Source: Iodidimonas sp. SYSU 1G8
GTDB lineage: Bacteria > Pseudomonadota > Alphaproteobacteria > SMXS01
DNA: 64,000 nt
Direction of reading: 5' to 3'
Assembly (NCBI RefSeq): GCF_039655775.1
Contig: NZ_JBBYXJ010000001.1
Coordinates: 1,470,001-1,534,000 of the forward strand
Position 1 is the first letter of the stretch, and each line of letters begins with the position of its first letter. Positions 1 to 64,000 of the stretch are shown here, piece by piece. Below the pieces are notes generated by a model. The model saw nothing but the letters and a program-made list of their open reading frames with translations, searched no databases and had not been told where the DNA came from. The translations under genes were made by a program, and so were the position numbers.

Positions 1-635
1 GTCATTCGGGCGACCACTTCGGGCGCCACCGGCGTGACCGCCATGCCGCGCTGGAAGCCGGGGCGCGCCTCGAGTTCATCGAACCAGCGCTTGAGATTCG
101 GAAAATCCTCGAGCGCGATCCCGGCAAAGCCGTGAAACCAGATCCAGGTCCAGTTGGCGATGTCGGCAAGGGAAAAGTCACCGGCCAGATAGGCATTGTC
201 GGCCAGCCGCGTATCCAGCACCCCATAGAGACGGCGAGTCTCGTTCTGGTAACGCTCTATGGCGTAGGGAATCGTCTCGGGCGCCGAATGCAGGAAGACA
301 TGGGCCTGACCCTGCATCGGACCGACGCCGCCCATCTGGAACATCAGCCACTGGATGACCAGCGAACGGCCCTTTGCATCGCTCGGGATGAGCTTTCCGG
401 TCTTTTCCGCCAGATACAGCATGATCGCGCCGGATTCGAAGACAGGGAAGTCGCCGGCGTCGCGATCGACAATGGCGGGGATCCGGCCATTGGGATTGAT
501 CTTCAGGAATTCGGGGGTTTTCTGTTCGGCCTTGCCGAGGTCGACGCGCTTCAGCTCGTAAGGCAGCCCGAGCTCCTCGAGCATGATGGACGCCTTCCAG
601 CCATTGGGCGTCGACGCGCTATAGAGATCGATCAT
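1..635 (-). CDS. Glutathione S-transferase, YfcG-like (3' end cut by window)
   Basis: The frame runs leftward from an ATG at 633-635 to the window edge, giving 211 residues without a stop; only the last few residues are missing, since YfcG is about 215 long. The N-terminal thioredoxin fold opens with the STPNGWK segment (residues 8-14), where YfcG/Ure2-type enzymes bind glutathione through Thr and Asn rather than Tyr or Cys. The cis-proline segment NPNGRIPAI (47-55) and the glutathione-binding Glu-Ser pair (67-68) follow. The helical domain has the N-capping motif SLAD near 155. Such proteins act as glutathione-dependent disulphide oxidoreductases in the cytoplasm. Family is firm; substrate unknown. 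Confidence 0.9.
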
Positions 636-751
636 GGGAGTCGCCTTCCGCTGTTTTCAGGAAGACGAAGGATACGGCGAAATACCGACATGGCGAGCGC
701 CAACGCCGTGCACAGCCGCACGAATGGCGTGCGCCGCGACCGGGCGGGCCG

Positions 752-1183
752 TCAGCCGGCGGTGATGTATTCCTTCAGCGCCGATGCCTCGAGCTCGGCT
801 TCGGCGATTCGCGCCTTCACCGCGTCGCCGATGCTGACGATCCCGAGCAACTGTCCGTCCTCGATCACCGGAATGTGCCTGATCCGCCGGCGGGTCATCA
901 TCTCCATGACTTCCGACACCGAATGCGCGCGGGAACAACTGTGAATCACCATGGTCATGATTTCGCCAACCGGCAAATCCAGCACCCGCGATCCGATCTC
1001 CGCGATGCCGCGAACCAGATCGCGCTCGGAAAAAATGCCAAGAGCGCCGCTGTCCGTGCCCGTGACCACGACCGCGCCGATCCGGTGCCGGTGAATCATG
1101 TCCACTGCGTCCGCGACCGTCATGGTAGAGGCGACGGTGATGACCTCGCGACCTTTACCCTGAAGAACAGCTTCGACTTTCAT
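752..1183 (-). CDS. CBS-domain pair protein
   Basis: A protein of 143 residues made almost entirely of a Bateman module: first CBS repeat at about 8-65 (ending in FSERDLVR), second at about 75-130 (ending in SIGDAVKARI), then a short helix with ALKEYI. Stand-alone CBS pairs bind adenine nucleotides or similar ligands and modulate partners; no partner is evident here. I chose the ATG at 1181-1183 because GGGGAA lies just upstream. An upstream in-frame ATG at 1255 would add 24 residues unlike the family. Monocistronic, divergent from the DUF1499 gene. Confidence 0.9.
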   Translation of the reverse strand: MKVEAVLQGKGREVITVASTMTVADAVDMIHRHRIGAVVVTGTDSGALGIFSERDLVRGIAEIGSRVLDLPVGEIMTMVIHSCSRAHSVSEVMEMMTRRRIRHIPVIEDGQLLGIVSIGDAVKARIAEAELEASALKEYITAG

Positions 1184-1338
1184 CGCCGCATTCCCCGTGT
1201 TGCTGCGTGGAGGATCATAGTGAACCTCCCGGACAGGGAGCGCAAGGACCCGCAAAAAGCCGGAGCGCCGCGCGGCAAACTTCGGCTACCGCGATGCGGC
1301 GGAGCGGATAGAATGGTCCGCCAGGAAAGCGGAGGTCG

Positions 1339-2115
1339 ATGATGCAGCCATCAGGACGGGAGCCTTTGCCGGTGTCGAAGGCCGTGCCCGTCGCCGGCTG
1401 GCTGGCCGTGATATCCGCGATCCTTCTTGGCGGCGGGCCGGTTTCCTACCGGCTGGGGCTGACCCGGGCGGATACCGCGATCGACATTTTCCATGCCGGT
1501 GGCATCGCCGCCGCCGCCGCGCTGACTGCCGCGCTCGTCGCGCTGTTCCTGATCCTGATCCGCCCCGGCCGCAGCTCGGGCGCGCTCAATGCCGCCGCGA
1601 CCGCCCTGTTCGGCGCCGCGGCCGTCACCGCCGTGCTCTATTGGTCCATCGTCCCGGCGTGGCAGACACCCGCGATCCATGACGTCGTCACCTCGCCCCG
1701 CGACCCACCTGAATTCGTCGCGCTACGCACGATCCATTACGAACGGCACAGCTACTCGCGCTACCAGGCGCGAGATCCGCGGTCGGGTATGTCGATTTCC
1801 GCGGCCTATCCGGAGATCGGAACACTCGTCTTCGACAGGTCGCTACGGCAGGTCTTCAAGGCCGCGCAGGATACCGCCCGCGCGCTGGGATGGTCGATCG
1901 CGGCAACGGCGAGGACCGAAGGACGCCTGGAAGCGGTCGACAGGGCGACCATATTCGGGTTCCATGACGACATCGTCATCCGCGTCCGCCTCAATACCGC
2001 GGGCTATACCGTGCTCGACATCCGTTCGGCGTCCCGCGAGGGGACCCGGGATCTGGGCCGGAACGCCTGCCGGATCGAGGCCTTTGTGGCGCATCTGAAA
2101 AGCCATCTACCTTGA
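1339..2115 (+). CDS. DUF1499 membrane protein
   Basis: 258 residues. The first 115 hold three hydrophobic segments (about 18-38, 50-75, 84-105). The soluble remainder is a DUF1499 domain, recognisable from the entry segment with IHDV, TSPRDPP and the downstream YPEIGTLVF and AVDRATIFGFHDD stretches. DUF1499 has no established biochemical role. The gene ends 16 bases before the class III alcohol dehydrogenase and may be co-transcribed with it. A second ATG one codon later is an equally possible start. Confidence 0.82.
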   Translation: MMQPSGREPLPVSKAVPVAGWLAVISAILLGGGPVSYRLGLTRADTAIDIFHAGGIAAAAALTAALVALFLILIRPGRSSGALNAAATALFGAAAVTAVLYWSIVPAWQTPAIHDVVTSPRDPPEFVALRTIHYERHSYSRYQARDPRSGMSISAAYPEIGTLVFDRSLRQVFKAAQDTARALGWSIAATARTEGRLEAVDRATIFGFHDDIVIRVRLNTAGYTVLDIRSASREGTRDLGRNACRIEAFVAHLKSHLP

Positions 2116-2131
2116 ACATCCGGAGAAACCG

Positions 2132-3247
<1,116 letters not shown>

Positions 3248-3257
3248 GGAGAACGAG

Positions 3258-4184
3258 ATGAAAATCGCCATCATGGGATCGGGCGGCGTCGGTGGCTATT
3301 TTGGCGCCAAGCTGGCGCTGGCGGGCAACGATGTCACCTTCATCGCGCGCGGCGCCCATCTCGACGCAATCCGCGCGAATGGCCTGCGGGTGACGACGGA
3401 TACGGGCGAGATGACCGTCAATCCGGCCAAGGCGACGGACGATCCGGCGACGATCGGGCCGGTCGATGTCGTCCTGTTCACGACCAAGCTCTACGACACG
3501 ACCGAAGCCGCCGAGAGCCTGAAGCCCGTGATGGGTCCGGAAACCTTCGTGGTGACGGTGCAGAACGGCGTGAGCGGCGCAGACCTGATCGGCGACGTGC
3601 TGGGCCGCGACAGGGTGCTGGCCGGTTCCACCTACATCATCTCGCACCTAGAAGCGCCGGGTCTGATCCATCACATGGGCCAGTTCCAGCGTATCGTCTT
3701 CGGCGAGGTGGACGGCACGCTGAGCGAGCGGGGCAAGGCCTTCGCCACGACCTGCGCCGATGCGGGGATCGACGTGGATTTCAGCGACAAGGTCCTGACG
3801 ACCATGTGGGAGAAGTTCATTCCGCTGACGGTCATGAGCGGCATGACCGCCCTCACCCGCATGCCCATCGGCCCCATTCTCTCGGACCCTGAACTGTCAG
3901 CCATGGTCGATGCGGCCGTGGCCGAGGCGGTCGCGGTCGGGCGCGCGCAGGGTGTGCCGCTGCACGAAAAGGCCGCCGACCGCGTACAGAAGACGGTCCG
4001 CGCGGCGCCGTACGACACCAAATCATCCATGCTGGTTGATCTGGAACGCGGCAAGAAGATGGAGTTGCCCTGGCTGAGCGCCACGGTGGCGAAGATGGGC
4101 GGCGAACTCGGCGTGCCGACCCCAACACATGCTTTCATCGCAGCCGCGCTCAAGCTGCATGCGGGCGGAACCGCCCGGCCCTGA
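3258..4184 (+). CDS. panE: 2-dehydropantoate 2-reductase family protein
   Basis: 308 residues. NADPH-dependent reduction of ketopantoate to pantoate is the family's reference reaction, in pantothenate/CoA synthesis. The N-terminal dinucleotide motif GSGGVGGYFGAKLA (7-20) is typical. The catalytic-lysine helix is in TTMWEKFIPL near 180, and the C-terminal helical domain contains the SSMLVDLERGKKMEL stretch characteristic of ApbA/PanE. GAGGAGAA gives a strong ribosome site. Alphaproteobacteria often carry several PanE-like paralogues acting on other 2-oxo acids, so the exact substrate is less sure than the fold. Ends at a bidirectional terminator. Confidence 0.85.
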   Translation: MKIAIMGSGGVGGYFGAKLALAGNDVTFIARGAHLDAIRANGLRVTTDTGEMTVNPAKATDDPATIGPVDVVLFTTKLYDTTEAAESLKPVMGPETFVVTVQNGVSGADLIGDVLGRDRVLAGSTYIISHLEAPGLIHHMGQFQRIVFGEVDGTLSERGKAFATTCADAGIDVDFSDKVLTTMWEKFIPLTVMSGMTALTRMPIGPILSDPELSAMVDAAVAEAVAVGRAQGVPLHEKAADRVQKTVRAAPYDTKSSMLVDLERGKKMELPWLSATVAKMGGELGVPTPTHAFIAAALKLHAGGTARP

Positions 4185-4198
4185 TCTCAGAAAGAAGC

Positions 4199-4229
4199 AA
4201 CGGCCGGTGGACATTCGCCACCGGCCGTT
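4199..4229. terminator. Bidirectional terminator between panE and the lipoprotein gene
   Basis: A perfect 12-bp inverted repeat (AACGGCCGGTGG, 7-base loop, CCACCGGCCGTT) lies between convergent stop codons. On the minus strand it is followed by a T-rich run (TTGCTTCTTT). Confidence 0.75.
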
Positions 4230-4241
4230 CGCGTCCGAAGA

Positions 4242-4697
4242 TTACTTCAGGTGCCGGAGATCGCGCTCCAGATCCCGCGCGTCGAACGCGTTCGGATCCT
4301 TCGGCGGGCGGCGGCCATAGCCCATGACGATTTCCAGCGAAATGGCATACCGACCACTGTCGTAATAGCGGTCATAGTCGCCATAGCGGCTGTGCCGGCG
4401 CGGATTGCCGCGCGGCGGCGCGCCCGCCTGATCGCGGCTGACGATGTAGAACCAGCCATAATCGCTGTCCAACGTCACCTCGGCGGCGCGCAGCAGGGCG
4501 TATTCATAGACCAGCGACGGATCCATCGACGCGTTGCCTTGGAAGGTCACCACGTAACGCGCCGGGTCGACGCGCTGGTCGATATAGCCGGAATCGCCCG
4601 GCCCACGCGCGGGTCCGTAGAGCGAACTCGACGCACATGCCGTCAGGGCGAGCCCGGCCGCCACCATCAAACCAATCCGTCCCATCATGTTCGTCAC
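4242..4697 (-). CDS. CC0125/CC1285-type lipoprotein
   Basis: 151 residues. A lipoprotein signal peptide ends in the lipobox LTAC, with Cys at about residue 21. The mature part has the segments GYIDQRVD, YVVTFQGNASM, YALLRAAEVTL and YGWFYIV, which I associate with a small alphaproteobacterial lipoprotein family of unknown function. A basic, Tyr/Arg/Gly-rich patch follows before the C-terminal segment ending DLERDLRHLK. Lys is scarce and no catalytic motif is visible. Probably anchored in the envelope. Convergent with panE. Confidence 0.78.
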   Translation of the reverse strand: MTNMMGRIGLMVAAGLALTACASSSLYGPARGPGDSGYIDQRVDPARYVVTFQGNASMDPSLVYEYALLRAAEVTLDSDYGWFYIVSRDQAGAPPRGNPRRHSRYGDYDRYYDSGRYAISLEIVMGYGRRPPKDPNAFDARDLERDLRHLK

Positions 4698-4829
4698 TCC
4701 CGATCTGTTCGAGACAACGAACGCCGCATGCGCCGTGCGGTTCCCGAATACCGCAGCAATCCACCATTTTTCGAGACTGGCCGGACGGCTGACGATTCAT
4801 TAGCATCGCGCCGACAAAGGGGGAGCGGC

Positions 4830-5612
4830 ATGAGCCAACCGGACAATCGCCTGAAATTGCGGCAGATCGCACTGGTTGCCCGGGACCTGCATGCGGCCGA
4901 GCAGGATCTGACCGCCATCTTCGGCGTGCAGGTCGCATACAGGGATCCTGCGGTCGCCAAGTTCGGCCTCGAGAATATCGTCGTGCCCGTCGGCGACCAG
5001 TTCCTGGAAGTCGTCGCGCCGACCCGGGCGGGCACCGCGGCAGAACGCTATCTGGAGCGGCGCGGCGGCGACGGCGGCTACATGGTGATCCTGCAATGCG
5101 CCGACCCGGCGGCGCGGGATGCGCGGATCGCCGCGCTGGGCATCCGCACCGTTCTCGACATCGACTATCACGATTATGACGGCGTGCAGCTTCATCCCCA
5201 GGACACGGGCGGCTCGTTCCTGGAAGTGGACTGGGCGCCGGATTTCGAGCGGCCTGACGGCCCGTGGCATCCCGCGGGCGACCATTGGCGGGCCTCGAAG
5301 CGCACTGAAATTTCGGCCGGCATCGCGGCCGTGGAAATTCAGTCCGCCGATCCGGAAACCCTCGCCGCGCGCTGGGGACGCATCCTCGCCGCCCAACCCA
5401 TGGCCGGTGACGGGCTCTGGACGATCAGCCTCGGCCTTGGATCGCTCAGGTTCACGGAGTGCCGCGACGAGCGGGGCGAAGGACTGGCCGGTATCGACAT
5501 TCTTCTGAACGACCCTGACAGCGCGCGGCGCGAGGCCTCGCGGCGCGGCCGGCTCGTATCCCCCAATCAGGCGCTGATCGGCGGCGTCCGCTTCGCCCTT
5601 TTGACGGCTTAA
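4830..5612 (+). CDS. VOC-superfamily (glyoxalase-like) protein
   Basis: 260 residues. The N-terminal half starts KLRQIALVARDLHAAEQDL and reads like a lone betaalphabetabetabeta VOC module (GLENIVVPVGDQFLEVVAP). The second half repeats a weaker module ending GGVRFALLTA. The fold binds a metal and acts on small molecules, but no specific substrate can be assigned. I start at the ATG at 4830, preceded by AAAGGGGGAG; the frame stays open far upstream, antisense to the lipoprotein gene, and that part is non-coding. The enoyl-CoA hydratase gene follows after 18 bases, so the two are probably one transcript. Confidence 0.85.
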   Translation: MSQPDNRLKLRQIALVARDLHAAEQDLTAIFGVQVAYRDPAVAKFGLENIVVPVGDQFLEVVAPTRAGTAAERYLERRGGDGGYMVILQCADPAARDARIAALGIRTVLDIDYHDYDGVQLHPQDTGGSFLEVDWAPDFERPDGPWHPAGDHWRASKRTEISAGIAAVEIQSADPETLAARWGRILAAQPMAGDGLWTISLGLGSLRFTECRDERGEGLAGIDILLNDPDSARREASRRGRLVSPNQALIGGVRFALLTA

Positions 5613-5630
5613 CAGGCAAGGAAAGACTTC

Positions 5631-6470
5631 ATGTACCAGGAAATCCTCTACAGCGTGAACGGCCCGGTGGCCGAAGTCCGCTTCAACCGTCCCGACCGGC
5701 TCAATGCGCTGACCCGGCGCATGCTGGCGGAAATGAAGCACGCCATCGGCGAGGCCGAGAAGGACGACAACGTGGTCGGCATCGTGCTGACCGGCGAAGG
5801 ACGCGGCTTCTGCGCCGGCATGGACATGCAGGCGCTCTCGGCGCTGGGCGCGGCGGGCGGCACCGGCAAGCGGGTCGACGAGGATTACGGCCTCGACGCG
5901 CAGCCGGGCGATCCGGCCATGGGCGAGGACTTCCTGAAGGGCCATTCCTATCTGATGGCCGTGCGCAAGCCGATCATCGCCGCCATCAACGGCCCGTGCG
6001 CGGGCCTCGGCTTCGTGCTCGCCATGCTATGCGATCTTCGCTTCATGGGCCAGGAAGCCGTGGTCACGGCGTCGTTCTCGCAGCGCGGCCTGGTCGCCGA
6101 ATATGGCGTCAGCTGGATTCTGCCGCGCATCATCGGCGTGTCGAAGACGCTGGACCTGCTCTGGACCTCGCGCAAGATCAAGGGCGACGAGGCCAAGGAG
6201 ATGGGCCTGGTCGACAAGGTGTTTCCGGCGGGCGATGTCGCCGCCCAAGCCCGCGCCTACATCGAGGAACTGGCCGCGAAGGCGGCGCCCTACTCGCTGA
6301 TGATGATGAAGCGTCAGGTCTATCGCCATCTCGCCATGCCGTTGGGCGAGGCCGTCGCCGAGACCACCCAGTGGATCGCCGAGAGCACCGCGCGGGACGA
6401 TTTCAAGGAAGGCGTCAACGCCTATCTGGAACAGCGTCCGCCCCAGTTCGGCCGCGTCAAGATCGACTGA
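5631..6470 (+). CDS. Enoyl-CoA hydratase/isomerase family protein
   Basis: 279 residues, crotonase fold. The first oxyanion-hole segment is GRGFCAGMDMQAL (about 60-72), the second is the NGPCAGLG region near 120, and a Glu in LVAEYGVSW occupies the usual catalytic position. It should hydrate or isomerise a CoA thioester in beta-oxidation or a similar route; chain length cannot be read from sequence. AAGGAAAG precedes the ATG. The 3' end overlaps the convergent GtrA gene by 14 bp. Confidence 0.9.
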   Translation: MYQEILYSVNGPVAEVRFNRPDRLNALTRRMLAEMKHAIGEAEKDDNVVGIVLTGEGRGFCAGMDMQALSALGAAGGTGKRVDEDYGLDAQPGDPAMGEDFLKGHSYLMAVRKPIIAAINGPCAGLGFVLAMLCDLRFMGQEAVVTASFSQRGLVAEYGVSWILPRIIGVSKTLDLLWTSRKIKGDEAKEMGLVDKVFPAGDVAAQARAYIEELAAKAAPYSLMMMKRQVYRHLAMPLGEAVAETTQWIAESTARDDFKEGVNAYLEQRPPQFGRVKID

Positions 6471-6873
6471 CACCATCACGGAAGACGAAGAGCCGGCTCG
6501 TCGTGAAGTTCACGGCGAGCCCGGCAATCGAGCCGCAGGCGACCGCCAGCAGTGGCCGCAGGCCAGTCGCCCCACCGCCCGCCAGGACCAGGGCGTAGAC
6601 GCCGTAATTGATGGCGCCGCCCAGCATCATGAACCCCACGAACAGCGCCCATTGCCGATGGATCTTGGCGGGAGACGCATCGGCGAAGGTGAAGCTGCGG
6701 TTGAGCGCCCAGGTCACGCTGGCCGCGCACAGAAACGAAAGGATGCGGCCCAGCCAAGGACCCGCCGCCGTTTCCTGCAGCAGCACGTAGAGAACACCTG
6801 AGTCCACGGCAAAGCCCAGCGTCCCGACCACGCCGAAGCGAAGGAATTGACCAACCAGCCGGCGCGGCGGCAT
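6457..6873 (-). CDS. GtrA-family membrane protein
   Basis: 138 residues with four predicted transmembrane helices and the GtrA signatures FGVVGTLGFAVD (N-terminal), WALNRSFTF (first loop) and NFTTSRLFVF (C-terminal). GtrA proteins are proposed flippases for undecaprenyl-linked sugars. It is the last gene of a three-gene minus-strand run; its ATG lies one base after the stop of the GT2 gene. Together with that GT2 and the GT87 protein it forms the parts list of a Gtr-type glycosylation system. Confidence 0.9.
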   Translation of the reverse strand: MPPRRLVGQFLRFGVVGTLGFAVDSGVLYVLLQETAAGPWLGRILSFLCAASVTWALNRSFTFADASPAKIHRQWALFVGFMMLGGAINYGVYALVLAGGGATGLRPLLAVACGSIAGLAVNFTTSRLFVFRDGVSRS

Positions 6874-6874
6874 G

Positions 6875-7822
6875 TCAGCCCTCGTCCGGCCGGCCGGGCG
6901 CGATCTGGCTGAGATACGCGAGACGCTTCACCTCGCGCCGGGCGGTGGTGACCGTATCCAGAATCATCCCGGACGTAAGGCTGAGGAAGGCGAGCAGCAT
7001 CAGGCCCGTCGCCAGCAAGGCTGTCGGGAAGCGGCGAACAAGTCCGGTCTCCATGAACTCCGCGATCACCGGCACGCCGAAGCCCAGCGACGTCAGGAAC
7101 AGGAGGAGGAAGCCAAGGCCGAAGAATTCGCGCGGCCGCTCTTCCTTCATCAGGTTGACGATCATGCGCAGGATGCGCCAGCCATCGCGGAACGTGCTGA
7201 GCTTGCTGAACGAACCCTCGGGCCGCTCTCTGTAGGGCGTGTCGACCTCGCGGATGTTCATCCGCAGCTCCAGCGCGTGGACGTTGAGTTCGGTCTCGAT
7301 CTCGAAACCGTGGGACAAGGCCGGAAACGACTTCACGAAGCGGCGGGAGAACACCCGGTAGCCCGAAAGCATGTCGCGGAACCGGTTACCGAAGATCAGG
7401 CCCACCAGGCGCGTCAGGACGACATTGCCCAGGCGATGGCCGGGGCGATAGGCCGCCTTGGCCTCGGCCACCCGGGCACCCACGACCATGTCGAGCCTGT
7501 CGTCGAGCAATTCGGCAACGAGGCGCGGCGCGCTCGCCGCGTCATAGGTGTCGTCGCCATCGACCAGCACGTAGATGTCGGCCTCGATGTCGCCGAACAT
7601 GCGGCGCACCACGTTGCCCTTCCCCTGCAGCGGCTCGCGCCGGACGATGGCGCCAGCGGCACGGGCCACCGCGACCGTGTCGTCGGTGGAATTGTTGTCA
7701 TAGATGAAAATCCGCGCCTGGGGCAACGCTGCGCGGAAATCGCGCACCACCGCGCCAATCGACACGCCCTCATTGTAACAGGGCACGAGTACGGCGATAC
7801 GCGGTTCAGGCAGGTCGGACAT
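6875..7822 (-). CDS. GT2 glycosyltransferase, GtrB/DPM1-like
   Basis: 315 residues. A GT-A domain (about 8-230) carries the nucleotide-sugar motif VLVPCYNEG, the YDNNSTDDT segment and the metal-binding DGDDTYD. Two hydrophobic segments (about 240-265 and 272-298) anchor the C-terminus in the inner membrane, as in GtrB or polyprenyl-phosphate glycosyltransferases. The likely reaction is transfer of a sugar from UDP or GDP onto undecaprenyl phosphate; sugar unknown. It overlaps the upstream GT87 gene by 17 bp and abuts gtrA, so the three are translationally linked. Confidence 0.88.
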   Translation of the reverse strand: MSDLPEPRIAVLVPCYNEGVSIGAVVRDFRAALPQARIFIYDNNSTDDTVAVARAAGAIVRREPLQGKGNVVRRMFGDIEADIYVLVDGDDTYDAASAPRLVAELLDDRLDMVVGARVAEAKAAYRPGHRLGNVVLTRLVGLIFGNRFRDMLSGYRVFSRRFVKSFPALSHGFEIETELNVHALELRMNIREVDTPYRERPEGSFSKLSTFRDGWRILRMIVNLMKEERPREFFGLGFLLLFLTSLGFGVPVIAEFMETGLVRRFPTALLATGLMLLAFLSLTSGMILDTVTTARREVKRLAYLSQIAPGRPDEG

Positions 7823-9074
7823 TCAGGTCACTCGTAACAGATGGCAAGGGGCCGGCGCGGCGGTAGAGCATCCAGACGAGAATGCCGAGGATAAGGGGAG
7901 AGAACTGGATCTGAGCCGCCTGGGCAAGCATGCGCGACAGCAGCGGCCAGAGCCAGATGAGCGCCAGAAAGGATTTCTCCCATGGAAGGAAGCCACGCTT
8001 GAGCCCGTCCGCCGTCACCCAGGCCAGAACGAGAGCCAGCACGATCAAATCATAGTCGAGGACGTAGGGTGTCGCGAGAAGCGAGCCGGCGGCAAGGAGC
8101 GCGGCCTTGACCTCGAACGGCGCCGACGGCCGCCGCCAGACGACCACGACGAGCAGCGCGAGCCCGAGCAACACGATCATCTGCGCCGCATAGGCGACCT
8201 CGATGCCGCCGCCCGCCATGCGCACCATGGAGAAGATGGACTGTATCCGATGCCAGCCCGTGCCTCCGGCCTCCAGCACCACGTCCCGGGTGAAGGTCGT
8301 GCTGCCCAGGAACGCCTGCCAGGTCTCCGCGCCGAACACCAGATAGGAGGCGGCGATGAGGATCAGCCCCGCCGCGCTGGCAGCAATGACACTGCGCCAG
8401 TAACCGCCGGCCAGCAGCGCCAGAGGAATGAGAACGCCGAACTGGGGTTTGTACAGCAGGCAGGCGATGAGCACGCCCGCGAGCCAGGGCCGCCCCCGCG
8501 CCAGCGCCAGGAAGGCCGCTCCCAGCAGCCCGGTGGTGAGAAATCCGTTCTGGCCGTTGATGACGTTGATGAACACGCCGGTGAAGCCGACCAGCGCCAG
8601 CACGGCCGGCCCGACCGGCAGATCCTTCGGCACGGTGGCCCGAAGAACCGCCAGGTACCCCAGGAAGGTCACGCCCAGCCAGACGAACAGGGCGCCCATG
8701 AATGGCAGAAGGGCCAGCGGGGCCACGAGGAAGAGCGCCATCGGAGGATAATGCCAGCCGAAATAGGCGCCCGGGTCGAAATCGATCAGCGCATGTTCCA
8801 CCGCATTGTGGCGGACCGGATCATAGGCGATCTCGGGACTTCCCTGAAGGACCAGGTAAGAGGTCGCGTAGACATTGATGAAGTCGGCACCCAGCGGCAG
8901 TCCATCGGGCGTCAGGACGCCATTGTCCGACAGCGCGGCCCAGATCACGCCCGCCATGCCAAGCACCAGGAAGATGAAAGGATACGCGGTCAGGCGACCG
9001 CGGGTCAGCCAGGCGCCGGAACGCAGCCCATGAAGGCTCATCGGTCTTTCAACATGCTTGGCCGTCGCCCCCAT
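7806..9074 (-). CDS. GT87 (DUF2029) polytopic glycosyltransferase
   Basis: 422 residues with about ten hydrophobic helices and a large first periplasmic loop, the GT-C layout. The DUF2029/GT87 family includes polyprenyl-phosphate-dependent mannosyltransferases. Recognisable segments are NVYATSYLVLQGSPEIAYD in the first loop, the FGWHYPPMALFLVAPLALL turn, and NGQNGFLTTGLLGAA. In this cassette it would take the role of the type-specific transferase that uses the lipid-linked sugar on the outer face of the inner membrane. An internal ATG at 9041, with GAAAGA upstream, is an equally good start and would remove 11 residues. Confidence 0.82.
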   Translation of the reverse strand: MGATAKHVERPMSLHGLRSGAWLTRGRLTAYPFIFLVLGMAGVIWAALSDNGVLTPDGLPLGADFINVYATSYLVLQGSPEIAYDPVRHNAVEHALIDFDPGAYFGWHYPPMALFLVAPLALLPFMGALFVWLGVTFLGYLAVLRATVPKDLPVGPAVLALVGFTGVFINVINGQNGFLTTGLLGAAFLALARGRPWLAGVLIACLLYKPQFGVLIPLALLAGGYWRSVIAASAAGLILIAASYLVFGAETWQAFLGSTTFTRDVVLEAGGTGWHRIQSIFSMVRMAGGGIEVAYAAQMIVLLGLALLVVVVWRRPSAPFEVKAALLAAGSLLATPYVLDYDLIVLALVLAWVTADGLKRGFLPWEKSFLALIWLWPLLSRMLAQAAQIQFSPLILGILVWMLYRRAGPLPSVTSDLNVRPA

Positions 9075-9259
9075 CGCCCTATCTTACCGATCGATGCCGG
9101 CGCAGGTCAGTCTAGCGCATTGACCCGCGCGCACAAGCAGCCGGCTTGACACGGCGTGGGGCAATCATCCGCCTAATGCTTGATCTTTCTGACCAATCAT
9201 GCGTCACAATGGGTGCAGGGGCCGGCTTCCACGCCGCCGGATTCGCGGGCTTTCGCCAC

Positions 9260-9276
9260 TGGCACGGAGCTTGCTT
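9260..9276 (+). promoter_or_regulatory. Sigma-54 (-24/-12) promoter of the Anbu operon
   Basis: TGGCAC, five bases, then TTGCTT: an essentially perfect sigma-54 element, with the invariant GG at 9261-9262 and GC at 9273-9274 separated by exactly ten bases. Transcription would start near 9286, about 50 bases before the ATP-grasp ATG at 9335. An imperfect inverted repeat TGC-N12-GCA at 9200-9217 lies in the upstream region and might bind an enhancer protein such as NtrC, but it is weak. Confidence 0.75.
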
Positions 9277-9334
9277 CCTATATTGGGTACGGCACTCGAC
9301 AATGGGGCTGACTACAGGTGACCGACATACTCGC

Positions 9335-10753
9335 ATGAACAAACCGGCAGCTTTTGACGAAATGGCGCTTACCGACGGATCGGTACGTTCCATCTACCGC
9401 AATGTCGATAAATGGCTGCGTGAAGCAGCGCTCGACCGGCTTGACCTCAAGCGCCTGGAAGCGGACACGATCTTCCGCCGACTGGGCATCACATTCTCGG
9501 TTTATACGGAAGGCGGCGATCCCGAACGGCTGATTCCCTTCGACATCATACCCCGCGTCTTCGGCGCCGATGAATGGCAGCGCCTGTCGGCCGGCGCCAT
9601 CCAACGGGTGAAGGGCATCAACGCGTTCATCCACGATATCTATCACGACCAGGAAATCCTGCGGGCCGGCAAGGTGCCCGCCGCCCAGGTGCTGCGCAAC
9701 GACCAGTTCCGGCCCGAAATGCGCAACCTGGACGTTCCCCGGGACATCTACGCCCATATCGTGGGCATCGACATGGTGCGCACGGGCGAGAACGAGTTCT
9801 ACGTGCTGGAAGACAATGCCCGGACGCCGTCGGGCGTGGCGTACATGCTGGAAAACCGCGAAGTGATGATGCGGCTGTTCCCCGAGCTTTTCGCCAGCCA
9901 GCGCATCGCGCCCGTGGACAATTACGCCACGGAGCTGTTGCGCACCTTGGCGAGCGTCGCGCCCGCCTATGCGTCGGATCCCACCATCGCGGTGCTGACG
10001 CCGGGAATCTACAACAGCGCCTATTTCGAACATGCCTTCCTCGCCGAGGGGATGGGCGTGGAACTGGTCGAAGGTCAGGACCTGTTCGTCGAGAATGCCC
10101 ACGTCTACATGCGCACGCCCGCGGGCCCGAAGCGGGTCGATGTGCTCTACCGCCGGCTGGATGACGATTTCCTCGACCCCCTCGCCTTTCGTCCAGATTC
10201 GGCGCTGGGCGTCCCCGGCCTGATGAGCGCCTACCGCGCCGGCAATGTGAACATCGCCAATGCCGTGGGCACAGGAATTTCGGATGACAAGTCGATCTAT
10301 ACCTACATGCCCGAAATCATCCGGTTCTATCTGGGCGAAGAGCCGATCCTGAACAACGTGCCGACCTATAGCTGCCGCGACGAGAGCGACCGGAAATACG
10401 TTCTGGAGCACCTGCCCGAGCTGGTGGTCAAGGAAGTACACGGCTCCGGCGGCTACGGCATGCTGATCGGTCCGACCTCCACCAAGGAGCAGTGCGAGGA
10501 ATTCGCCAAACGCATCAAGGCGAACCCGGATGGCTACATCGCCCAACCGACGCTGGCGCTGAGCACCTGCCCCACCTTCGTCGAAAGCGGCATCGCGCCG
10601 CGCCACGTTGATCTGCGGCCCTTCGTGCTGTCGGGCGATCAGGTGCGGATGGTGCCCGGCGGGCTGACGCGAGTCGCCCTGCCCGAAGGCTCGCTGGTGG
10701 TGAATTCCAGCCAGGGCGGCGGCACCAAGGATACCTGGGTTCTGGAGGGGTGA
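9335..10753 (+). CDS. Circularly permuted ATP-grasp type 2 protein (DUF404/DUF407)
   Basis: 472 residues. Landmarks of the family are AFDEMALTDGSVR at the start, ITFSVYTEGGDPERLIPFD, GINAFIHDIYHDQEIL, FYVLEDNARTPSGVAYMLENR and VVKEVHGSGGYGMLIGP. The family is a permuted ATP-grasp predicted to act as an amino-acid or peptide ligase; its substrate is not established. I start at the ATG at 9335, which matches the usual N-terminus. The open frame extends to 9146 but would swallow the sigma-54 promoter at 9260. First gene of a four-gene operon; the alpha-E gene follows after ten bases. Confidence 0.93.
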   Translation: MNKPAAFDEMALTDGSVRSIYRNVDKWLREAALDRLDLKRLEADTIFRRLGITFSVYTEGGDPERLIPFDIIPRVFGADEWQRLSAGAIQRVKGINAFIHDIYHDQEILRAGKVPAAQVLRNDQFRPEMRNLDVPRDIYAHIVGIDMVRTGENEFYVLEDNARTPSGVAYMLENREVMMRLFPELFASQRIAPVDNYATELLRTLASVAPAYASDPTIAVLTPGIYNSAYFEHAFLAEGMGVELVEGQDLFVENAHVYMRTPAGPKRVDVLYRRLDDDFLDPLAFRPDSALGVPGLMSAYRAGNVNIANAVGTGISDDKSIYTYMPEIIRFYLGEEPILNNVPTYSCRDESDRKYVLEHLPELVVKEVHGSGGYGMLIGPTSTKEQCEEFAKRIKANPDGYIAQPTLALSTCPTFVESGIAPRHVDLRPFVLSGDQVRMVPGGLTRVALPEGSLVVNSSQGGGTKDTWVLEG

Positions 10754-10763
10754 GACCGGATTC

Positions 10764-11711
10764 ATGCTGAGCAGGACCGCAGACAATCTTTACTGGATGG
10801 GCCGCTATATCGAGCGGGCCGAAAACAACGCCCGCATCCTCGACGTGGCGCACCGCATGTCGTTGTTGCCGTCCCTGACGGGCGAGCATCGGACGGAATG
10901 GCAGTCGGCCATCACCATCTCGGGCGGCGAGGCGGATTTCGCCGAGAATTACGGCACGCCGAACGAAACCAACGCCGTCTATTACATGGCGCTGGACCGG
11001 GATAACGCCTCGAGCATCTATTCCTGCCTCAAGGCGGCACGCGAGAACTGCCGGGCGATACGCCATGCGGTGCCGACCGAGGTGTGGGAGGCGGTGAACA
11101 CCACCTGGTTCGAGATTCGCGACATGACCCAGACCCGGCTGCAGAGTCGCGGGGCGCAGCAGTTCTACGACTGGGTCAAGGAACGCTCCAGCCTGTTCCG
11201 GGGCGTTACCGTCGGCACCATGCTGCAGGACGATTCGTTTCACTTCGCGCGCCTGGGGACCTTTCTTGAGCGAGGCGACAACACCGCCCGCATCCTGGAC
11301 GTGAAATTCCATATCCTTCTGCCCAAGGGCGAGCAGGTCGGTGGCGCACTGGACTACTATCAGTGGACCGCGCTGCTTCGCTCGGTGTCGGCCCTGCGAA
11401 ACTATCGCCGGGTGTTCGGATCGGAAGTGGTGCCCTCGCTGGTGGCGCAGCTGCTGATTCTGGTCGATGCCATGCCGCGCTCGCTGCATCACTGCCAGAG
11501 CGAGATCGTGGCGCATCTTGATGCCCTGGGAATCGCCTATGGCAAGCGGCACGAGTGCCACCGCATGGCCGGCGAGGCGCACGCCAAATTGCGATTCGGC
11601 AAGATCGAACACATATTCGACGTTGGCCTGCATGAATACCTGACGGATTATGTCGAGCGTAATGCCAAACTAGGCGTCGAAATCGCCGACAACTTCCTTC
11701 TAGCCCGGTAA
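10764..11711 (+). CDS. Alpha-E domain protein (DUF403)
   Basis: 315 residues, all-helical. It begins MLSRTADNLYWMGRYIERAENNARILDV, the hallmark of the alpha-E family, and has a second internal copy of the motif at FLERGDNTARILDVKFH near 170. Alpha-E proteins occur almost always beside a permuted ATP-grasp and a transglutaminase-like protein and are thought to be part of the same ligase/peptide system; no activity is proven. It sits three bases before the transglutaminase start, so translation is probably coupled. Confidence 0.93.
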   Translation: MLSRTADNLYWMGRYIERAENNARILDVAHRMSLLPSLTGEHRTEWQSAITISGGEADFAENYGTPNETNAVYYMALDRDNASSIYSCLKAARENCRAIRHAVPTEVWEAVNTTWFEIRDMTQTRLQSRGAQQFYDWVKERSSLFRGVTVGTMLQDDSFHFARLGTFLERGDNTARILDVKFHILLPKGEQVGGALDYYQWTALLRSVSALRNYRRVFGSEVVPSLVAQLLILVDAMPRSLHHCQSEIVAHLDALGIAYGKRHECHRMAGEAHAKLRFGKIEHIFDVGLHEYLTDYVERNAKLGVEIADNFLLAR

Positions 11712-11714
11712 CCC

Positions 11715-12551
11715 ATGGATCTGCACGTCGAGCACACGACAGAATACCGCTACAGCCTTCCGAGCCGCCATTCCATCCAGTACATCCGGCTGACGCCCCC
11801 GTCCAATGAAGGGCAGACCGTCAGGTACTGGCAGATCGACGCCCCGGAACGGTTGACCCAATGGTATGACGGGTTCGGCAATATCGTGCATACGCTGGTG
11901 ATGAACAGCGAGCACGAGGCGTTGCGGCTCACCGTTCATGGCACGGTATCGACGAGCGACACGAGCGGCGTGCTCCCCAGCGCGGAACGGCCGGACGCCT
12001 CGCTGTTCCTGCTGCAGCCAACGGCGCTGACCCGGGCCGACGAGGACATGGCGCGTTTCGTCGAATCACTGGGCCGGCCGGACAGCTCGGGGCTGATCGG
12101 CTACCTGCATGTTCTGATGGCCGCGATCCGGGACCGGGTGGATTACCTCCGCGGCGAAACGGACGTCGCCATGACGGCGGCGGAAGCGTTCCTTGCCGGG
12201 GCCGGATTCTACCAGGACCATGCCCATATCTTTGCCGCCTGCGCCCGGCTGGCCGGTCTGCCGACGCGCTATGTCAGCGGCTATCTGTGCGACACGTTGG
12301 ACGGACACGCGCGGGATTCGAGCCATGCGTGGGCCGAAACGCTCGTACCTCATTTGGGCTGGGTCGGATTCGACCCGGCCAATGGCATCTCTCCGGACGA
12401 CCGTTATATCCGGATCGCCTGTGGCCGCGACTACCGGGACGCAGCGCCCGTCCGCGGCATCCGGAGTGGCGGCGGCGGCGAGGTCCTCGCCATGCGCGTC
12501 GCCGTGCTGGATGCCGCCGATTCCGACGCCACGGCCCAGGTCCAGAGTTAG
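11715..12551 (+). CDS. Transglutaminase-like protein with the catalytic Cys replaced by Tyr
   Basis: 278 residues: an N-terminal beta domain (1-95, starting MDLHVEHTTEYRYSLPS) and a transglutaminase core (about 130-235). The family's GVCQDHAH catalytic motif here reads GFYQDHAH: Tyr166 (codon TAC at 12210-12212) stands where the nucleophilic Cys (TGC or TGT) belongs. The other triad members look intact (His204 in SSHAWAE, Asp220 in GFDPANG). Other cysteines (176, 192) are away from the active-site position. The protein is therefore predicted inactive as a protease or transglutaminase and may bind substrate only, unless the base is a sequencing error. Third gene of the Anbu operon. Confidence 0.92.
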   Translation: MDLHVEHTTEYRYSLPSRHSIQYIRLTPPSNEGQTVRYWQIDAPERLTQWYDGFGNIVHTLVMNSEHEALRLTVHGTVSTSDTSGVLPSAERPDASLFLLQPTALTRADEDMARFVESLGRPDSSGLIGYLHVLMAAIRDRVDYLRGETDVAMTAAEAFLAGAGFYQDHAHIFAACARLAGLPTRYVSGYLCDTLDGHARDSSHAWAETLVPHLGWVGFDPANGISPDDRYIRIACGRDYRDAAPVRGIRSGGGGEVLAMRVAVLDAADSDATAQVQS

Positions 12552-12622
12552 GCCTGCATTGCGGGGCCTCCCATGCCACGTCATAGTCGCCGGATGACAT
12601 ATCAAGCTGAAGGAGAAGCCGC

Positions 12623-13375
12623 GTGACCTATTGCGTCGGCATGTTGCTGTCATCGGGTCTGGTGATGCTTTCGGATTCCCGTACCAATGCGGGCATGGAC
12701 CACATTTCCACCTTTCGGAAGATGTTTGTGTGGGAAGTGCCCGGCGAACGGGTGATCACACTGATGACGGCGGGAAACCTGTCGATCAGCCAGACGGTCG
12801 TCAATCTGCTGAAGGAGCGGATCGCCGAAGGCGGCGAGTCGGCCGAGACACTGTTGAACGCCACCTCCATGTTTCGCGTCGCCCAGCTCGTCGGCGACGC
12901 CGTCGGTCAGGCCCGCAAGATGTACGGCGAGGCGCTGGAAGCCGAATCGCGCGGCTTCAACGTTTCGCTGATCCTGGGCGGGCAGATCAAGGGCCGGGGA
13001 CTCCGCCTGTTCCAGATCTATTCCGCCGGAAACTTCATCGAAGCGACCGTCGAGACGCCCTATTTCCAGGTCGGGGAAACGAAATACGGCAAGCCGATTC
13101 TCGACCGCGTGCTGAATCACAACACCCCGCTGACCGGCGCGATGAAGCTGGCGCTGATTTCCATGGATTCGACGCTGCGGTCGAATACGTCCGTCGGCGC
13201 GCCGCTCAATCTGGTGGTTTACGAGCGGGATGCGCTGACCCTGGCGATGAACAGGATCATCCGGGAGGATGAACCCTATTTCCATACCATCCGCCACATG
13301 TGGTCGAACGCGCTGCACAACGCCTATGTCGACCTGCCAGAGCCGGACTGGCGCCAGACGTCCTTCGACGTCTGA
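12623..13375 (+). CDS. Anbu proteasome-type peptidase homologue
   Basis: 250 residues, HslV/proteasome-beta fold. It starts MTYCVGMLLSSGLVMLSDSRTNAG; removal of Met exposes Thr2 as the N-terminal nucleophile, and the SDSRTNAG segment is the Anbu signature (LSDSRT contains the conserved Asp). Anbu assembles into open-ring or helical particles; its substrates are unknown. The start is GTG at 12623, preceded by AAGGAGAA, and no other start keeps Thr at position two. It lies 71 bases after the transglutaminase-like gene and is followed by a strong terminator, closing the operon. Confidence 0.93.
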   Translation: MTYCVGMLLSSGLVMLSDSRTNAGMDHISTFRKMFVWEVPGERVITLMTAGNLSISQTVVNLLKERIAEGGESAETLLNATSMFRVAQLVGDAVGQARKMYGEALEAESRGFNVSLILGGQIKGRGLRLFQIYSAGNFIEATVETPYFQVGETKYGKPILDRVLNHNTPLTGAMKLALISMDSTLRSNTSVGAPLNLVVYERDALTLAMNRIIREDEPYFHTIRHMWSNALHNAYVDLPEPDWRQTSFDV

Positions 13376-13407
13376 TCTCACGCGGCATTTTATTTCAGGC
13401 GGATCCG

Positions 13408-13436
13408 AGCCGGCTGTGGTCCACAGCCGGCTTTTC
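13408..13436 (+). terminator. Rho-independent terminator of the Anbu operon
   Basis: Inverted repeat AGCCGGCTGTGG / CCACAGCCGGCT with almost no spacer (the loop must open a few pairs), running into TTTT. It lies 32 bases after the Anbu stop codon. Confidence 0.85.
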
Positions 13437-13460
13437 CTTGTCCACCGCACTGTCCGCCCC

Positions 13461-13496
13461 AAAAGAAAACGGGCCGGAACCTGAGGTTCCGGCCCG
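13461..13496 (-). terminator. Rho-independent terminator of giant repeat gene 1
   Basis: Perfect 13-bp inverted repeat CGGGCCGGAACCT / AGGTTCCGGCCCG around a single base at 13483, followed on the minus strand by TTTTCTTTT. It shares its stem core GGGCCGGAAC with the terminator of the second giant repeat gene. Confidence 0.88.
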
Positions 13497-13522
13497 CCGA
13501 GACTTGGCGATATTTACGGCGA

Positions 13523-16500
13523 TCAGTCGGTGCCGCTGCGAAGCACGTTGGTCGCGCTGTTGCCGATCGCCGTTGCACCAACCGAGTTGCCGCGAACGGT
13601 CAAGCTGCTGTTGTTGCTGGCGGCATTGATAGTGGCCACGCCGCCGATCCCGATAGCCACGCCATCGACCGAGGCGCTGACGGTCGTGCCGTTGTTGGTC
13701 TGCAGGTTGGAGATACCCGCCGAAGGATGCTGGAAGGTGCCGGTGTTGAGCACCAGATTGTTGATCGCTTCGTTGCCGATCGCGGTCGCCTGTACCTGGT
13801 TGCCTTCGACGCTGAGCGCACTGTTGTTCACGCCAGTGGTGTCTTGCAGGCCGTCAATGCCGATACCGACCAAGCTGATGTCAGCCGACACCGTATTGCC
13901 GTCGGTGCTCTGCACGTTCAGCACCGCATAGTCGGTCCCCGTCACAGTTACCGGCGAAGAGGCCGTGGGATCGATGACCGAGCCTGCACCCGAGCTCTCC
14001 TGCAACGTGGCGCCTGCCGAAGAGAGCAGAACGTTGGTTGCGCGGTTCGCCGTGGCGATTGCGTTGACTGCGTTGCCGCCCACGATCAGTGCGCTGTTTT
14101 CCGCGCCTTCGTCGATGTTGCCGGTCAGGATGGCAACACCAGTGACGTCGGCGAGAATTTCACTGCTGGTCTGGACCTGCAGGTTGGCCACGACACCAGT
14201 CGCATCGCTGGACGACCCAGCAGTCAGCACCAGAGCATTGGTCGCGAGCAGGCCCCGCGCTTCGGCCTGAACCACGTTGTCGCTGACCGTGACGGCGTCG
14301 AAGGAGTAATCTTCAAGTCCGCCAGCGACGATCGCCGCACCGGCAATCGAAGCCGTGAAGCTTGCATTGTCGGCGAGCTGTGCGTTCAGCACCGAGAAAC
14401 CAGCCTGAATTTCGGTCGGGTCAGTGCCGCCCAAAGCCTGGCTGTAAGGCGCGTTCGCCGAGATCGATGCCTCGGCCGTAGCACGAAGCATGTTGTTGGC
14501 GGTGGCACCGATGGCGGTCGCCATGATGTCATTGCCTACGGCGCTGAGAGCCACACTGCCGTCGCTGCGGGTGTCGTCCGCAATGGCGGTAATACCGGCC
14601 AGGAATACGCTCGCATCGGTCACGCTGCCATCACCGATGGACTGCAGCGAAACTACAGAGGCACCCGGTGTACGGTCATCAACCGGATTCGAGTTGATGT
14701 TGGCCGACGCCGTGATGTTCAGGGTGTTGGTTGCGTTGTGCTGCGCGGCCTGGGCCAAGATCAGGTTGTTGTCGGCGCTGACGGAACCGCTGGTCACGTC
14801 ACCGGCGACGATCGCGCCGATCAGCGTGCCGTTGACTTCGGCGTTGACCGCAACCGGGGTATCGAGATTGCCCTGGACGTTGACGACGGAGAGAGACGCA
14901 TCGGTACCGACATCGGGACCACCGGCGGGATCGTAGACGGTGAGGTTGTCACCGTTGCGGAACTCGACGTTGGTACCGCCGCTGTTCAGCACGTTGGTCG
15001 CACGGTTGGCGGAGGCGAGTGAGGCCACCGCGTTGCCGCTGGCAGTGAAGGAGCCGTTCTCGACGTTCTCCGAGTCGGTCAGGACAGTGATGAAGGTCCC
15101 GTTGTTCGACGCGCTGTAGGTCACAGGCGCATCGGCGAGCTGCAGGTTAGCGACGACAGCGGAAGCTTCGTTCTGGGTGTAGTTCAGCGCCATCGAGTTG
15201 ACAGCGTCGTTACCGCGGGCCTCGGCCACGACCACGTTGCTGTTGGCGGTCAAGCTCGACCCAATGATCTCGTCGTCAAGCGCACCGCCGAAGACCGAAC
15301 CCGCCTCGACCGAGATCGCCGTACCGATAATGGTGGACGACACGTCGACCGAGTTGACCTGACGGGACGCGACAGTGAACGCGGTCTGATCGACGATAAT
15401 TTCATCGCCATCCACGGTGGTCAGCTGGTCCTGCGGCGCCGAATTGGCGACGGTGGTGCCAGAAGACGTCAGCGTGTTGGAGACATTGTTCGCACGGGAG
15501 ATGGCACGGACCGCGTTACCGTCAACGCTCAAGTTGCTGGCCACGAGATCGGTCGTGTCGTTCCGGTTAACATCGACCGCGATGGTGGCATCGTCGATGA
15601 TCGTGGAGAAACCACCGCTGGTCTGGTTCGACAGACCATACTGATTGGACGCGATGGTCGCGATCGGACCGTTGGTAGCCGCGGCGCCAGTGATATCGGC
15701 GTCGCTGAGATCGAAGCTGCCGACATTAAGGGTCAGGGTATTCGTGGCATCGTTGCCAGCGGCGAGCGCGGTGATGCTGTTGTTATCCGCGTCGATGTCG
15801 CTCCGTTCGAGGTCATCATCATCGATGGCGACGTTAATGGTGATGTCGGCGTCGAAGATGCTGACCGCGACTCCGCCGGTGCCCAAGCTCTCGAAGGCTT
15901 GTTCGTTCACCAGCAGAGATTCGCCCTGAGCATGAGTGCCCGTGGTCGAGAGGGTGGCGCTGTCCGTACCATTCACCGTGGCGCTGTCGATGACACCGAC
16001 GATGTTCTGCGTCTGCGCCGTGACGGCAACGGTGTTGGTCGCCTGGTTGATACGCGCCGATGCCAGCATGCTGTTGTCGCTTGCCGTCGCCGAGACGTCG
16101 CTGATGGCGTCGTCGCCGGAGATCAGATCGATCGTGATCGCAAGACCATTCTGGCTGACCGCCATCTGGGCCGAGGAGCCGTTATTGTCCTCATCGGCGA
16201 GCGTCTGAACGTTGACCAGACCGCTGGATGCCTCGAGGGTCGTGGCATTTACCGTGATCTTGTTGGTCGCCTGGTTAAGCGTGGCGCTGGTGGTGGCGCT
16301 GTTGTCGCTGGCGCTGAAGTCGCTGTTCACGATTGAGCCAACAACCGAGCCAACCGTCAGGTTGATCAGGTCGCCCGTGGCGGACGCCGTCACGATCGCC
16401 CCTTCGAGGTCTTCGACCGACTGATCGTTGACCAGCGCGAAGCCCGAGTCGAGCGCGGTGAACGGCACGCCAGCGCCGCGCTGCACGGAAGCGGCAGACT

Positions 16501-18565
16501 GGAACAGCTGTCCATCGCTGACGTCGACACCGTCAACCAGGATCGAGTTTGTCGTTGCATCAGCCAGGTTGCCCCAGACGCGCGCGTCGAAGGTATTGTT
16601 ATCAACAGCGACGGCAGCTTCGTCGACATTGGCCGGGCCATTCTCGCCCACATCGACGTCGATGAAAGCGGGCAGACCCGTCTGCGGCGCGATGGACGCC
16701 GTCAACTGGGTGCCGTCCTCAACCGTCTGCGAGCTCAGGATCGCGACCGAGGCCGCGATGGTGGTCGCTTCAATGGCGATGGATGCTTCGGTCGAGAGGT
16801 TGCCGATTGCACGGGCCGTGAACTCGTTGTCGGAGACGCTGAGGTTCGAGGTGATGAACGAGTCGTCAGCAAGATTGACGTCGATCGACGCCAGCACGTC
16901 CGCGACAGCGCTGCCACCGTCGAGCACCTGGGCGTTCAGGATGCTGATGTCGGCGGATACGCTGCCGGTCTGGGCAACGCGATTGACCAGGATCGGATTG
17001 AGAATCAGCGCGCCTGCGCCATCCACGCTCGTGCCAGTGATGTCGATCTTCGAGGAGTGGCTGTTGCCGGTCGCCAGCGCCGAGGCTTCATTGCCGTCGA
17101 CGGTGACATCGCTGTTAATCACCTGACCGATACCGCCGAACTCGGCGACGGTGACGGTGAACAAGGTGTCGTTGCTGGCGCTCTGCGTGCCTTCGGTATA
17201 CTGGAGCGAATTGATGGCGACCAGCGAGTCGAAATCGGTGGTGTTGGCGACGAGGATTTCGTTGCTGACGCCGGAACCCGTGGCCGACGCGCTGGCGATG
17301 TTGTCGCTCGCGCTCACGGACGAGTTGTAGGAATCACGCACCAGGACATTGAAGTCACCCTGATCGATGTCCGCCGTTACGCCAACAGCGCTGAACTGGG
17401 CATTGGCGATGAACAGGTCGCCATTGACGTTGCTTTCATCGACGCCGGAGAAATCGACATTGTTCAGACGCGAGCTGGCCACGCCATCCTGGCTGAGGCC
17501 TGCGGCCAGGTTGACTGAATTGGTCGCCTGGTTGCTCGTCGCCGCCGCAGTGATTTCGTTGCCTTCGAAGGTCAGCGAGCTGCCCGTCAGTGTGGCGATG
17601 TATTCGTCGGCGAGATAGTTCTGCGTGTCACCGGCTTCGATGACCACATCCTGGACCAGCGCATCAATCGAGAAGTCGCCGTCATTGCCCTGGATGTTGA
17701 TCGCGCCAGCCGTGCCGACCAGCGTAATCGCACCGCCAGCCGTGAGCGCAACGCCCGAGACGGCGTCGTTACCAGTGAAGGTCGCCGCGATGGTGTTGTC
17801 GGTGACGACGAGCGGCACATTGACAATGGCGGCCTCGGCATCGACCCGGGCCAGAAGACCAATGCGGGAGTCGGTGATCGTCGCGTCCATGGCGGGCGCG
17901 CCGGTGTTGAACTGAGCGGAACCGACCAGAGCCGTCGCGCCAGCCGTCAGCAAGGGAACAGCCGTCGAGATGGTGGCCTGACCGACTTCCGTGCTGTTCT
18001 GCAGGAAGTTCACGTCGCCCGCGATTGAACTGTTCGCGTTGTTTCCCTTGCCGTCGGCGGTGATGGCGTTGCCATCGACTTCGACAGAGCTGCCAGCACC
18101 AAGATCGATGACATCGATCTGGATGTCGCCTAGCTCAACGGACGCGACAATATCAGAGCTGTCACTATTGAGCTGCAACACGCCGAGCGTAGCGGCGCCA
18201 TTGTCGCCAGGAATGCCGCCGTTGGTAGCGGCGTAAAAATCTACAACAGAGAGCTTAGTGTTGCCCGTAGCGATAGCGAAAATCTCGTTCTCGCTATCGA
18301 TGAGATTGTTTGTTCCGCCGCCGAGGTTATGGCTCTGGCCACGATCTGTGGGCAAGCCAATCACAATATCCGAGACATCGCCGGTGAATTCGCCAGCACT
18401 GTTGATCTGCCCCACTTCGGTCGGAAGCGCACTCGAACCGGCAGTGATTGTCAGGGACGGATTAGTCAGGTCGATGACCAGATTGTTCGCCTTCGCGCCA
18501 GACATGCCGGCAGCCGTGGCGAGCGCCACCGCGCTCACGGTCGTGAGTACACGCAACTTAAGCAT
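13523..18565 (-). CDS. Giant secreted beta-repeat protein 1 (1680 residues)
   Basis: A Sec signal peptide (basic MLKLR start, hydrophobic stretch, AKA-N cleavage near residue 27) precedes about 1650 residues of Asn/Thr/Ser/Ala/Val/Asp-rich repeats. Some 17-18 units of roughly 90-100 residues each carry two marks: a short strand of form hxNxQ (for example LANLQ, VLNAQ, LVNDQS) and, later, a block of form V-x-[DG]-N-x3-A-x-A-x-[GA]-N-x-A-x-N. I find no cysteine, very few lysines and one Trp (in RVWGN). No autotransporter barrel, LPXTG, RTX nonapeptides or C-terminal membrane segment is visible; the protein ends ATNVLRSGTD. Likely an extracellular or surface beta-solenoid or fibre; export route unknown. 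GAGGGGGAA precedes the ATG. Confidence 0.9.
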   Translation of the reverse strand: MLKLRVLTTVSAVALATAAGMSGAKANNLVIDLTNPSLTITAGSSALPTEVGQINSAGEFTGDVSDIVIGLPTDRGQSHNLGGGTNNLIDSENEIFAIATGNTKLSVVDFYAATNGGIPGDNGAATLGVLQLNSDSSDIVASVELGDIQIDVIDLGAGSSVEVDGNAITADGKGNNANSSIAGDVNFLQNSTEVGQATISTAVPLLTAGATALVGSAQFNTGAPAMDATITDSRIGLLARVDAEAAIVNVPLVVTDNTIAATFTGNDAVSGVALTAGGAITLVGTAGAINIQGNDGDFSIDALVQDVVIEAGDTQNYLADEYIATLTGSSLTFEGNEITAAATSNQATNSVNLAAGLSQDGVASSRLNNVDFSGVDESNVNGDLFIANAQFSAVGVTADIDQGDFNVLVRDSYNSSVSASDNIASASATGSGVSNEILVANTTDFDSLVAINSLQYTEGTQSASNDTLFTVTVAEFGGIGQVINSDVTVDGNEASALATGNSHSSKIDITGTSVDGAGALILNPILVNRVAQTGSVSADISILNAQVLDGGSAVADVLASIDVNLADDSFITSNLSVSDNEFTARAIGNLSTEASIAIEATTIAASVAILSSQTVEDGTQLTASIAPQTGLPAFIDVDVGENGPANVDEAAVAVDNNTFDARVWGNLADATTNSILVDGVDVSDGQLFQSAASVQRGAGVPFTALDSGFALVNDQSVEDLEGAIVTASATGDLINLTVGSVVGSIVNSDFSASDNSATTSATLNQATNKITVNATTLEASSGLVNVQTLADEDNNGSSAQMAVSQNGLAITIDLISGDDAISDVSATASDNSMLASARINQATNTVAVTAQTQNIVGVIDSATVNGTDSATLSTTGTHAQGESLLVNEQAFESLGTGGVAVSIFDADITINVAIDDDDLERSDIDADNNSITALAAGNDATNTLTLNVGSFDLSDADITGAAATNGPIATIASNQYGLSNQTSGGFSTIIDDATIAVDVNRNDTTDLVASNLSVDGNAVRAISRANNVSNTLTSSGTTVANSAPQDQLTTVDGDEIIVDQTAFTVASRQVNSVDVSSTIIGTAISVEAGSVFGGALDDEIIGSSLTANSNVVVAEARGNDAVNSMALNYTQNEASAVVANLQLADAPVTYSASNNGTFITVLTDSENVENGSFTASGNAVASLASANRATNVLNSGGTNVEFRNGDNLTVYDPAGGPDVGTDASLSVVNVQGNLDTPVAVNAEVNGTLIGAIVAGDVTSGSVSADNNLILAQAAQHNATNTLNITASANINSNPVDDRTPGASVVSLQSIGDGSVTDASVFLAGITAIADDTRSDGSVALSAVGNDIMATAIGATANNMLRATAEASISANAPYSQALGGTDPTEIQAGFSVLNAQLADNASFTASIAGAAIVAGGLEDYSFDAVTVSDNVVQAEARGLLATNALVLTAGSSSDATGVVANLQVQTSSEILADVTGVAILTGNIDEGAENSALIVGGNAVNAIATANRATNVLLSSAGATLQESSGAGSVIDPTASSPVTVTGTDYAVLNVQSTDGNTVSADISLVGIGIDGLQDTTGVNNSALSVEGNQVQATAIGNEAINNLVLNTGTFQHPSAGISNLQTNNGTTVSASVDGVAIGIGGVATINAASNNSSLTVRGNSVGATAIGNSATNVLRSGTD

Positions 18566-18624
18566 TAGGTTCCCCCTCTATGCGTAACGCTCGCCGGCCT
18601 GGCGCCGACGGAGCCCCCTTAGAA

Positions 18625-18638
18625 ACGCCAATTGGCGT
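18625..18638. promoter_or_regulatory. 14-bp palindrome upstream of giant repeat gene 1
   Basis: ACGCCAATTGGCGT is a perfect palindrome 60 bases before the start codon. It could be an operator or a small hairpin in the leader. No family of regulator can be named. Confidence 0.4.
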
Positions 18639-18968
18639 CGCCCTCAGTGCGTCTCCGTTGAATGACGGTATACGCAGTCGATAGGCATTACGATGGCAGG
18701 AAATTACCCGATTAACCCAAGGGCGTCTAGCCCAGAAGTATGGCCGGTTCAGGGGAAAACCATGTCGTTCCAATGACATTAGCTGCAAGAACAGCGCCCT
18801 CCAGCCCTTATCGCGCCGCGGTTTTCAACGGTCGATACGAGTCCGGCACGTCCTTGACATGCCGAAAATGTGAACAGGGACAGAAGAGGCGCCGGCCGCC
18901 CGGTCTCTGAGTGACCTGTGACCAACGGCGCAACGGGTCCTCGCCCTGTCGAGTCGGCCCTCCTCCAA

Positions 18969-19007
18969 CCCCTGTTCCACCGATGAAGATCAGCGATGGA
19001 ACAGGGG
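18969..19007 (-). terminator. Hairpin downstream of the AAA ATPase gene, possible terminator
   Basis: A 14-bp inverted repeat with one mismatch (CCCCTGTTCCACCG / CGATGGAACAGGGG, 11-base loop) lies 32 bases after the ATPase stop on the minus strand. No T-run follows, so intrinsic termination is uncertain. Confidence 0.5.
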
Positions 19008-19038
19008 CGCCGGAACCAAGGACCGGCGGGAGGACCTC

Positions 19039-20517
19039 TTACGCGGCGGCGGCGAGCCGGCGGGCGTCTTCGGAGTTGGACGACAGGTTGCGCAGGGCAT
19101 AAAGCACGTATTCCCGTTTCAGCTCCGTCGGCACGTTGAGGTACCGGCACATGTCCTGCACGCGCTCGACGATGAACTTGGGATGATGCGCCGCCAGCGG
19201 CTTGCCGTTCCGGGCATAATAGATGTCGTAGATATAGGGAATCAGGTCGTCGGGCAGCGCCACCTTGTAGGCCCGGCATACCAGCTTGAAAATATCCTCG
19301 AACATCTGGCGCGAGGGATGGTTGATCTCGATCTTGTAGGGAATCCGGCGCAGGAAGGCGTCGTCCATGAGATTTTCGGGGATCAGATTGGTCGAGAACA
19401 CCAACAGTTCGTCGAAGGGAATCTGGAACGTCTGACCGGTGCGCATGGTCAGGTAATCGACACGCTTTTCCAGCGGCACGATCCAGCGGTTCAGCAGGTC
19501 CTTGGGTTCGACGCGCTGCCGGCCGAAATCGTCGATCAGCAGCACGCCGTTGGTCGCCTTCATGTGCAGCGGCGCCTCATAGAAATTCGAGGCTTCGTTG
19601 AACGACATCTCCAGCATGTCGAGCGTCAGTTCGCCGCCGACCACGATCACGGGACGCTTGGACGGCACCCAACGCTCGTCGAGGGTTTCCGTGCGGCGCC
19701 GGATGAGGGCGCGCGGCGCGTCGGCTTCCTCCTCGTCGGAGGCACGCTTGTGCAGCGTGGTGTCGAACATCTTGATCAGCTGGCCATCGATCTCCAGCGC
19801 GTAGGGAATGAAGACCACGCTGGCGAAGGCCTGGCCGATGCCTTCCGCCATGGTCGTCTTGCCATTCCCGGGCGGGCCATAGACCAGCATGGAGCGGCCC
19901 GAATTCACGGCCGGCCCGATCTCGTCGAGAAACCCGTCGGGCAGCACCATGTGGGACAGGTTGCGCTGCAGGATGTCGCGATTGATGGATTCCGCGAGAA
20001 TGGACTGCTTTCGGACCTGCCGGACCCATTCGTCCAGCGGCACGGGCGCGGGGCCGACATACTGGCATTGCTCCATGGCCTCGGCCGCCCATTGCCGGCC
20101 CTTCGCCGTCAGGGTGTTGCGCACATCGGTGCTGTTGGCGCCCGAAAAGTCGCCGCCGGCGGCGCCCAGCACCTGGGTCAGCCCGCGCTCGCGCATGATG
20201 TCCAGCAACTGACCGCAGAGCAGCGCCGGCAGCTTGATGGCGTCGGCCAGGTCCCGCACCGTTTCCAGGCCCAGAGCGTTGATCAGCTTGAGCGCATGGC
20301 TGAGCAGGAAACTCGCGCTCAGCCCGGTATCCTCGAGGGTGCGCGGCGGCTGCGGGAAATACTCCAGCGCGGTCTGGAGCTGGTCGGCGCTCAGCGCGCC
20401 CAGGGCGAGAAGATGCTCGCCCAGCTGGCCGCCCAGATCCCGCTGCATGTCGAGCGCCCGGTCGACCTGCTCCTGGCTGACGATGCGGCGCGCGACGAGA
20501 AACTCACCTAACTTCAT
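19039..20517 (-). CDS. AAA ATPase with N-terminal MshEN/GspE-N-like domain
   Basis: 492 residues. Residues 1-60 (MKLGEFLVARRIVSQEQVDRAL... and QLGEHLLALGALSADQL) resemble the GspE/PilB N-terminal domain, which in some relatives binds c-di-GMP. The AAA core has Walker A GPPGNGKTT (214-222) and Walker B VLLIDD (325-330), then an Arg-rich second region of homology (FLRRIPYKIEI). It is not a secretion ATPase by its core; the closest label is a conserved AAA family of unknown role. Start chosen at the ATG at 20517, preceded by GGAGGGG; the frame continues upstream without support. Same strand as repeat gene 1, which lies 473 bp further on. Confidence 0.82.
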   Translation of the reverse strand: MKLGEFLVARRIVSQEQVDRALDMQRDLGGQLGEHLLALGALSADQLQTALEYFPQPPRTLEDTGLSASFLLSHALKLINALGLETVRDLADAIKLPALLCGQLLDIMRERGLTQVLGAAGGDFSGANSTDVRNTLTAKGRQWAAEAMEQCQYVGPAPVPLDEWVRQVRKQSILAESINRDILQRNLSHMVLPDGFLDEIGPAVNSGRSMLVYGPPGNGKTTMAEGIGQAFASVVFIPYALEIDGQLIKMFDTTLHKRASDEEEADAPRALIRRRTETLDERWVPSKRPVIVVGGELTLDMLEMSFNEASNFYEAPLHMKATNGVLLIDDFGRQRVEPKDLLNRWIVPLEKRVDYLTMRTGQTFQIPFDELLVFSTNLIPENLMDDAFLRRIPYKIEINHPSRQMFEDIFKLVCRAYKVALPDDLIPYIYDIYYARNGKPLAAHHPKFIVERVQDMCRYLNVPTELKREYVLYALRNLSSNSEDARRLAAAA

Positions 20518-20920
20518 GACACCCCTCCGGCATTCCAGTGGAAAGGACGACGGAATGCCACCCGTCGCCCCTTGCCGGCCCAACCTCTTTCGAGGCATCG
20601 CGATCGCGGGCGGTCGGCCAGACGCCCATGAAAGCTTTGAATTTTATCAAAACTTGCTCAAAATTTATCAATAAATCAAAGAAATGGAGATTTATAACAT
20701 TGAACAAACAACTCTGATATTTGGCAATCTTGCCCATCTCTTCTCAGACTGTAGACCCCGATTACTGTGATATGGGCGAACCGCATCAAGCGCACGTTAA
20801 GAAATGTTAAGTCCGTCGGGCCCCGCGAGGCCCAGTGACAGTCCGCGTTTTTGCTTTGCGTCCGGCCCGATTGGCGCGACCCTGATCGAGAGGAATACGC
20901 ACGGCAAACGGGAGACAGCC
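20518..20920. other. 403-bp divergent intergenic region with an AT-rich core
   Basis: Lies between the divergent starts of the AAA ATPase and the wax-ester synthase. Bases 20640-20720 are strikingly AT-rich against the high-GC background and contain two direct TTATCAA repeats (20644 and 20665). No gene is seen. It probably holds both promoters. Confidence 0.6.
20644..20671. repeat. Two direct TTATCAA repeats, 21 bp apart
   Basis: Identical heptamers at 20644-20650 and 20665-20671, spaced by two helical turns, so both face the same side of the DNA. They sit in the AT-rich core between two divergent genes, a plausible regulator site. Too short to identify a protein. Confidence 0.35.
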
Positions 20921-22414
20921 ATGGACCAGCTCAGCGCGCAGGACGCCTCGTTCCTCTACACCGAGAACGAGCGCGTCGCGAACCATGTGGGCGGACTGTA
21001 CATCTACAACCAGTCGACCGCGCCCGGCGGGCTCGTCACCTTCAAGCAGATTCTCCGCCATCTGGCGGCGCGATTGCATCTGGTGCCGCGATATCGCCAG
21101 AAGCTGCTGCACGTGCCAGGCAACCTCGATCATCCCTACTGGGTCGACGACTCCAAATTCGACATCGAATATCACGTACGGCACATGGCGCTGCCCAAGC
21201 CGGGAGACTGGCGCCAGCTGCTGATTCAGACCTCGCGCCTCTATGACCGCCCGCTCGACATGGCGCGGCCACTGTGGGTGTTCTACGTGATCGAGGGCCT
21301 CGACAATGTGGAAGGCCTGCCACCGGGCAGTTTCGCCGTCGTCACCAAGACCCACCATGCCCTGATCGACGGCGTCTCCGGCACGGCCATGGCGACCGCG
21401 ATCCATGAACAGGAAGCCGATGCGCCCGATCCCGCGCCGGTGCCATGGACGCCGCAGCCGGCCCCAAACGAGATCGAGCTGCTGACCCGCACCTATCTGA
21501 ACAATCTGGGTCAGCCGATGAAGTTCATGCAGCTGCTGGGCGAGGTGTCGCCGGCGGCGCAGCGCCTCATGGAAGGTCTGTCGAGCAACCGCTTCAACAT
21601 TCCCGAAGCGATTGCCCAGGTGCCGCGAACCCGCTTCAACGGCAACGTATCGGGACACCGGGTCATCGCCGCGACGTCCTTTCCCATTGCCGACCTGCGG
21701 GCCATCAAGAATACCGTCGCGGGCGCGACCATCAACGATGTGATCCTGGCGATCGGCGGCGGTGCGCTCCGGCATTACCTGCTCGACAAGAACGAGTTGC
21801 CCGACAAGCCGCTCATCACCCTGTCGCCCATCGCGGTTCGCGCATCGAAAGACACCGCCTCGCTGTCCACGGCCGCGACGCCGGGAAACGAGGTGACCGG
21901 CATGCTGGTCTCGCTGGCGACCGATCTCAAGGATCCGCGCGCCCGCCTTCAGGCCGTGCATGACTCGGCGGCCAACTCCAAGGAGCTGACCAATGCCATC
22001 GGCGCCAAGCTGATGACCGACATCAACCAGTTCATCCCGTCGGTCACCATGGGACTCGCGTCGCGGCTCGCCAGTTCGCTCGGCCTCGCCACGCGCATGC
22101 AGCCCATCGTCAACACGGTGCTGACCAACGTCCCGGGGCCACAATATCCGCTGTATTTCTGCGGCGCGGAGATGGTGAACCAGTTCAGTCTCGGCATCGT
22201 CCAGGACGGACTGACGCTGTTCCACGGCATACTCAGTTATAATGGCAAGCTCAGCATCACCGCCATGTCGGACCGGGAGGTCATGCCCGATCCCGCCTTC
22301 TACCAGGAGTGTCTGAACCGGGCGTTCGAGGAGTTGAGGGCCGCGACGGCGCCGAAGCCCGCGCCCGCCCCGGCGAAGACGACGCGGAAACGTAAAACCA
22401 CCAAATCTGGTTAA
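20921..22414 (+). CDS. Wax ester synthase / diacylglycerol acyltransferase (WS/DGAT)
   Basis: 497 residues. The family start is MDQLSAQDASFLYTENE, and the catalytic motif HHALIDG lies in TKTHHALIDGVSG (about residue 143). The C-terminal PQYPLYFCGAEM and NGKLSITAMSD segments are also typical. The enzyme esterifies fatty alcohols or diacylglycerol with acyl-CoA, making wax ester or triacylglycerol storage lipid at the inner face of the membrane. The tail after 475 is Ala/Pro/Lys-rich (KPAPAPAKTTRKRK). Start ATG at 20921 with GGGAGA upstream; the open frame further upstream lacks similarity. Confidence 0.93.
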   Translation: MDQLSAQDASFLYTENERVANHVGGLYIYNQSTAPGGLVTFKQILRHLAARLHLVPRYRQKLLHVPGNLDHPYWVDDSKFDIEYHVRHMALPKPGDWRQLLIQTSRLYDRPLDMARPLWVFYVIEGLDNVEGLPPGSFAVVTKTHHALIDGVSGTAMATAIHEQEADAPDPAPVPWTPQPAPNEIELLTRTYLNNLGQPMKFMQLLGEVSPAAQRLMEGLSSNRFNIPEAIAQVPRTRFNGNVSGHRVIAATSFPIADLRAIKNTVAGATINDVILAIGGGALRHYLLDKNELPDKPLITLSPIAVRASKDTASLSTAATPGNEVTGMLVSLATDLKDPRARLQAVHDSAANSKELTNAIGAKLMTDINQFIPSVTMGLASRLASSLGLATRMQPIVNTVLTNVPGPQYPLYFCGAEMVNQFSLGIVQDGLTLFHGILSYNGKLSITAMSDREVMPDPAFYQECLNRAFEELRAATAPKPAPAPAKTTRKRKTTKSG

Positions 22415-22519
22415 TTATTGATCATGTATTCGGATTGATTAAAAGATTTGCAGACGACTCGCTCCGGGCCGGCGCCTGTGGTAACCTAGAGCCTCACTTC
22501 TCGCCAGGCGGAGGAAGCG

Positions 22520-22705
22520 ATGTCTCGAGCGATGATCAGGTGCCCGGAGACCGGCCGGATGATTTACACCGGCATGGATATCGACTGGGACGGTCTGGAA
22601 GCAGCCAGATTTGTCGGAGAGTCCATGCCGTGTCCGCGCTGCGGGACCGTGCACGCGTGGAACGAAACCGATATCACCCTTGACGAGGATGGTTGCGGCG
22701 ACTGA
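22520..22705 (+). CDS. Small zinc-ribbon-like protein (61 residues)
   Basis: The protein has four cysteines arranged as CPETG near the start and CPRCG in the middle, plus a late Cys. The first two sites fit a mini zinc ribbon (Cys-x2-Cys knuckle plus an N-terminal Cys). GAGGAAG six bases before the ATG and coding-type codon usage support a real gene. Function unknown. I have the impression that similar 60-70-residue proteins are common in alphaproteobacteria. Convergent with the SLC13 transporter, only six bases from its stop. Confidence 0.75.
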   Translation: MSRAMIRCPETGRMIYTGMDIDWDGLEAARFVGESMPCPRCGTVHAWNETDITLDEDGCGD

Positions 22706-22711
22706 GTCCCG

Positions 22712-24493
22712 TCAGCCTCCGAGGGGCCACAAGATCGTGATCGCCGTGACGGTCACGATGCCGACCAGAATGTTCATGGGAACGCCGATCCGCAGGAAAT
22801 CACCAAAGCGGTAGCCCCCCGGCCCATAGACCAACGTATTGGTCTGATAGCCGATGGGCGTCGCGAAGCTGGCGCTGGCGGCGAACATGATGGCGATGAC
22901 GAAGGGGCGCGGATCAAGGCCGAGCTGGTGCGCAAGGCCGATACCAACGGGCGTCATGACGATGGCCACCGCGTTATTGGTCACCAATTCGGTGAGGATG
23001 GACGACAGCGCATAAAGGATCGCCAGAACCGCCCAGGGCGGCAGATGGGTCATCAGCGGGACGCAGGCATTCACGATGATCTGCATCGCGCCCGAATCCT
23101 CCAGCGCCTGCCCCACCGCCAGCATGGAGAGGATCAGGACCAGCAGCCGGCCATCGATGGCGGCGAAGGCTTCCTTGGCGCCCATGCAGCGCGTGAACAG
23201 GACAATGGCGACGCCGAGGACGGCAAGACCGGCGATCGGCATGAAATCGATGGTGGCCAGCGCCACCACCGCGATCAGCGTCAGCGCCGCGATCGGGCTT
23301 CGATGCCGCCGCAGCGGCTGTTCGGTGGGCTCGGACAGGTTCAGCAGGTCCATGTCCTCGGCCAGGCGCGCCAGATCCTCGGGCGCCCCTTCCAGCAAAA
23401 GCGTGTCGCCCGCCTCGAAACGCACCGTGCTGGTCTGGCCCTTGAGATTCTCGCCGTGCCGGTGCACCGCCAGGACGTAGCTGCCATAGCGCCGGCGCAA
23501 ACGGAGGTCGGTGGTGGACTGGCCGATCATGGGGCTGTTGGGCGCGACCAGCGCCTCGGCGATGATGGCGGCACGCTCGCCGGCCGCAGTCAGGTCGCCC
23601 GCCGGGCCCAGGTCGAGATGCTTCTCGCCGCGCAGGCTGAGCACTTCGACGGCGGTGGATTCGAACACCACCCGATCCCCCTGACGGATCACCAGCCGGT
23701 CCATGTTGTCCCGGTTCGAGCGGTCGCCGCGCACGATATCGATGACCCGAAGCCCTCGGTTGCGGAACATGTCGATCTCGGAAAGGCTGCGGCCGATCAG
23801 TCCCGAGCCTTCCGGCACCACGCCATCGGCCAGATAGCGCTGCTTGCGCTGGCTGCCCAGCACGGACGCGACGGTCGTGCGGTCCGGCAGCAGCCAGGGC
23901 GCGCCGACGGCCATAAACAGGCCACCGGCGGTGGCGACGATGACGCCAAGCAGCGAAATCTCGAAGATATGAAACGGCTCGAGCCCCTGCGCGCGGGCGA
24001 CGCCGTCCACCAGGATGTTGGTCGATGTGCCGATCAGCGTGCAGGTCCCGCCCAAAATGGCCGCATAGGACAGCGGGATCATCATCTTGGACGGCGATTT
24101 GCCCAGCCGCTGGCCCAGCGCCAGGATGGCGGGAATCATCACCATGACCAGCGGCGTATTGTTCACGAACGCCGAGGCCGCCATGGTGAACGCCAGGATG
24201 ATGGGCAACACCGCGACCGGCATGGTCGTGGCCAGCCGCTTGATCAGGCGATTGACCTTGTCCAGCACACCGGTGGCGACCAGCGCCGCGCTCAGCATGA
24301 ACATGGCGCCGATGGTGACCGGCGCGCTGTTCGACATGACGGACAGCATGCCCTTGGTGTCGATCAGCCCGAGCGCGAGACACAGGGCGACTCCGCCGAT
24401 CCCGACGACTTCGGGCGGGTATTTCTCGCTGGCAAACAGCGCGAGCATGGCGATGAGCACGCCGATGGCGAGGTAGGGCGCCAGAGCTTCCAT
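22712..24493 (-). CDS. SLC13-type anion transporter with two RCK_C (TrkA_C) domains
   Basis: 593 residues. Membrane halves at about 1-185 and 400-593 are separated by a soluble insert with two RCK_C-like units (for example RSLSEIDMFRNRGLRVIDIVRG and LRRRYGSYVLAVHRHGENL). Transport signatures are FVNNTPLVMVMIPA, ILGGTCTLIGTSTNILVDG and ELVTNNAVAIVMTPVG, typical of the divalent anion:Na+ symporter superfamily (sulfate or dicarboxylate). Specificity is unknown. The open frame continues upstream through the neighbour's coding region and is not coding there. I use the ATG at 24493; in-frame ATGs at 24574 and 24583 are alternatives. Confidence 0.87.
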   Translation of the reverse strand: MEALAPYLAIGVLIAMLALFASEKYPPEVVGIGGVALCLALGLIDTKGMLSVMSNSAPVTIGAMFMLSAALVATGVLDKVNRLIKRLATTMPVAVLPIILAFTMAASAFVNNTPLVMVMIPAILALGQRLGKSPSKMMIPLSYAAILGGTCTLIGTSTNILVDGVARAQGLEPFHIFEISLLGVIVATAGGLFMAVGAPWLLPDRTTVASVLGSQRKQRYLADGVVPEGSGLIGRSLSEIDMFRNRGLRVIDIVRGDRSNRDNMDRLVIRQGDRVVFESTAVEVLSLRGEKHLDLGPAGDLTAAGERAAIIAEALVAPNSPMIGQSTTDLRLRRRYGSYVLAVHRHGENLKGQTSTVRFEAGDTLLLEGAPEDLARLAEDMDLLNLSEPTEQPLRRHRSPIAALTLIAVVALATIDFMPIAGLAVLGVAIVLFTRCMGAKEAFAAIDGRLLVLILSMLAVGQALEDSGAMQIIVNACVPLMTHLPPWAVLAILYALSSILTELVTNNAVAIVMTPVGIGLAHQLGLDPRPFVIAIMFAASASFATPIGYQTNTLVYGPGGYRFGDFLRIGVPMNILVGIVTVTAITILWPLGG

Positions 24494-24639
24494 GGTCCGA
24501 TTCTTGATCCGTTGGGTGGTCGCGGGATGAGCGCGGAGCGGGCGGCCCCACTTGGCGGATACGGCAGTCTCCATCGCCGTCATTGTTTCGGGTATGCTGA
24601 TATCGACTGCCGGACGATCCGCCGTCAAGTCATAAGAAA

Positions 24640-24681
24640 ACAGGCCGGGAAGCCTGTGATCCCGCCGTGCTACAACGGCGG
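24640..24681 (+). promoter_or_regulatory. Candidate structured 5' leader of the second SLC13 gene
   Basis: Two adjacent perfect hairpins: ACAGGC / GCCTGT (24640-24657) and CCGCCGT / ACGGCGG (24662-24681), ending 28 bases before the ATG. GGGA in the first loop (24647-24650) can pair with TCCC at 24660-24663, which would make a small pseudoknot and weaken hairpin two. This could be a regulatory RNA. I do not recognise a riboswitch class. Confidence 0.3.
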
Positions 24682-24709
24682 TCTCCAACCCTGACCCGCA
24701 AAGGCCAGC

Positions 24710-25954
24710 ATGCCTCACGACTGGATCGTCCTTGCCGTCTTCGTTGCCGTCTATGTGGGCATGGCCCTTGGCCGCTGGCCCGGACTGGCAGTCGACCGCA
24801 CCGGTGTCGCCATGATCGGCGCCATCATCCTGCTGGTAACCGGTGCGGTGGATGGCGCGGCCGCGTTCGCGTCGGTGGACTTTCCGACCCTTTCCATCCT
24901 GTTCACGCTCATGGTGTTGTCTGGCCAGTTCGCCGTCAGCGGTCTTTTCGCCCGCATCGCCGCCGGGCTTGCGTCGCACGGACGCTCGCCCCGGGTGCTG
25001 CTGGCGCTCGTCATCGCGGCGGGCGGCGGATTGTCGGCGCTGCTGACCAATGACGTCGTGGTGTGGGCGATGACGCCGCTGCTGATCGGCGGGTTGTGCC
25101 GGCGGGGACTGGACGCCCGGCCCTATGTCATCGCGCTGGCCTGCGCCGCCAATGCCGGCTCGGCCGCGACGCTGATCGGCAATCCGCAGAATCTGCTGAT
25201 CGGTGAAAGCGGCGGGCTCGCGTTCTGGCCGTTCGTGCTCGCATGTCTGCCGCCGGCGCTCCTTGCCCTTGTCGTCGTGCACATCGTCGTCTCGTGCTCG
25301 AGGATGTTCCCCGCAGGGAACGCAGGAGCCGTCGCGCCGGCGCCGGAGCCGAAACCCGTCACCCTCGACCGCCCTGCCCTGACCAAGGCCATCGCCGCCA
25401 CCCTTGCCGTGCTGGCGATCTTCACCCTGACCGAGGATCGCGGCCTGTGGTCGCTCGGAGTCGCGGCGGCCTTGCTGCTCAGCCGCAGCCGCGGCACCAG
25501 GCAATTGCTGGGAGAGGTCGATTGGCCCTTGTTGTTGCTGTTCGCCGGGCTGTTCGTGGTGACCGGCGCGCTGGGCGACAGCGCCATGATGCGGGACTGG
25601 ACGGGCGCGTTACCCGATCCCCGGTCCCTCGGCTCCATCGCCGCGGTGTCGCTGGCGGGCAGCAATACCATCGGCAACGTGCCGCTGGTGATGCTGCTGC
25701 TGTCGATCGTCCCCGGCTGGACGACCGAGACATTGCATGCCCTGTCGCTGTTCAGCACACTGAGCGGCAACTTCCTGATCGTCGGCAGCGTGGCCAACAT
25801 CATCGCCGTCGAGCGCGCCAGGGCTCTGGGCGTCGCCATCGGCTTCCGGGACTATGCCCGGATCGGCGTACCGGTCACTCTGGCCTCGCTGGCCGTTGCC
25901 TATGGCTGGATGAGCCTGGTCTACCCCTGGCTGGCGCGCGTGGCCCCGTTCTGA
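24710..25954 (+). CDS. SLC13/ArsB-like anion transporter
   Basis: 414 residues, about ten to twelve hydrophobic helices in two inverted halves. Half-one signature: LSALLTNDVVVWAMTPLLIG then GSAATLIGNPQNLLIG. Half-two: NTIGNVPLVMLLLSIVPG then LSGNFLIVGSVANIIAVERA. The N-P-Q-N and V-A-N-I-I re-entrant motifs belong to the ArsB/NhaD/SLC13 ion-transporter group; substrate unknown. Unlike its divergent neighbour it has no RCK_C insert. Start ATG at 24710. Confidence 0.86.
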   Translation: MPHDWIVLAVFVAVYVGMALGRWPGLAVDRTGVAMIGAIILLVTGAVDGAAAFASVDFPTLSILFTLMVLSGQFAVSGLFARIAAGLASHGRSPRVLLALVIAAGGGLSALLTNDVVVWAMTPLLIGGLCRRGLDARPYVIALACAANAGSAATLIGNPQNLLIGESGGLAFWPFVLACLPPALLALVVVHIVVSCSRMFPAGNAGAVAPAPEPKPVTLDRPALTKAIAATLAVLAIFTLTEDRGLWSLGVAAALLLSRSRGTRQLLGEVDWPLLLLFAGLFVVTGALGDSAMMRDWTGALPDPRSLGSIAAVSLAGSNTIGNVPLVMLLLSIVPGWTTETLHALSLFSTLSGNFLIVGSVANIIAVERARALGVAIGFRDYARIGVPVTLASLAVAYGWMSLVYPWLARVAPF

Positions 25955-25960
25955 GCCCAA

Positions 25961-27334
25961 TCAGGCGCGCAGATAGGTATCCAGCGTCTTGTGCATCCGG
26001 CGGATACGAATTTCCTGGTAGTTGCCCAGCGTCTCGCCGCGCTTGCCCCGGTTGTGGAAGGCCCGCTGCTGCATGCCGAGATTCTTCGTGTCCTGGTCGT
26101 AGACCTGCGCCAGTCCGGGATCGAGCCCCCGAACGGTGAGATACGAGTCGTCGACGCCCAGTTTCACCGGCTCGGGCGGTTCAGGAGCCGCTTCGCCTTC
26201 CGGGATCGGGCGCAGGACCAGGATGTCGAAAATGGCGCTCTCGGTATCCATCCCATTGGGCCGGAAGCGATAGATCAGCGGCAGCGTAATTCCGGAGTGC
26301 ATATAGGTGTTCGGAAACAGGTGGTACTGGATGGAGTCCATCAGCTCGGACGGGCTCCACGCCGACAGGTCGATCTTGTAGGCCTCGCCGAGCGCCTGCC
26401 GCAAATGGTCGGCGACCACCGCGCGGGCGGTGCCGCCGAGCGGAATATCCATGTCGCCCTGCCCGCCTCGCATCCGCTTCAGGATCTCTTCCTGGCTGAC
26501 CGGTTCCGTGAGGTGGGGACTGGGGATGCCGACCGTATGGATGAAGCGGCTCGTGCGCTCGCCGAATACGTCATACTGGGCGTTGGCGTCGCTGGCGGTG
26601 TAGAGCGCCTGGGAATGGGTTTCCAGCACGTGATAGGCCTCGGCGAACGCCTCCTGCGCGGCCTTCCAGTTCGCCGGAAGAATTTTCTGCACATGGACGG
26701 CGGTGTAGCGGCGATCCAGCGGCCAGTTGGCGAAATGGGCGGGCAGTACCTCGAGGTACTCCTCGAGCGGCATGGCGTCCGGGTCCATGTTGATGAAAAC
26801 GAACCCGCCCCAGCGGGCCACCTTCACCTCGGGCAGGCTGAACGCCTCGTCGGTCACTTTCGGAAAATCCCAGCGGCAGGGAATTTCCCGCAAGGATCCG
26901 TCCAGATTCCAGGTCCAGCCATGAAAGGGGCATCTCAGCTGGGTCACGCTGCCCGTGCTGTCGGACGGGCGCAGCTGGGTGCCGCGGTGCAGGCAGGAAT
27001 TATAATAGGCCTTGATCTCGTCCTCTGCCACGCGAATGACGAGAATGGAGTGGTTGCCCACGTCGTAGACGTGATAGTCGCCCACCTCCGGGACGTGTTC
27101 CTCGCGGCAGGCCCATTGCCAGACCTTCGGCCATAGCTTTTCCATTTCCCGCGCGAACAGCGCCCTGGACGTATAGCGTTCGTAGGGAATGTCCTCGTCG
27201 CCGAGGAATTCATAGCTCTCGGTGACCAACTCGGGCGGGACATTCCAGCCATCGCGCAGGATCAGGTCGCGGGTGCTGGGCCCGGGACAGCGGGCCTCGC
27301 CCGGTTCGAGGGTCTCGTGAGCCTGGACGTTCAT
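25961..27334 (-). CDS. Rieske [2Fe-2S] aromatic-ring-hydroxylating oxygenase, alpha subunit
   Basis: 457 residues. The Rieske cluster site is CLH...CPFHGW (about residues 112-134), with two Cys and two His in the normal spacing. The mononuclear iron site is in AEAYHVLETHSQ (about 235-246). Such proteins use O2 and electrons from a ferredoxin and reductase to hydroxylate or demethylate an aromatic ring or quaternary amine. No beta subunit, reductase or ferredoxin is adjacent; the nearest 2Fe-2S ferredoxin is at 35822-36148. Start ATG at 27334, where GGGGAGA is well spaced. Substrate cannot be inferred. Confidence 0.88.
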   Translation of the reverse strand: MNVQAHETLEPGEARCPGPSTRDLILRDGWNVPPELVTESYEFLGDEDIPYERYTSRALFAREMEKLWPKVWQWACREEHVPEVGDYHVYDVGNHSILVIRVAEDEIKAYYNSCLHRGTQLRPSDSTGSVTQLRCPFHGWTWNLDGSLREIPCRWDFPKVTDEAFSLPEVKVARWGGFVFINMDPDAMPLEEYLEVLPAHFANWPLDRRYTAVHVQKILPANWKAAQEAFAEAYHVLETHSQALYTASDANAQYDVFGERTSRFIHTVGIPSPHLTEPVSQEEILKRMRGGQGDMDIPLGGTARAVVADHLRQALGEAYKIDLSAWSPSELMDSIQYHLFPNTYMHSGITLPLIYRFRPNGMDTESAIFDILVLRPIPEGEAAPEPPEPVKLGVDDSYLTVRGLDPGLAQVYDQDTKNLGMQQRAFHNRGKRGETLGNYQEIRIRRMHKTLDTYLRA

Positions 27335-27434
27335 GCGCATTCTCCCCAGCATGCGTGCATAATCTCAAGCATGACAGGACTTCGGACAAATGGCCAGACG
27401 CACCCCGCCAAGGCGGCGCCTTGCTCCGGGGACA

Positions 27435-28181
27435 TCAGTTGGCGTTGATCGCGCCTGCCGGATCGCCGCCATCGACCGCCACATTGAATGGTGCGTCATG
27501 ACGCTGTTCCAGCGGCCGCGGAGCGGACGGGCCACTCGCTGGCGTGAACGCCCGCTCGATCTGAACCGCCTGCAGCGGCATCGGCGAGGGCCGGTTATTG
27601 ACGGCGAAGGAGATCATGGCCGGCAGAGCCACGTTCTCGAGCGTATGATCGTTGTCCAGGACCAGGGCGGCGCTCTCGGGCGCTTCGCCGGACGGGCCTG
27701 GGCCGTCGCCCCGGTCGCTGCTCGCGGCCAAGTATGGCGTTGCGCCGGCCACCAGGGCGGCTGGATCCGGAGACGCGGCGCCGGCCACCAGCCCGCCGTC
27801 CCGCGCCACATCCGCGACACCAGTTTCTAGCACGGCGACCGCGCTCGCTTCCACCCGCGCCAAAGCGCCGGCAGCGGTATATTTCTCCGCCGGACCGAGC
27901 CCATCGCGGCCAGAGGCAATGGCAAAGACGTCGGCCATGATCATGGCGAGGCCGAGGACGTGGTCGGCCTGCTCGCCGTCGACCGCCGTGAACAGTCCGG
28001 ATGGGTCACCTGAGAACCCCGAAGCTGCTATGGCTTCCGCCCTCTCGTTCGATGCGGCCGCCTCAAGTGCCGGCGGCGCGGCGGGATCGGCAAGCGCACC
28101 GTGCGCACGTGCCGGGATCGCGCCGGCGCACAACGCCAGTGCCAGGACGCAAGCCGCCCCGTGAACCCGGACATGTCTCAT
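27435..28181 (-). CDS. Secreted Ala-rich protein of unknown function
   Basis: 248 residues with a clear Sec signal peptide (basic start, hydrophobic core, cleavage near ARA-H, residue 26). The mature part is rich in Ala, Gly, Asp and Pro and contains a middle helical-looking stretch (ADHVLGLAMIMADVFAIASG) and a late one (TLENVALPAMISFAVNN). It lacks the repeats of its neighbour and has no catalytic motif I recognise. GAGGGGGG eight bases before the ATG supports translation. It lies just after the terminator of giant repeat gene 2 on the same strand, so it could be a partner or simply the next gene. Confidence 0.68.
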   Translation of the reverse strand: MRHVRVHGAACVLALALCAGAIPARAHGALADPAAPPALEAAASNERAEAIAASGFSGDPSGLFTAVDGEQADHVLGLAMIMADVFAIASGRDGLGPAEKYTAAGALARVEASAVAVLETGVADVARDGGLVAGAASPDPAALVAGATPYLAASSDRGDGPGPSGEAPESAALVLDNDHTLENVALPAMISFAVNNRPSPMPLQAVQIERAFTPASGPSAPRPLEQRHDAPFNVAVDGGDPAGAINAN

Positions 28182-28294
28182 AAGCCCCCCTCGCCTGGCG
28201 TCATCTGGCGATGACGGTTACCTCCAGAGCCAGCCTAGCGACGAAGGGGCAGGAATTCCAGCATGTTACTGTTCAAAGGCCTGCGGCGACGGAC

Positions 28295-28325
28295 AAAAAA
28301 AGGGCCGGAACTTGCGTTCCGGCCC
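28295..28325 (-). terminator. Rho-independent terminator of giant repeat gene 2
   Basis: 10-bp inverted repeat GGGCCGGAAC / GTTCCGGCCC with a four-base loop (28312-28315), followed on the minus strand by seven T. Its stem matches the core of the terminator at 13461-13496. Confidence 0.9.
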
Positions 28326-28360
28326 CATAGTCAGGCCTCGCGACCTGTTGGATGAGAAAA

Positions 28361-31300
28361 CTAGTTGCCCGAGATAGAGCTGGTGGCGCTGTTGCCCACG
28401 GCGCTGGCGCCCACCACGTTGCCGCGCACCGTCAGCGAGCTGTTGCTGCTGGGACCGGAGATCAGGCCGCCGCCGAGGCCGATGCCCACGTTGACGCTGC
28501 TGATGTCGGCCGAGATGGTGGCGTCGCTGTTGGCCTGGAGGCTGGCGACCGACGCCGACGGATGCTGGAACGTTCCCGTATTCAGCACCAGGGCGCTGGT
28601 GGCGTCGTTGCCGCTGGCCGAAGCGAGAACCGTGTTGCCATTGACCTCGACGTTGCTGTCATTGACGCCGTTCGCGCCGCTCAGGTCGTCGGCGCCGATG
28701 TTGACCAGATCAATGCCGCCATTGATCACCGAGCCGTCGACGGACTGGGAGTTCAGCACCGAATAGTCGGATCCGGTGACCGAAATCTGCGACGCCGCCG
28801 CCAGATCGATGACGCTGCCCGCGCCGCTGCTTTCCTGCAGGGTGGCAGCCGCCGTCGTGGTCAGGGCGTTGAGCGCCGTATTGCCGCTGGCGTCGCCGGT
28901 CACGGTGTTGCCCGAGACGGTCAGAGAGCTGTTGTCCAGACCGCTGCCCGTGAGCGTGCCGATGATATCGACGTTGCTGGAGTCGGCCTCGATATCCATG
29001 TCCTCGTCGATGCCGATGCCCTGGATATTGGCCAGTTGCGCCGTCGCGTCGCTCGATGAGCCGGCCGTCAGGGCGATGCGGTTCGACGACAGGAAGCCGT
29101 CGGCCTCGGCGGCGACCATGTTGTTGTCGATCGAGAGGCTGTCGTTGACCATGTCCGAATTGATCGTCGCGCCGATCAGGACCGTATCCACTTCGGTGTC
29201 GATGTCGAGATCGCCGCCGTTACTGGCGCTGCCCAGCTGAATGTTGAGCAGGGTGTAATCCGCGTTCAGGGTGACGGGATCGTCCACCACGTCTCCAAGG
29301 GTCGCCGACGGCGTCGCGCCATTGCCCAGGATTTCGGCGCCGGCGGTGACCCGCAGCGTGTTGGTGGCGGTACCGGCGATCGCCTGGCCCATGACATCGT
29401 TTCCGTCAACGGTCACGGCGACACTGCCGGCGGCGCTGACGTCTTCAATTTCATTTTCCAGCGCGCCGATCTGAACATCGAGCACGTCCGTTTCGACCGT
29501 GTTGTCGTCGGAAACGAACTGCTGCGAAACCAGGATCGCGCTCGGGGTGTCGCCCACCTGTCCCACATTGGCCGAGGCCACGAGCGCCAGCGTGTTGGTC
29601 GCGCTGTTCTCGATCGCCTGGCCCAGGACAAGATTGTTGTCCACGCTCACCGAGCCCGATATGGCTTCGGTAACCGAGGCGTCGATGGTGACCGCTTCCA
29701 CAAATGCGTAGGTCTCGGTGTCCGCGTCGGAATCGGTCTCAATGGCGCCCTGCACGTTCACGAGGCCGAAATCCGTGATGAGCTGCACATCCGGGCCATT
29801 GCCCGTTTCCACGATGGTCGTCGGGCCCACGCCGGAGCCGCTGACGATATTGGTGCCGTTCGCGCCGAGCGTGTTCGTCGCACGATTGGCCGAGGACAGC
29901 GCGGCGATCGCATTGGTGTCGACGGCGAGGCTGGAGGCAGTCATGGTGACCCCGTCCTCGGCGTCGATATAGACGTCGACGCCGGTCAGTTCCGCGTTGA
30001 TCTGCGCATCGCTCTCCGTCCCGAGTTGAACGTTGGCCACGAAGCTCTGAGCGCCATTGGTCGTGAAATTCGTGGTCAGTGTATTAATGCCATCGTTGGC
30101 GCGCGCCTCGGAGACCAGCGCGTTGCCGCTGACCGACAACGCCGTGTCATCGATCGTATCGGCGTCGTAGATCTCGATAAACATGTCCGCATCGGTCACC
30201 GAGGAGCCGACCACATAGTCATTGATCTGCCGGGAACCAAGCGCGAAGCTGGTCTGATCGAGCGTGATGTCGCCACCAACGGTTCCGATGACCGATGCCG
30301 AAGGCGTGGAGCCGGTCGCGCCGTTGTCAAAGGTCGTGCCTGTCACGGTGAGCACGTTGCTGACATTGTTCGACCGAGCCAGCGCGCGGATGCTGTTTTC
30401 ATCCACGCTCATGCTGACGCCATCGACGACATCCTCGAGGCCAAGTGCCTCGATCGCGTTACGCAGCTCGAGTACCTCGGCGGAAATGCTGGCATTTGCG
30501 TCGATGCCGCTCTGGTTGGAGGCCAGGCTGGCGATCGGCCCATTCAAGGCGCCGCCGCCCACCTCGGCGTTGCTGAGGTCAAAGGTGCCGACGTTCAGAT
30601 TAATGCCGTTCGCCGCATCATTACCCGCGGCCAGGGCAAGCGTCGCGTTGCCTTCAACCTGGAAGTCGCTGTCGACGAGCGAGGTATCGATGCTCGCGTC
30701 GGCCTGGATGTAGATATCGGAGTCCTCCAGCAGGACATTGATGCCATTCATGGCGTCGATGAACTGATCATTCACCAACGTCACCTGGCCCCGCGCGGCC
30801 GTGTTATCGCCCAGCGCGACGCTCTCTTCGGTTCCGGACGTCGCGACCTCCGAGACGATCATCGTCTGAGCAGATAAGGTGATGGCGTTGCTGGCCATGT
30901 TGGCCCGGCCGCTCGCGGTGATGGTGTTGTCGTTGATCTGGGCGGAAACGTCCGACATGGCCTGCGTCCCGGCCTCAAGATGAATCTCGATGTCGTTGTC
31001 GTCCACGTCGACGTCGATGCCGGCGGACAGGTTATCATTGTCCTCGTCGGCGATGGTCTGCACGTTGGTCAGCGCCATCGACGCGTCGAGAGTCGTCGCG
31101 GCCACGCCAATCCGCGAGGTTGACTGATTGAGCGTCGCGCTGGTCAGGGAAGCATTATCGTTGGTCGTCGCCTGGATGTCGGTGATCACCGAGTCGGCCG
31201 TGTCGCCGCCAAGCTCGACATACACGAAATCGCCGGGCGTGTTGGACGCCGTGACAACCGCGTCTTCGAGATCCTCGACCGACTGATCATTTACCAGCAT

Positions 31301-33496
31301 GAAATCAGCCGTGCTGTTGGTGATGCTGACGGTATCGGAGGTCCGGTTGACGGTCGTGAGCGGGCTCATCGACGGGACTGTGCTGCCGTCGACGGTCACG
31401 CCGGTCACGCTGATGGCGTTGGTGCTGGAATCCGCCAGATTGCCCCACACGCGCGCGGAAACACTGTTGTTATCGACGTTGATGGCGCTGTTGTTCAGCG
31501 TCTCGGGGTTGACCTCGACCTCGACCAGGCCATCGCCGTCGATATCCTCGACCGATGCCGTGAGCTGGGTGAGATTGAGCACCGACTGATCGTTGATCAC
31601 GCCGATGGTGCCCGCGAAATTGGTGGCGTCCACGGAGATGCTGGCTTCGGTCGACAGATTGCCGATGGCCAGGGCGCCCAGATCGTTCGAAGAGACGCTC
31701 AGGCTGGAGTCGACAAGTTCCGAGCCCGCGAGTCCGCCCGTCTCGATCACATTGACATTAACGGTCGTCTGAAGAGATGCCTGTGCCGACGCGACACCGA
31801 TCGTGTCCTGCCCATCGACCAGCTGCGCATTATAGACGCTGAAGTCGGCGGCGACCGAACTGTTGCCGGCGCTCCGGTCGCTGGCGATACCCGTTACCCC
31901 GCCAGGGCCCGTGATCGTGCCGCCCGTCAGGTCGAGCGCGCTGGACTGGCTGTTCGCCATGGCGTCCGCCGAGAAGCTGTTGCCGTCGACCGTGATGGCG
32001 CTCGAGATAACCTCGCCAGCGGCGGCGCCGAGCGTATCGATGTCGCCGGCGACATCCACCGTCAGGTAACCGAAGCCAAAAGCGACCTGCAGGGCGCTGT
32101 CCAGCTGTACCGTGTTGATGCCGACAAAGGCCTCGAACGTGGCCGAGTCGCCCACATCAATCGCGTTGATCGCGTTGTTGCCCGTGGCGCTGGTCGCGAT
32201 ACCGTTGCCGTTCGCCGCGATGGTGGAGCCATAGACGTCTTCGGTGAGGACGTTGAGCATGCTCTGCCCATCATCGTCGTCGCCCGTCGCCGCGCCGGCC
32301 ACCACCGTGCTCGTTTGCAGGTTCTGCACGAACAGATCCGCGTTGATGATGCTGACGCCACCGCCGGCGCCATTGACCTGACCACCGGTGGCCGCCGTGC
32401 CGGCGATGCTGATGTCATCGGCCAGCCGCACGGTGTTGCGCGACGTGTTGGCCGTCGTCGCGGCAAGAATATCGTTGCCCTCGAAAGCGACGGAGCTGCC
32501 ATCCAGATCGGCGATGGTCGTCAGATTGGCGGAGTCGCCCACCTCGATGACCACGGTTTCGATGGCGGGATCGGCTGTCGCCGGGTCGTCGCCGACGATG
32601 GCGCCGAAGCCGGCCGCGCCCGAGGCGGTCTGGAAATTGGCGGCGCCGGCCGAACCGTTGAAGGTGACGATGGCGCTCTGGATGTCGACCAGATTGGTCG
32701 ACTGGTTGCCGGTGAAGATGGCGCTGGCCAAATTGTCGGACACCGAAAGCGGAATGCCCTCTATCGCGGCTTCCGTATCGACGATGGCGAGCGCGCCGAT
32801 GCGCGACGACGTGACGAGCGCACTCGCCGTATCCAGGTCAATGGTGAGCTGCATCGTCGCCGCGAGCACCGTCGCGCCGCTTTCCATCCCGGCGGCCGTC
32901 GCCGTCGACGCGCCGAGCTCGGTGCTGCTGAGCGCCGGATTGAGAGCGCCGATGACCTGCGTGGTCGCCAGATTGGCGGTCGAGTCGGCGCGGATCGTGT
33001 TCTCATCGACGACGATGCTGCTGCCCGCCCCGAGGTCTTCGACGAATGCCCGGGTTGACGAAGCCGAAACGGTGGACTCAACGGTGCCAGTGGTCGTGAC
33101 CAGATTGCCCTGCAAGGTCGCCGCCGTCGCCGCGCTCGTCAGGCCCGCGCCCGTCGCGGTGATCAGGTCGACCGACGCAATGCTCGTGTTGCCGATCGCC
33201 TCGGCATAGGTTTCGTTCAGATCGACGGTCACGCTGTCGGTGCCGCCGCCAAAATCCTGCGGGCCGGCGATTACCGGGATGCCTTTAAGGACACCGTCGG
33301 TCGTCGCCTGCAACAACACGTTCACGTCGAACTGGGATACGGCGACCACGCTGGCGCTGGCCGGTGCGGCGTTCAGCTCCGGCAGCGGCAAAGCCGTGAG
33401 ATCGAACAGGACGTTGTCGGCCTTGGCGCCGGATACCGCGGCGGCGGTCGTCAATGCAACGGCGCTCACCGTCGCAAGAATGCGATTGAACTTCAT
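28361..33496 (-). CDS. Giant secreted beta-repeat protein 2 (1711 residues)
   Basis: Paralogue of the 13523-18565 product, aligned along its whole length. It has a Sec signal peptide (MKFNRILATVSAVALT..., cleavage near AKA-D) and 17-18 repeats with the same hxNxQ and GN-x-A-x-N marks. Shared blocks are easy to see: RVWGNLAD, LVNDQSVEDLE, TLQESSGAGSVID, LNTGTFQHPSA and NSSLTVRGN. I find no cysteine, and no lysine after about residue 70; the chain is strongly acidic. No outer-membrane barrel or anchor is visible, and it ends ATSSISGN. Probably extracellular. GAAGGGGG precedes the ATG. SulP and XRE genes lie upstream on the same strand. Confidence 0.9.
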   Translation of the reverse strand: MKFNRILATVSAVALTTAAAVSGAKADNVLFDLTALPLPELNAAPASASVVAVSQFDVNVLLQATTDGVLKGIPVIAGPQDFGGGTDSVTVDLNETYAEAIGNTSIASVDLITATGAGLTSAATAATLQGNLVTTTGTVESTVSASSTRAFVEDLGAGSSIVVDENTIRADSTANLATTQVIGALNPALSSTELGASTATAAGMESGATVLAATMQLTIDLDTASALVTSSRIGALAIVDTEAAIEGIPLSVSDNLASAIFTGNQSTNLVDIQSAIVTFNGSAGAANFQTASGAAGFGAIVGDDPATADPAIETVVIEVGDSANLTTIADLDGSSVAFEGNDILAATTANTSRNTVRLADDISIAGTAATGGQVNGAGGGVSIINADLFVQNLQTSTVVAGAATGDDDDGQSMLNVLTEDVYGSTIAANGNGIATSATGNNAINAIDVGDSATFEAFVGINTVQLDSALQVAFGFGYLTVDVAGDIDTLGAAAGEVISSAITVDGNSFSADAMANSQSSALDLTGGTITGPGGVTGIASDRSAGNSSVAADFSVYNAQLVDGQDTIGVASAQASLQTTVNVNVIETGGLAGSELVDSSLSVSSNDLGALAIGNLSTEASISVDATNFAGTIGVINDQSVLNLTQLTASVEDIDGDGLVEVEVNPETLNNSAINVDNNSVSARVWGNLADSSTNAISVTGVTVDGSTVPSMSPLTTVNRTSDTVSITNSTADFMLVNDQSVEDLEDAVVTASNTPGDFVYVELGGDTADSVITDIQATTNDNASLTSATLNQSTSRIGVAATTLDASMALTNVQTIADEDNDNLSAGIDVDVDDNDIEIHLEAGTQAMSDVSAQINDNTITASGRANMASNAITLSAQTMIVSEVATSGTEESVALGDNTAARGQVTLVNDQFIDAMNGINVLLEDSDIYIQADASIDTSLVDSDFQVEGNATLALAAGNDAANGINLNVGTFDLSNAEVGGGALNGPIASLASNQSGIDANASISAEVLELRNAIEALGLEDVVDGVSMSVDENSIRALARSNNVSNVLTVTGTTFDNGATGSTPSASVIGTVGGDITLDQTSFALGSRQINDYVVGSSVTDADMFIEIYDADTIDDTALSVSGNALVSEARANDGINTLTTNFTTNGAQSFVANVQLGTESDAQINAELTGVDVYIDAEDGVTMTASSLAVDTNAIAALSSANRATNTLGANGTNIVSGSGVGPTTIVETGNGPDVQLITDFGLVNVQGAIETDSDADTETYAFVEAVTIDASVTEAISGSVSVDNNLVLGQAIENSATNTLALVASANVGQVGDTPSAILVSQQFVSDDNTVETDVLDVQIGALENEIEDVSAAGSVAVTVDGNDVMGQAIAGTATNTLRVTAGAEILGNGATPSATLGDVVDDPVTLNADYTLLNIQLGSASNGGDLDIDTEVDTVLIGATINSDMVNDSLSIDNNMVAAEADGFLSSNRIALTAGSSSDATAQLANIQGIGIDEDMDIEADSSNVDIIGTLTGSGLDNSSLTVSGNTVTGDASGNTALNALTTTAAATLQESSGAGSVIDLAAASQISVTGSDYSVLNSQSVDGSVINGGIDLVNIGADDLSGANGVNDSNVEVNGNTVLASASGNDATSALVLNTGTFQHPSASVASLQANSDATISADISSVNVGIGLGGGLISGPSSNSSLTVRGNVVGASAVGNSATSSISGN

Positions 33497-33616
33497 GGTA
33501 GCCCCCTTCTATGCCCAATGGACGGATGGCGCCCTCACGCCACCAGCCCCACTCGGATAACTCCTCGTCTAAAAGAAGCGTACCGTATTAAACTCCCGTG
33601 TGCCACTCCGCGAACG

Positions 33617-33628
33617 TAACGATCGTTA
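33617..33628. promoter_or_regulatory. 12-bp palindrome upstream of giant repeat gene 2
   Basis: TAACGATCGTTA lies 121 bases before the start of repeat gene 2 and just after the SulP stop codon. It may be an operator. It differs from the palindrome in front of repeat gene 1. Confidence 0.3.
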
Positions 33629-33633
33629 AAAAT

Positions 33634-35364
33634 TCACAGTCCGGTGCCAGATCGTTCACTCGGATCACGCGTGAGGCGCGTGGCGAGAGCGATCGCTTCT
33701 ACGTAATCGGGGGCTCGATACAGGTTGCTCCCGGTCACGCCCATCCGCTCCAGCACGTCGCGGGGCTGGGGCTGCAGGCCGGATAGGATCAGAGCGGCGC
33801 CGTTGCGTCGACACTGCTCCGCGAACGCCTTGAGCCGTCCCGCGCCGGTGGAGTCGACCATCGGCACATCCCTCATGCGCAGGATGATCGCCCGCGGCGT
33901 CGTGCCGATCCGTTCGATGACGTCCGAAAAGCGCCCGGCCACTCCGAAGAACAGCGGACCCCGCAGCTGGAAAACCTCCACGCCGGCCGGCAGATCGGCA
34001 CGCTGGTCGGGCGTAATGGCACCGGGCGCGAAATCATCCTCGTCCTGCTCGATGACCGCGGCGCCGGCGGGACCGATCGCCGCTACCTCGCTCATCCGGT
34101 GCATGAACAGGATGGAGGCCAGCACCACGCCCACTTCGATGGCGACGGTCAGATCCACGGCAATGGTCAATGCGAACGTCACCAGCAGCACGATCCTGTC
34201 GCCCCAGGGCGCTGACATGAGCGCCCGGAAACGATGCACCTCGCTCATGTTCCAGGCGACGATCACCAGCACGGCGGCAAGGCTGGCCAGGGGCACGAAC
34301 GACGCCAGAGGCGCGAGAACGAGCATGAACAGCAGCAGAAACACCGCATGAAGCATGCCCGCCACGGGCGTGCGCGCGCCGCTGCGCACGTTGGTGGCGG
34401 TACGGGCCAACGCGCCCGTGGCCGGCAAGCCGCCAAACGCGGCAGAGGCGCAATTGGCGACGCCCTGCGCCACCAGTTCGCAATTGGAGCGATGCCGGTA
34501 GCCGGTCATGCCATCGGCGACAACGGCGGAAAGCAGACTCTCCACGCCCGCCAGAAACGCGATGGTGAAGGCGCTGGGCAGCAACGCACCCATCTCCTGC
34601 CATGTGACCGACGGCAGCGACGGCACGGGCAGATGATCGGGAATGCCACCGAACCGTGAGCCGATCGTGTCGACCGGCAGCGCCAGCAAAGACACCGCGA
34701 ACGCCGATAGCGCGACGGCGATCAGGAAGCCGGGTAGTTTGGGCCGCCAGCGCCTGAGACCGAGAATGACGACCAGCGCACCCGCGGCAATGGCGGTACT
34801 GGCGATATCGATGGTGTCCCGCGCGTTCCAGAACGCCTGCCACTTGGCAAAGAAGTCTGCCGGGACACTGTCCATGGACAAGCCGAGCAGATCCCTGATC
34901 TGGCTGGAAAAGATGATGACGGCGATACCCGCCGTGAAACCGGTGATCACCGGTTCGGGGATGTACTTGATCCAGGTGCCGAAGCGCGCGAGTCCGGCCA
35001 CGATCAGCATGGCGCCCGCCATCAGGGTGGCGACCACCAGTCCATCATAGCCGTGCTCGGCGATGACATTGAAGACGACCACCACGAATGCCCCGGTCGG
35101 CCCACCGATCTGGACCCGACTGCCGCCCAGCGCGGAGATCAGGAACCCGGCGACGACCGCCGTGATCAGCCCCTTGTCAGGCGTGGTGCCGGAAGCAATG
35201 GCCAGCGCCATGGCGAGGGGCAGGGCGACGATGGCCACGGTGAGGCCGGCGACGGCGTCATGACGCAGATCGTCCCAGCCATAGCCGCGCCGCAGCAGGC
35301 TGTAGAGCTTGGGTATGTAAAGGTGCCATGTCCGCTGTGACCTGTCCTCGTCGGTGCGGTTCAT
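33634..35364 (-). CDS. SulP-family inorganic anion transporter with STAS domain
   Basis: 576 residues. The membrane part (about 25-430) starts YSLLRRGYGWDDLRHDAVAGLTVAIVALPLAMALAIASG, the normal SLC26/SulP entry. It continues through GPTGAFVVVV and the ELVAQGVANCASAAFGGLPATGALARTATNVRSGARTP signature. The cytoplasmic STAS domain (about 470-560) contains GPLFFGVAGRF and the conserved MVDSTGAGRL motif. Substrates in the family range from sulfate to bicarbonate, so none is assigned. It lies 13 bases after the XRE regulator gene, and the two are almost certainly one transcript. Confidence 0.9.
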   Translation of the reverse strand: MNRTDEDRSQRTWHLYIPKLYSLLRRGYGWDDLRHDAVAGLTVAIVALPLAMALAIASGTTPDKGLITAVVAGFLISALGGSRVQIGGPTGAFVVVVFNVIAEHGYDGLVVATLMAGAMLIVAGLARFGTWIKYIPEPVITGFTAGIAVIIFSSQIRDLLGLSMDSVPADFFAKWQAFWNARDTIDIASTAIAAGALVVILGLRRWRPKLPGFLIAVALSAFAVSLLALPVDTIGSRFGGIPDHLPVPSLPSVTWQEMGALLPSAFTIAFLAGVESLLSAVVADGMTGYRHRSNCELVAQGVANCASAAFGGLPATGALARTATNVRSGARTPVAGMLHAVFLLLFMLVLAPLASFVPLASLAAVLVIVAWNMSEVHRFRALMSAPWGDRIVLLVTFALTIAVDLTVAIEVGVVLASILFMHRMSEVAAIGPAGAAVIEQDEDDFAPGAITPDQRADLPAGVEVFQLRGPLFFGVAGRFSDVIERIGTTPRAIILRMRDVPMVDSTGAGRLKAFAEQCRRNGAALILSGLQPQPRDVLERMGVTGSNLYRAPDYVEAIALATRLTRDPSERSGTGL

Positions 35365-35377
35365 GACGGTGCGCCCT

Positions 35378-35638
35378 CTAACGGCCTTCGGGAAACTTCA
35401 GGCGAACACCCCTGCCCGTCGAACGGCTTTCGGCATGTTCGCCGATCAGTTCGACACCGGCGGCATCCAGCGCGGCGACGACTTTGGTCAACGTGTCGAC
35501 CACGCCCCTGACGTGTTCGGTCTTGCTGGCTTCCATCCGCTGGATGGTCGGCAGGGAAACGCCCGACAGTTCCGCGAGACGCCGCTGATCGATCCCCAGC
35601 AACGCCCGGGCAGCACGCATCTGCGACGACGTGATCAA
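35378..35638 (-). CDS. XRE-family helix-turn-helix regulator
   Basis: 86 residues. Residues about 4-55 form a HTH_3 domain (QMRAARALLGIDQRRLAELSGVS, then LPTIQRMEAS). The remaining 30 residues (AALDAAGVELIGE...) match the small XRE proteins often found beside SulP genes. It probably binds its own promoter and controls the downstream transporter. It precedes sulP by 13 bases. Direct ATACAT repeats about 50 bases upstream are a candidate operator. Confidence 0.9.
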   Translation of the reverse strand: MITSSQMRAARALLGIDQRRLAELSGVSLPTIQRMEASKTEHVRGVVDTLTKVVAALDAAGVELIGEHAESRSTGRGVRLKFPEGR

Positions 35639-35688
35639 ACAGAACCCTCCACGGCTGGAACAGCATTAGTCATGTCTGTTGCCTTCTT

Positions 35689-35705
35689 ATACATGTTTAA
35701 TACAT
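35689..35705. promoter_or_regulatory. Direct ATACAT repeats upstream of the XRE regulator gene
   Basis: ATACAT at 35689-35694 and again at 35700-35705, spaced 11 bp (one helical turn), inside a local AT-rich patch about 51-67 bases upstream of the regulator start. A plausible autoregulatory site. Confidence 0.35.
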
Positions 35706-35821
35706 CATCTTTGATATGCAGAAACCGACAACCCGCAATGCAGCTCTCAAGCGCAAACGAACGATGCGGGCCTGAACGCCCGGAATCGCTTTCCTCCGGG
35801 CGGACAAGTCCGCCCCGGCGA

Positions 35822-36148
35822 CTATTCGGTGTGTTGGCGGATTGGCGTCCTAACGGTGAATCCGTCCATCGCCTCCGTCACCTCGATCTGGCAGGCGAGC
35901 CGGCTTCCTGCCTGCCGGTCCACGGCATATTCGAGGAGCATGTCCTCGCTTTCATCGATGGGCTTGAGCAATGCCGCCCCGGCACCGTCGATATAGACAT
36001 GACAGGTCCCGCAGGCGCAGGAGCCGCCGCAATCACCGAGAATGCCGGGAACGCCGTTGCGTGAGGCGGCCTCCATCAGCGACCAGCCGACCGGGACCTC
36101 CGTCTCGTGCACGGTTCCATCATGTTCCACATAGCGGATGGTGGGCAT
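35822..36148 (-). CDS. 2Fe-2S ferredoxin (adrenodoxin/FdxB type)
   Basis: 108 residues. The cluster ligands are in GDCGGSCACGTC (C-x5-C-x2-C, about 40-48) with the last Cys in SRLACQIEV (about 84). This is the vertebrate-type ferredoxin pattern, with the usual DESEDMLLEYA stretch. It transfers single electrons in the cytoplasm, for instance to P450s or Rieske oxygenases; no partner is adjacent, although a Rieske oxygenase is encoded 8.5 kb away. GGGGAAAA precedes the ATG. The sequence is normal for the family. Confidence 0.93.
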   Translation of the reverse strand: MPTIRYVEHDGTVHETEVPVGWSLMEAASRNGVPGILGDCGGSCACGTCHVYIDGAGAALLKPIDESEDMLLEYAVDRQAGSRLACQIEVTEAMDGFTVRTPIRQHTE

Positions 36149-36222
36149 CGGTTTTCCCCGGACTGTTTCGTCCCGCAGACCATACTGTCTCCGTGCCGGG
36201 AAATCATGCGCGGCGCGCGGGC

Positions 36223-37485
36223 TCAGTCGGGGATCAGGCCAGACAGCTGCAACACATGGCCGGCCAGATACAGCGAGCCGCAGATCATCGCCTCGTCACA
36301 CGCGCCGGCGGCAAGCGCATCGGCCACGTCCGCATGGGCGCTCGCCGGAATCCCCAGCCCCGACGCGATGCGGGCAAGGTCCGCGGGATCGTGGCAAAGC
36401 TCATCCGGAACCGGCACGGCCGCGACGGATGCCGCCACCGGCGCCAGAACGCGCAGATAGTCTTGGGCGTCTTTTCCTTCCAGCATACCAACGACCAGGT
36501 GCAGCTTGCGGCCGAAGAAGGCCGCCGCCAGAACGGCAGCGGCATGAGGATTGTGGCCGCCATCGAGCCAAAGCCTTCCACCTGGCGGCATCAGCTCGAA
36601 CAACGGTCCGCGATCAATTGGCTGCAACCGGGCTGGCCAGCGGACACGGCGCAATCCGTCCACGATCCGCTCCGGTGATGGCGCGATGCCCAGACGCCGC
36701 AACACGCCCAAGGCCAGACCCGCGTTGCCGATCTGGTGCGGGCCGCTCAGCGCGGGGATCGGCAAGTTCAGAGCGCCGCTGGCATCGCCGAAGCGCCAGC
36801 CACCATTTTCCGGCTGCGCAGTCCAGTCACGCCCGGCGACGCACAGAGTCGCCGAGGCACGCCGTGCGGCCGCCTCGATGACCGACAGAGCCTCGGGTTC
36901 CTGAGCGGCTGAGAAAACGGGCACGCCCGGCTTTATGATTCCCGCTTTCTCGCCGGCAATGGCGGCAATGGTATCGCCAAGGAAGCTCTGATGATCGAGC
37001 CCGATGGGCGTGATGATGCTGGCAAGGGGGCGCTCCAGCACATTGCTCGAATCGAAACGACCGCCGAGACCCACTTCGACGATGCAATAGTCGGCCTCGT
37101 CCTCGGCGAAGGCGAGGAAGCCGGCGGCCGTGGTGATCTCGAAGAAGGTGATGGGCTGGCCGTCATTCGCCGCTTCGCACCGCTCCAGGACCTCGACCAG
37201 CCGGGCTTCGGAAATAAGGCCATCCGAAAGCCTGATCCGCTCATGAAAGCGAACCAGATGGGGCGAGGTATAAGTCTGGACTCTCTTCCCGTCCGCTTCC
37301 AGCAGTGCCTGCAGATACGCGACGGTCGATCCCTTGCCATTGGTGCCGGCCACATGCAGCACCGGCGGCATCCGGCGCTCGGGGTTGCCCAGTGCCGTGA
37401 GCAGACGCTCCGTGCGTCCGAGCGACAGATCGATGAGTTTCGGATGGAGCCTGTGCAGCCTTGCGAGAAGCTGGTCGCTGCTCAA
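36223..37485 (-). CDS. folC: Folylpolyglutamate synthase / dihydrofolate synthase
   Basis: 420 residues, Mur-ligase fold. The ATP-binding P-loop is GTNGKGSTVAYL (about 46-57), then SPHLVRFHERI, and the second domain holds LDGGHNPHAA (about 310). It adds glutamate to dihydropteroate and to folates. The start codon is TTG at 37483-37485, overlapping the accD stop as TTGA, so translation is coupled to accD. No other start gives the family's N-terminus (SDQLLARLHRLHPKLIDL). Last gene of the trp-acc-fol run. Confidence 0.95.
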   Translation of the reverse strand: MSSDQLLARLHRLHPKLIDLSLGRTERLLTALGNPERRMPPVLHVAGTNGKGSTVAYLQALLEADGKRVQTYTSPHLVRFHERIRLSDGLISEARLVEVLERCEAANDGQPITFFEITTAAGFLAFAEDEADYCIVEVGLGGRFDSSNVLERPLASIITPIGLDHQSFLGDTIAAIAGEKAGIIKPGVPVFSAAQEPEALSVIEAAARRASATLCVAGRDWTAQPENGGWRFGDASGALNLPIPALSGPHQIGNAGLALGVLRRLGIAPSPERIVDGLRRVRWPARLQPIDRGPLFELMPPGGRLWLDGGHNPHAAAVLAAAFFGRKLHLVVGMLEGKDAQDYLRVLAPVAASVAAVPVPDELCHDPADLARIASGLGIPASAHADVADALAAGACDEAMICGSLYLAGHVLQLSGLIPD

Positions 37486-38399
37486 GTCGCGGCGGCTCCC
37501 CGGCGAGCTTTTGCCGGCGGCGCGAGGGCGAGCGGCCGGTCGTCGCGGGCGCCGTCCATCAGCAGCCGCAAGACGGCCGCAAGCTTGTCCGCCAGCTCAT
37601 GCCGGTGGACGATCATGTCGATCATGCCGTGCTCGAGCAGGTACTCGGCGCGCTGGAAGCCCTTGGGCAACTGCTCGCGCACCGTGCTCTCGATCACGCG
37701 CGGTCCGGCGAAGCCGATCAGCGCGCCCGGCTCTGAAATCTGGATATCGCCGAGCATGGCGTAGGAAGCGGTGACGCCGCCCGTGGTCGGGTCGGTCAGC
37801 ACGACGATATAAGGCAGCCTCGCCTCGCGCAGCATCTGGATCGCCACGGTGGTGCGCGGCATCTGCATCAGCGACAGGATGCCTTCCTGCATGCGGGCGC
37901 CGCCCGACGAGGTCACAATGATGAAAGCCGCCTTCTCGCGCACCGCATGGAGCGCGCCGGCGACGAACGCATCACCGGCGCCCACGCCGAGCGAGCCGCC
38001 CATGAAGGAAAAGCTCTGGACGGCGATCACCGACGGGATGCCACCGATCTTGCCTTCGGCCGCGATCACCGCGTCCTGCTGGCCGGTCTCGGTCCGCGTC
38101 GCCTTGATGCGGTCGATATACTTCTTCTTGTCGCGGAACTTCAGCGGATCGTCGGTCTGCTTCGGCACCGTGATCTGGCTGTAGGCACCGCCATCGAAAA
38201 GAGCGCCCAGCCGCTCGAGCGGCGGCATCTTGTGATGGTGGCCGCAATGCGGGCAGACATACTGCGCCGCGACCATTTCCTTGTGATAGATCATCTGGCC
38301 GCAATTGACGCAGGTGTCCCATTTCGCCTCTTCCGAGGTGGGACGCTCGCGGCGGAAGATGGTGCTGAGCTTGGGGCGGACCTTCTTGAGCCAGTTCAC
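37482..38399 (-). CDS. accD: Acetyl-CoA carboxylase carboxyltransferase subunit beta
   Basis: 305 residues. The N-terminal zinc ribbon is C-V-N-C (about 30-33) and C-P-H-C (about 49-52); the crotonase-like carboxyltransferase domain carries [11 protein letters not shown] and [15 protein letters not shown]. With AccA it transfers the carboxyl group from biotin to acetyl-CoA, the committing step of fatty acid synthesis. The start is GTG at 38397-38399, overlapping the trpA stop as GTGA. The C-terminal tail ends KARRGAAAT. Confidence 0.96.
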
Positions 38400-39256
38400 C
38401 GGGCGCCTCCAGCAGCCGCTGCCGGTTTGGGCTGACGCACGCCCGAGGCGAGCGAGGCCACAAAGCCGAGCACGTCCTCGACCCCGCCGGCACGGAGCTG
38501 GCCGCCGGCGTCGAGATTCTGCGCGACACGATCGACGATGGCCGACCCGACCACGGCGCCATCCGCGACGGCGGCGATGTCCGCGACCGCTTCCGGCGTC
38601 CGGATGCCGAAGCCGACGACGACCGGCAGGTCGCTCTTGGCCGCGAAGCGCTGGCGCGCCGCGCCGACCGATGTCTGCGCGCCCTGGGCCGCGCCGGTGA
38701 TGCCGGTGACCGAGACGTAGTAGAGAAAGCCGCTGCAGTTGGCGATCACCCGTTCCAGCCGCTTGTCGTCGGTGGTCGGCGTCAGCAGGCGAATGAACCG
38801 GATGCCGGCCCGGACCGAAGGCTCGCAGAGCTCGGCGTCCTCTTCGGCCGGCAGATCGACGACGATCAGGCCATCCACGCCGGCCGCGACCGCATCGGCG
38901 AGGAAGGCATCGACGCCATACTTGTAGATGGGATTGTAGTAGCCCATCAGGACGATAGGCGTGTCGTTGTCCGTCCTGCGAAACCGCTCCACCATGCCCA
39001 GCGTCTTGCGCAGGGTCTGTCCGGCGGCAAGCGCCCGCAGGCCCGCGGCCTGGATCGCCGGACCGTCCGCCATGGGATCGGTGAAGGGCATGCCCAGTTC
39101 AATGATGTCCACGCCCACTCCCGGCAATCCGGCCAGGATCGCCTCGGACTGGTCGAGAGTAGGATCGCCCGCGGTGATGAAGGATACGAAGGCCGCGCGC
39201 CCTTCGGCGCGAAGGGCGGCAAATCGGCGTTCGATCCGGCCGGAGGTCGTCGTCAA
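38396..39256 (-). CDS. trpA: Tryptophan synthase alpha chain
   Basis: 286 residues, TIM barrel. Visible catalytic context: Glu in [16 protein letters not shown] and Asp in [13 protein letters not shown]; the phosphate site is in [11 protein letters not shown] and VGSAIVD. It cleaves indole-3-glycerol phosphate to indole. The normal start ([10 protein letters not shown]) corresponds to a TTG at 39254-39256 that overlaps the trpB stop as TTGA. An upstream ATG at 39388 would give a 44-residue extension reading antisense-like junk inside trpB, so I reject it. Confidence 0.94.
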
Positions 39257-40473
39257 ATTTTCACCCCAAGTGCATCGGCGACTGTGAAGATATCCTTGTC
39301 GCCGCGTCCGCTCAGATTGACAACGATAATGTGATCCTTGGGCAGGTCCGGCGCGATCTTGGCGAGGTGGGCGAGCGCATGCGAGCACTCCAGCGCCGGA
39401 ATGATGCCTTCGAGCTGGCAGCAGGTCTGGAACGCGTCGAGCGCTTCCTTGTCGGTGATGCCCACATACTGGACGCGGCCGATATCGTGCAGCCAGCCAT
39501 GTTCCGGACCAATGCCCGGATAGTCGAGACCGGCGGAGATGGAGTGCGCCTCGGTGATCTGGCCGTCATCGTCCTGCAGCAGGAAGGTGCGGTTACCGTG
39601 CAGCACGCCGACGGTGCCGGCGCTGATCGAGGCCGCGTGCTGGCCTGTCTCGATACCGTGGCCCGCCGCCTCGACGCCGATCATGGCCACGTTCTCGTCG
39701 TCGAGGAACGGGTGGAACAGGCCGATGGCGTTGGAGCCGCCGCCCACCGCCGCGATCAGCGTATCGGGAAGCCGGCCTTCGGCTTCCAGAATCTGCTCGC
39801 GCGCCTCGAGGCCGATAACCGCCTGGAAATCGCGCACCATGGCCGGATAGGGGTGCGGGCCAGCCGCCGTGCCGATGAGGTAGTAGGTCGTGTCCACATT
39901 GGTGACCCAGTCACGGAGCGCCTCGTTCATGGCGTCCTTGAGGGTTCGCGCACCGGACTGAACCGGCACCACCTGCGCACCCAGCAGGTTCATGCGGAAG
40001 ACGTTGGGCTTCTGGCGCTCGATGTCGGTGGCGCCCATGAAGATCACGCATTCCAGTCCGAAGCGCGCCGCCACCGTCGCCGTCGCCACGCCATGCTGGC
40101 CCGCGCCGGTCTCGGCGATGATGCGCTTCTTGCCCATGCGCTGGGCGACCAGGATCTGGCCGATGCAGTTGTTGATCTTGTGCGCGCCGGTGTGGTTCAA
40201 CTCCTCGCGCTTGAAGTAGATCTTGGCGCCGCCGAAATGCTCGGTCAGCCGCTCGGCGTAATAGAGCGGACTGGGACGGCCGACGAAATTCTTCATCAGG
40301 TCGTCCATCTGCGCCCGGAACGCCGGGTCGGCCTTGGCGTCGGCATAGGCCTTTTCCAGATCGAGGATGAGCGGCATCAGCGTTTCGGCGACATAGCGGC
40401 CGCCGAAGATACCGAAATGGCCTTCGGAGTCCGGCAGGCTCCGGTAGGAATTGGGCCGGTCAGGCTTGTTCAT
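39253..40473 (-). CDS. trpB: Tryptophan synthase beta chain
   Basis: 406 residues. The PLP lysine is in [12 protein letters not shown] (about residue 97), with the glutamate in [11 protein letters not shown] (about 119) and the phosphate-binding GGGSNAIG (about 242). It condenses indole with serine to give tryptophan in a complex with TrpA. The ATG overlaps the trpF stop by four bases (ATGA), and its own stop overlaps trpA. Confidence 0.97.
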
Positions 40474-41123
40474 GGCTTGGCATTCCGTGCGGCAGTTACA
40501 AACGCTTCGATCTTTTCCGGGCTCTTGAGACCCGGCCGGTCCTCGACGCCGGATGAGACGTCAACGAAGGTGGCCCCGCTTTGCTCCATCGCGTCGGCCA
40601 CATTGTCCGGCGTCAGGCCGCCGGACAGGATCCATCCCCGCTTCCAGCGCTCGCCTGAAATCAGTCCCCAGTCGAAGGCGAGGCCATTTCCACCAGGCAA
40701 CGAGAGGGGCATAGATTTAGGGGGTTTCGCATCGAACAGCAAGAAATCCGCCGAATCTTCATAGGTATGGGCCAGCGACACATCGTCCTGTGTCTCGATA
40801 CGGATCGCCTTGAACACTGGTTTTCCCGTGCGCTCACGAATTTGACGCACGCGTTCGGGGGTTTCTTCGCCGTGGAGCTGGACGACATCGAGCGGCACCG
40901 CTCGAAGCACCTGGGCTAGTAATTCGTCCGACGGGTCGACGAAGAGGCCGACCTTGCGGACGGAGGAAGGAACAACAAGCGCCAATGCGCCCGCCTGCTC
41001 CGGCGTCACGGCGCGCGGCGATGGCGGATAGAAGACGAAGCCGACGTAATTCGCGCCCGCCCGCACGGCCGCCGCGAGACTCTCGGCGGTGTTGACGCCG
41101 CATATTTTGATGTCGATGGCCAT
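40470..41123 (-). CDS. trpF: Phosphoribosylanthranilate isomerase
   Basis: 217 residues, TIM barrel. It begins [15 protein letters not shown], with the catalytic Cys in KICG and the catalytic Asp in [12 protein letters not shown] near the end. It makes CdRP from PRA in tryptophan synthesis. Start taken as the ATG at 41123; a longer in-frame start at 41189 adds 22 residues not seen in the family. First of the trpF-trpB-trpA-accD-folC chain. Confidence 0.95.
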
Positions 41124-41210
41124 GATGAGGTCCGGCACAGGAGCGGGCACTATAGGGATTGCGCCACCGGCCGCAACCCCACGGTCCATATGAGCCGCGG
41201 CCGCCGGGTG

Positions 41211-41936
41211 TCAACCCGCCGTGGCGGGAGCCAGCGTTTCGGCGATGGATCGGGCGGCATCCACCGGATCGGCGGCTTCCGTGATCGGCCGGCCGATCAC
41301 CAGATAGGTTGCCCCGGCGTCAACGGCATCGCGCGGCGTCATCACGCGCTTCTGGTCGCCCAGCGCCGCGCCGGCGGGACGAATGCCGGGCACGGTCAGG
41401 ATCAGGTCGCGACCACAGGCGGCCCGGATCGGCGCGATCTCGCGCGGCGAGCACACCACGCCGTCGACCCCGGCATCCTGCGCCAGCCGGGCGAGCCGGA
41501 CGACCTGGGCTTCGGCGCTGTCGTCGATCCCGATGTCGGCGAGATCGCCCTGATCCATGCTGGTCAGCACGGTGACCGCCAGGATTTTCGGGCGTGCGAC
41601 GCCTGCCCTGGCCGCGGCCTCGGCCGCCGCGTCGACGGCCGCCTTCATCATGGTCCGGCCGCCGCCCGCGTGAATGGTCAGCAGCAGCGGCGCCAGCGGC
41701 GTCACCGAAGCCACCGCCTGGGCGACCGTGTTGGGAATATCGTGGAACTTCAGGTCTAGAAAGATGGGCATGCCGCCGGCCGCAACCCTGCGGATACCGT
41801 CAGGTCCCTGCGCCCCGAAGAACTCCAGTCCCAGCTTCAATCCGCCGACCGTCCCCTTGAGCCGCTCGGACCAGTCCAGCGCCACCTGCAACGATGGCGT
41901 GTCCAGGGCGCAGAAAATCTTGTCGGCATCAGACAT
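41211..41936 (-). CDS. pyrF: Orotidine 5'-phosphate decarboxylase
   Basis: 241 residues. The catalytic D-K-D cluster is in FLDLKFHDIPNT (about 60-71), and the phosphate loop is VPGIRPAG (about 181-188). It decarboxylates OMP to UMP, the last step of pyrimidine synthesis. Its ATG overlaps the lapA stop by one base (TGATG), so the two are coupled. The gap to trpF is 87 bases. Confidence 0.96.
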   Translation of the reverse strand: MSDADKIFCALDTPSLQVALDWSERLKGTVGGLKLGLEFFGAQGPDGIRRVAAGGMPIFLDLKFHDIPNTVAQAVASVTPLAPLLLTIHAGGGRTMMKAAVDAAAEAAARAGVARPKILAVTVLTSMDQGDLADIGIDDSAEAQVVRLARLAQDAGVDGVVCSPREIAPIRAACGRDLILTVPGIRPAGAALGDQKRVMTPRDAVDAGATYLVIGRPITEAADPVDAARSIAETLAPATAG

Positions 41937-42250
41937 CAGAACCTCGGCAATCCGGAATGTTCCGCGACGACACCGGCATCGATCCTGTTGACGTCGACGG
42001 CATCCAGCTTGTGACGATCAGCGGCGAGACGGCGTTCGCGGCGACGTTTTCTCACACCGCCCAGCCACACGGCAAGCCCGCCGCTGACCGCGCCGAGGAA
42101 AAACGCACCGAACGCGACCGCGAACAGCGGCAATTCCATGGACCACGGGAACGGCCAGAAATCCACGGGCACGGCACCTCGGTTCGCAACGGCGAACACG
42201 ACGACGATGGCCAGCAGGGGCAAAGTGAACAGAAGACGCAGGCGACTCAT
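41936..42250 (-). CDS. LapA-domain (DUF1049) inner-membrane protein
   Basis: 104 residues with two hydrophobic helices (about 7-22 and 40-65) and the DUF1049 turn ANRGAVPVDFWPF. In gammaproteobacteria LapA works with LapB in controlling LPS synthesis; I see no LapB here. The C-terminal half is basic (RKRRRERR) and ends with a polar tail. Common neighbour of ihfB in alphaproteobacteria. Confidence 0.88.
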   Translation of the reverse strand: MSRLRLLFTLPLLAIVVVFAVANRGAVPVDFWPFPWSMELPLFAVAFGAFFLGAVSGGLAVWLGGVRKRRRERRLAADRHKLDAVDVNRIDAGVVAEHSGLPRF

Positions 42251-42305
42251 GCCGTCAGCCTAGTGCGTCAGGCGCTGTGAAGAAACGATAAGCGACGGCG
42301 AACGA

Positions 42306-42587
42306 CTATTTGTCGTTCAGCCGCTCGCGCAGTTCCTTGCCTGTCTTGAAGAACGGCACCGCTTTGGCCGAGACATCGACCGCGTCGCCGGTTCTGGGGT
42401 TGCGGCCAAGCCGTGAGGGGCGATACTTCACCGAGAACGCGCCGAAACCGCGTAACTCGACCCGATCACCCCGCGCCAGGGCGCTGGTGATTTCGTCGAA
42501 GACCGTCGAGACGATCCGTTCGACGGCACGCTGGTAGAGATGCGGATTGTCTTCGGCAAGCCGCTGGATAAGTTCTGACTTGATCAC
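42306..42587 (-). CDS. ihfB: Integration host factor subunit beta
   Basis: 93 residues, HU/IHF fold. It begins [17 protein letters not shown] and has the DNA-minor-groove arm with [22 protein letters not shown] (Arg/Pro tip at about 60-65). With IhfA it bends DNA; this matters for sigma-54 promoters such as the one at 9260. Follows sppA after 73 bases. Confidence 0.95.
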
Positions 42588-42660
42588 CTGAGTTACACCC
42601 CCGCCGTCAAGAGACGACCGACCCCCAGCCTGTCCCGCTCAACCTCTTGTCTCGGAAGCA

Positions 42661-43560
42661 TTAAGGGTGCCAGAGCGTCAGAACGCCGTCAAGGGAAAGC
42701 CGGTCGACCAGGCGGGTATCGCCGAAGACCATCGCCATCGCCTTGGCCATGAACGGGAACTCCTCCTGCTTGTCGGCATCGACCACGGGCAGCTTCTTCG
42801 TCACCTTCTTTTCCGTCTCCAGCCACTTGATGGCTTCGTCCTCGCCGCCCAGCTCGTCGATCAGCCCGTTCCCGATGGCCTGCCGTCCGGAATAGACGCG
42901 CCCATCGGCCACGGCGGCGAGCTGTTCCGGGGTGTAGTTGCGGCGCTCCTGGACCAGCGCCTTGAACCAGTCGAAGGCATCGTCGAGCATGAACTCGATG
43001 CTCTTGCGCATCTCGTCGGACATCGGCTCGAAGGGCGACGGACCGCCCTTGAGCGGCGACGTCTTCACCTCGTTGACGCTGACGCCGATATTGTCCATCA
43101 GCTTCGAGAACTCCGGCACCTGGAAGATCACGCCGATCGAGCCGGTCAGCGCGTTGTCCCGGGCGTAGATGCGGTCCGCGCCCAGCGCCGCGATATAGCC
43201 GCCCGACGCGCCCATGGCGTCGATGACCGCGACAACCGGCTTCTCTTCGGCGATCTTGCGCAGGCCCTTGTAGATGACTTCCGAGCCGACCACGGTGCCG
43301 CCCGGACTGTTGATCCGGACGATCACGGCCTTGACGGAATCATTCTTGGCGATCTCGCCAAGCAACTCCTCCCGCTCCTTCTCGTCCATGATGACGCCGT
43401 CGATATTGACGCGGGCGATATGGGGCAGGACGCCCTTGCCCTTGCCGCCAAAGACCGCGAGGGCAAGACCGACGACCAGGACCAGGGCCGCGACGCGCCA
43501 GAAGGCCAGTCGGCGCTTCAGCTTGCGCCGGGCCAGCAGTTCATCCACATCGATCGCCAT
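42661..43560 (-). CDS. sppA: Signal peptide peptidase A (short form)
   Basis: 299 residues. One N-terminal membrane helix (about 20-42), then the S49 peptidase domain with the nucleophilic Ser in NALTGSIGV (about 140) and the conserved helix IDAMGASGGYIAA before it. It degrades cleaved signal peptides in the periplasm or membrane. Length matches the short bacterial form. Lies between rpsA and ihfB. Confidence 0.94.
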   Translation of the reverse strand: MAIDVDELLARRKLKRRLAFWRVAALVLVVGLALAVFGGKGKGVLPHIARVNIDGVIMDEKEREELLGEIAKNDSVKAVIVRINSPGGTVVGSEVIYKGLRKIAEEKPVVAVIDAMGASGGYIAALGADRIYARDNALTGSIGVIFQVPEFSKLMDNIGVSVNEVKTSPLKGGPSPFEPMSDEMRKSIEFMLDDAFDWFKALVQERRNYTPEQLAAVADGRVYSGRQAIGNGLIDELGGEDEAIKWLETEKKVTKKLPVVDADKQEEFPFMAKAMAMVFGDTRLVDRLSLDGVLTLWHP

Positions 43561-43590
43561 TCAGCACTCCACGAGCAAGAGGGCTCATCA

Positions 43591-43630
43591 TAAAGAAAGC
43601 CCCCCGGCCTGAGAACAGGCCAGAGGGCTT
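43591..43630 (-). terminator. Terminator of rpsA
   Basis: Stem GGCCTG / CAGGCC extended by AAGCCC / GGGCTT around a small mismatch, loop at 43612-43615. On the minus strand it is followed by TTTCTTTAT. It lies about 30 bases after the rpsA stop. Confidence 0.85.
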
Positions 43631-43660
43631 CCATGTCAGAATCCCTCGATGACGAGAGAT

Positions 43661-45379
43661 TTAGTCGTTGGCTTCCCGGCGAGCCTTGTCCATGGCCGCG
43701 CCCAGGATGTCGCCCAGGCTGGCGCCGGCATCGGCCGAACCATACTGAGCCACGGCCTGCTTCTCTTCCTCGATCTCCAGCGCCTTGATCGACAGCGCGA
43801 TACGACGCGCCGACTTGTCGACGTTGGTCACGAGCGCATCGACCTTGTCGCCGACGGCAAAGCGTTCCGGGCGCTGATCGCCACGGTCGCGCGCAAGATC
43901 GCCACGGCGGATGTAGCCGGGGAAATCAGAGTCGCCGAACTTCACTTCGAGGCCGTTCTCGGTCACCGCCGTGATGATGCAGGTGACGATCGAGCCCTTC
44001 TTGGTGCTGGACGAAACGCCAGCGAAGGGGTCGCCGCCGAGCTGCTTCACGCCCAGACCGATCCGTTCCTTTTCCATGTCGATGTCGAGAACGATCGCCT
44101 TGACGGTATCGCCCTTCTTGTAGTCCTTGATCGCCTCATCGCCCGAACGGTTCCAGTCCAGGTCCGACAGATGGATCATGCCGTCCAGATCGTTGTCGAG
44201 ACCGATGAACAGACCGAATTCGGTGATGTTCTTGACCTGGCCTTCGACGGTCGAGCCGACCGGATGCGCATCCGAGAAGGATTCCCACGGATTGTCCTGA
44301 ACCTGCTTGAGGCCCAGGCTGATGCGGCGCTTGGACGGATCGACGTCGAGGACCATGACCTCGACTTCCTGGCTCTGCGACACGATCTTGCCGGGGTGAA
44401 CGTTCTTCTTGGTCCACGACATTTCGGACACGTGCACCAGACCTTCGACACCGGGCTCCAGCTCGACGAAGGCGCCGTACTCGGTGATGTTGGTGACACG
44501 GCCGGTGAAGGTCGCGCGAACCGGATACTTGGCGTCGATGCCATCCCACGGATCGGCCTCGAGCTGCTTCATGCCCAGGCTGATGCGCTGGCTTTCCGGA
44601 TTGACCTTGATCACCTGTACCTTGACGGTCTGGCCGATGTTCAGGACTTCCGACGGGTGGTTGATGCGGCGCCACGACATGTCGGTGACGTGCAGCAGGC
44701 CATCGATGCCGCCCAGGTCGACGAACGCGCCGTAATCGGTGATGTTCTTCACGACGCCGTCGAGCACCTGACCTTCGTGCAGATTGGACAGCAGTTCGGT
44801 GCGCTGTTCGGCGCGGGTCTCTTCCAGAACGGCGCGGCGCGAGACGACGATGTTGCCGCGGCGGCGATCCATCTTCAAGATCTGGAAGGGCTGGGTGATG
44901 CCCATCAGCGGGGTGACGTCGCGCACGGGGCGGATGTCGACCTGGCTGCCCGGCAGGAAGGCCACGGCGCCGTCGAGATCGACGGTGAAACCGCCCTTGA
45001 CGCGGCCGAAGATGACGCCTTCGACGCGCGAGCTGTCGCCCGCCGCATCTTCAAGACGATCCCAGGCTTCTTCACGGCGGGCGCGTTCGCGGCTGATGAC
45101 CGCCTCGCCCATCGCGTTTTCCATACGCTCGAGGAACACCTCGACCGTGTCGCCCACGTTGAGCGCCGGACGGCCGCCCTGCGGACCAAATTCTCCAAGC
45201 GGGATACGGCCTTCGGCCTTCAGGCCCACATCGACGACGACCACGTCGTTCTCGATGCCGACCACGGTGCCCTTGACCACCGAACCTTCGATGGCTTCAC
45301 CGCCGCCAAAGCTTTCGTCCAGAAGGGCCGCGAATTCGTCACGGGCCGAGTTGCCCGCGGATTGAGTGGTAGATGACAT
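43661..45379 (-). CDS. rpsA: 30S ribosomal protein S1
   Basis: 572 residues with six S1 RNA-binding domains; repeats three to six are the most regular (for example GRVTNITEYGAFVELEPG and GQVKNITEFGLFIGLDND). The protein binds mRNA on the 30S subunit. The last 30 residues (SADAGASLGDILGAAMDKARREAND) are a typical alphaproteobacterial tail. The order aroA-cmk-rpsA-ihfB is a conserved gene cluster. Confidence 0.97.
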   Translation of the reverse strand: MSSTTQSAGNSARDEFAALLDESFGGGEAIEGSVVKGTVVGIENDVVVVDVGLKAEGRIPLGEFGPQGGRPALNVGDTVEVFLERMENAMGEAVISRERARREEAWDRLEDAAGDSSRVEGVIFGRVKGGFTVDLDGAVAFLPGSQVDIRPVRDVTPLMGITQPFQILKMDRRRGNIVVSRRAVLEETRAEQRTELLSNLHEGQVLDGVVKNITDYGAFVDLGGIDGLLHVTDMSWRRINHPSEVLNIGQTVKVQVIKVNPESQRISLGMKQLEADPWDGIDAKYPVRATFTGRVTNITEYGAFVELEPGVEGLVHVSEMSWTKKNVHPGKIVSQSQEVEVMVLDVDPSKRRISLGLKQVQDNPWESFSDAHPVGSTVEGQVKNITEFGLFIGLDNDLDGMIHLSDLDWNRSGDEAIKDYKKGDTVKAIVLDIDMEKERIGLGVKQLGGDPFAGVSSSTKKGSIVTCIITAVTENGLEVKFGDSDFPGYIRRGDLARDRGDQRPERFAVGDKVDALVTNVDKSARRIALSIKALEIEEEKQAVAQYGSADAGASLGDILGAAMDKARREAND

Positions 45380-45440
45380 ATAAGCTCCTGCTTCTCTGTA
45401 TCGTTACCGGCCAGCCGGTTTTTCCGGCGGTCTTTCCGCA

Positions 45441-46070
45441 TCACCTCGCGGCGATGACGGACTCGACGACGGCTTTCGCCGCTTCAAAGGCGGCCTCTAT
45501 ATCCAAATTCGAGGTATCGAGCAAGTGCGCGTCAGCCGCGGGCTTCAGCGGCGCCACGGCCCTTTCGGCGTCGCGCCGGTCACGTTGCTCGATATCGGCG
45601 CGGATGATCGCCTCGTCGGCCGGCTCGCCCCGCGCGCGCAGTTCCGCGGCGCGGCGCGCGGCGCGAACCCCGGCACTGGCTGTGACAAACAGTTTCACCG
45701 TCGCATGGGGGCAGATCACGGTACCCACGTCGCGACCGTCGAGCACGGCCCCGCCGGTCTGGCGGGCAAAAGCACGCTGGTACTCCAGCAGTGCCGCCCG
45801 GACGCCCGGCATGGCCGAGACAATCGACGCCGCCTCGCCCGTGCGCTCGTCGCGCAGGCGTGGGCTGGCCAGAATATCGTCGGTCAGCGCCCGGGCCGCG
45901 GCCTCCGCCGCGCCTGAGTCGCCAAGGTAGGCGCCGGCGTCCAGCAGGCTCAGCGCGACCGCGCGGTAGAGCGATCCGGTGTCCAGATGCGGCACGCCGT
46001 AGTGGGCCGCCAGTCGGCGCGCGAGGGTTCCCTTGCCCGACGACGCCGGCCCATCGATGGCGATGATCAC
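45441..46070 (-). CDS. cmk: Cytidylate kinase
   Basis: 209 residues. The P-loop is [15 protein letters not shown] (6-20); later come [11 protein letters not shown] and the [11 protein letters not shown] segment that binds CMP. It phosphorylates CMP and dCMP. The ATG overlaps the aroA stop by four bases (ATGA). rpsA follows 61 bases downstream. Confidence 0.96.
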
Positions 46071-47392
46071 GCCGCGGGCTCCAGTCGGGCGCCGGCACTG
46101 GCCATCAACCCGGAAAAATTCGGGAACGAAGTGGCGATCATCTCGTCCTCGTCGACGGTCACCGGATTGCGCGAGGCGCAGCCCATGACCAGGAAGGACA
46201 TGGCGATGCGATGGTCCATGAAGGTCTCGACCGTGCCGCCGCCGGGCACGTCGCCGGGGCGTCCATCGACGATCATGCCGTCCTCGAGTTCCTCGACCGT
46301 CACGCCGTTCGCCGCGAGACCGCGCGCCATGGCGCTGATCCGGTCGGATTCCTTGACCCGCAATTCTCCGAGTCCGCGCATGGTCGTGCGGCCCTGCGCG
46401 AAGGCGGCGGCGATGGCCAGCACCGGATATTCGTCGATCATGCTGGGTGCCCGCTCGGCAGGGACATCGACACCACGCAGCGTGCTGGAGCGCGCGGTGA
46501 TGTCCGCGACGGGTTCGCCGCCTTCGACACGCCGATTGGTGATCTCGAGCGACGCGCCCATCTCGATGAGCGTGTCGAACAGACCGGCGCGAAGCGGGTT
46601 CACCGAAAGTCCCGTGACGGTCAGTTCCGAGCCTTCGGTGATCAGCGCGGCAACCAGCGGGAATGCCGCCGAGGAGGGATCGCCTGGAACGACCAGCGCC
46701 CGGCCCCGCAGGTCTGGATAGCCGTCGAGCGTGATGACGTCACCCTCGGGGCCATGCTCCACGGAGACCGACGCGCCGAAGTGACGCAGCATGTTCTCAG
46801 TGTGATCGCGGGTGGGCTCGCGCTCGATCACGATGGTCTTGCCGGGGGCATTGAGCCCCGCCAGCATGATGGCCGACTTCACCTGAGCGGACGGCACGGG
46901 GAGCGCGTAGCGGATCGGCAAGGCCGTCGAGGCGCCTTCCACCGTCAACGGCAGCCGGCCGCCTTCCGCCGCGGTGAAGCGGGCGCCCATCTGACGCAGC
47001 GGCGCCATCACCCGTTCCATCGGCCGTTTGCGCAGCGATGCATCGCCAGTGAAGACCGTGGTGAAGGGATGGGTCGCGACGACGCCCATCAACAGCCGCA
47101 CGCCGGTGCCGGCATTGGCCAGATCGAGCACGTCGGACGGCGCGGCCAGCCCGCCGACGCCGGTGCCATGCACGCTCCAGACGCCGTCGTCACCGCGCGT
47201 GATCTCGGCGCCCAGCGCCCGCATCGCGCGGCCGGTCGCCAGCACATCCTCGCCCTCGAGCATGCCGGAAATGCGCGTCTCGCCAACCGCGAGACCACCC
47301 AGCATCAGCGAGCGGTGCGAGATGGACTTGTCGCCCGGCGCGGCATGCCGTCCGGTCAGCCCGGTGATCCTGAAAGCGGTGCGCGCGCCCAT
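46067..47392 (-). CDS. aroA: 3-phosphoshikimate 1-carboxyvinyltransferase (EPSP synthase)
   Basis: 441 residues. The phosphate-binding start is [16 protein letters not shown] (about 19-34), the [11 protein letters not shown] motif lies near 91-101, and the conserved [10 protein letters not shown] segment near 325. It makes EPSP for chorismate synthesis, feeding the trp genes of this window. Ala in NAGTGVR rather than Gly is reminiscent of glyphosate-tolerant class II enzymes, but that is only suggestive. First gene of the aroA-cmk-rpsA run. Confidence 0.96.
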
Positions 47393-47547
47393 GAGTCGGT
47401 TTCCTTTTCGGGTTGCGGCGCCTCTCTAGCACAGCTTCCAAGGCTGGCCAATTACGTGCCGCGAACCAAATAGGGCTTTGACACCCGGTGCCGCGCGTGG
47501 CAATGGGTTTCGCCAATCCAAACCGTCGCAGTCAAAGTGAGGACAAG

Positions 47548-47874
47548 GTGGCAAAGCCTGAGCTGGGAACAAAGCGCCAGTGCCCGAAATGCGGCACCCG
47601 CTTCTACGATCTGGGTAAATCCGATCCGATCACCTGCATCAACTGCAGCCACACCTTCCTGCCCGAGGCGATCCTGAAGCCCCGGCGCCCGGTCGCGGAA
47701 GCGGTTGAAGAAAAGAAGGTCGTCAAGGCGCCCGTGGCGGATGCGGACGACGACGATATCCTCGAGGACGATGATGGCGACATGGATTCCATCCTCGAGA
47801 TCGAGGACGAGGAAGACGATATCGACGTGGAAGTGGAGGTCGATGTCGAAGATGATGGCGACGACGATAAATAG
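47548..47874 (+). CDS. TIGR02300-family acidic zinc-binding protein
   Basis: 108 residues starting at GTG 47548, which has GTGAGGAC upstream and gives the usual AKPELGTKR start. The N-terminal half has two Cys pairs (CPKCG and CINCS) and FYDLGKSDPITC. The C-terminal 45 residues are almost entirely Asp/Glu. The family is restricted to alphaproteobacteria and has no known function. An ATG at 47488 lies upstream in frame but has poor support. Confidence 0.87.
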   Translation: MAKPELGTKRQCPKCGTRFYDLGKSDPITCINCSHTFLPEAILKPRRPVAEAVEEKKVVKAPVADADDDDILEDDDGDMDSILEIEDEEDDIDVEVEVDVEDDGDDDK

Positions 47875-47950
47875 TCGCTTGACCTTCGGATCGCCCCCGC
47901 GCATATAGACGCGGCTTCGGCGGGTCGGTGGCCCACCGAACACCAGCTGG

Positions 47951-48026
<76 letters not shown>

Positions 48027-48035
48027 GAACCCCAG

Positions 48036-48060
48036 AAAAGCCGCCTTCGGGCGGCTTTTT
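48036..48060 (+). terminator. Terminator of tRNA-Ala
   Basis: Stem AAAAGCCGCC / GGCGGCTTTT with a TTCG tetraloop, followed by more T. Starts ten bases after the tRNA end. Confidence 0.93.
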
Positions 48061-48102
48061 CATGCCTGTCGCGCATTGGAACCCAATGGCCTTGCCAATC
48101 TT

Positions 48103-48128
48103 GGATATATTCCGTCAGATATAGCGAT
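48103..48128. promoter_or_regulatory. Candidate ModE-type molybdate operator
   Basis: GGATATAT, eight bases, ATATAGCGAT, just before modA. The right arm fits the alphaproteobacterial Mo-box half-site; the left arm is imperfect. Position (20 bases before the ATG) fits repression by molybdate-bound ModE. Confidence 0.3.
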
Positions 48129-48148
48129 AATCTGGCTGGAGAAACCTC

Positions 48149-48937
48149 ATGTCTCGATTGAAATGGATGCGGACAAAGGTCCTGCTTCTGGCCGCCAGCC
48201 TGGCGGCGCTGACGTTCTCGCTGCCGGCGCGCGCCGAATCGCCGGGCATCACGGTCTTCGCCGCGGCCTCGCTGACGAACGCTCTGCAGGATCTCGGCGC
48301 CGCCTATACGGCCAGAACCGGGGTTGCCGTACGATTTTCATTCGCGTCGAGTTCGGCCGTCGCCCGCCAGATCGAGGCCGGCGCGCCCGCCGACCTTTTC
48401 GTCTCCGCCGATACGGAATGGATGGACTATCTCGAGGAGCGCGGCCTGATCGAAACGGCGAGCCGGAAAAACCTCGTGGCGAATCGCCTGGTGCTCATTG
48501 CCCCGTCGGACCGCGCCGTCCAGCTGGAAATCAAGCGCGGCTTTCCCATCGCGGCCGCGCTCGGCACGGGGGGCCGCCTGTCGCTGGGCGATCCCGCTTT
48601 CGTGCCCGCCGGACGGTATGCCGAGGACGCCCTGCGCACGCTCGGCGTCTGGGACAGTCTCGCCGGCAGGCTGCTGCCCGCCGAGAACGTCCGCTCGGCG
48701 TTGGCCTTCGTTGCCCGCGGCGAGGCGCCGCTGGGAATCGTTTACCGCAGCGACGTGACGGTGGAGCCCAAGGTCCGAATCGTGGGCCTGTTTCCCGCGG
48801 ACAGCCACACCCCCATCGTCTATCCGGTCGCCCTGGTAAAAGGCGGGAACCCCCAGGCGCAGGCCTTCCTCGGCTTTCTGACGGAAGAAGGGGCGAAGGC
48901 CGTGTTCGATAAATACGGTTTCTCGCCGCTGCCCTAG
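48149..48937 (+). CDS. modA: Molybdate ABC transporter, periplasmic binding protein
   Basis: 262 residues. A signal peptide (RTKVLLLAASLAALTFSLPARA) precedes ITVFAAASLTNALQDLG, the ModA signature. The ligand-binding SSSAVARQIEAGAPADLFVSAD and YRSDVTVEPKVRIVGLFP segments are also normal. It delivers molybdate or tungstate to ModBC. modB and modC are not in this window, so the gene is orphaned here. TGGAG nine bases before the ATG. Confidence 0.93.
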   Translation: MSRLKWMRTKVLLLAASLAALTFSLPARAESPGITVFAAASLTNALQDLGAAYTARTGVAVRFSFASSSAVARQIEAGAPADLFVSADTEWMDYLEERGLIETASRKNLVANRLVLIAPSDRAVQLEIKRGFPIAAALGTGGRLSLGDPAFVPAGRYAEDALRTLGVWDSLAGRLLPAENVRSALAFVARGEAPLGIVYRSDVTVEPKVRIVGLFPADSHTPIVYPVALVKGGNPQAQAFLGFLTEEGAKAVFDKYGFSPLP

Positions 48938-49096
48938 AAAATATCGACGCCGATCCTGCGGCGGGTGACGGGCCCGGTGGATTTTCCCTGCCCTGGTACG
49001 GTATAGACGAAGCGGGCATTCTCTCGCATGGCACCGGGGCACGCGGCGCCGACGGGTTCATTCATACGCAGGTCCTCACGGGCCCGGAGAACTGCC

Positions 49097-49789
49097 TTGC
49101 CTCACGTGTCGGTCATCCGCCATCTCGCCTTCGAGGATCTGGGACTGTTCGCCGCCCCGCTCGAGGCGCGGGGCTGGACCATCCGAATAGTCGACGCCGG
49201 CATCGACGATATCGCGGACGCCATCGCCGATGCCGATCTGGCCGTGATCTGCGGCGGCCCGATCGGGGTCTATGAGAGCGACCGCTATCCCTTCCTGCTC
49301 GACGAACTGGCCGCCATCGAGCGCCGGGTAGAGGCCGGGCTCCCTACGCTGGGCCTGTGCCTCGGCGCCCAGCTCATCGCCGCCGCGCTTGGCGCCCCAG
49401 TCTATCCGGGCCGGCGCAAGGAAATCGGCTGGGGCCGGATACAGCTGACCATCGATGGCCGCGAATCCTGCCTGGCGGCGGTGGCCGAGACTCCGGTCCT
49501 GCACTGGCATGGCGACACGTTCGACCTGCCTCCGGGCGCGGCATTGCTCGCGTCCTCGGACACCTATCCGCATCAGGCCTTCGCTATTGGCGCGCACACA
49601 CTGGCGCTTCAGTTCCATGCGGAGGCCGATCCCCGGCGCATCGAGCAATGGCTGATCGGTCACGCCGCCGAGCTCTCGGCCTCCGGGGTGGACGTTCCGG
49701 GACTTCGCCAGCGCACCGCCGCCGTGCGCGACGCGGTCGAGGCGGCGGCCCCCGACCTGCTCAATCGCTGGATCGAGGGGTGGCGTTGA
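49097..49789 (+). CDS. Class I glutamine amidotransferase (GuaA-like)
   Basis: 230 residues from a TTG at 49097, which has GGAG eight bases upstream; the frame is open further 5'. The nucleophile elbow is GLCLGAQL (about 90-97) and the His-x-Glu pair is in LQFHAEAD (about 175). These proteins are stand-alone amidotransferase domains; the substrate partner is unknown. Overlaps the convergent Sel1/SPOR gene by 29 bp. Confidence 0.86.
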   Translation: MPHVSVIRHLAFEDLGLFAAPLEARGWTIRIVDAGIDDIADAIADADLAVICGGPIGVYESDRYPFLLDELAAIERRVEAGLPTLGLCLGAQLIAAALGAPVYPGRRKEIGWGRIQLTIDGRESCLAAVAETPVLHWHGDTFDLPPGAALLASSDTYPHQAFAIGAHTLALQFHAEADPRRIEQWLIGHAAELSASGVDVPGLRQRTAAVRDAVEAAAPDLLNRWIEGWR

Positions 49790-51407
49790 GCGTCTGACGG
49801 CTTTCGGTGACGAAGCAATCGACCGCCTCCGCCTTCAGCCGTTCGCACAGATCGGCGGCGGCCGCCCGATCATCGAAAGCGCCGACCTGAAGGCGGTGAT
49901 AGACGCCCTTTTCGCCAAGATCGGCCCGCAGAACGAACAGCTCCTTGTCCCCGAGCAGGGCTGGATGTTCGGCCACCAGCCGGGACCAGCGTGAACGGGC
50001 CTCGTCCTCGGTACGGCCCGCGCCCACCTGAACTCTGAAGCCGCCGGTAACCGACGACCTGGATGGTCCGGGATCGGTATTGGCCATGCGCACCTTGATG
50101 GCCCGCGACACGGTCACCGGCGCCGGGACGGGCGCTGGCGCCGCTGTCTCCACCTCCGGCCGGGGTGCCGCCGCGACACCGATCCTCATGGACTTGACCG
50201 GCTGGCAACCCTGCCCCGTCCTGCCGACCGCGGCGCAGAGCGCCTCGGCCGAGGATTCTCCGGCCAGCGGGCCGGTCCGGACACGATAGGAAGCGACGCC
50301 GCCCACCCGCAGGGTTTCGATATCGACACCCGCCGCGCCCAGGGCAGCCGCATGGCGCGACAGCAAAGCCTCCCGTAGAGCCGCGGCTTCGGCGGCGCTG
50401 GTCAGCGAGGCGAACTGGACCCGGTACACCACGCCCGGCTGCGTTTCAGGAGGCTTGGCCACATGCAGGGCGGGCCGGTCGGCCGGCGCCGCGGCGGGCC
50501 GCACCGGGATGGGCACCGACGCCGTCCGTCCCGGCGGCGGGACCGCTTGGGGCGGCTCCGGATCAGCGGCCGGCGGCGCGCGCGCCGGCTCGGGCGGCGT
50601 CGGGGATGGCACGGTCCTGGCCGGGCCCGTGAGCATGGAGGAATCGACCACTCTCGCCAGCGGCGAGACACCGGCAATGACCTCCGCCGGTATGGGATCG
50701 AGCTCGCCCAGCACCAGATCGCCCCCAGGGCGATGCAGGATAGCCTCGCCATTGAACGCCCCAGGCGGCCCGGACGGCGCGACAGCCGCCGTGATGGGCG
50801 AGTCGGGCAGGACAAGCGAGGCGGCCAGCTTCTCGGCCTCGGCGACCCCTTCAGGACTCAGATATGCCTTCACCATGGACAGGGCCGACCGCGCTTCCGA
50901 CTGGCCCGCCGCGGCAGCCAGGCTGAACCAGGCATAGGCCTCGACGAAATCCTGCGCCAGATAGTCGCCGTTGAAGTACTGCACACCCATCATGTACTGG
51001 GACGCCGGGTCACCCCCTCTTGCCGCCTGACGCCAATAGAAAATGGCGTCGCCGCCTTCTGCCGGACTGCGCTCGAAATACATGGACCCCAGATTGGCCT
51101 GAGCTCCAACATGGCCGAGGCCCGCGGCGCGCAGATAATATTCCTCGGCTCGCGCCAGGTCGCGAGGGACACCCCGTCCCAGACGGTGCATCTGCCCCAG
51201 ATTGAACAAGGCCCGAGGGTCGTTCTTCTCCGCCAGAGGCACCCATTCCTGGATCGCGGCGGGATAATCGCCTCGTTCATAGGCGGCGGCGCCGGCCAGG
51301 AAATCCGCCTGCGCGCTGCCTGCCCCGCCAAGCGCCAGCACCAGCGCCAGCGCCAGCGCCGCGACGGGAACGCGCGGGACCGTCATGGGGCGAAAGAGGA
51401 CAGACAT
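49761..51407 (-). CDS. Sel1-repeat and SPOR-domain protein
   Basis: 548 residues. Signal peptide (about 8-33), then four to five Sel1 repeats (residues 45-175: DPRALFNLGQMHRLGRG, GHVGAQANLGSMYFE and similar), a long Pro/Ala linker, and two SPOR-like units (about 325-400 and 460-540; YRVQFASLTSAAEA and FRVQVGAGRTEDEA). SPOR domains bind denuded peptidoglycan glycan at division sites. Probably periplasmic and cell-wall-associated. Start taken as ATG 51407; a longer frame to 51494 does not give a signal peptide at the N-terminus. Confidence 0.84.
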   Translation of the reverse strand: MSVLFRPMTVPRVPVAALALALVLALGGAGSAQADFLAGAAAYERGDYPAAIQEWVPLAEKNDPRALFNLGQMHRLGRGVPRDLARAEEYYLRAAGLGHVGAQANLGSMYFERSPAEGGDAIFYWRQAARGGDPASQYMMGVQYFNGDYLAQDFVEAYAWFSLAAAAGQSEARSALSMVKAYLSPEGVAEAEKLAASLVLPDSPITAAVAPSGPPGAFNGEAILHRPGGDLVLGELDPIPAEVIAGVSPLARVVDSSMLTGPARTVPSPTPPEPARAPPAADPEPPQAVPPPGRTASVPIPVRPAAAPADRPALHVAKPPETQPGVVYRVQFASLTSAAEAAALREALLSRHAAALGAAGVDIETLRVGGVASYRVRTGPLAGESSAEALCAAVGRTGQGCQPVKSMRIGVAAAPRPEVETAAPAPVPAPVTVSRAIKVRMANTDPGPSRSSVTGGFRVQVGAGRTEDEARSRWSRLVAEHPALLGDKELFVLRADLGEKGVYHRLQVGAFDDRAAAADLCERLKAEAVDCFVTESRQTLNATPRSSD

Positions 51408-51569
51408 GGGGAGGCGACCTGCGGAGTTGCTGACTTTGCCATCATCAGTGTCGGCACGGGTGACGTGCCACAAGATAAGCGTCGGTCGGAGCACGGCGAT
51501 CCATTCGAGCGGAGTGATCGTCCACTATAGGCACAGCCCGCGGGAGCGTCCATCAGCGGCCTGTTGTCT

Positions 51570-51597
51570 CTTGAAAGCCCACCGGTCTTTCCCACAT
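51570..51597 (+). promoter_or_regulatory. Sigma-32 (heat-shock) promoter of hsp20
   Basis: CTTGAAA, 14 bases, CCCACAT: exact -35 box and a good -10 for sigma-32 (consensus CTTGAAA-N11-16-CCCCATnT). Transcription would start near 51604, giving a leader of about 78 bases. Confidence 0.65.
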
Positions 51598-51654
51598 AGG
51601 AAACAGCGGCGCCGACGGTCGGGCCGCGGAATCTGGGTGCCTTCGGGGCCCGTA

Positions 51655-51681
51655 ATTGCCCGCTTCCGGGAAGGAGGCAAT
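51655..51681 (+). promoter_or_regulatory. SD-sequestering hairpin, candidate RNA thermometer of hsp20
   Basis: ATTGCC / GGCAAT (with CTTC / GAAG above a 2x2 internal loop, 51661-51662 opposite 51674-51675, and a CGG loop) puts the whole AAGGAGG ribosome site (51671-51677) inside the stem, with the ATG starting at the base of the stem (51682). The weak internal loop beside the SD is the design of ROSE-type thermometers in alphaproteobacterial small heat-shock genes. Confidence 0.5.
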
Positions 51682-52092
51682 ATGACGCGTGTATCTCTGC
51701 TATCGAGTCCCTTTCTGCTCGGGTTCGATCGGCTGGAAAGTATGCTGGAGCGCGCCGCACGATCGGCCGACGATGCCTATCCGCCTTACAACATCGAACA
51801 GACCAGTGAAACGTCATGGCGCATCGTGCTCGCCGTGGCCGGTTTCCTGCCCGAGCACCTGAGCGCCACGGTTGAAGACAACCAGTTGGTCGTCGCGGGG
51901 GCGCAACCCGAGGACAAGACCCGCAATTTTGTTCACCGGGGAATTGCAACCCGACAGTTCCAGCGGCGTTTCATCTTGGCAGAGGGGATCGAAGTGGTAC
52001 GCGCGGGTGTCGAGAACGGTCTTCTGACCATCGAGCTGACGCGCCCCAAGACGCAAAGCGTGGTTCGGAGAATCGATATCGTCACCAGATAA
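51682..52092 (+). CDS. Small heat-shock protein, Hsp20/IbpA type
   Basis: 136 residues. The alpha-crystallin domain (about 30-125) has YPPYNIEQTSETSWRIVLAVAGF at its start and GVENGLLTIELTRP at its end (the conserved G-x-L). It holds unfolded proteins for refolding. Start ATG 51682 with a very strong AAGGAGG; the open frame upstream has no similarity. Paired with a DUF1150 gene 34 bases on, as in many alphaproteobacteria. Confidence 0.95.
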   Translation: MTRVSLLSSPFLLGFDRLESMLERAARSADDAYPPYNIEQTSETSWRIVLAVAGFLPEHLSATVEDNQLVVAGAQPEDKTRNFVHRGIATRQFQRRFILAEGIEVVRAGVENGLLTIELTRPKTQSVVRRIDIVTR

Positions 52093-52126
52093 CGCCTGTG
52101 ACCGGCTCGCGAAAGGAGAGGTCGAT

Positions 52127-52342
52127 ATGATCGAGACACATACCTTGAAGAACCTGACGCCCGAGGCGTTTCTCGCCCTCGGCGCCGAGGATACCATCTA
52201 TATCCGCCCCATAGTGCAGAATGGCGTGCTGGCCTTTTCAGTCCATACCGGCGCCGGGCAACCCATCGGCCTCCTGGCAAGCGCCGATCACGCCCAGGCG
52301 GCGGCGCTCCAGCATGACATGACGCTGGTCAGCGTCCACTGA
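52127..52342 (+). CDS. DUF1150 protein
   Basis: 71 residues. The family pattern LGAEDTIYIRPI, then AFSVHTGAGQPIGLLASADHA, is clear. Usually linked to hsp20 genes, but no function is known. AAAGGAGAG precedes the ATG. Ends at a bidirectional terminator. Confidence 0.92.
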   Translation: MIETHTLKNLTPEAFLALGAEDTIYIRPIVQNGVLAFSVHTGAGQPIGLLASADHAQAAALQHDMTLVSVH

Positions 52343-52355
52343 CCCTCAAACAAAC

Positions 52356-52380
52356 GCGGCGAGGCCCGGGCCTCGCCGCT
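52356..52380. terminator. Bidirectional terminator between DUF1150 and ptsN
   Basis: Perfect 24-bp palindrome GCGGCGAGGCCC / GGGCCTCGCCGC between convergent stops, with short T-rich flanks on both sides. Confidence 0.75.
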
Positions 52381-52399
52381 TGTCGTTAGAAAGCCGCGT

Positions 52400-52867
52400 T
52401 CAGGCGGCGTTGGTCTGCGCATTCCCCTGTGTCAGGAGCGCATACAACGCTCCCGCGCCGTCGGCACCGCGCAATTTTTCACACATCGCCCGGTCCCGCA
52501 ACAGGCGGGATACCTTCGCCAGCGCCTTGAGATGGTCCGCGCCCGCGCTCTCCGGGGCAAGCAGCATGAAGATCAAATCCACCGGCTGATCGTCGATGGA
52601 CTCGAAATCGATCGGCTCATCGAGCTTGGCGAATAGCCCGTACAACCTGTCGATCTTTTCGAGCCGTCCATGGGGAATGGCCACGCCCTGCCCCACGCCC
52701 GTGGTCCCAAGACGCTCACGGCCCAGGATCGTCTCCAGGATCTCGCGCGAGGCGATGCCTGTCAGGGTCGCCGCACGCTCCGACAATTCCTGCAACGCCT
52801 GACGCTTGCTGCTGGCCTTCAAGCCGGCAAAAACCGCGTCAGGCGATAGAAGCTGCTGAATTTCCAT
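52400..52867 (-). CDS. ptsN: PTS IIA-like nitrogen regulatory protein
   Basis: 155 residues, EIIA-Ntr fold. The phosphorylated His is in GVAIPHGRLEKI (about residue 67). It is part of the PTS-Ntr phosphorelay that senses nitrogen and potassium status and lies by tradition next to rpoN and hpf. Ends close to the DUF1150 terminator. Start ATG 52867. Confidence 0.95.
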   Translation of the reverse strand: MEIQQLLSPDAVFAGLKASSKRQALQELSERAATLTGIASREILETILGRERLGTTGVGQGVAIPHGRLEKIDRLYGLFAKLDEPIDFESIDDQPVDLIFMLLAPESAGADHLKALAKVSRLLRDRAMCEKLRGADGAGALYALLTQGNAQTNAA

Positions 52868-52908
52868 GGCGCATCCGTTCCTCAGCGAGACGGGCTTGAA
52901 AGCATGAC

Positions 52909-53481
52909 CTAGTTCTGGCCCTGCGGATCGATCCAGCCGATGTTGCCATCCGGCCTGCGATACACCACGTTGAGACGACCGTGGGACGAATTACGGAACA
53001 TCACGACCGGTGCGTCCGACAGATCCATGCGCATGACAGCCCCGCCGACGGTCGTGGTCGGGATATCGAGCCGCATCTCCGCAACAATAACCGGCTGGTG
53101 ATCTTCCGGTTCCTCGTGATCTTCATGTTCACTGGCCAGAACGTAACCGGCCGCTTCGACCAGTTCCGCGTCGCCCTTGTGGTTCGCATGATGATTGCGC
53201 AGGCGTCGCTTGTACCGGCGCAGGCGCTTCTCGATCCGCTCCAGCGCCTGATCGAAGGTCGCGTAGGGATCCGCGGCAGACGCGTGGCTTTGCATCTGGA
53301 TGCCGTGCCCCGCATGCACGAGACACTCGACGCGGATCATATGGGCCTCGGGCGAGAAGGTAATGTGAGCGCTGACCGCGCGCTCGAAATACTTGCTCAC
53401 CGTCTCGTCGATCCGGTCTGTCACGTGCTTGCGCAGTGCCTCGCCTACATCGATCTGCTTGCCGTTGACGTGAATTTCCAT
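52909..53481 (-). CDS. hpf: Ribosome hibernation promoting factor, long form
   Basis: 190 residues. The N-terminal ribosome-binding domain starts MEIHVNGKQIDVGEALRKHV (1-110 or so), and the C-terminal dimerisation domain ends PVVMFRNSSHGRLNVVYRRPDGNIGWIDP. The long form makes 100S ribosome dimers alone. I start at the ATG at 53481, which gives the family N-terminus. Confidence 0.95.
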   Translation of the reverse strand: MEIHVNGKQIDVGEALRKHVTDRIDETVSKYFERAVSAHITFSPEAHMIRVECLVHAGHGIQMQSHASAADPYATFDQALERIEKRLRRYKRRLRNHHANHKGDAELVEAAGYVLASEHEDHEEPEDHQPVIVAEMRLDIPTTTVGGAVMRMDLSDAPVVMFRNSSHGRLNVVYRRPDGNIGWIDPQGQN

Positions 53482-53617
53482 GCTTTGCGTTACACCCTGC
53501 GATCTTCGTGATGAGTTCCAAGAGGTGCCGAAGCCGACTCTTGCGGATCTTGCCCCCGCCAAGAGGCGCGGACCATAGTGGTGTCGGCGTTGACTGTCAA
53601 ATTCTGAGCCCCCGTTC

Positions 53618-55117
53618 CTACCGCCCTGCTTTCAGCCGCCGTCTTCGCACCGATGACGGAATATGCATCGCCTCCCGGTACTTTGCGACCGTGCGACGCG
53701 CGATATCAATATCATCGTCCCGGAGCAGCTCCACGAGCCTGTCATCGGACAATATGGCGTTCGGCGACTCCTTGTCGATCAACTCCCGGATCCGGTGGCG
53801 GACTGCTTCGGCGGAATGGGACTCGCCCCCTTCGGCCGCCGCGATCGCCGCCGTGAAGAAATACTTCAACTCGAAGGTTCCGCGCGCGCAAGACAGATAT
53901 TTGCCGGCCGTGACACGGCTGACGGTGCTTTCATGCATGCCGATGGCATCGGCGACCTGCTTCAAGTTGAGGGGGCGCAGATGAGCGACGCCGCGCAGGA
54001 AGAACCCCTCCTGGCGGCGGACCAGTTCGGCGGCCACCTTGAGGATCGTCTTCGCACGCTGGTCCAGCGCCTTGACCAGCCAGCTGGCATTGCTGAAGCA
54101 GTCGGACAGATAGGCGCGGTCGTGCTTGGACCGGCTGGCGACCCGCACCTCGGCATAATAATGCGCATTGACCAGCACACGGGGCAGCACATCCGCGTTG
54201 AGTTCCACGCCCCATGACCCGTCCGGCCTGCGGGCGACGAAGACGTCAGGCGTGACCACGTCGGCGGTGACCGCGTCGAAGGCCAGGCCGGGCTTTGGAT
54301 CCAGTGCCCGCAGCTCCACCAGCATGTCGGCGAAATCCTCGTCGCTGACGCCGCACTGCCGCTTGAGCCAGTCGATACGGCCCTCCGCGAGGGCTTCGAG
54401 ATTCTCGACCAATGTTTCCATGGCCGGATCAAACCGGTTCCGGTCCCGCAGCTGGAGAGCGAGGCACTCCGCGAGGTTGCGCGCGCATACGCCGGGCGGG
54501 TCGAACTGCTGCAGGATGTCGAGAACACGCTCGACATCGTCCAGCGCGCAGCCGAGCCGTTCGGCCACCTCCGCAATGGAATCGCGCAGATAGCCACTGT
54601 CATCGACCAGATCGATGAGGTAGCTCCCGATCATCTTCTGGCGCCCATCGGCCAACGTCATGCCAAGCTGGTCAGTCAGATGTCCGCGCAGGGTCGTTGG
54701 AACGGCCAGGCGCGCCGATGGGTCATCCAACGGGCCGCCACCCTCGCCGCCCTCACGGCCGCCGCTCCAGGGACTGGCGGGTGAGGCATGCAGGAGATCG
54801 TCGGCGACCGGCGCAGGCCCCAGGTCCCGATCGTCATTGGTGAAGACATTATCGTAGCCGCTGTCGATCGGCGCATCCGGCGTATCCAGCGCGGGCGTGC
54901 TGGGCGTCGCCGCATCGACACCGGTCGCGGCTTCCGCGAGAGGTGCATCGCCGGCCGCGTAATCGAATTCGAGCAGAGGATTGGACTCGACCTGTTGCTC
55001 CACGAAGGAGACAAGGTCCAGGTTCGAGAGTTGCAGCAGCTTGATGGCCTGTTGCAACTGTTGCGTCATGACCAATTGCTGGCCTTGCCGCAGAACTTGT
55101 CGCAATCCGGATGCCAT
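53618..55117 (-). CDS. rpoN: RNA polymerase sigma-54 factor
   Basis: 499 residues. The N-terminal Gln-rich activator domain is MASGLRQVLRQGQQLVMTQQLQQAIKLL; an acidic linker of about 100 residues follows; the core-binding and HTH regions precede the RpoN box ARRTVAKYRE close to the C-terminus. It directs transcription from -24/-12 promoters such as the one at 9260-9276. Neighbours lptB (upstream) and hpf/ptsN (downstream) are standard. Confidence 0.97.
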   Translation of the reverse strand: MASGLRQVLRQGQQLVMTQQLQQAIKLLQLSNLDLVSFVEQQVESNPLLEFDYAAGDAPLAEAATGVDAATPSTPALDTPDAPIDSGYDNVFTNDDRDLGPAPVADDLLHASPASPWSGGREGGEGGGPLDDPSARLAVPTTLRGHLTDQLGMTLADGRQKMIGSYLIDLVDDSGYLRDSIAEVAERLGCALDDVERVLDILQQFDPPGVCARNLAECLALQLRDRNRFDPAMETLVENLEALAEGRIDWLKRQCGVSDEDFADMLVELRALDPKPGLAFDAVTADVVTPDVFVARRPDGSWGVELNADVLPRVLVNAHYYAEVRVASRSKHDRAYLSDCFSNASWLVKALDQRAKTILKVAAELVRRQEGFFLRGVAHLRPLNLKQVADAIGMHESTVSRVTAGKYLSCARGTFELKYFFTAAIAAAEGGESHSAEAVRHRIRELIDKESPNAILSDDRLVELLRDDDIDIARRTVAKYREAMHIPSSVRRRRLKAGR

Positions 55118-55169
55118 CAGATCCTATCCGCCGGCACCGCGCGCCGCCGACCAAGGGAGCACGCGCGTC

Positions 55170-56024
55170 TTACCGGATAAATCTCTCTCCCAGATACACC
55201 CGGCGGACATCCTCGTTGGCCACGATTTCGTCGGGCGTACCGCTCATCAGCACATTGCCGTCATAGATAATATACGCCCGGTCGATGATGTCGAAGGTTT
55301 CCCGCACGTTGTGATCGGTGATGAGCACGCCGATTCCGCGGTCCTTGAGATGCGCGACCAGATCGCGGATGTCGCCGATGGCAATGGGATCGATGCCGGC
55401 GAACGGCTCGTCGAGCAGGATGATACTGGGCTTGCCGGCCAGGGCGCGGGCGATTTCGACGCGGCGTCGCTCGCCGCCCGACAGGGACAGCGCCGGTGAA
55501 TGGCGCAGCCGGGTGATGCCGAATTCCTCAAGCAGGTTCTCAAGCATCTGGCCGCGCGTTTCGCGATCCGGTTCGACCAGCTCCAGCACGGCCATGATGT
55601 TGTTCTCGACCGACATGCCGCGAAAGATCGAGGCTTCCTGCGGCAGATAGCCGATCCCCAGACGCGAGCGCCGGTACATGGGCAGCGTGGTGACGTCGAG
55701 GCCATCCAGAACGATCTGCCCTGAATCGGGCCGGATCAATCCGACAATGGCATAAAAGCAAGTGGTCTTGCCGGCGCCGTTCGGGCCGAGCAAGCCGACG
55801 ACTTCGCCGCGGTGCACGTCGAGGCTGATGCCCTTGAGCACGGGGCGCCCCTTGAAACTCTTGCCGATCCCAACCGCGAACAGCCCTTCGCGCTGCCGCG
55901 CCGGATCGACCGGCGGCGGCGCCTGCCCGTCATCCTTCACGGTCGCCGCGATGGCCTCGAAGACCTTGGACTGCCCCTGTTCGAACAGGTCGCCTGCTTT
56001 GAGCTTGCCTTCGCCAGTCGACAA
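55170..56024 (-). CDS. lptB: LPS export ABC transporter ATP-binding protein
   Basis: 284 residues, about 40 longer than E. coli LptB at the N-terminus. Walker [10 protein letters not shown] (about 80-88), signature LSGGERRR (about 180), Walker [14 protein letters not shown] (about 199-211). It powers LPS extraction from the inner membrane with LptFG. Operon order lptC-lptA-lptB-rpoN is intact. Confidence 0.96.
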
Positions 56025-56033
56025 TGGAGTGCC

Positions 56034-56609
56034 TTACCTGTCCTGCTTCGGGGTAGTTGCCGGCTTGTTGCCGGTCGCGGGCGTGAACTCGCCCCGGACG
56101 CGCTGTTCGCCCGCCAGATCGGGGAGACCCTGGAACCTGGCCTTGCCGGAATCCAGATTGATCTCGAGCCGGCTGCCCCGGACCACGCTGTCGCCCTGCC
56201 GCAGCACGACTCTTCCGCCCATGGTCACCAACTGGCGGCCGATGTCGTAAACGGCCCAATCGCCCTCGGCGGTGTCGCCGCGGGAGGTGATCCGCACGTT
56301 GCCCCGGCTGTCGAGGCGGGTGACGGAGCCGGTCAGTCCGCTCTTCGCCTGCCCTGCGCCGGCCGGATTGTCCTGATAATAGACCCTCACCTCGTCGCCC
56401 AGCAGGGTCATGTCCCCCTGCACGGCCTCGACCTTGCCGATGAAGCTGGCCACCTGGCCTTCCTTCTTCACCTCCAGCCGGTCGGCGGAGAACTGGATCG
56501 GATCCTTCGCGTCGTGGTTGCTGAAGCCGTTTTGCGCGGCCATGGCCGCCGGCGCGACCATCAAGGCGAGGGCAAGTCCGAGACAGAGGCTTTTTTTCTT
56601 GCTGGGCAT
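56034..56609 (-). CDS. lptA: Periplasmic LPS transport protein
   Basis: 191 residues. Signal peptide (cleavage near AMA-A, about 24) and an OstA/LptA jelly-roll domain (about 30-170) with IQFSADRLEVKKEGQVASFIG and the GNVRITSRGD stretch. It forms the periplasmic bridge that carries LPS from LptC to the outer membrane. Nine bases separate lptA from both neighbours. Confidence 0.94.
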   Translation of the reverse strand: MPSKKKSLCLGLALALMVAPAAMAAQNGFSNHDAKDPIQFSADRLEVKKEGQVASFIGKVEAVQGDMTLLGDEVRVYYQDNPAGAGQAKSGLTGSVTRLDSRGNVRITSRGDTAEGDWAVYDIGRQLVTMGGRVVLRQGDSVVRGSRLEINLDSGKARFQGLPDLAGEQRVRGEFTPATGNKPATTPKQDR

Positions 56610-56618
56610 TCGGGCGCC

Positions 56619-57239
56619 TTAATCGACCGCGCGGGGATAAACGGTCATCTTCACCCCGTCGCGCAAAGTTATGTTCTCGTTCTTGACATCGACATCGACG
56701 CCGCCGGCCTGGAACCTGCCGAATGGCCCCTGACCATGCACCGCATCGTTGCTGGTGCCCATGCCTTTGCCAAGGTCCAGCGACATCTTGGGGGTATGAA
56801 CCTCCATGCCAGAGTCCGAGAATACATTGACTTGACCGGTCAAATCCAGAATCTCGGCCTTGGGCCGAAACGTTCCCACCGGCGCATCGAGCGCGACCCA
56901 GGAATCGCCCTTCATCTTGACGTCTGCCGTTATGGTATCGAGGATCACTGTCTCGTCATTCGTCGCGTCGTGATAGGCCGAATTGGCACTGATCGAGAAC
57001 GACCTGTCTTGCGTGTCGGTTCCGACAAAGCGCGGCGCCACCATGCGCGCTTTGTCGTCGGATTCCTTCAGCTCGGAAAAGGCCAGAGTGAAACCGCTCG
57101 TCGTGCCGCGCACGGCAGGAAGTATCAGGATACCGAACAGCAGCGCCGCCGCGCCCGCCGGCAGGATGCGCTTCATCAGCCGGACGTAGCGATTATATCG
57201 ATCCTCTCGGGTCACGAGGAGGTCGTAGCGCGGCTCCAA
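56619..57239 (-). CDS. lptC: LPS export protein (bitopic)
   Basis: 206 residues. One membrane helix (about 27-45) and a periplasmic jelly-roll domain ending GVKMTVYPRAVD. It receives LPS from LptBFG and hands it to LptA. The N-terminal cytosolic part (MEPRYDLLVTREDRYNRYVRLMKRILP) is longer than in enterobacteria, as usual in alphaproteobacteria. Confidence 0.92.
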   Translation of the reverse strand: MEPRYDLLVTREDRYNRYVRLMKRILPAGAAALLFGILILPAVRGTTSGFTLAFSELKESDDKARMVAPRFVGTDTQDRSFSISANSAYHDATNDETVILDTITADVKMKGDSWVALDAPVGTFRPKAEILDLTGQVNVFSDSGMEVHTPKMSLDLGKGMGTSNDAVHGQGPFGRFQAGGVDVDVKNENITLRDGVKMTVYPRAVD

Positions 57240-57378
57240 AGCTTTTCTCCAGCAGCGACACCCACTTCCATGAACATAGGACGATCGGGGCGCCCGGCAT
57301 TATCTATGGGGACTCGTCGCCGGGATCAAGGTGAACCGCGTCCGGAAGCCCACCGCGTCAGGCATGGCACCCGCGCGC

Positions 57379-57990
57379 CTAGGAATGGGCGAAGATATCT
57401 TCTTCCGGCCAGCCGGCCAGATCGAGCCGGGCGCGGGTGGGAAGGAAATCGAAACAGGCCTGGGCAAGCGCCAGTCGACCCTCGCGCTCCAGCATCACGT
57501 CGAGCTTGCGCTTCAACTCGTGAAGGTACAGCACGTCGGACGCGGCATAGGCGAGCTGCGCATCGCTGAAATCGGGCGCGCCCCAGTCGGAGCTCTGCTG
57601 CTGCTTGGACAGGTCCACGCCCATCAACTCGCGGCACAGCTCCTTCAGCCCATGACGGTCGGTATAGGTCCGCACCAGCCTCGAGGCGATCTTCGTACAG
57701 TAGACCGGCGCCGGCATCACGCCGAGCGCGCCGCTCAGGGCGGCGAGGTCGAAGCGGGCAAAATGGAAAAGCTTGAGGACCGCGGGATCGGCCAGCAGCG
57801 CCTTCAGGTTGGGCGCATCCGTGCCTGGCAGGATCTGCACGAGGTGGGCGCTGCCATCTCCCGAGGACAGCTGCACCAGGCAGAGCCGGTCACGGCCGGG
57901 GCGAAGTCCCATGGTCTCGGTATCGATGGCCACGGAGGGGCCGAAGCCAACGCCCGCCGGCAGGTCGCCGCGATGCAGTGTGATTGTCAT
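57379..57990 (-). CDS. Ribonuclease D-like 3'-5' exonuclease
   Basis: 203 residues, DEDD exonuclease domain only. Exo I: AIDTETMGLRPGRDRL (Asp and Glu, about 22-27); Exo II: FHFARFDLAALSG (Asp about 83); Exo III: AYAASDVLYLHEL (Tyr and Asp about 154-160). It lacks HRDC domains, so it is the short stand-alone form found in alphaproteobacteria, likely in tRNA 3' maturation or RNA decay. Confidence 0.92.
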   Translation of the reverse strand: MTITLHRGDLPAGVGFGPSVAIDTETMGLRPGRDRLCLVQLSSGDGSAHLVQILPGTDAPNLKALLADPAVLKLFHFARFDLAALSGALGVMPAPVYCTKIASRLVRTYTDRHGLKELCRELMGVDLSKQQQSSDWGAPDFSDAQLAYAASDVLYLHELKRKLDVMLEREGRLALAQACFDFLPTRARLDLAGWPEEDIFAHS

Positions 57991-58010
57991 GCTACGGGGG
58001 TTCCGTGTTT

Positions 58011-58097
58011 TGGTGCCCAGGAGAGGACTCGAACCTCCACGACCTTGCGATCACTAGCACCTGAAGCTAGCGCGTCTACCAATTCCGCCACCTGGGC
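58011..58097 (-). tRNA. tRNA-Leu(CAG)
   Basis: 87 bases with encoded CCA. Acceptor GCCCAGG / CCTGGGC, anticodon stem CTAGC / GCTAG with loop TTCAGGT (anticodon CAG), and the long variable arm expected for leucine. T-loop GTTCGAGTC. Confidence 0.96.
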
Positions 58098-58292
58098 AAC
58101 TCCGTGTGTCACGGTGGAGGCAGTTCCTATTGCCCGCCGTGTTGGTTGTCAACATGCCAATCGCACCTATTCGTCATTCTTGTGTCATTTCCCGGATGCG
58201 CATGTCAGCGCGCCGGAAGTTTCAGGTAGCAATCCTGCGGCCCGGCGGTATTTTAGCCCTCAGTTTCAGGCATCCGCGCGAACAGAGACCTC

Positions 58293-59258
58293 ATGACACG
58301 TGACCTCGTTACGGTGATCGGCGGCTCCGGCTTCATCGGCCGGTACGTTGTCCGTCTCCTTGCCCAGCAGCATGTCCGCATCCGTGTGGCGGTGCGTCAT
58401 CCCAATCAGGGCCTGTTCCTGAAGCCGATGGGCAGCGTTGGGCAGATCCAGCTCACCGCGGCCAATGTCCGGCATCCCGATTCCATCGCCCGCGCCGTCG
58501 ATGGCGCCGGCGTGGTGATCAACCTGCCGGGCATCCTCTACGAATCCGGTCACCAGGATTTCGAATCGGTGCAGGCCGAGGGACCGGGCGTTGTCGCCCG
58601 CGCGGCGGCGGCGGCCGGCGTCGGCCGGCTGGTGCATGTCTCCGCCATCGGCGCCGATGCCGACTCCGAATCGGATTACGCACGCACCAAGGCGCAGGGC
58701 GAATACGCGCTCCGCGCCGCGTTTCCGTCGGCGACGATCCTGCGCCCCAGTATCGTCTTCGGGCCCGAGGACGACTTCTTCAACCGCTTTGCCGCGATGA
58801 CCCGGATGCCCATGCCGCTGCCCCTGATCGGCGGCGGCAAGACCCGGTTCCAGCCGGTCTATGTCTGCGACGTGGCGCAGGCGATCGTGATCGCGGCCCT
58901 CGAAGGCAAGGGCCTGGGTGAAACCTTTGAACTGGGCGGCCCGCGCGTCTACAGCTTCCGGGAAATTCTCGAGCTGGTGTTGGCGCAGACGCACCGGGAC
59001 AAGATGATGATGCCGCTGCCTTTCGGCCTCGCCAAGATCATCGGCGGGCTCTGCCAGACGCTCTTCGCGCTGTCGCCATGGAATCCGCCGCTCACCATCG
59101 ACCAGGTCGAGTTGCTGAAACACGACAATGTGGTCACGTCGGACCGCACCCTGCGTGACTTCGGAATCGACCCCACGCCGGCTGAATCGGTTGTCGGTTC
59201 CTACCTCCAGCGCTTCCGCAAGCAGGGTCAGTTCAACAAGCCTGCAGAGGCAATCTGA
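58293..59258 (+). CDS. NDUFA9-like NAD(P)-binding SDR protein
   Basis: 321 residues. Rossmann motif GGSGFIGRYVVRLL (9-22), then VRHPNQGLFLKPMG and RLVHVSAIGADADSESDYARTKAQGE, which matches the complex I accessory NDUFA9-like family rather than catalytic SDRs (the Tyr-x3-Lys is present as YARTK). Role in bacteria is unclear; it may be a coenzyme-binding assembly or quinone-related protein. Monocistronic, downstream of the divergent tRNA-Leu. Confidence 0.9.
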   Translation: MTRDLVTVIGGSGFIGRYVVRLLAQQHVRIRVAVRHPNQGLFLKPMGSVGQIQLTAANVRHPDSIARAVDGAGVVINLPGILYESGHQDFESVQAEGPGVVARAAAAAGVGRLVHVSAIGADADSESDYARTKAQGEYALRAAFPSATILRPSIVFGPEDDFFNRFAAMTRMPMPLPLIGGGKTRFQPVYVCDVAQAIVIAALEGKGLGETFELGGPRVYSFREILELVLAQTHRDKMMMPLPFGLAKIIGGLCQTLFALSPWNPPLTIDQVELLKHDNVVTSDRTLRDFGIDPTPAESVVGSYLQRFRKQGQFNKPAEAI

Positions 59259-59341
59259 ACCTTCGGCCATCCGCCGTCGTTTGACATGAACGCCTGTGAT
59301 GGAATGGACAGGCGCCCTGAGCGATTAACGGTAAAGGACGA

Positions 59342-60007
59342 ATGCGTCTCTTCCATCTCTGGCTATCCCCTTTCTCCCGCAAGGTTCGAATCGCGCTGGC
59401 GGAGCTGGGCTTGGAAGCGAAACTGGTCATCGAACCGGTATGGGAGCGCCGCGACGCGTTCCTGGCGCTGAACCCGGCCGGAACCGTGCCCGTTCTCGTC
59501 GAGAACGACGGCACCGTCATTGCCGACAGCGCGGCCATCTGCGAGTACCTGAATGAAACCGTCCTCACCCGGTCGCTTTATGGCCGGGATGCCATCACGC
59601 GGGCCGAAGTACGGCGGCTCGTCGCCTGGTTCGACCAGAAGTTTCACCGTGAGGTGACCGATAATCTGGTGACCGAGAAGGTCATGAAGCGCTTCATGAA
59701 GATGGGCACGCCCAATTCCAGCGCGATCCGCGCCGGCCTGCACAACATCGGCTACCACATGCAATATATCGCCTACCTGACCGAGCGGCGCCGCTGGCTG
59801 GGGGGCGACGAATTCTCGCTGGCCGACATCGCCGCCGCGGCGCATCTTTCCTGCGTCGATTACCTCGACAACGTGCCTTGGGACGCGCACCCGGAGGCGA
59901 AGGACTGGTATGTCCGGGTCAAGTCCCGGCCAAGCTTCCGTGCCGTGCTCGCGGACCGCATTCCGGGGCTGGCGCCGCCGCCGCACTATGACAATCTCGA
60001 CTTCTAG
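59342..60007 (+). CDS. Glutathione S-transferase family protein
   Basis: 221 residues. Thioredoxin-fold half with [21 protein letters not shown] (5-25), NPAGTVPVL (44-52) and [11 protein letters not shown] (60-70). The helical half ends [27 protein letters not shown]. Catalytic residue probably Ser (SPFS). It overlaps queG by 20 bp, so the two are co-transcribed. Confidence 0.88.
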
Positions 60008-61157
60008 GACGGACACTGCGGACGACCTGAAGCGGGAGATTCGCACCCGTCTGATGGAAGAGGGCTTCGACGCCGTCGCCTTCACCCTGCCCGCGAGCAT
60101 TCCGGAGTTTCCCGCCCGGTTGCGGTCTTTTCTCGACCAGGGCCGCCACGGCGACATGGGCTGGCTGGCCGAAAAGGCCGACCGGCGCGGCGATCCCCGG
60201 ACCTTGTGGCCGGAGGTACGCAGCATCATCGTCACCGCCATCAACTACGGCCCGCAGGACGACCCGATGGCGCGGCTGGCGCATACGGACCGTGGCGTCA
60301 TCTCCGTCTATGCGCGCAACCGAGACTATCACGATGTTATCAAGAAGCGCCTCAAGCGGGTGGGCCGCTGGCTTCACCAGTCGCACGGCGCCGCCATCAA
60401 GGTGTTCGTCGATACCGCCCCGGTGCCGGAAAAGCCGCTGGCCCAGGCGGCGGGGCTGGGCTGGCAGGGCAAGCACACCAACCTCGTCTCGCGCGGCTTC
60501 GGGTCATGGCTCTTCCTCGGCGCGATCTATACGGATGCGGACCTGCCTGCCGATGCGCCCGAGACCGATCATTGCGGCCAGTGCCGCAATTGCCTCGACG
60601 CCTGCCCGACGCAGGCCTTTCCCGCGCCCTATCAGCTGGACGCGCGCCGCTGCCTGTCCTACCTCACCATCGAATTCGGCGGGCACATCCCGCTGGAATT
60701 CCGCGCGCCCATGGCGAACCGCATCTATGGCTGCGATGACTGCCTGGCGGTCTGCCCGTGGAACAAGTTCGCGCGGGACGCCGCCGAGACCGCGTTCCAT
60801 CCGCGCGCGGAATTGACGTCGCCCCGGCTGACGGATCTCGCCGCGCTGGACGATGCCGGCTTTCGGGCATTCTTCTCGGGATCGCCGATCAAACGGATCG
60901 GCCGTGACCGGTTTGTCCGCAACGTGCTGATCGCCTTGGGCAACAGCCGCGACGGCAAGGCGGTCGGCATCGTCGAGAGCCTGCTGGACGACACGTCGCC
61001 GCTGGTGCGGGCGATGGCCGCCTGGGCGCTCAGGGAGCTGGCGCCGGCGCGGTTTTCGGCGGCGCGGACCGGGCGGCTGGCGCTGGAGACGGACCCGGCG
61101 GTCCAGGCGGAGTGGTCGCCTTCGCCTCGGCCTGCTGCTGCGCCCGCGCCGCGCTGA
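59988..61157 (+). CDS. queG: Epoxyqueuosine reductase
   Basis: 389 residues. N-terminal cobalamin-binding half; two [4Fe-4S] motifs at [12 protein letters not shown] (about 195-206) and [13 protein letters not shown] (about 245-257); C-terminal HEAT repeat (about 315-355). It performs the last step of queuosine synthesis in tRNA. Start at ATG 59988, inside the GST gene. The Pro/Ala-rich tail overlaps the antisense TPR gene by 128 bp. Confidence 0.95.
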
Positions 61158-61950
61158 TGCTGCCGGCCGCCGCCTTGGCCAATGGTGTATCGGGCGCTTC
61201 CTTGGTGACCTGGAGCCAGTCGACGATCGCCGCGTCCAGATTGCCGATCGATGAATTCAGATTGCCGCTTTCCAGCAGCGCTTCCGGGCTTTGCGGATCG
61301 AGCGCCAATGCCTGATCGATGTCGGCGCGCGCGGATGCGAACGCACTGCGCGCCCGGTGCGCCGCGGCGCGATAGGCCAGCGCGTCGGCGCGCGGACCGC
61401 CGAGCTTGATCGCCTGATCGAGATCGGTCACCGCCGCTTCGAGATTGCCCATTTCGACACGCGCCCGTGCCCGGTCGATCAGAATTTCCGCCGACCGGCC
61501 AGCGTCGCCGCCGCTTTCGGCGAGGGCGTCCGACAGAACCGCGAACGCCTTCTCGTGCTTTTCCGCCATCAGCCAGGCGTTGCCGGCCTGGGCGAGCAGA
61601 TCGGCGGCCAACGACGGCGGAACCGGTTTGGCCGCGGGCAGCGGACTGCCGTCCTCGTCCTGTTGCAGGCTCGCCGCATCCGGCTGCCGGGCCTGCTGCG
61701 CCGCGCGCCCGGACAGCTCTTCGAGCAGACCGGCGGCTTGTTCATAATCACCGAGAGTAAATAACGCCAGCGCCCGGCAATGCTCCGCCGGAATGCCGCC
61801 GCCATTGTCCCGCCATTCGGTAGCGAGCTCGTAGGCACGTTTGGGCGCCATGTCGACCAGCTTCATGCACTCGGAATAGTTGCCGGCCAGCGCCGGAAAC
61901 GCGAACAACGCCAGGAAGGCGCCGGAGAGAATGGCGGCAGTGTTTTTCAA
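61030..61950 (-). CDS. Secreted TPR-repeat protein
   Basis: 306 residues from a TTG at 61950, which gives an ideal signal peptide ([22 protein letters not shown]). An ATG at 62004 would add 18 residues. TPR-like helices fill residues 30-265 (for example [32 protein letters not shown] and [31 protein letters not shown]). The last 40 residues are Pro/Ala/Lys and lie antisense to queG. Probably periplasmic scaffold; no partner known. Confidence 0.8.
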
Positions 61951-62021
61951 GGGGAAGCCTTGTCGGGTTCGGGGCGTAAACTCTAGATTGAGGCTGCCAA
62001 ACATATAGGAGATCGGTGCCG

Positions 62022-62888
62022 ATGAAGCGACTCTTCGTCTTCGGACTGGGTTACACCGCCAGGATCGTGGGCCGTCAATTGCGGGCCGATGGCTGGAAAG
62101 TGGCCGGCACCTGCCGGTCGCCGGACACGAAGGCGGCGCTCGAAGCGCAGGGCTTCGAGGCCTTCCTGTTCGACGGCTCGGCCCCGCTCGAAAATCCCGA
62201 GCGCGCCCTCGAAGGCACCACCCATCTGCTGGCGTCCATTCCTCCCGACGAATCCGGCGATCCGGCGCTCCGGCATCATGCCCGCGAAATCGCCTCGATC
62301 ACGCGCCTCGCCTGGGCCGGCTACCTGTCGACCACCGGGGTCTATGGCGACAAGGATGGCGCGTGGGTGGACGAGGCGACGCCGCGATCGCCCTCCACGG
62401 CGCGGGGCCGGCGCCGGGCGGAAGCCGAAATGGGCTGGATGAGCCTTTACGAGATGGGTCGCGTCCCCGTGCATCTGTTCCGCCTGCCCGGCATCTATGG
62501 ACCGGGCCGCAGCGCCATCGAGGCTGTCACCGCCGGGCGGACACGGCGCGTCTTCAAGGAAGGGCAGGTCTTCTCGCGCATTCACGTGGACGACCTGGCG
62601 ACCGCGCTGATCGCCTCCATGGTCCAGCCCCGCCCCGGCGCCATCTACAACATCTGCGATGACGAGCCCGCGCCGCCGCAGGAGGTCACGGCTTTCGCCT
62701 GCGAGCTGCTGGGCCTGCCCGTCGAGCCGCTCACGCCGCTGGATCAGGCCGACCTCAGCCCCATGGCGCGCAGCTTTTACGAGGAGAGCAAGCGGGTGCG
62801 GAACGACAGGATGAAACACGAGCTGGGCGTGACGCTGCGCTATCCCACCTATCGCGATGGCCTGAGCGCCATCGCCCGAACCCTCTAA
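62022..62888 (+). CDS. SDR/NAD-dependent epimerase-like protein (YeeZ type)
   Basis: 288 residues. Rossmann start MKRLFVFGLGYTARIVGRQL, then GYLSTTGVYGDKDGAWVDE and FRLPGIYGPGRSAIEAV. The Tyr-x3-Lys of classical epimerases is missing or altered, as in YeeZ-like proteins of unknown role. ATG 62022 is ten bases from AGGAG; a GTG six bases upstream is too close to the SD. Convergent with the alpha/beta hydrolase, nine bases apart. Confidence 0.85.
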   Translation: MKRLFVFGLGYTARIVGRQLRADGWKVAGTCRSPDTKAALEAQGFEAFLFDGSAPLENPERALEGTTHLLASIPPDESGDPALRHHAREIASITRLAWAGYLSTTGVYGDKDGAWVDEATPRSPSTARGRRRAEAEMGWMSLYEMGRVPVHLFRLPGIYGPGRSAIEAVTAGRTRRVFKEGQVFSRIHVDDLATALIASMVQPRPGAIYNICDDEPAPPQEVTAFACELLGLPVEPLTPLDQADLSPMARSFYEESKRVRNDRMKHELGVTLRYPTYRDGLSAIARTL

Positions 62889-62897
62889 CGGAGACCA

Positions 62898-63644
62898 TCA
62901 GCCTCCGGGCAGCGCGTCCAGCACGGCTTCCAGCCGGGCGATGTCGGCTGGCTCGGAGAGGCGGTGATCGCCGCCTTTGACAAGGATCACCTCCACGTCG
63001 TCGCCGGACACATGCTCGGCCAGCCGCAAGGCGGTGCGCCACGGCACGTCCGGATCCCGCATGCCCTGGATCAGGCGGACCGGGAACGGCAGCTCGAGCG
63101 GGGCGCGCAGCACGAGATGGTCCCTGGCCTCCTCGATCAGCCGCATGCTGATGGCATAGGGCTCGCCGTAGTCGGAAGGCTCGTAGTAGACGCCGTCGCG
63201 CCGCAGGATCTCGCGCACGTCCTCGCCATAGGAGGCCCACATCAGATCCTCGGTGAAGTCCGGCGCGGCGGCGATGCCGACCAGCGCCGCGATTCGCGCC
63301 GGCCGCGCTCGGGCCACCAGCAGCGCCATCCAGCCGCCCATGCTGGAGCCGACGAGAATCTGCGGCCCCTGAGTGACCTGATCCAGCACGGCGATGGCAT
63401 CGCTTGCCCAGCGGCCGACGGTGCCATCCTCGAAATTGCCTTCCGACTGGCCGTGACCGGAATAATCGAAACGGGTAAACGCCCGGCCCCGTCGCAGGCA
63501 CCAGTCCCGCAACGCGGTCGCCTTGGTGCCGGTCATGTCGGACTTGAAGCCGGGCAGGAAGATCACGCCCGGTCCGGTACCCGGAACGGATTCATATGCA
63601 ATGGCGTGACCGCCTGAGGAAATGGTGCTAAGGGACGCCTCCAT
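62898..63644 (-). CDS. Alpha/beta hydrolase, ABHD10-like
   Basis: 248 residues. Nucleophile elbow GSSMGGW (about 95-101), oxyanion region FLPGFKSDMTGTKA (about 27-40) and catalytic His in KGGDHRLSEPAD (about 225). FDYSGHGQSEG is typical of small esterases/thioesterases. Start at ATG 63644, giving the family N-terminus; the frame stays open to 63791 without similarity. Divergent from the glycosyltransferase. Confidence 0.86.
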   Translation of the reverse strand: MEASLSTISSGGHAIAYESVPGTGPGVIFLPGFKSDMTGTKATALRDWCLRRGRAFTRFDYSGHGQSEGNFEDGTVGRWASDAIAVLDQVTQGPQILVGSSMGGWMALLVARARPARIAALVGIAAAPDFTEDLMWASYGEDVREILRRDGVYYEPSDYGEPYAISMRLIEEARDHLVLRAPLELPFPVRLIQGMRDPDVPWRTALRLAEHVSGDDVEVILVKGGDHRLSEPADIARLEAVLDALPGG

Positions 63645-63693
63645 TTCCCAGCAGTAACGAAGTCCGGGGGGCGTCTTCAACCGCTTTGATGAT

Positions 63694-64000
63694 GTGAATA
63701 CCGAAGCCCCGCTCAGACTTTTGCAGATTTTGCCCCGGCTCGACGCGGATGGCGCGTCGCGCAACGCCATCGACATGGCCCGTACGGTCATCGGTCAGGG
63801 AGGCGCGGTGATCGCCGCCGCCCGCACTGGGGCGCTTGTCGGCGAATTCCGACAGGCTGGCGGCGTCCATCTCGACCTGCCCTTCGAGTCGCTTTCGCCA
63901 CTTGCTCGGTGGCGCATTGCCCGGCAGATCAGAAACACGCTCGGAAAGCACCGTATCGACGTGATCCACGCCTATGGGCGGCGCGGCGCCCGGGTCGCAC
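63694..64000 (+). CDS. GT4-type glycosyltransferase, 5' part only (cut by window)
   Basis: 102 codons visible from a GTG at 63694, the first start codon after an in-frame stop at 63655-63657. LRLLQILPRLDADGASRNAIDMARTVI and QAGGVHLDLPFESLSPLARWRIARQIRNTLGKHRIDVIHAYGRRGARVA match the donor-side half of a GT4 family enzyme (LPS or lipid glycosyltransferases). The rest lies beyond the window, so the start and the function are provisional. Confidence 0.72.
   Translation, partial: MNTEAPLRLLQILPRLDADGASRNAIDMARTVIGQGGAVIAAARTGALVGEFRQAGGVHLDLPFESLSPLARWRIARQIRNTLGKHRIDVIHAYGRRGARVA

Follow-up and report, generated by a model that had tools for sequence, protein, structure and literature searches.

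The transglutaminase-like protein (TG) of the Anbu operon in Iodidimonas sp. SYSU 1G8 (G000) carries Tyr in place of its catalytic Cys within an otherwise intact gene. It is a genuine member of a known operon, is probably inactive as an enzyme, and probably forms part of a recurrent loss of TG function which points to a core made up of the three remaining genes. The window, that is the whole stretch of 64,000 nucleotides that was analysed, contains the complete operon (Table 1). The TG ORF (11715-12551) encodes the motif LAGAGFYQDHAHI in translation, and codon reading gives GFYQDHAH as the form of the catalytic motif in this protein. The first-pass annotation had described the replacement of Cys by Tyr, the retention of His204 and Asp220 and an intact remaining reading frame. 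This description holds throughout: codon 166 reads TAC, both other residues of the triad are in place, the ORF runs to its full 278 amino acids with both Pfam domains, and every coordinate given was right. It had not included V165F, directly beside Tyr166, and A202S, which are further changes at the active site.

Table 1. Features of the Anbu operon in the window and of the second transglutaminase (TG2) of the same genome.
Feature	Position	Strand	Evidence or state
Circularly permuted ATP-grasp protein, intact	9335..10753	+	PF14403 1.7e-166; 88% identical in G001
Alpha-E protein, intact	10764..11711	+	PF04168 3e-98; 92% identical in G001
Anbu-operon TG-like protein, 278 aa, intact ORF	11715..12551	+	Pfam, AlphaFold, 3isr match
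Codon 165, TTC, Phe replacing invariant Val	12207..12209	+	Val in 80/80; GTG in G001, GTC in G007
Codon 166, TAC, Tyr replacing catalytic Cys	12210..12212	+	Cys in 80/80 reference orthologues, G001 and G007
Codon 202, Ser replacing invariant Ala, two residues before catalytic His	12318..12320	+	80/80 column
His204 of triad, kept	12324..12326	+	His in 80/80
Asp220 of triad, kept	12372..12374	+	Asp in 80/80
Anbu (proteasome beta homologue), intact	12623..13375	+	PF00227; 84% identical in G001
TG2	C1:2006028-2006942; L095 9028-9942		Cys intact, motif GVCQDFAH

The TG belongs to the Anbu operon by its domains PF08379 (Bact_transglu_N) and PF01841 (Transglut_core), which score 68.2 and 59.6 bits and are both over the Pfam cut-off, by its place between Alpha-E and Anbu, and by its orthology to other operon TGs. 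With the operon as described for Yersinia bercovieri and Pseudomonas aeruginosa the window operon shares the gene order, the two TG Pfam domains, the His and Asp of the TG and intact Anbu, Alpha-E and ATP-grasp partners, but its TG differs in the change of Cys to Tyr, of the preceding Val to Phe and of the Ala before the catalytic His to Ser (PMC6376114, PMC5666114). Anbu itself keeps its N-terminal Thr, D17 and the K32/33 region (TYCVG...SDSRTNAG...FRKM), the candidate catalytic residues given in PMC6376114. Convergent with Anbu lies a minus-strand ORF of 1680 aa (13523-18565) with repeated segments resembling 'N-x-A-T-N-x-L' and a signal-like start (MLKLRVLTTVSAVALATAAGMSGAKA), and in the related genome G002 Anbu is followed by a similar, long ORF of 1673 aa on the minus strand (L111 8964-13985).

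Residue 166 is the catalytic position of the protein. The whole-length structural match to the window TG is 3isr, a putative cysteine protease or TG-like protein from Cytophaga hutchinsonii (Z 26.2, 3.0 Å over 248 residues), followed by transglutaminase 3 and factor XIII with Z of about 12. The likeness to 3isr extends from the fold to the catalytic motif, where phmmer aligns GFYQDHAH with GVCRDFAH, so that GVCRD of 3isr stands against GFYQD of the window TG. All relatives fetched by protein search have GVCQD at the motif, with a single instance of GVCHD. Structure modelling, which had been proposed in the first-pass annotation, gives an AlphaFold model (mean pLDDT 90.4, pTM 0.88) in which Tyr166 opens the helix 166-179, where the Cys normally sits in the TG fold. 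Of the residues expected in an active TG or cysteine protease the protein has His and Asp and lacks Cys, and in having lost a catalytic residue while keeping its fold it resembles a pseudoenzyme.

The comparison with orthologues, also proposed at first pass, finds Val165-Cys166 in 80 of the 80 reference orthologues, a set of alphaproteobacterial and some gammaproteobacterial operons from which the window gene alone departs. Cys166 is likewise present in the nearest relatives, G001 of the same genus (72% identity) and G007 of the same family (60%), and among relatives that keep the TG, Tyr166 occurs only in the window genome. Identity to the TGs of other Alphaproteobacteria with the same operon is 40-48%. 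Across ATP-grasp, Alpha-E, TG and Anbu the window operon is 88, 92, 72 and 84% identical to that of G001 and 78, 74, 60 and 72% identical to that of G007, the TG changing fastest. Four columns that are invariant in all 80 orthologues are broken in the window TG (V165F, C166Y, A202S and V260M), three of them at the active site in sequence, while none is broken in the TG of G001 and two are in that of G007. Invariant columns account for a larger share of the changes unique to the window TG than of those in its relatives (4/21 vs 2/78, p 0.018; 3/20 when C166Y is left out, p 0.056), in a test which is small and began from a chosen site.

Most invariant columns away from the active site are kept, and apart from that site the protein equals its active sister in conservation. 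Tajima's test counts 21 unique changes both in the window TG and in the Cys-bearing TG of G001, and no general decay or acceleration relative to the sister is visible. Maximum likelihood branch lengths give a hint of TG acceleration on the window branch, at 0.263 for TG vs 0.028-0.104 for the other operon genes; the corresponding values for G001 are 0.194 and 0.064-0.097. For the window branch omega = 1 is rejected by a codon model, a result to be read with caution since dS is saturated and the branch also spans time before the loss.

A search with Anbu in the same family finds close orthologues in G002, G003, G005 and G006, in which 76-100 bp separate the stop of Alpha-E from the start of Anbu and no TG lies between them. 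The other three proteins of these genomes are close to those of the window (ATP-grasp 88-90%, Alpha-E 91-93%, Anbu 81-84% identical). A TG search finds no Anbu-type TG elsewhere in G002, G005 and G006, and in G003 a separate copy that is 42% identical. In a concatenated tree the four genomes form one clade (UFBoot 99) beside G000 and G001 (98); when ATP-grasp and Alpha-E are analysed singly, G000 falls outside instead, but the support is weak (52-65). Because the four form one clade and G007, which lies outside the genus clades, keeps a Cys-bearing TG, the simplest history is a single loss of the TG in this clade. The first-pass annotation had taken Cys in all close relatives as evidence against its reading, and Cys is indeed present in G001 and G007, but this is not decisive, as four congeners have no TG in the operon.

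These loci show several further features. G003 contains an extra set of ATP-grasp, Alpha-E and Cys-bearing TG genes (L094, G003:C1:593000-605000; 60, 41 and 42% identical), and Anbu is not detected within its 12-kb stretch. The Alpha-E proteins of the four TG-less triads (L111, L112, L113, L114) have a common Gln/Thr-rich C-terminal tail of 30 aa, and Anbu there starts with TTG. A possible origin of the tail in the C-terminal end of the TG found no support, with protein similarity at the level of shuffled sequences (p 0.41-0.54) and a DNA match that fell short of the best shuffle. G003, G004, G005 and G006 also have a second Anbu, which is divergent (43-44% identical; L115, L116, L117, L118), with no ATP-grasp, Alpha-E or TG detectable near these loci.

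Anbu occurs in 47 of 190 sampled alphaproteobacterial genomes, and 30 of the loci were read. Half of these (15/30) have a Cys-bearing TG upstream of Anbu (L147, L149, L150, L154, L157, L160, L164-L168, L170-L173, the Cys state of L170 being taken from a pattern scan), two have a Cys-less TG, namely the window and L162 of G101, and six have Alpha-E directly before Anbu without a TG (G003, G090, G103, G065, G136, G189). Outside the window genus such TG-less triads occur in five other alphaproteobacterial families, and any TGs found elsewhere in those genomes are TG2-like or of other kinds. In the remaining seven loci an Alpha-E or TG of the operon type was not found within 1.5 kb upstream, and these were not classed. 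In three loci (L156, L159, L161) the TG that lies just downstream of Anbu, on the opposite strand, is of a different type (GSCRDFALL or GTCRDFALL), an arrangement that differs from the four-gene operon. The TG of G101 has Pro for Cys (GTPDD) and HCW in place of HAW; the change to Pro was not found across its family, four relatives having Cys. Among 385 genomes the pattern scan detected TGY at the motif in 26 and gave two genuine cases without Cys, Tyr in the window and Ser in G298. It used a fixed Cys-His spacing and a non-G second codon base, so that Gly, Arg, Trp, AGY-Ser and other spacings escape it; G101 was missed by it and found through Anbu. The Ser-bearing TG of G298, a genome that is 78% complete, belongs to an Anbu operon whose contig ends within Alpha-E, and two congeners have Cys. 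Its Ser may still act as a weak nucleophile.

The window genome also encodes a second transglutaminase, TG2, in a cluster (G000:C1:1997000-2012000, L095) with a TG-DUF2126 gene and an ATP-grasp/Alpha-E fusion, which TG2 adjoins; a small hemerythrin-like or similar protein follows the cluster. TG2 has the same two Pfam domains as the Anbu-operon TG, but is 30% identical to it and retains its Cys, and no Anbu was seen in its 15-kb locus. Each of the seven genus members has TG2 with Cys (84-87% identical), and it was not detected in G007. Outside the genus, the five TG-less genomes and G101 likewise carry a Cys-intact TG, one that resembles TG2 more closely than the Anbu type. By this correlation TG2 possibly compensates for the Anbu-operon TG, and TG2 may be common as well where the Anbu TG is active.

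Several readings other than a relaxed requirement for catalysis were weighed. An error of sequencing or assembly at 12211, which the first-pass annotation had offered, would need only one base, as TAC is one step from TGC. V165F and A202S, however, also lie in columns invariant in 80/80 orthologues of the same gene, V165F needs its own base change or changes, and the genome consists of two contigs at 100% completeness and 0.15% contamination; with three linked active-site changes in such an assembly an error is very unlikely. A-to-I editing by TadA, converting UAC to UIC and restoring Cys in part of the mRNA, would draw on the commonest recoding by the bacterial enzyme, Tyr to Cys (PMC12255301), at an A that is predicted to lie in a small hairpin loop. 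The site nevertheless reads TTCTACCAGG, i.e. TACC rather than the required TACG or YTACGAA, and changes to motif positions abolish editing or nearly so (PMC12255301), which together with the fact that V165 would stay unrestored makes recoding the least probable of all the readings. The protein may also still be an enzyme that uses another nucleophile such as Cys236, a residue that is Phe or Val in G001 and G007. But Cys236 is also found in 8/80 orthologues which keep the catalytic Cys, so that it is no special compensation, and it does not stand at the N-terminus of the catalytic helix; this is highly improbable, and no TG is known in which Tyr serves as the nucleophile.

A stable pseudoenzyme, in which catalysis is lost and the protein is kept for binding or scaffolding with Alpha-E, ATP-grasp, Anbu or a substrate, deserves more weight. 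The fold (pLDDT 90) and the ORF are intact, there is no acceleration relative to the sister, invariant positions beyond the active site are mostly kept, and G101 retains its Cys to Pro TG at full length with 68.8 bits against Transglut_core. Precedents exist as well: protein 4.2 (7uzs), which is without TG activity, is among the structural matches, and the TG-like domain of the yeast protein Cyk3, which has the same anatomy as the window TG in that His and Asp are kept and Cys is lost, is still used (PMC4758748), although Cyk3 is a fungal cytokinesis protein with an SH3 domain and no orthologue of the window TG. Against this, four congeners manage without the TG, so that the genus can dispense with any role of this kind, and Tyr occurs in one genome only and was not found in a second species. 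The first-pass annotation had named the right class, a pseudoenzyme or recent mutation with Cys lost and His and Asp kept, but its suggestion of Anbu recruitment or substrate binding finds no support here. Pull-downs in Y. bercovieri gave no specific interaction of Anbu with the operon proteins (PMC6376114). On balance a maintained binding role is possible though not the favoured reading, and far more probable than the preceding ones.

The explanation considered likely, with some reservation, is that the window TG lost its transamidase or protease chemistry under relaxed selection on TG catalysis in the operon. In the TG family the Cys thiolate, activated by His and Asp, forms an acyl-enzyme. 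With Tyr at 166 formation of an acyl-enzyme would not be expected, and the pocket would probably be filled by the bulky ring. The absence of the TG in four congeners points to such relaxed selection, under which one lineage of the genus (G002, G003, G005, G006) would have dropped the gene and the window lineage would have lost the active site. The TG would then be an accessory whose role has relaxed, possibly because the Cys-intact TG2 covers for it. Since ATP-grasp, Alpha-E and Anbu persist without a TG or with a Cys-less one, these three proteins are probably the working core of the system. It is proposed more tentatively, as a possible rather than a favoured model, that the TG is separable from this core and may turn non-catalytic (Tyr, Ser or Pro) before it is lost.

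The excerpts of the operon descriptions contain no demonstration of Anbu activity, and proposals with a catalytic TG include protein tagging, peptide synthesis and ammonia-releasing TG reactions (PMC6376114, PMC5666114). TG-less triads and Cys-less Anbu TGs are not described in these excerpts. A Cys to Tyr TG in an intact operon, together with relatives which have no TG, suggests that the other three genes can be kept without TG catalysis. If this is true, the Anbu pathway would be independent of TG chemistry, which would speak against tagging models that make use of the TG. With Cys in G001, Tyr in the window genome and no TG in the operons of G002, G003, G005 and G006, a single genus presents three states of the operon and offers natural material with which this could be tested.

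Follow-up and report, generated by a model that had tools for sequence, protein, structure and literature searches.

The question raised by this locus is how heat reaches the hsp20-larA gene pair: at transcription, at translation or at both. The pair lies on the forward strand of the window, by which the whole analysed stretch of 64,000 nucleotides from Iodidimonas sp. SYSU 1G8 is meant. The first gene, hsp20 (51682-52092, with its ATG at 51682), encodes a small heat-shock protein (sHSP) of 136 amino acids (PF00011, 63.2 bits). The second, larA (52127-52342), starts 34 bases 3' of the end of hsp20 and encodes a DUF1150 protein of the Lon activator family (PF06620, 36.5 bits). The same gene pair is found in Caulobacter crescentus, where LarA activates the Lon protease and its gene shares a sigma-32-controlled operon with that of sHSP2. 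In the available text of that study the leader of the operon is not treated, and the words 'thermometer' and 'untranslated' do not occur (PMC10665427). For the window it is considered likely that hsp20-larA is under double heat control, in which a sigma-32 promoter is combined with a hairpin over the Shine-Dalgarno (SD) sequence that is orthologous to ROSE-type RNA thermometers and would loosen on heating.

Promoters of the sigma-32 type combine a CTTGAA-type -35 box with a CCCAnnT-type -10 box at the proper spacing. Such a promoter had been proposed in the initial annotation and is present at 51570-51597 on the forward strand, where CTTGAAA (51570-51576) is followed after 14 nt by CCCACAT (51591-51597), in agreement with the generally known consensus in both boxes and in their spacing. 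The combination is rare: the pattern CTTGAA-N14-17-CCANAT has a single match in the window and none in 100 shuffles, and the whole genome of 3.9 Mb contains 10 matches versus 2 for a reversed-pattern control. Two of these 10 stand 5' of the sHSP genes, of which the genome possesses two in total. In all seven genus leaders the boxes are kept at a constant distance while the letters of the spacer vary. The genome also contains two genes of the RpoH family above the cut-off. Judged by its sequence and conservation, the assignment as a heat-shock (sigma-32) type promoter appears sound.

With its start placed from the -10 box, the leader would extend from 51604 to 51681 (forward strand, about 78 nt). 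This length, and a closing hairpin of 27 bases with the complete AAGGAGG inside, had been expected beforehand and can be read directly from the sequence. Two further hairpins precede the closing one, each with a single bulged G in its 5' arm: hairpin 1 (51606-51627, GCGGC[G]CCGA/UCGGGCCGC), which is supported by the fold and by conservation in the genus, and hairpin 2 (51635-51651, GGGU[G]CC-UUCG-GGGCCC), which is supported by conservation. All nine pairs of hairpin 1 are kept in the seven genus members (7/7), one of them being A-U in the window and G-C in the others. The six pairs of hairpin 2 are likewise all kept in 7/7, and its pair 4 is U-A, U-G or C-G. The genus thus holds compensatory exchanges in both hairpins (A-U/G-C and U-A/C-G). 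The pairs were counted by script, since alignment A3 misplaced hairpin 2 of one row; alignment A1 had been dropped with its hairpin arms out of register.

Hairpin 3 (51655-51681, forward strand) masks the SD sequence AAGGAGG of hsp20 (51671-51677). From the outside inwards it consists of AUU/AAU, GCC/GGC, a tandem G-G and C-A mismatch, and CUUC/GAAG; the outer arms correspond to ATTGCC (51655-51660) and GGCAAT (51676-51681). The mismatch loop had been placed next to the SD. It lies inside it instead, with G51662 opposite G51674 and C51661 opposite A51675. The core of the hairpin (CUUC/GAAG, G-G, C-A and GCC/GGC) is invariant in 7/7 genus members, and of the outermost pairs that had been drawn, the two U-A pairs form in 3 and 1 of the 7 and the A-U pair in 2. 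Because the core is invariant, hairpin 3 shows no compensatory change among these seven members. The compensatory changes that the initial annotation expected in relatives are therefore missing from the SD hairpin of the genus itself, but they are present in genus hairpins 1 and 2 and, class-wide, in the orthologous SD hairpin.

An accidental hairpin in a G+C-rich leader, without any function, would explain several properties of the window. The folding energy of the whole leader is not better than that of shuffles (z 0.52; 141 of 200 shuffles at least as good), and 11 of 21 further window genes with an SD, as called by a crude home-made gene caller, have theirs at least as deeply buried as hsp20. 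With SD burial so common in this G+C-rich window, it was rejected as stand-alone evidence. The window alone would support nothing; it is because of the comparative data that the claim goes beyond chance. Against an accident stand the invariance of the hairpin 3 core beside variable spacers, the compensatory changes in hairpins 1 and 2 and the covariation across the class. These data already make an accidental origin unlikely, and it is given hardly any weight here.

For the class-wide comparison, 90 orthologous loci were collected (80 named and 10 of the same family), from which one duplicate (L087) was dropped to leave 89. The leaders were compared with a descriptor in which the stem over the SD has one bulged base between two blocks of three pairs; 73 of the 89 match it with a bulged G and none with a bulged A, C or U. 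Among 169 control gene starts, called with the same home-made tool, a bulged G was found at 2. In an evenly drawn class sample, in which by eye a few sequences recur from the orthologue set, the bulged-G descriptor is found in 51/68 hsp20-type and 14/20 ibpA-type leaders, and another bulged base in one hsp20-type and no ibpA-type leader. The upstream hairpin has a bulged G in 60/89 leaders (A, C and U in 1, 2 and 1), and UCGCU or UUGCU stands opposite the SD in most of the wider leader set. The SD of hsp20 is also more deeply buried across the loci (median unpaired 0.24, n=82) than that of other genes (0.40, n=139).

The arms of this hairpin covary. With anchors chosen blind to pairing, the outer pair -3 of the SD hairpin is G-C in 44 leaders, C-G in 27 and A-U in 4. 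It is paired in 87%, compared to 46% when the 3' arms are re-dealt (z 8.1, by a control that ignores relatedness). When 38 leaders were aligned to the class-wide model R1, 98.9% of the cells were standard pairs and 7 of the 12 pairs were doubly changed in what is a structure-fitted alignment; slid controls reached at most 65.6% of cells paired. From these 38 leaders a second class-wide model, R2, was built. A search of 142 class genomes with R2 returned 19 hits with E values up to 0.1. Of the 10 best-scoring ones, 9 lie directly 5' of an sHSP gene, which is hsp20-type in five cases and ibpA-type in four; the remaining 10 of the 19 hits are not so placed. A bulged-G SD hairpin of this kind is the hallmark described for ROSE thermometers.

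According to the literature, ROSE elements stand 5' of sHSP genes in alpha- and gammaproteobacteria, with more than 40 counted in a review (PMC4166951). They comprise two to four hairpins, of which the 3'-proximal one pairs with the SD (PMC3669281, PMC4166951). Opposite the SD they carry the motif U(U/C)GCU (PMC3669281) with a conserved bulged or mispaired G (PMC9450479). The E. coli ibpA leader is an experimentally studied ROSE-like thermometer (PMC3669281). Typical ROSE-like motifs were recognised in 2011 5' of ibpA and hspD in the Roseobacter Nautella sp. R11, which belongs to the same class and involves the same kind of gene as the window; neither sequence nor model is given in the available text (PMC3230580).

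The window leader resembles the ROSE elements (RF00435, RF01832 ROSE_2 and RF02523 ROSE_3; E. coli ibpA and Bradyrhizobium hspA) in its position directly 5' of an sHSP gene and in its fold of three hairpins, the last of which masks the SD. In the structure lines of ROSE_2 and ROSE_3, moreover, the 5' arm of an upstream hairpin leaves one base unpaired, as in the window. It differs from them by CCGCU in place of U(U/C)GCU, by the tandem G-G/C-A loop, by a longer and stabler stem and by scores below all gathering scores. No Rfam ROSE model reached its cut-off on the window leader, the best being ROSE_3 with 12.9 bits over its full length versus a gathering score of 43. The same cut-offs were passed by 0/20 other hsp20 loci scanned, and the gathering scores of RF00435 and RF02523 by 0/142 class genomes. 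Since the cut-offs are missed class-wide, the low score of the window says little about function. Rfam ROSE coverage has a gap in this class, where bulged-G SD hairpins are common 5' of sHSP genes.

The class-wide models R1 and R2 also recognised the window leader poorly, with 13.8 bits (rank 2 among the window hits) and 9.5 bits (rank 6), which was counted against plain membership. Strict ROSE membership was rejected on the motif and the Rfam score. What stands of the ROSE-type fit claimed initially is the orthology with the ROSE-type leaders of the class; the motif, the bulged-G descriptor and the score do not follow it. The leader is best called a putative variant descended from ROSE-type leaders. 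This homology is argued from the orthology of the gene, the place of the leader, the promoter and the leader of the sister genus, and would not be reached by score alone.

The departure is a property of the genus. CCGCU stands opposite the SD in the window and in all seven genus members, and the single-bulged-G descriptor fails in 7/7 genus leaders, whereas the 73 leaders that match it are all among the other 82. In the window, G51662 faces the SD base G51674 within a 2x2 loop and is not a single bulge. The Rhodobacteraceae loci among the compared leaders have the canonical form, unlike the window. The sister genus (L090), whose leader can be aligned with the genus leaders, has the canonical UCUC[G]CUU..AAG|GAGA, and because it keeps this form, the genus form appears derived. 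The genus thus looks to have swapped a single bulged G in a short stem for a G-G and C-A tandem mismatch in a longer one. Within the window genome itself, the second sHSP gene (L001, ibpA-type) lies on the second contig of G000 (776246-776695, minus strand). It has a promoter of the same type and in the same place (CTTGAAC..CCAAAT) and, by eye, a leader with a bulged-G upstream hairpin and the canonical UUGCU in its SD hairpin UAUU[G]CUC..GAG|AGUA.

The exchange has energetic consequences in silico. Predicted energies of the genus SD hairpins run from -8.6 to -11.7 kcal/mol, versus a median of -4.9 in the 82 others; the window hairpin, at -11.7 kcal/mol, is about twice as stable as those of its relatives. 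The E. coli ibpA SD hairpin, predicted at -4.6 kcal/mol, is similar to the non-genus median. Zero points are predicted near 90 °C for the window and at 80-92 °C for the genus, versus a median of 69 °C for the relatives. Pairing of the SD with the anti-SD is also predicted to be stronger in the genus (-12.6 to -15.9 versus a median of -8.6), in figures that are not independent of the former since the letters are shared with the hairpin. The stronger genus SD would thereby offset the tighter hairpin.

From these energies and zero points, together with the loss of the single-bulged-G form in 7/7 genus leaders, it could be argued that the hairpin is too stable to melt. It would then lower translation at every temperature, and heat control would be left to sigma-32 alone. 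Yet both mismatches, G-G and C-A, persist in 7/7 members without repair to Watson-Crick pairs, and the SD is stronger than that of the relatives. Folding of the whole leader kept the SD mostly buried from 25 to 60 °C, in line with the initial annotation, to which a free SD would have been adverse; the same nearest-neighbour folding also keeps the SD of E. coli ibpA shut at 60 °C. As it predicts no melting even for this control, the computation cannot decide on the window leader, and folding over temperature was dropped as a melting test. A permanently closed hairpin is regarded as improbable.

A different explanation is offered by E. coli IbpA, for which PMC10474464 reports repression of its own translation by way of the 5' UTR. 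Hsp20 might in the same way bind its own leader, and the response to heat would then come from its titration by unfolded proteins. A conserved leader common to both sHSP types would suit such a protein-binding site, as would the identity of the two bulged positions, which are both G in 38/38 aligned leaders. Repression by Hsp20 would nevertheless be compatible with a thermometer and need not exclude one; as the explanation in place of one it is considered quite improbable.

In the preferred reading of double heat control, the leader probably holds the ribosome site shut until heat arrives, and its homology makes it likely to melt at heat-shock temperature. Heat would increase transcription from the sigma-32 promoter. 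In the leader RNA, hairpins 1 and 2 with their bulged G would be stable, and hairpin 3 would pair the whole SD sequence and loosen on heating, allowing 30S subunits to bind hsp20. In the genus, the sensing hairpin would rely on the tandem G-G and C-A in a longer stem, matched by the stronger SD. If so, the G-bulge, which is regarded as central to the sensor, would be replaceable by another mismatch.

The leader may in addition gate Lon activation through the downstream larA. A larA-like ORF lies 3' of hsp20 in 84/90 of the collected loci, and in 43 of these 84 its start overlaps the hsp20 stop or is at most 11 nt from it. In the window, a second SD-masking hairpin precedes larA (52100-52123, forward strand, GACC-GG-CUC/GAG-A-GGUC). 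All 7 genus members keep it, as does the sister genus in an altered form; as a class-wide feature it was not seen in the 84 loci. The larA-proximal hairpin hence looks like a trait of the window genus and its sister genus. By eye, a similar layout (CUCGCUUC..GAAGGAG) is seen in the E. coli ibpA-ibpB spacer.

Should the leader act as proposed, Lon activation would be turned on by heat through translation as well as through new transcription. ROSE-type leaders are already known. No RNA thermometer tied to larA was encountered in the literature searched, which included the text of PMC10665427, and this absence is a weak one. A more elaborate version is advanced tentatively and is rather doubtful as a whole: the sensing hairpin would have been rebuilt on G-G and C-A (possibly with a protonatable C-A), a stronger SD and a second hairpin at larA, so that chaperone and Lon activator alike reach full translation only when it is hot.

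Among the R2 hits, one of 25.2 bits with both hairpins (L143, G096:C54:383-439) has no sHSP gene in the 380 bases downstream on its contig. At the other end of the window pair, a consensus scan points to a terminator-like inverted repeat (52356-52379, no strand assigned) that would close the hsp20-larA operon. On the minus strand, 52400-55117 holds ptsN, a ribosome hibernation factor gene and rpoN, which are convergent to hsp20-larA, and the repeat may terminate transcription from both sides.
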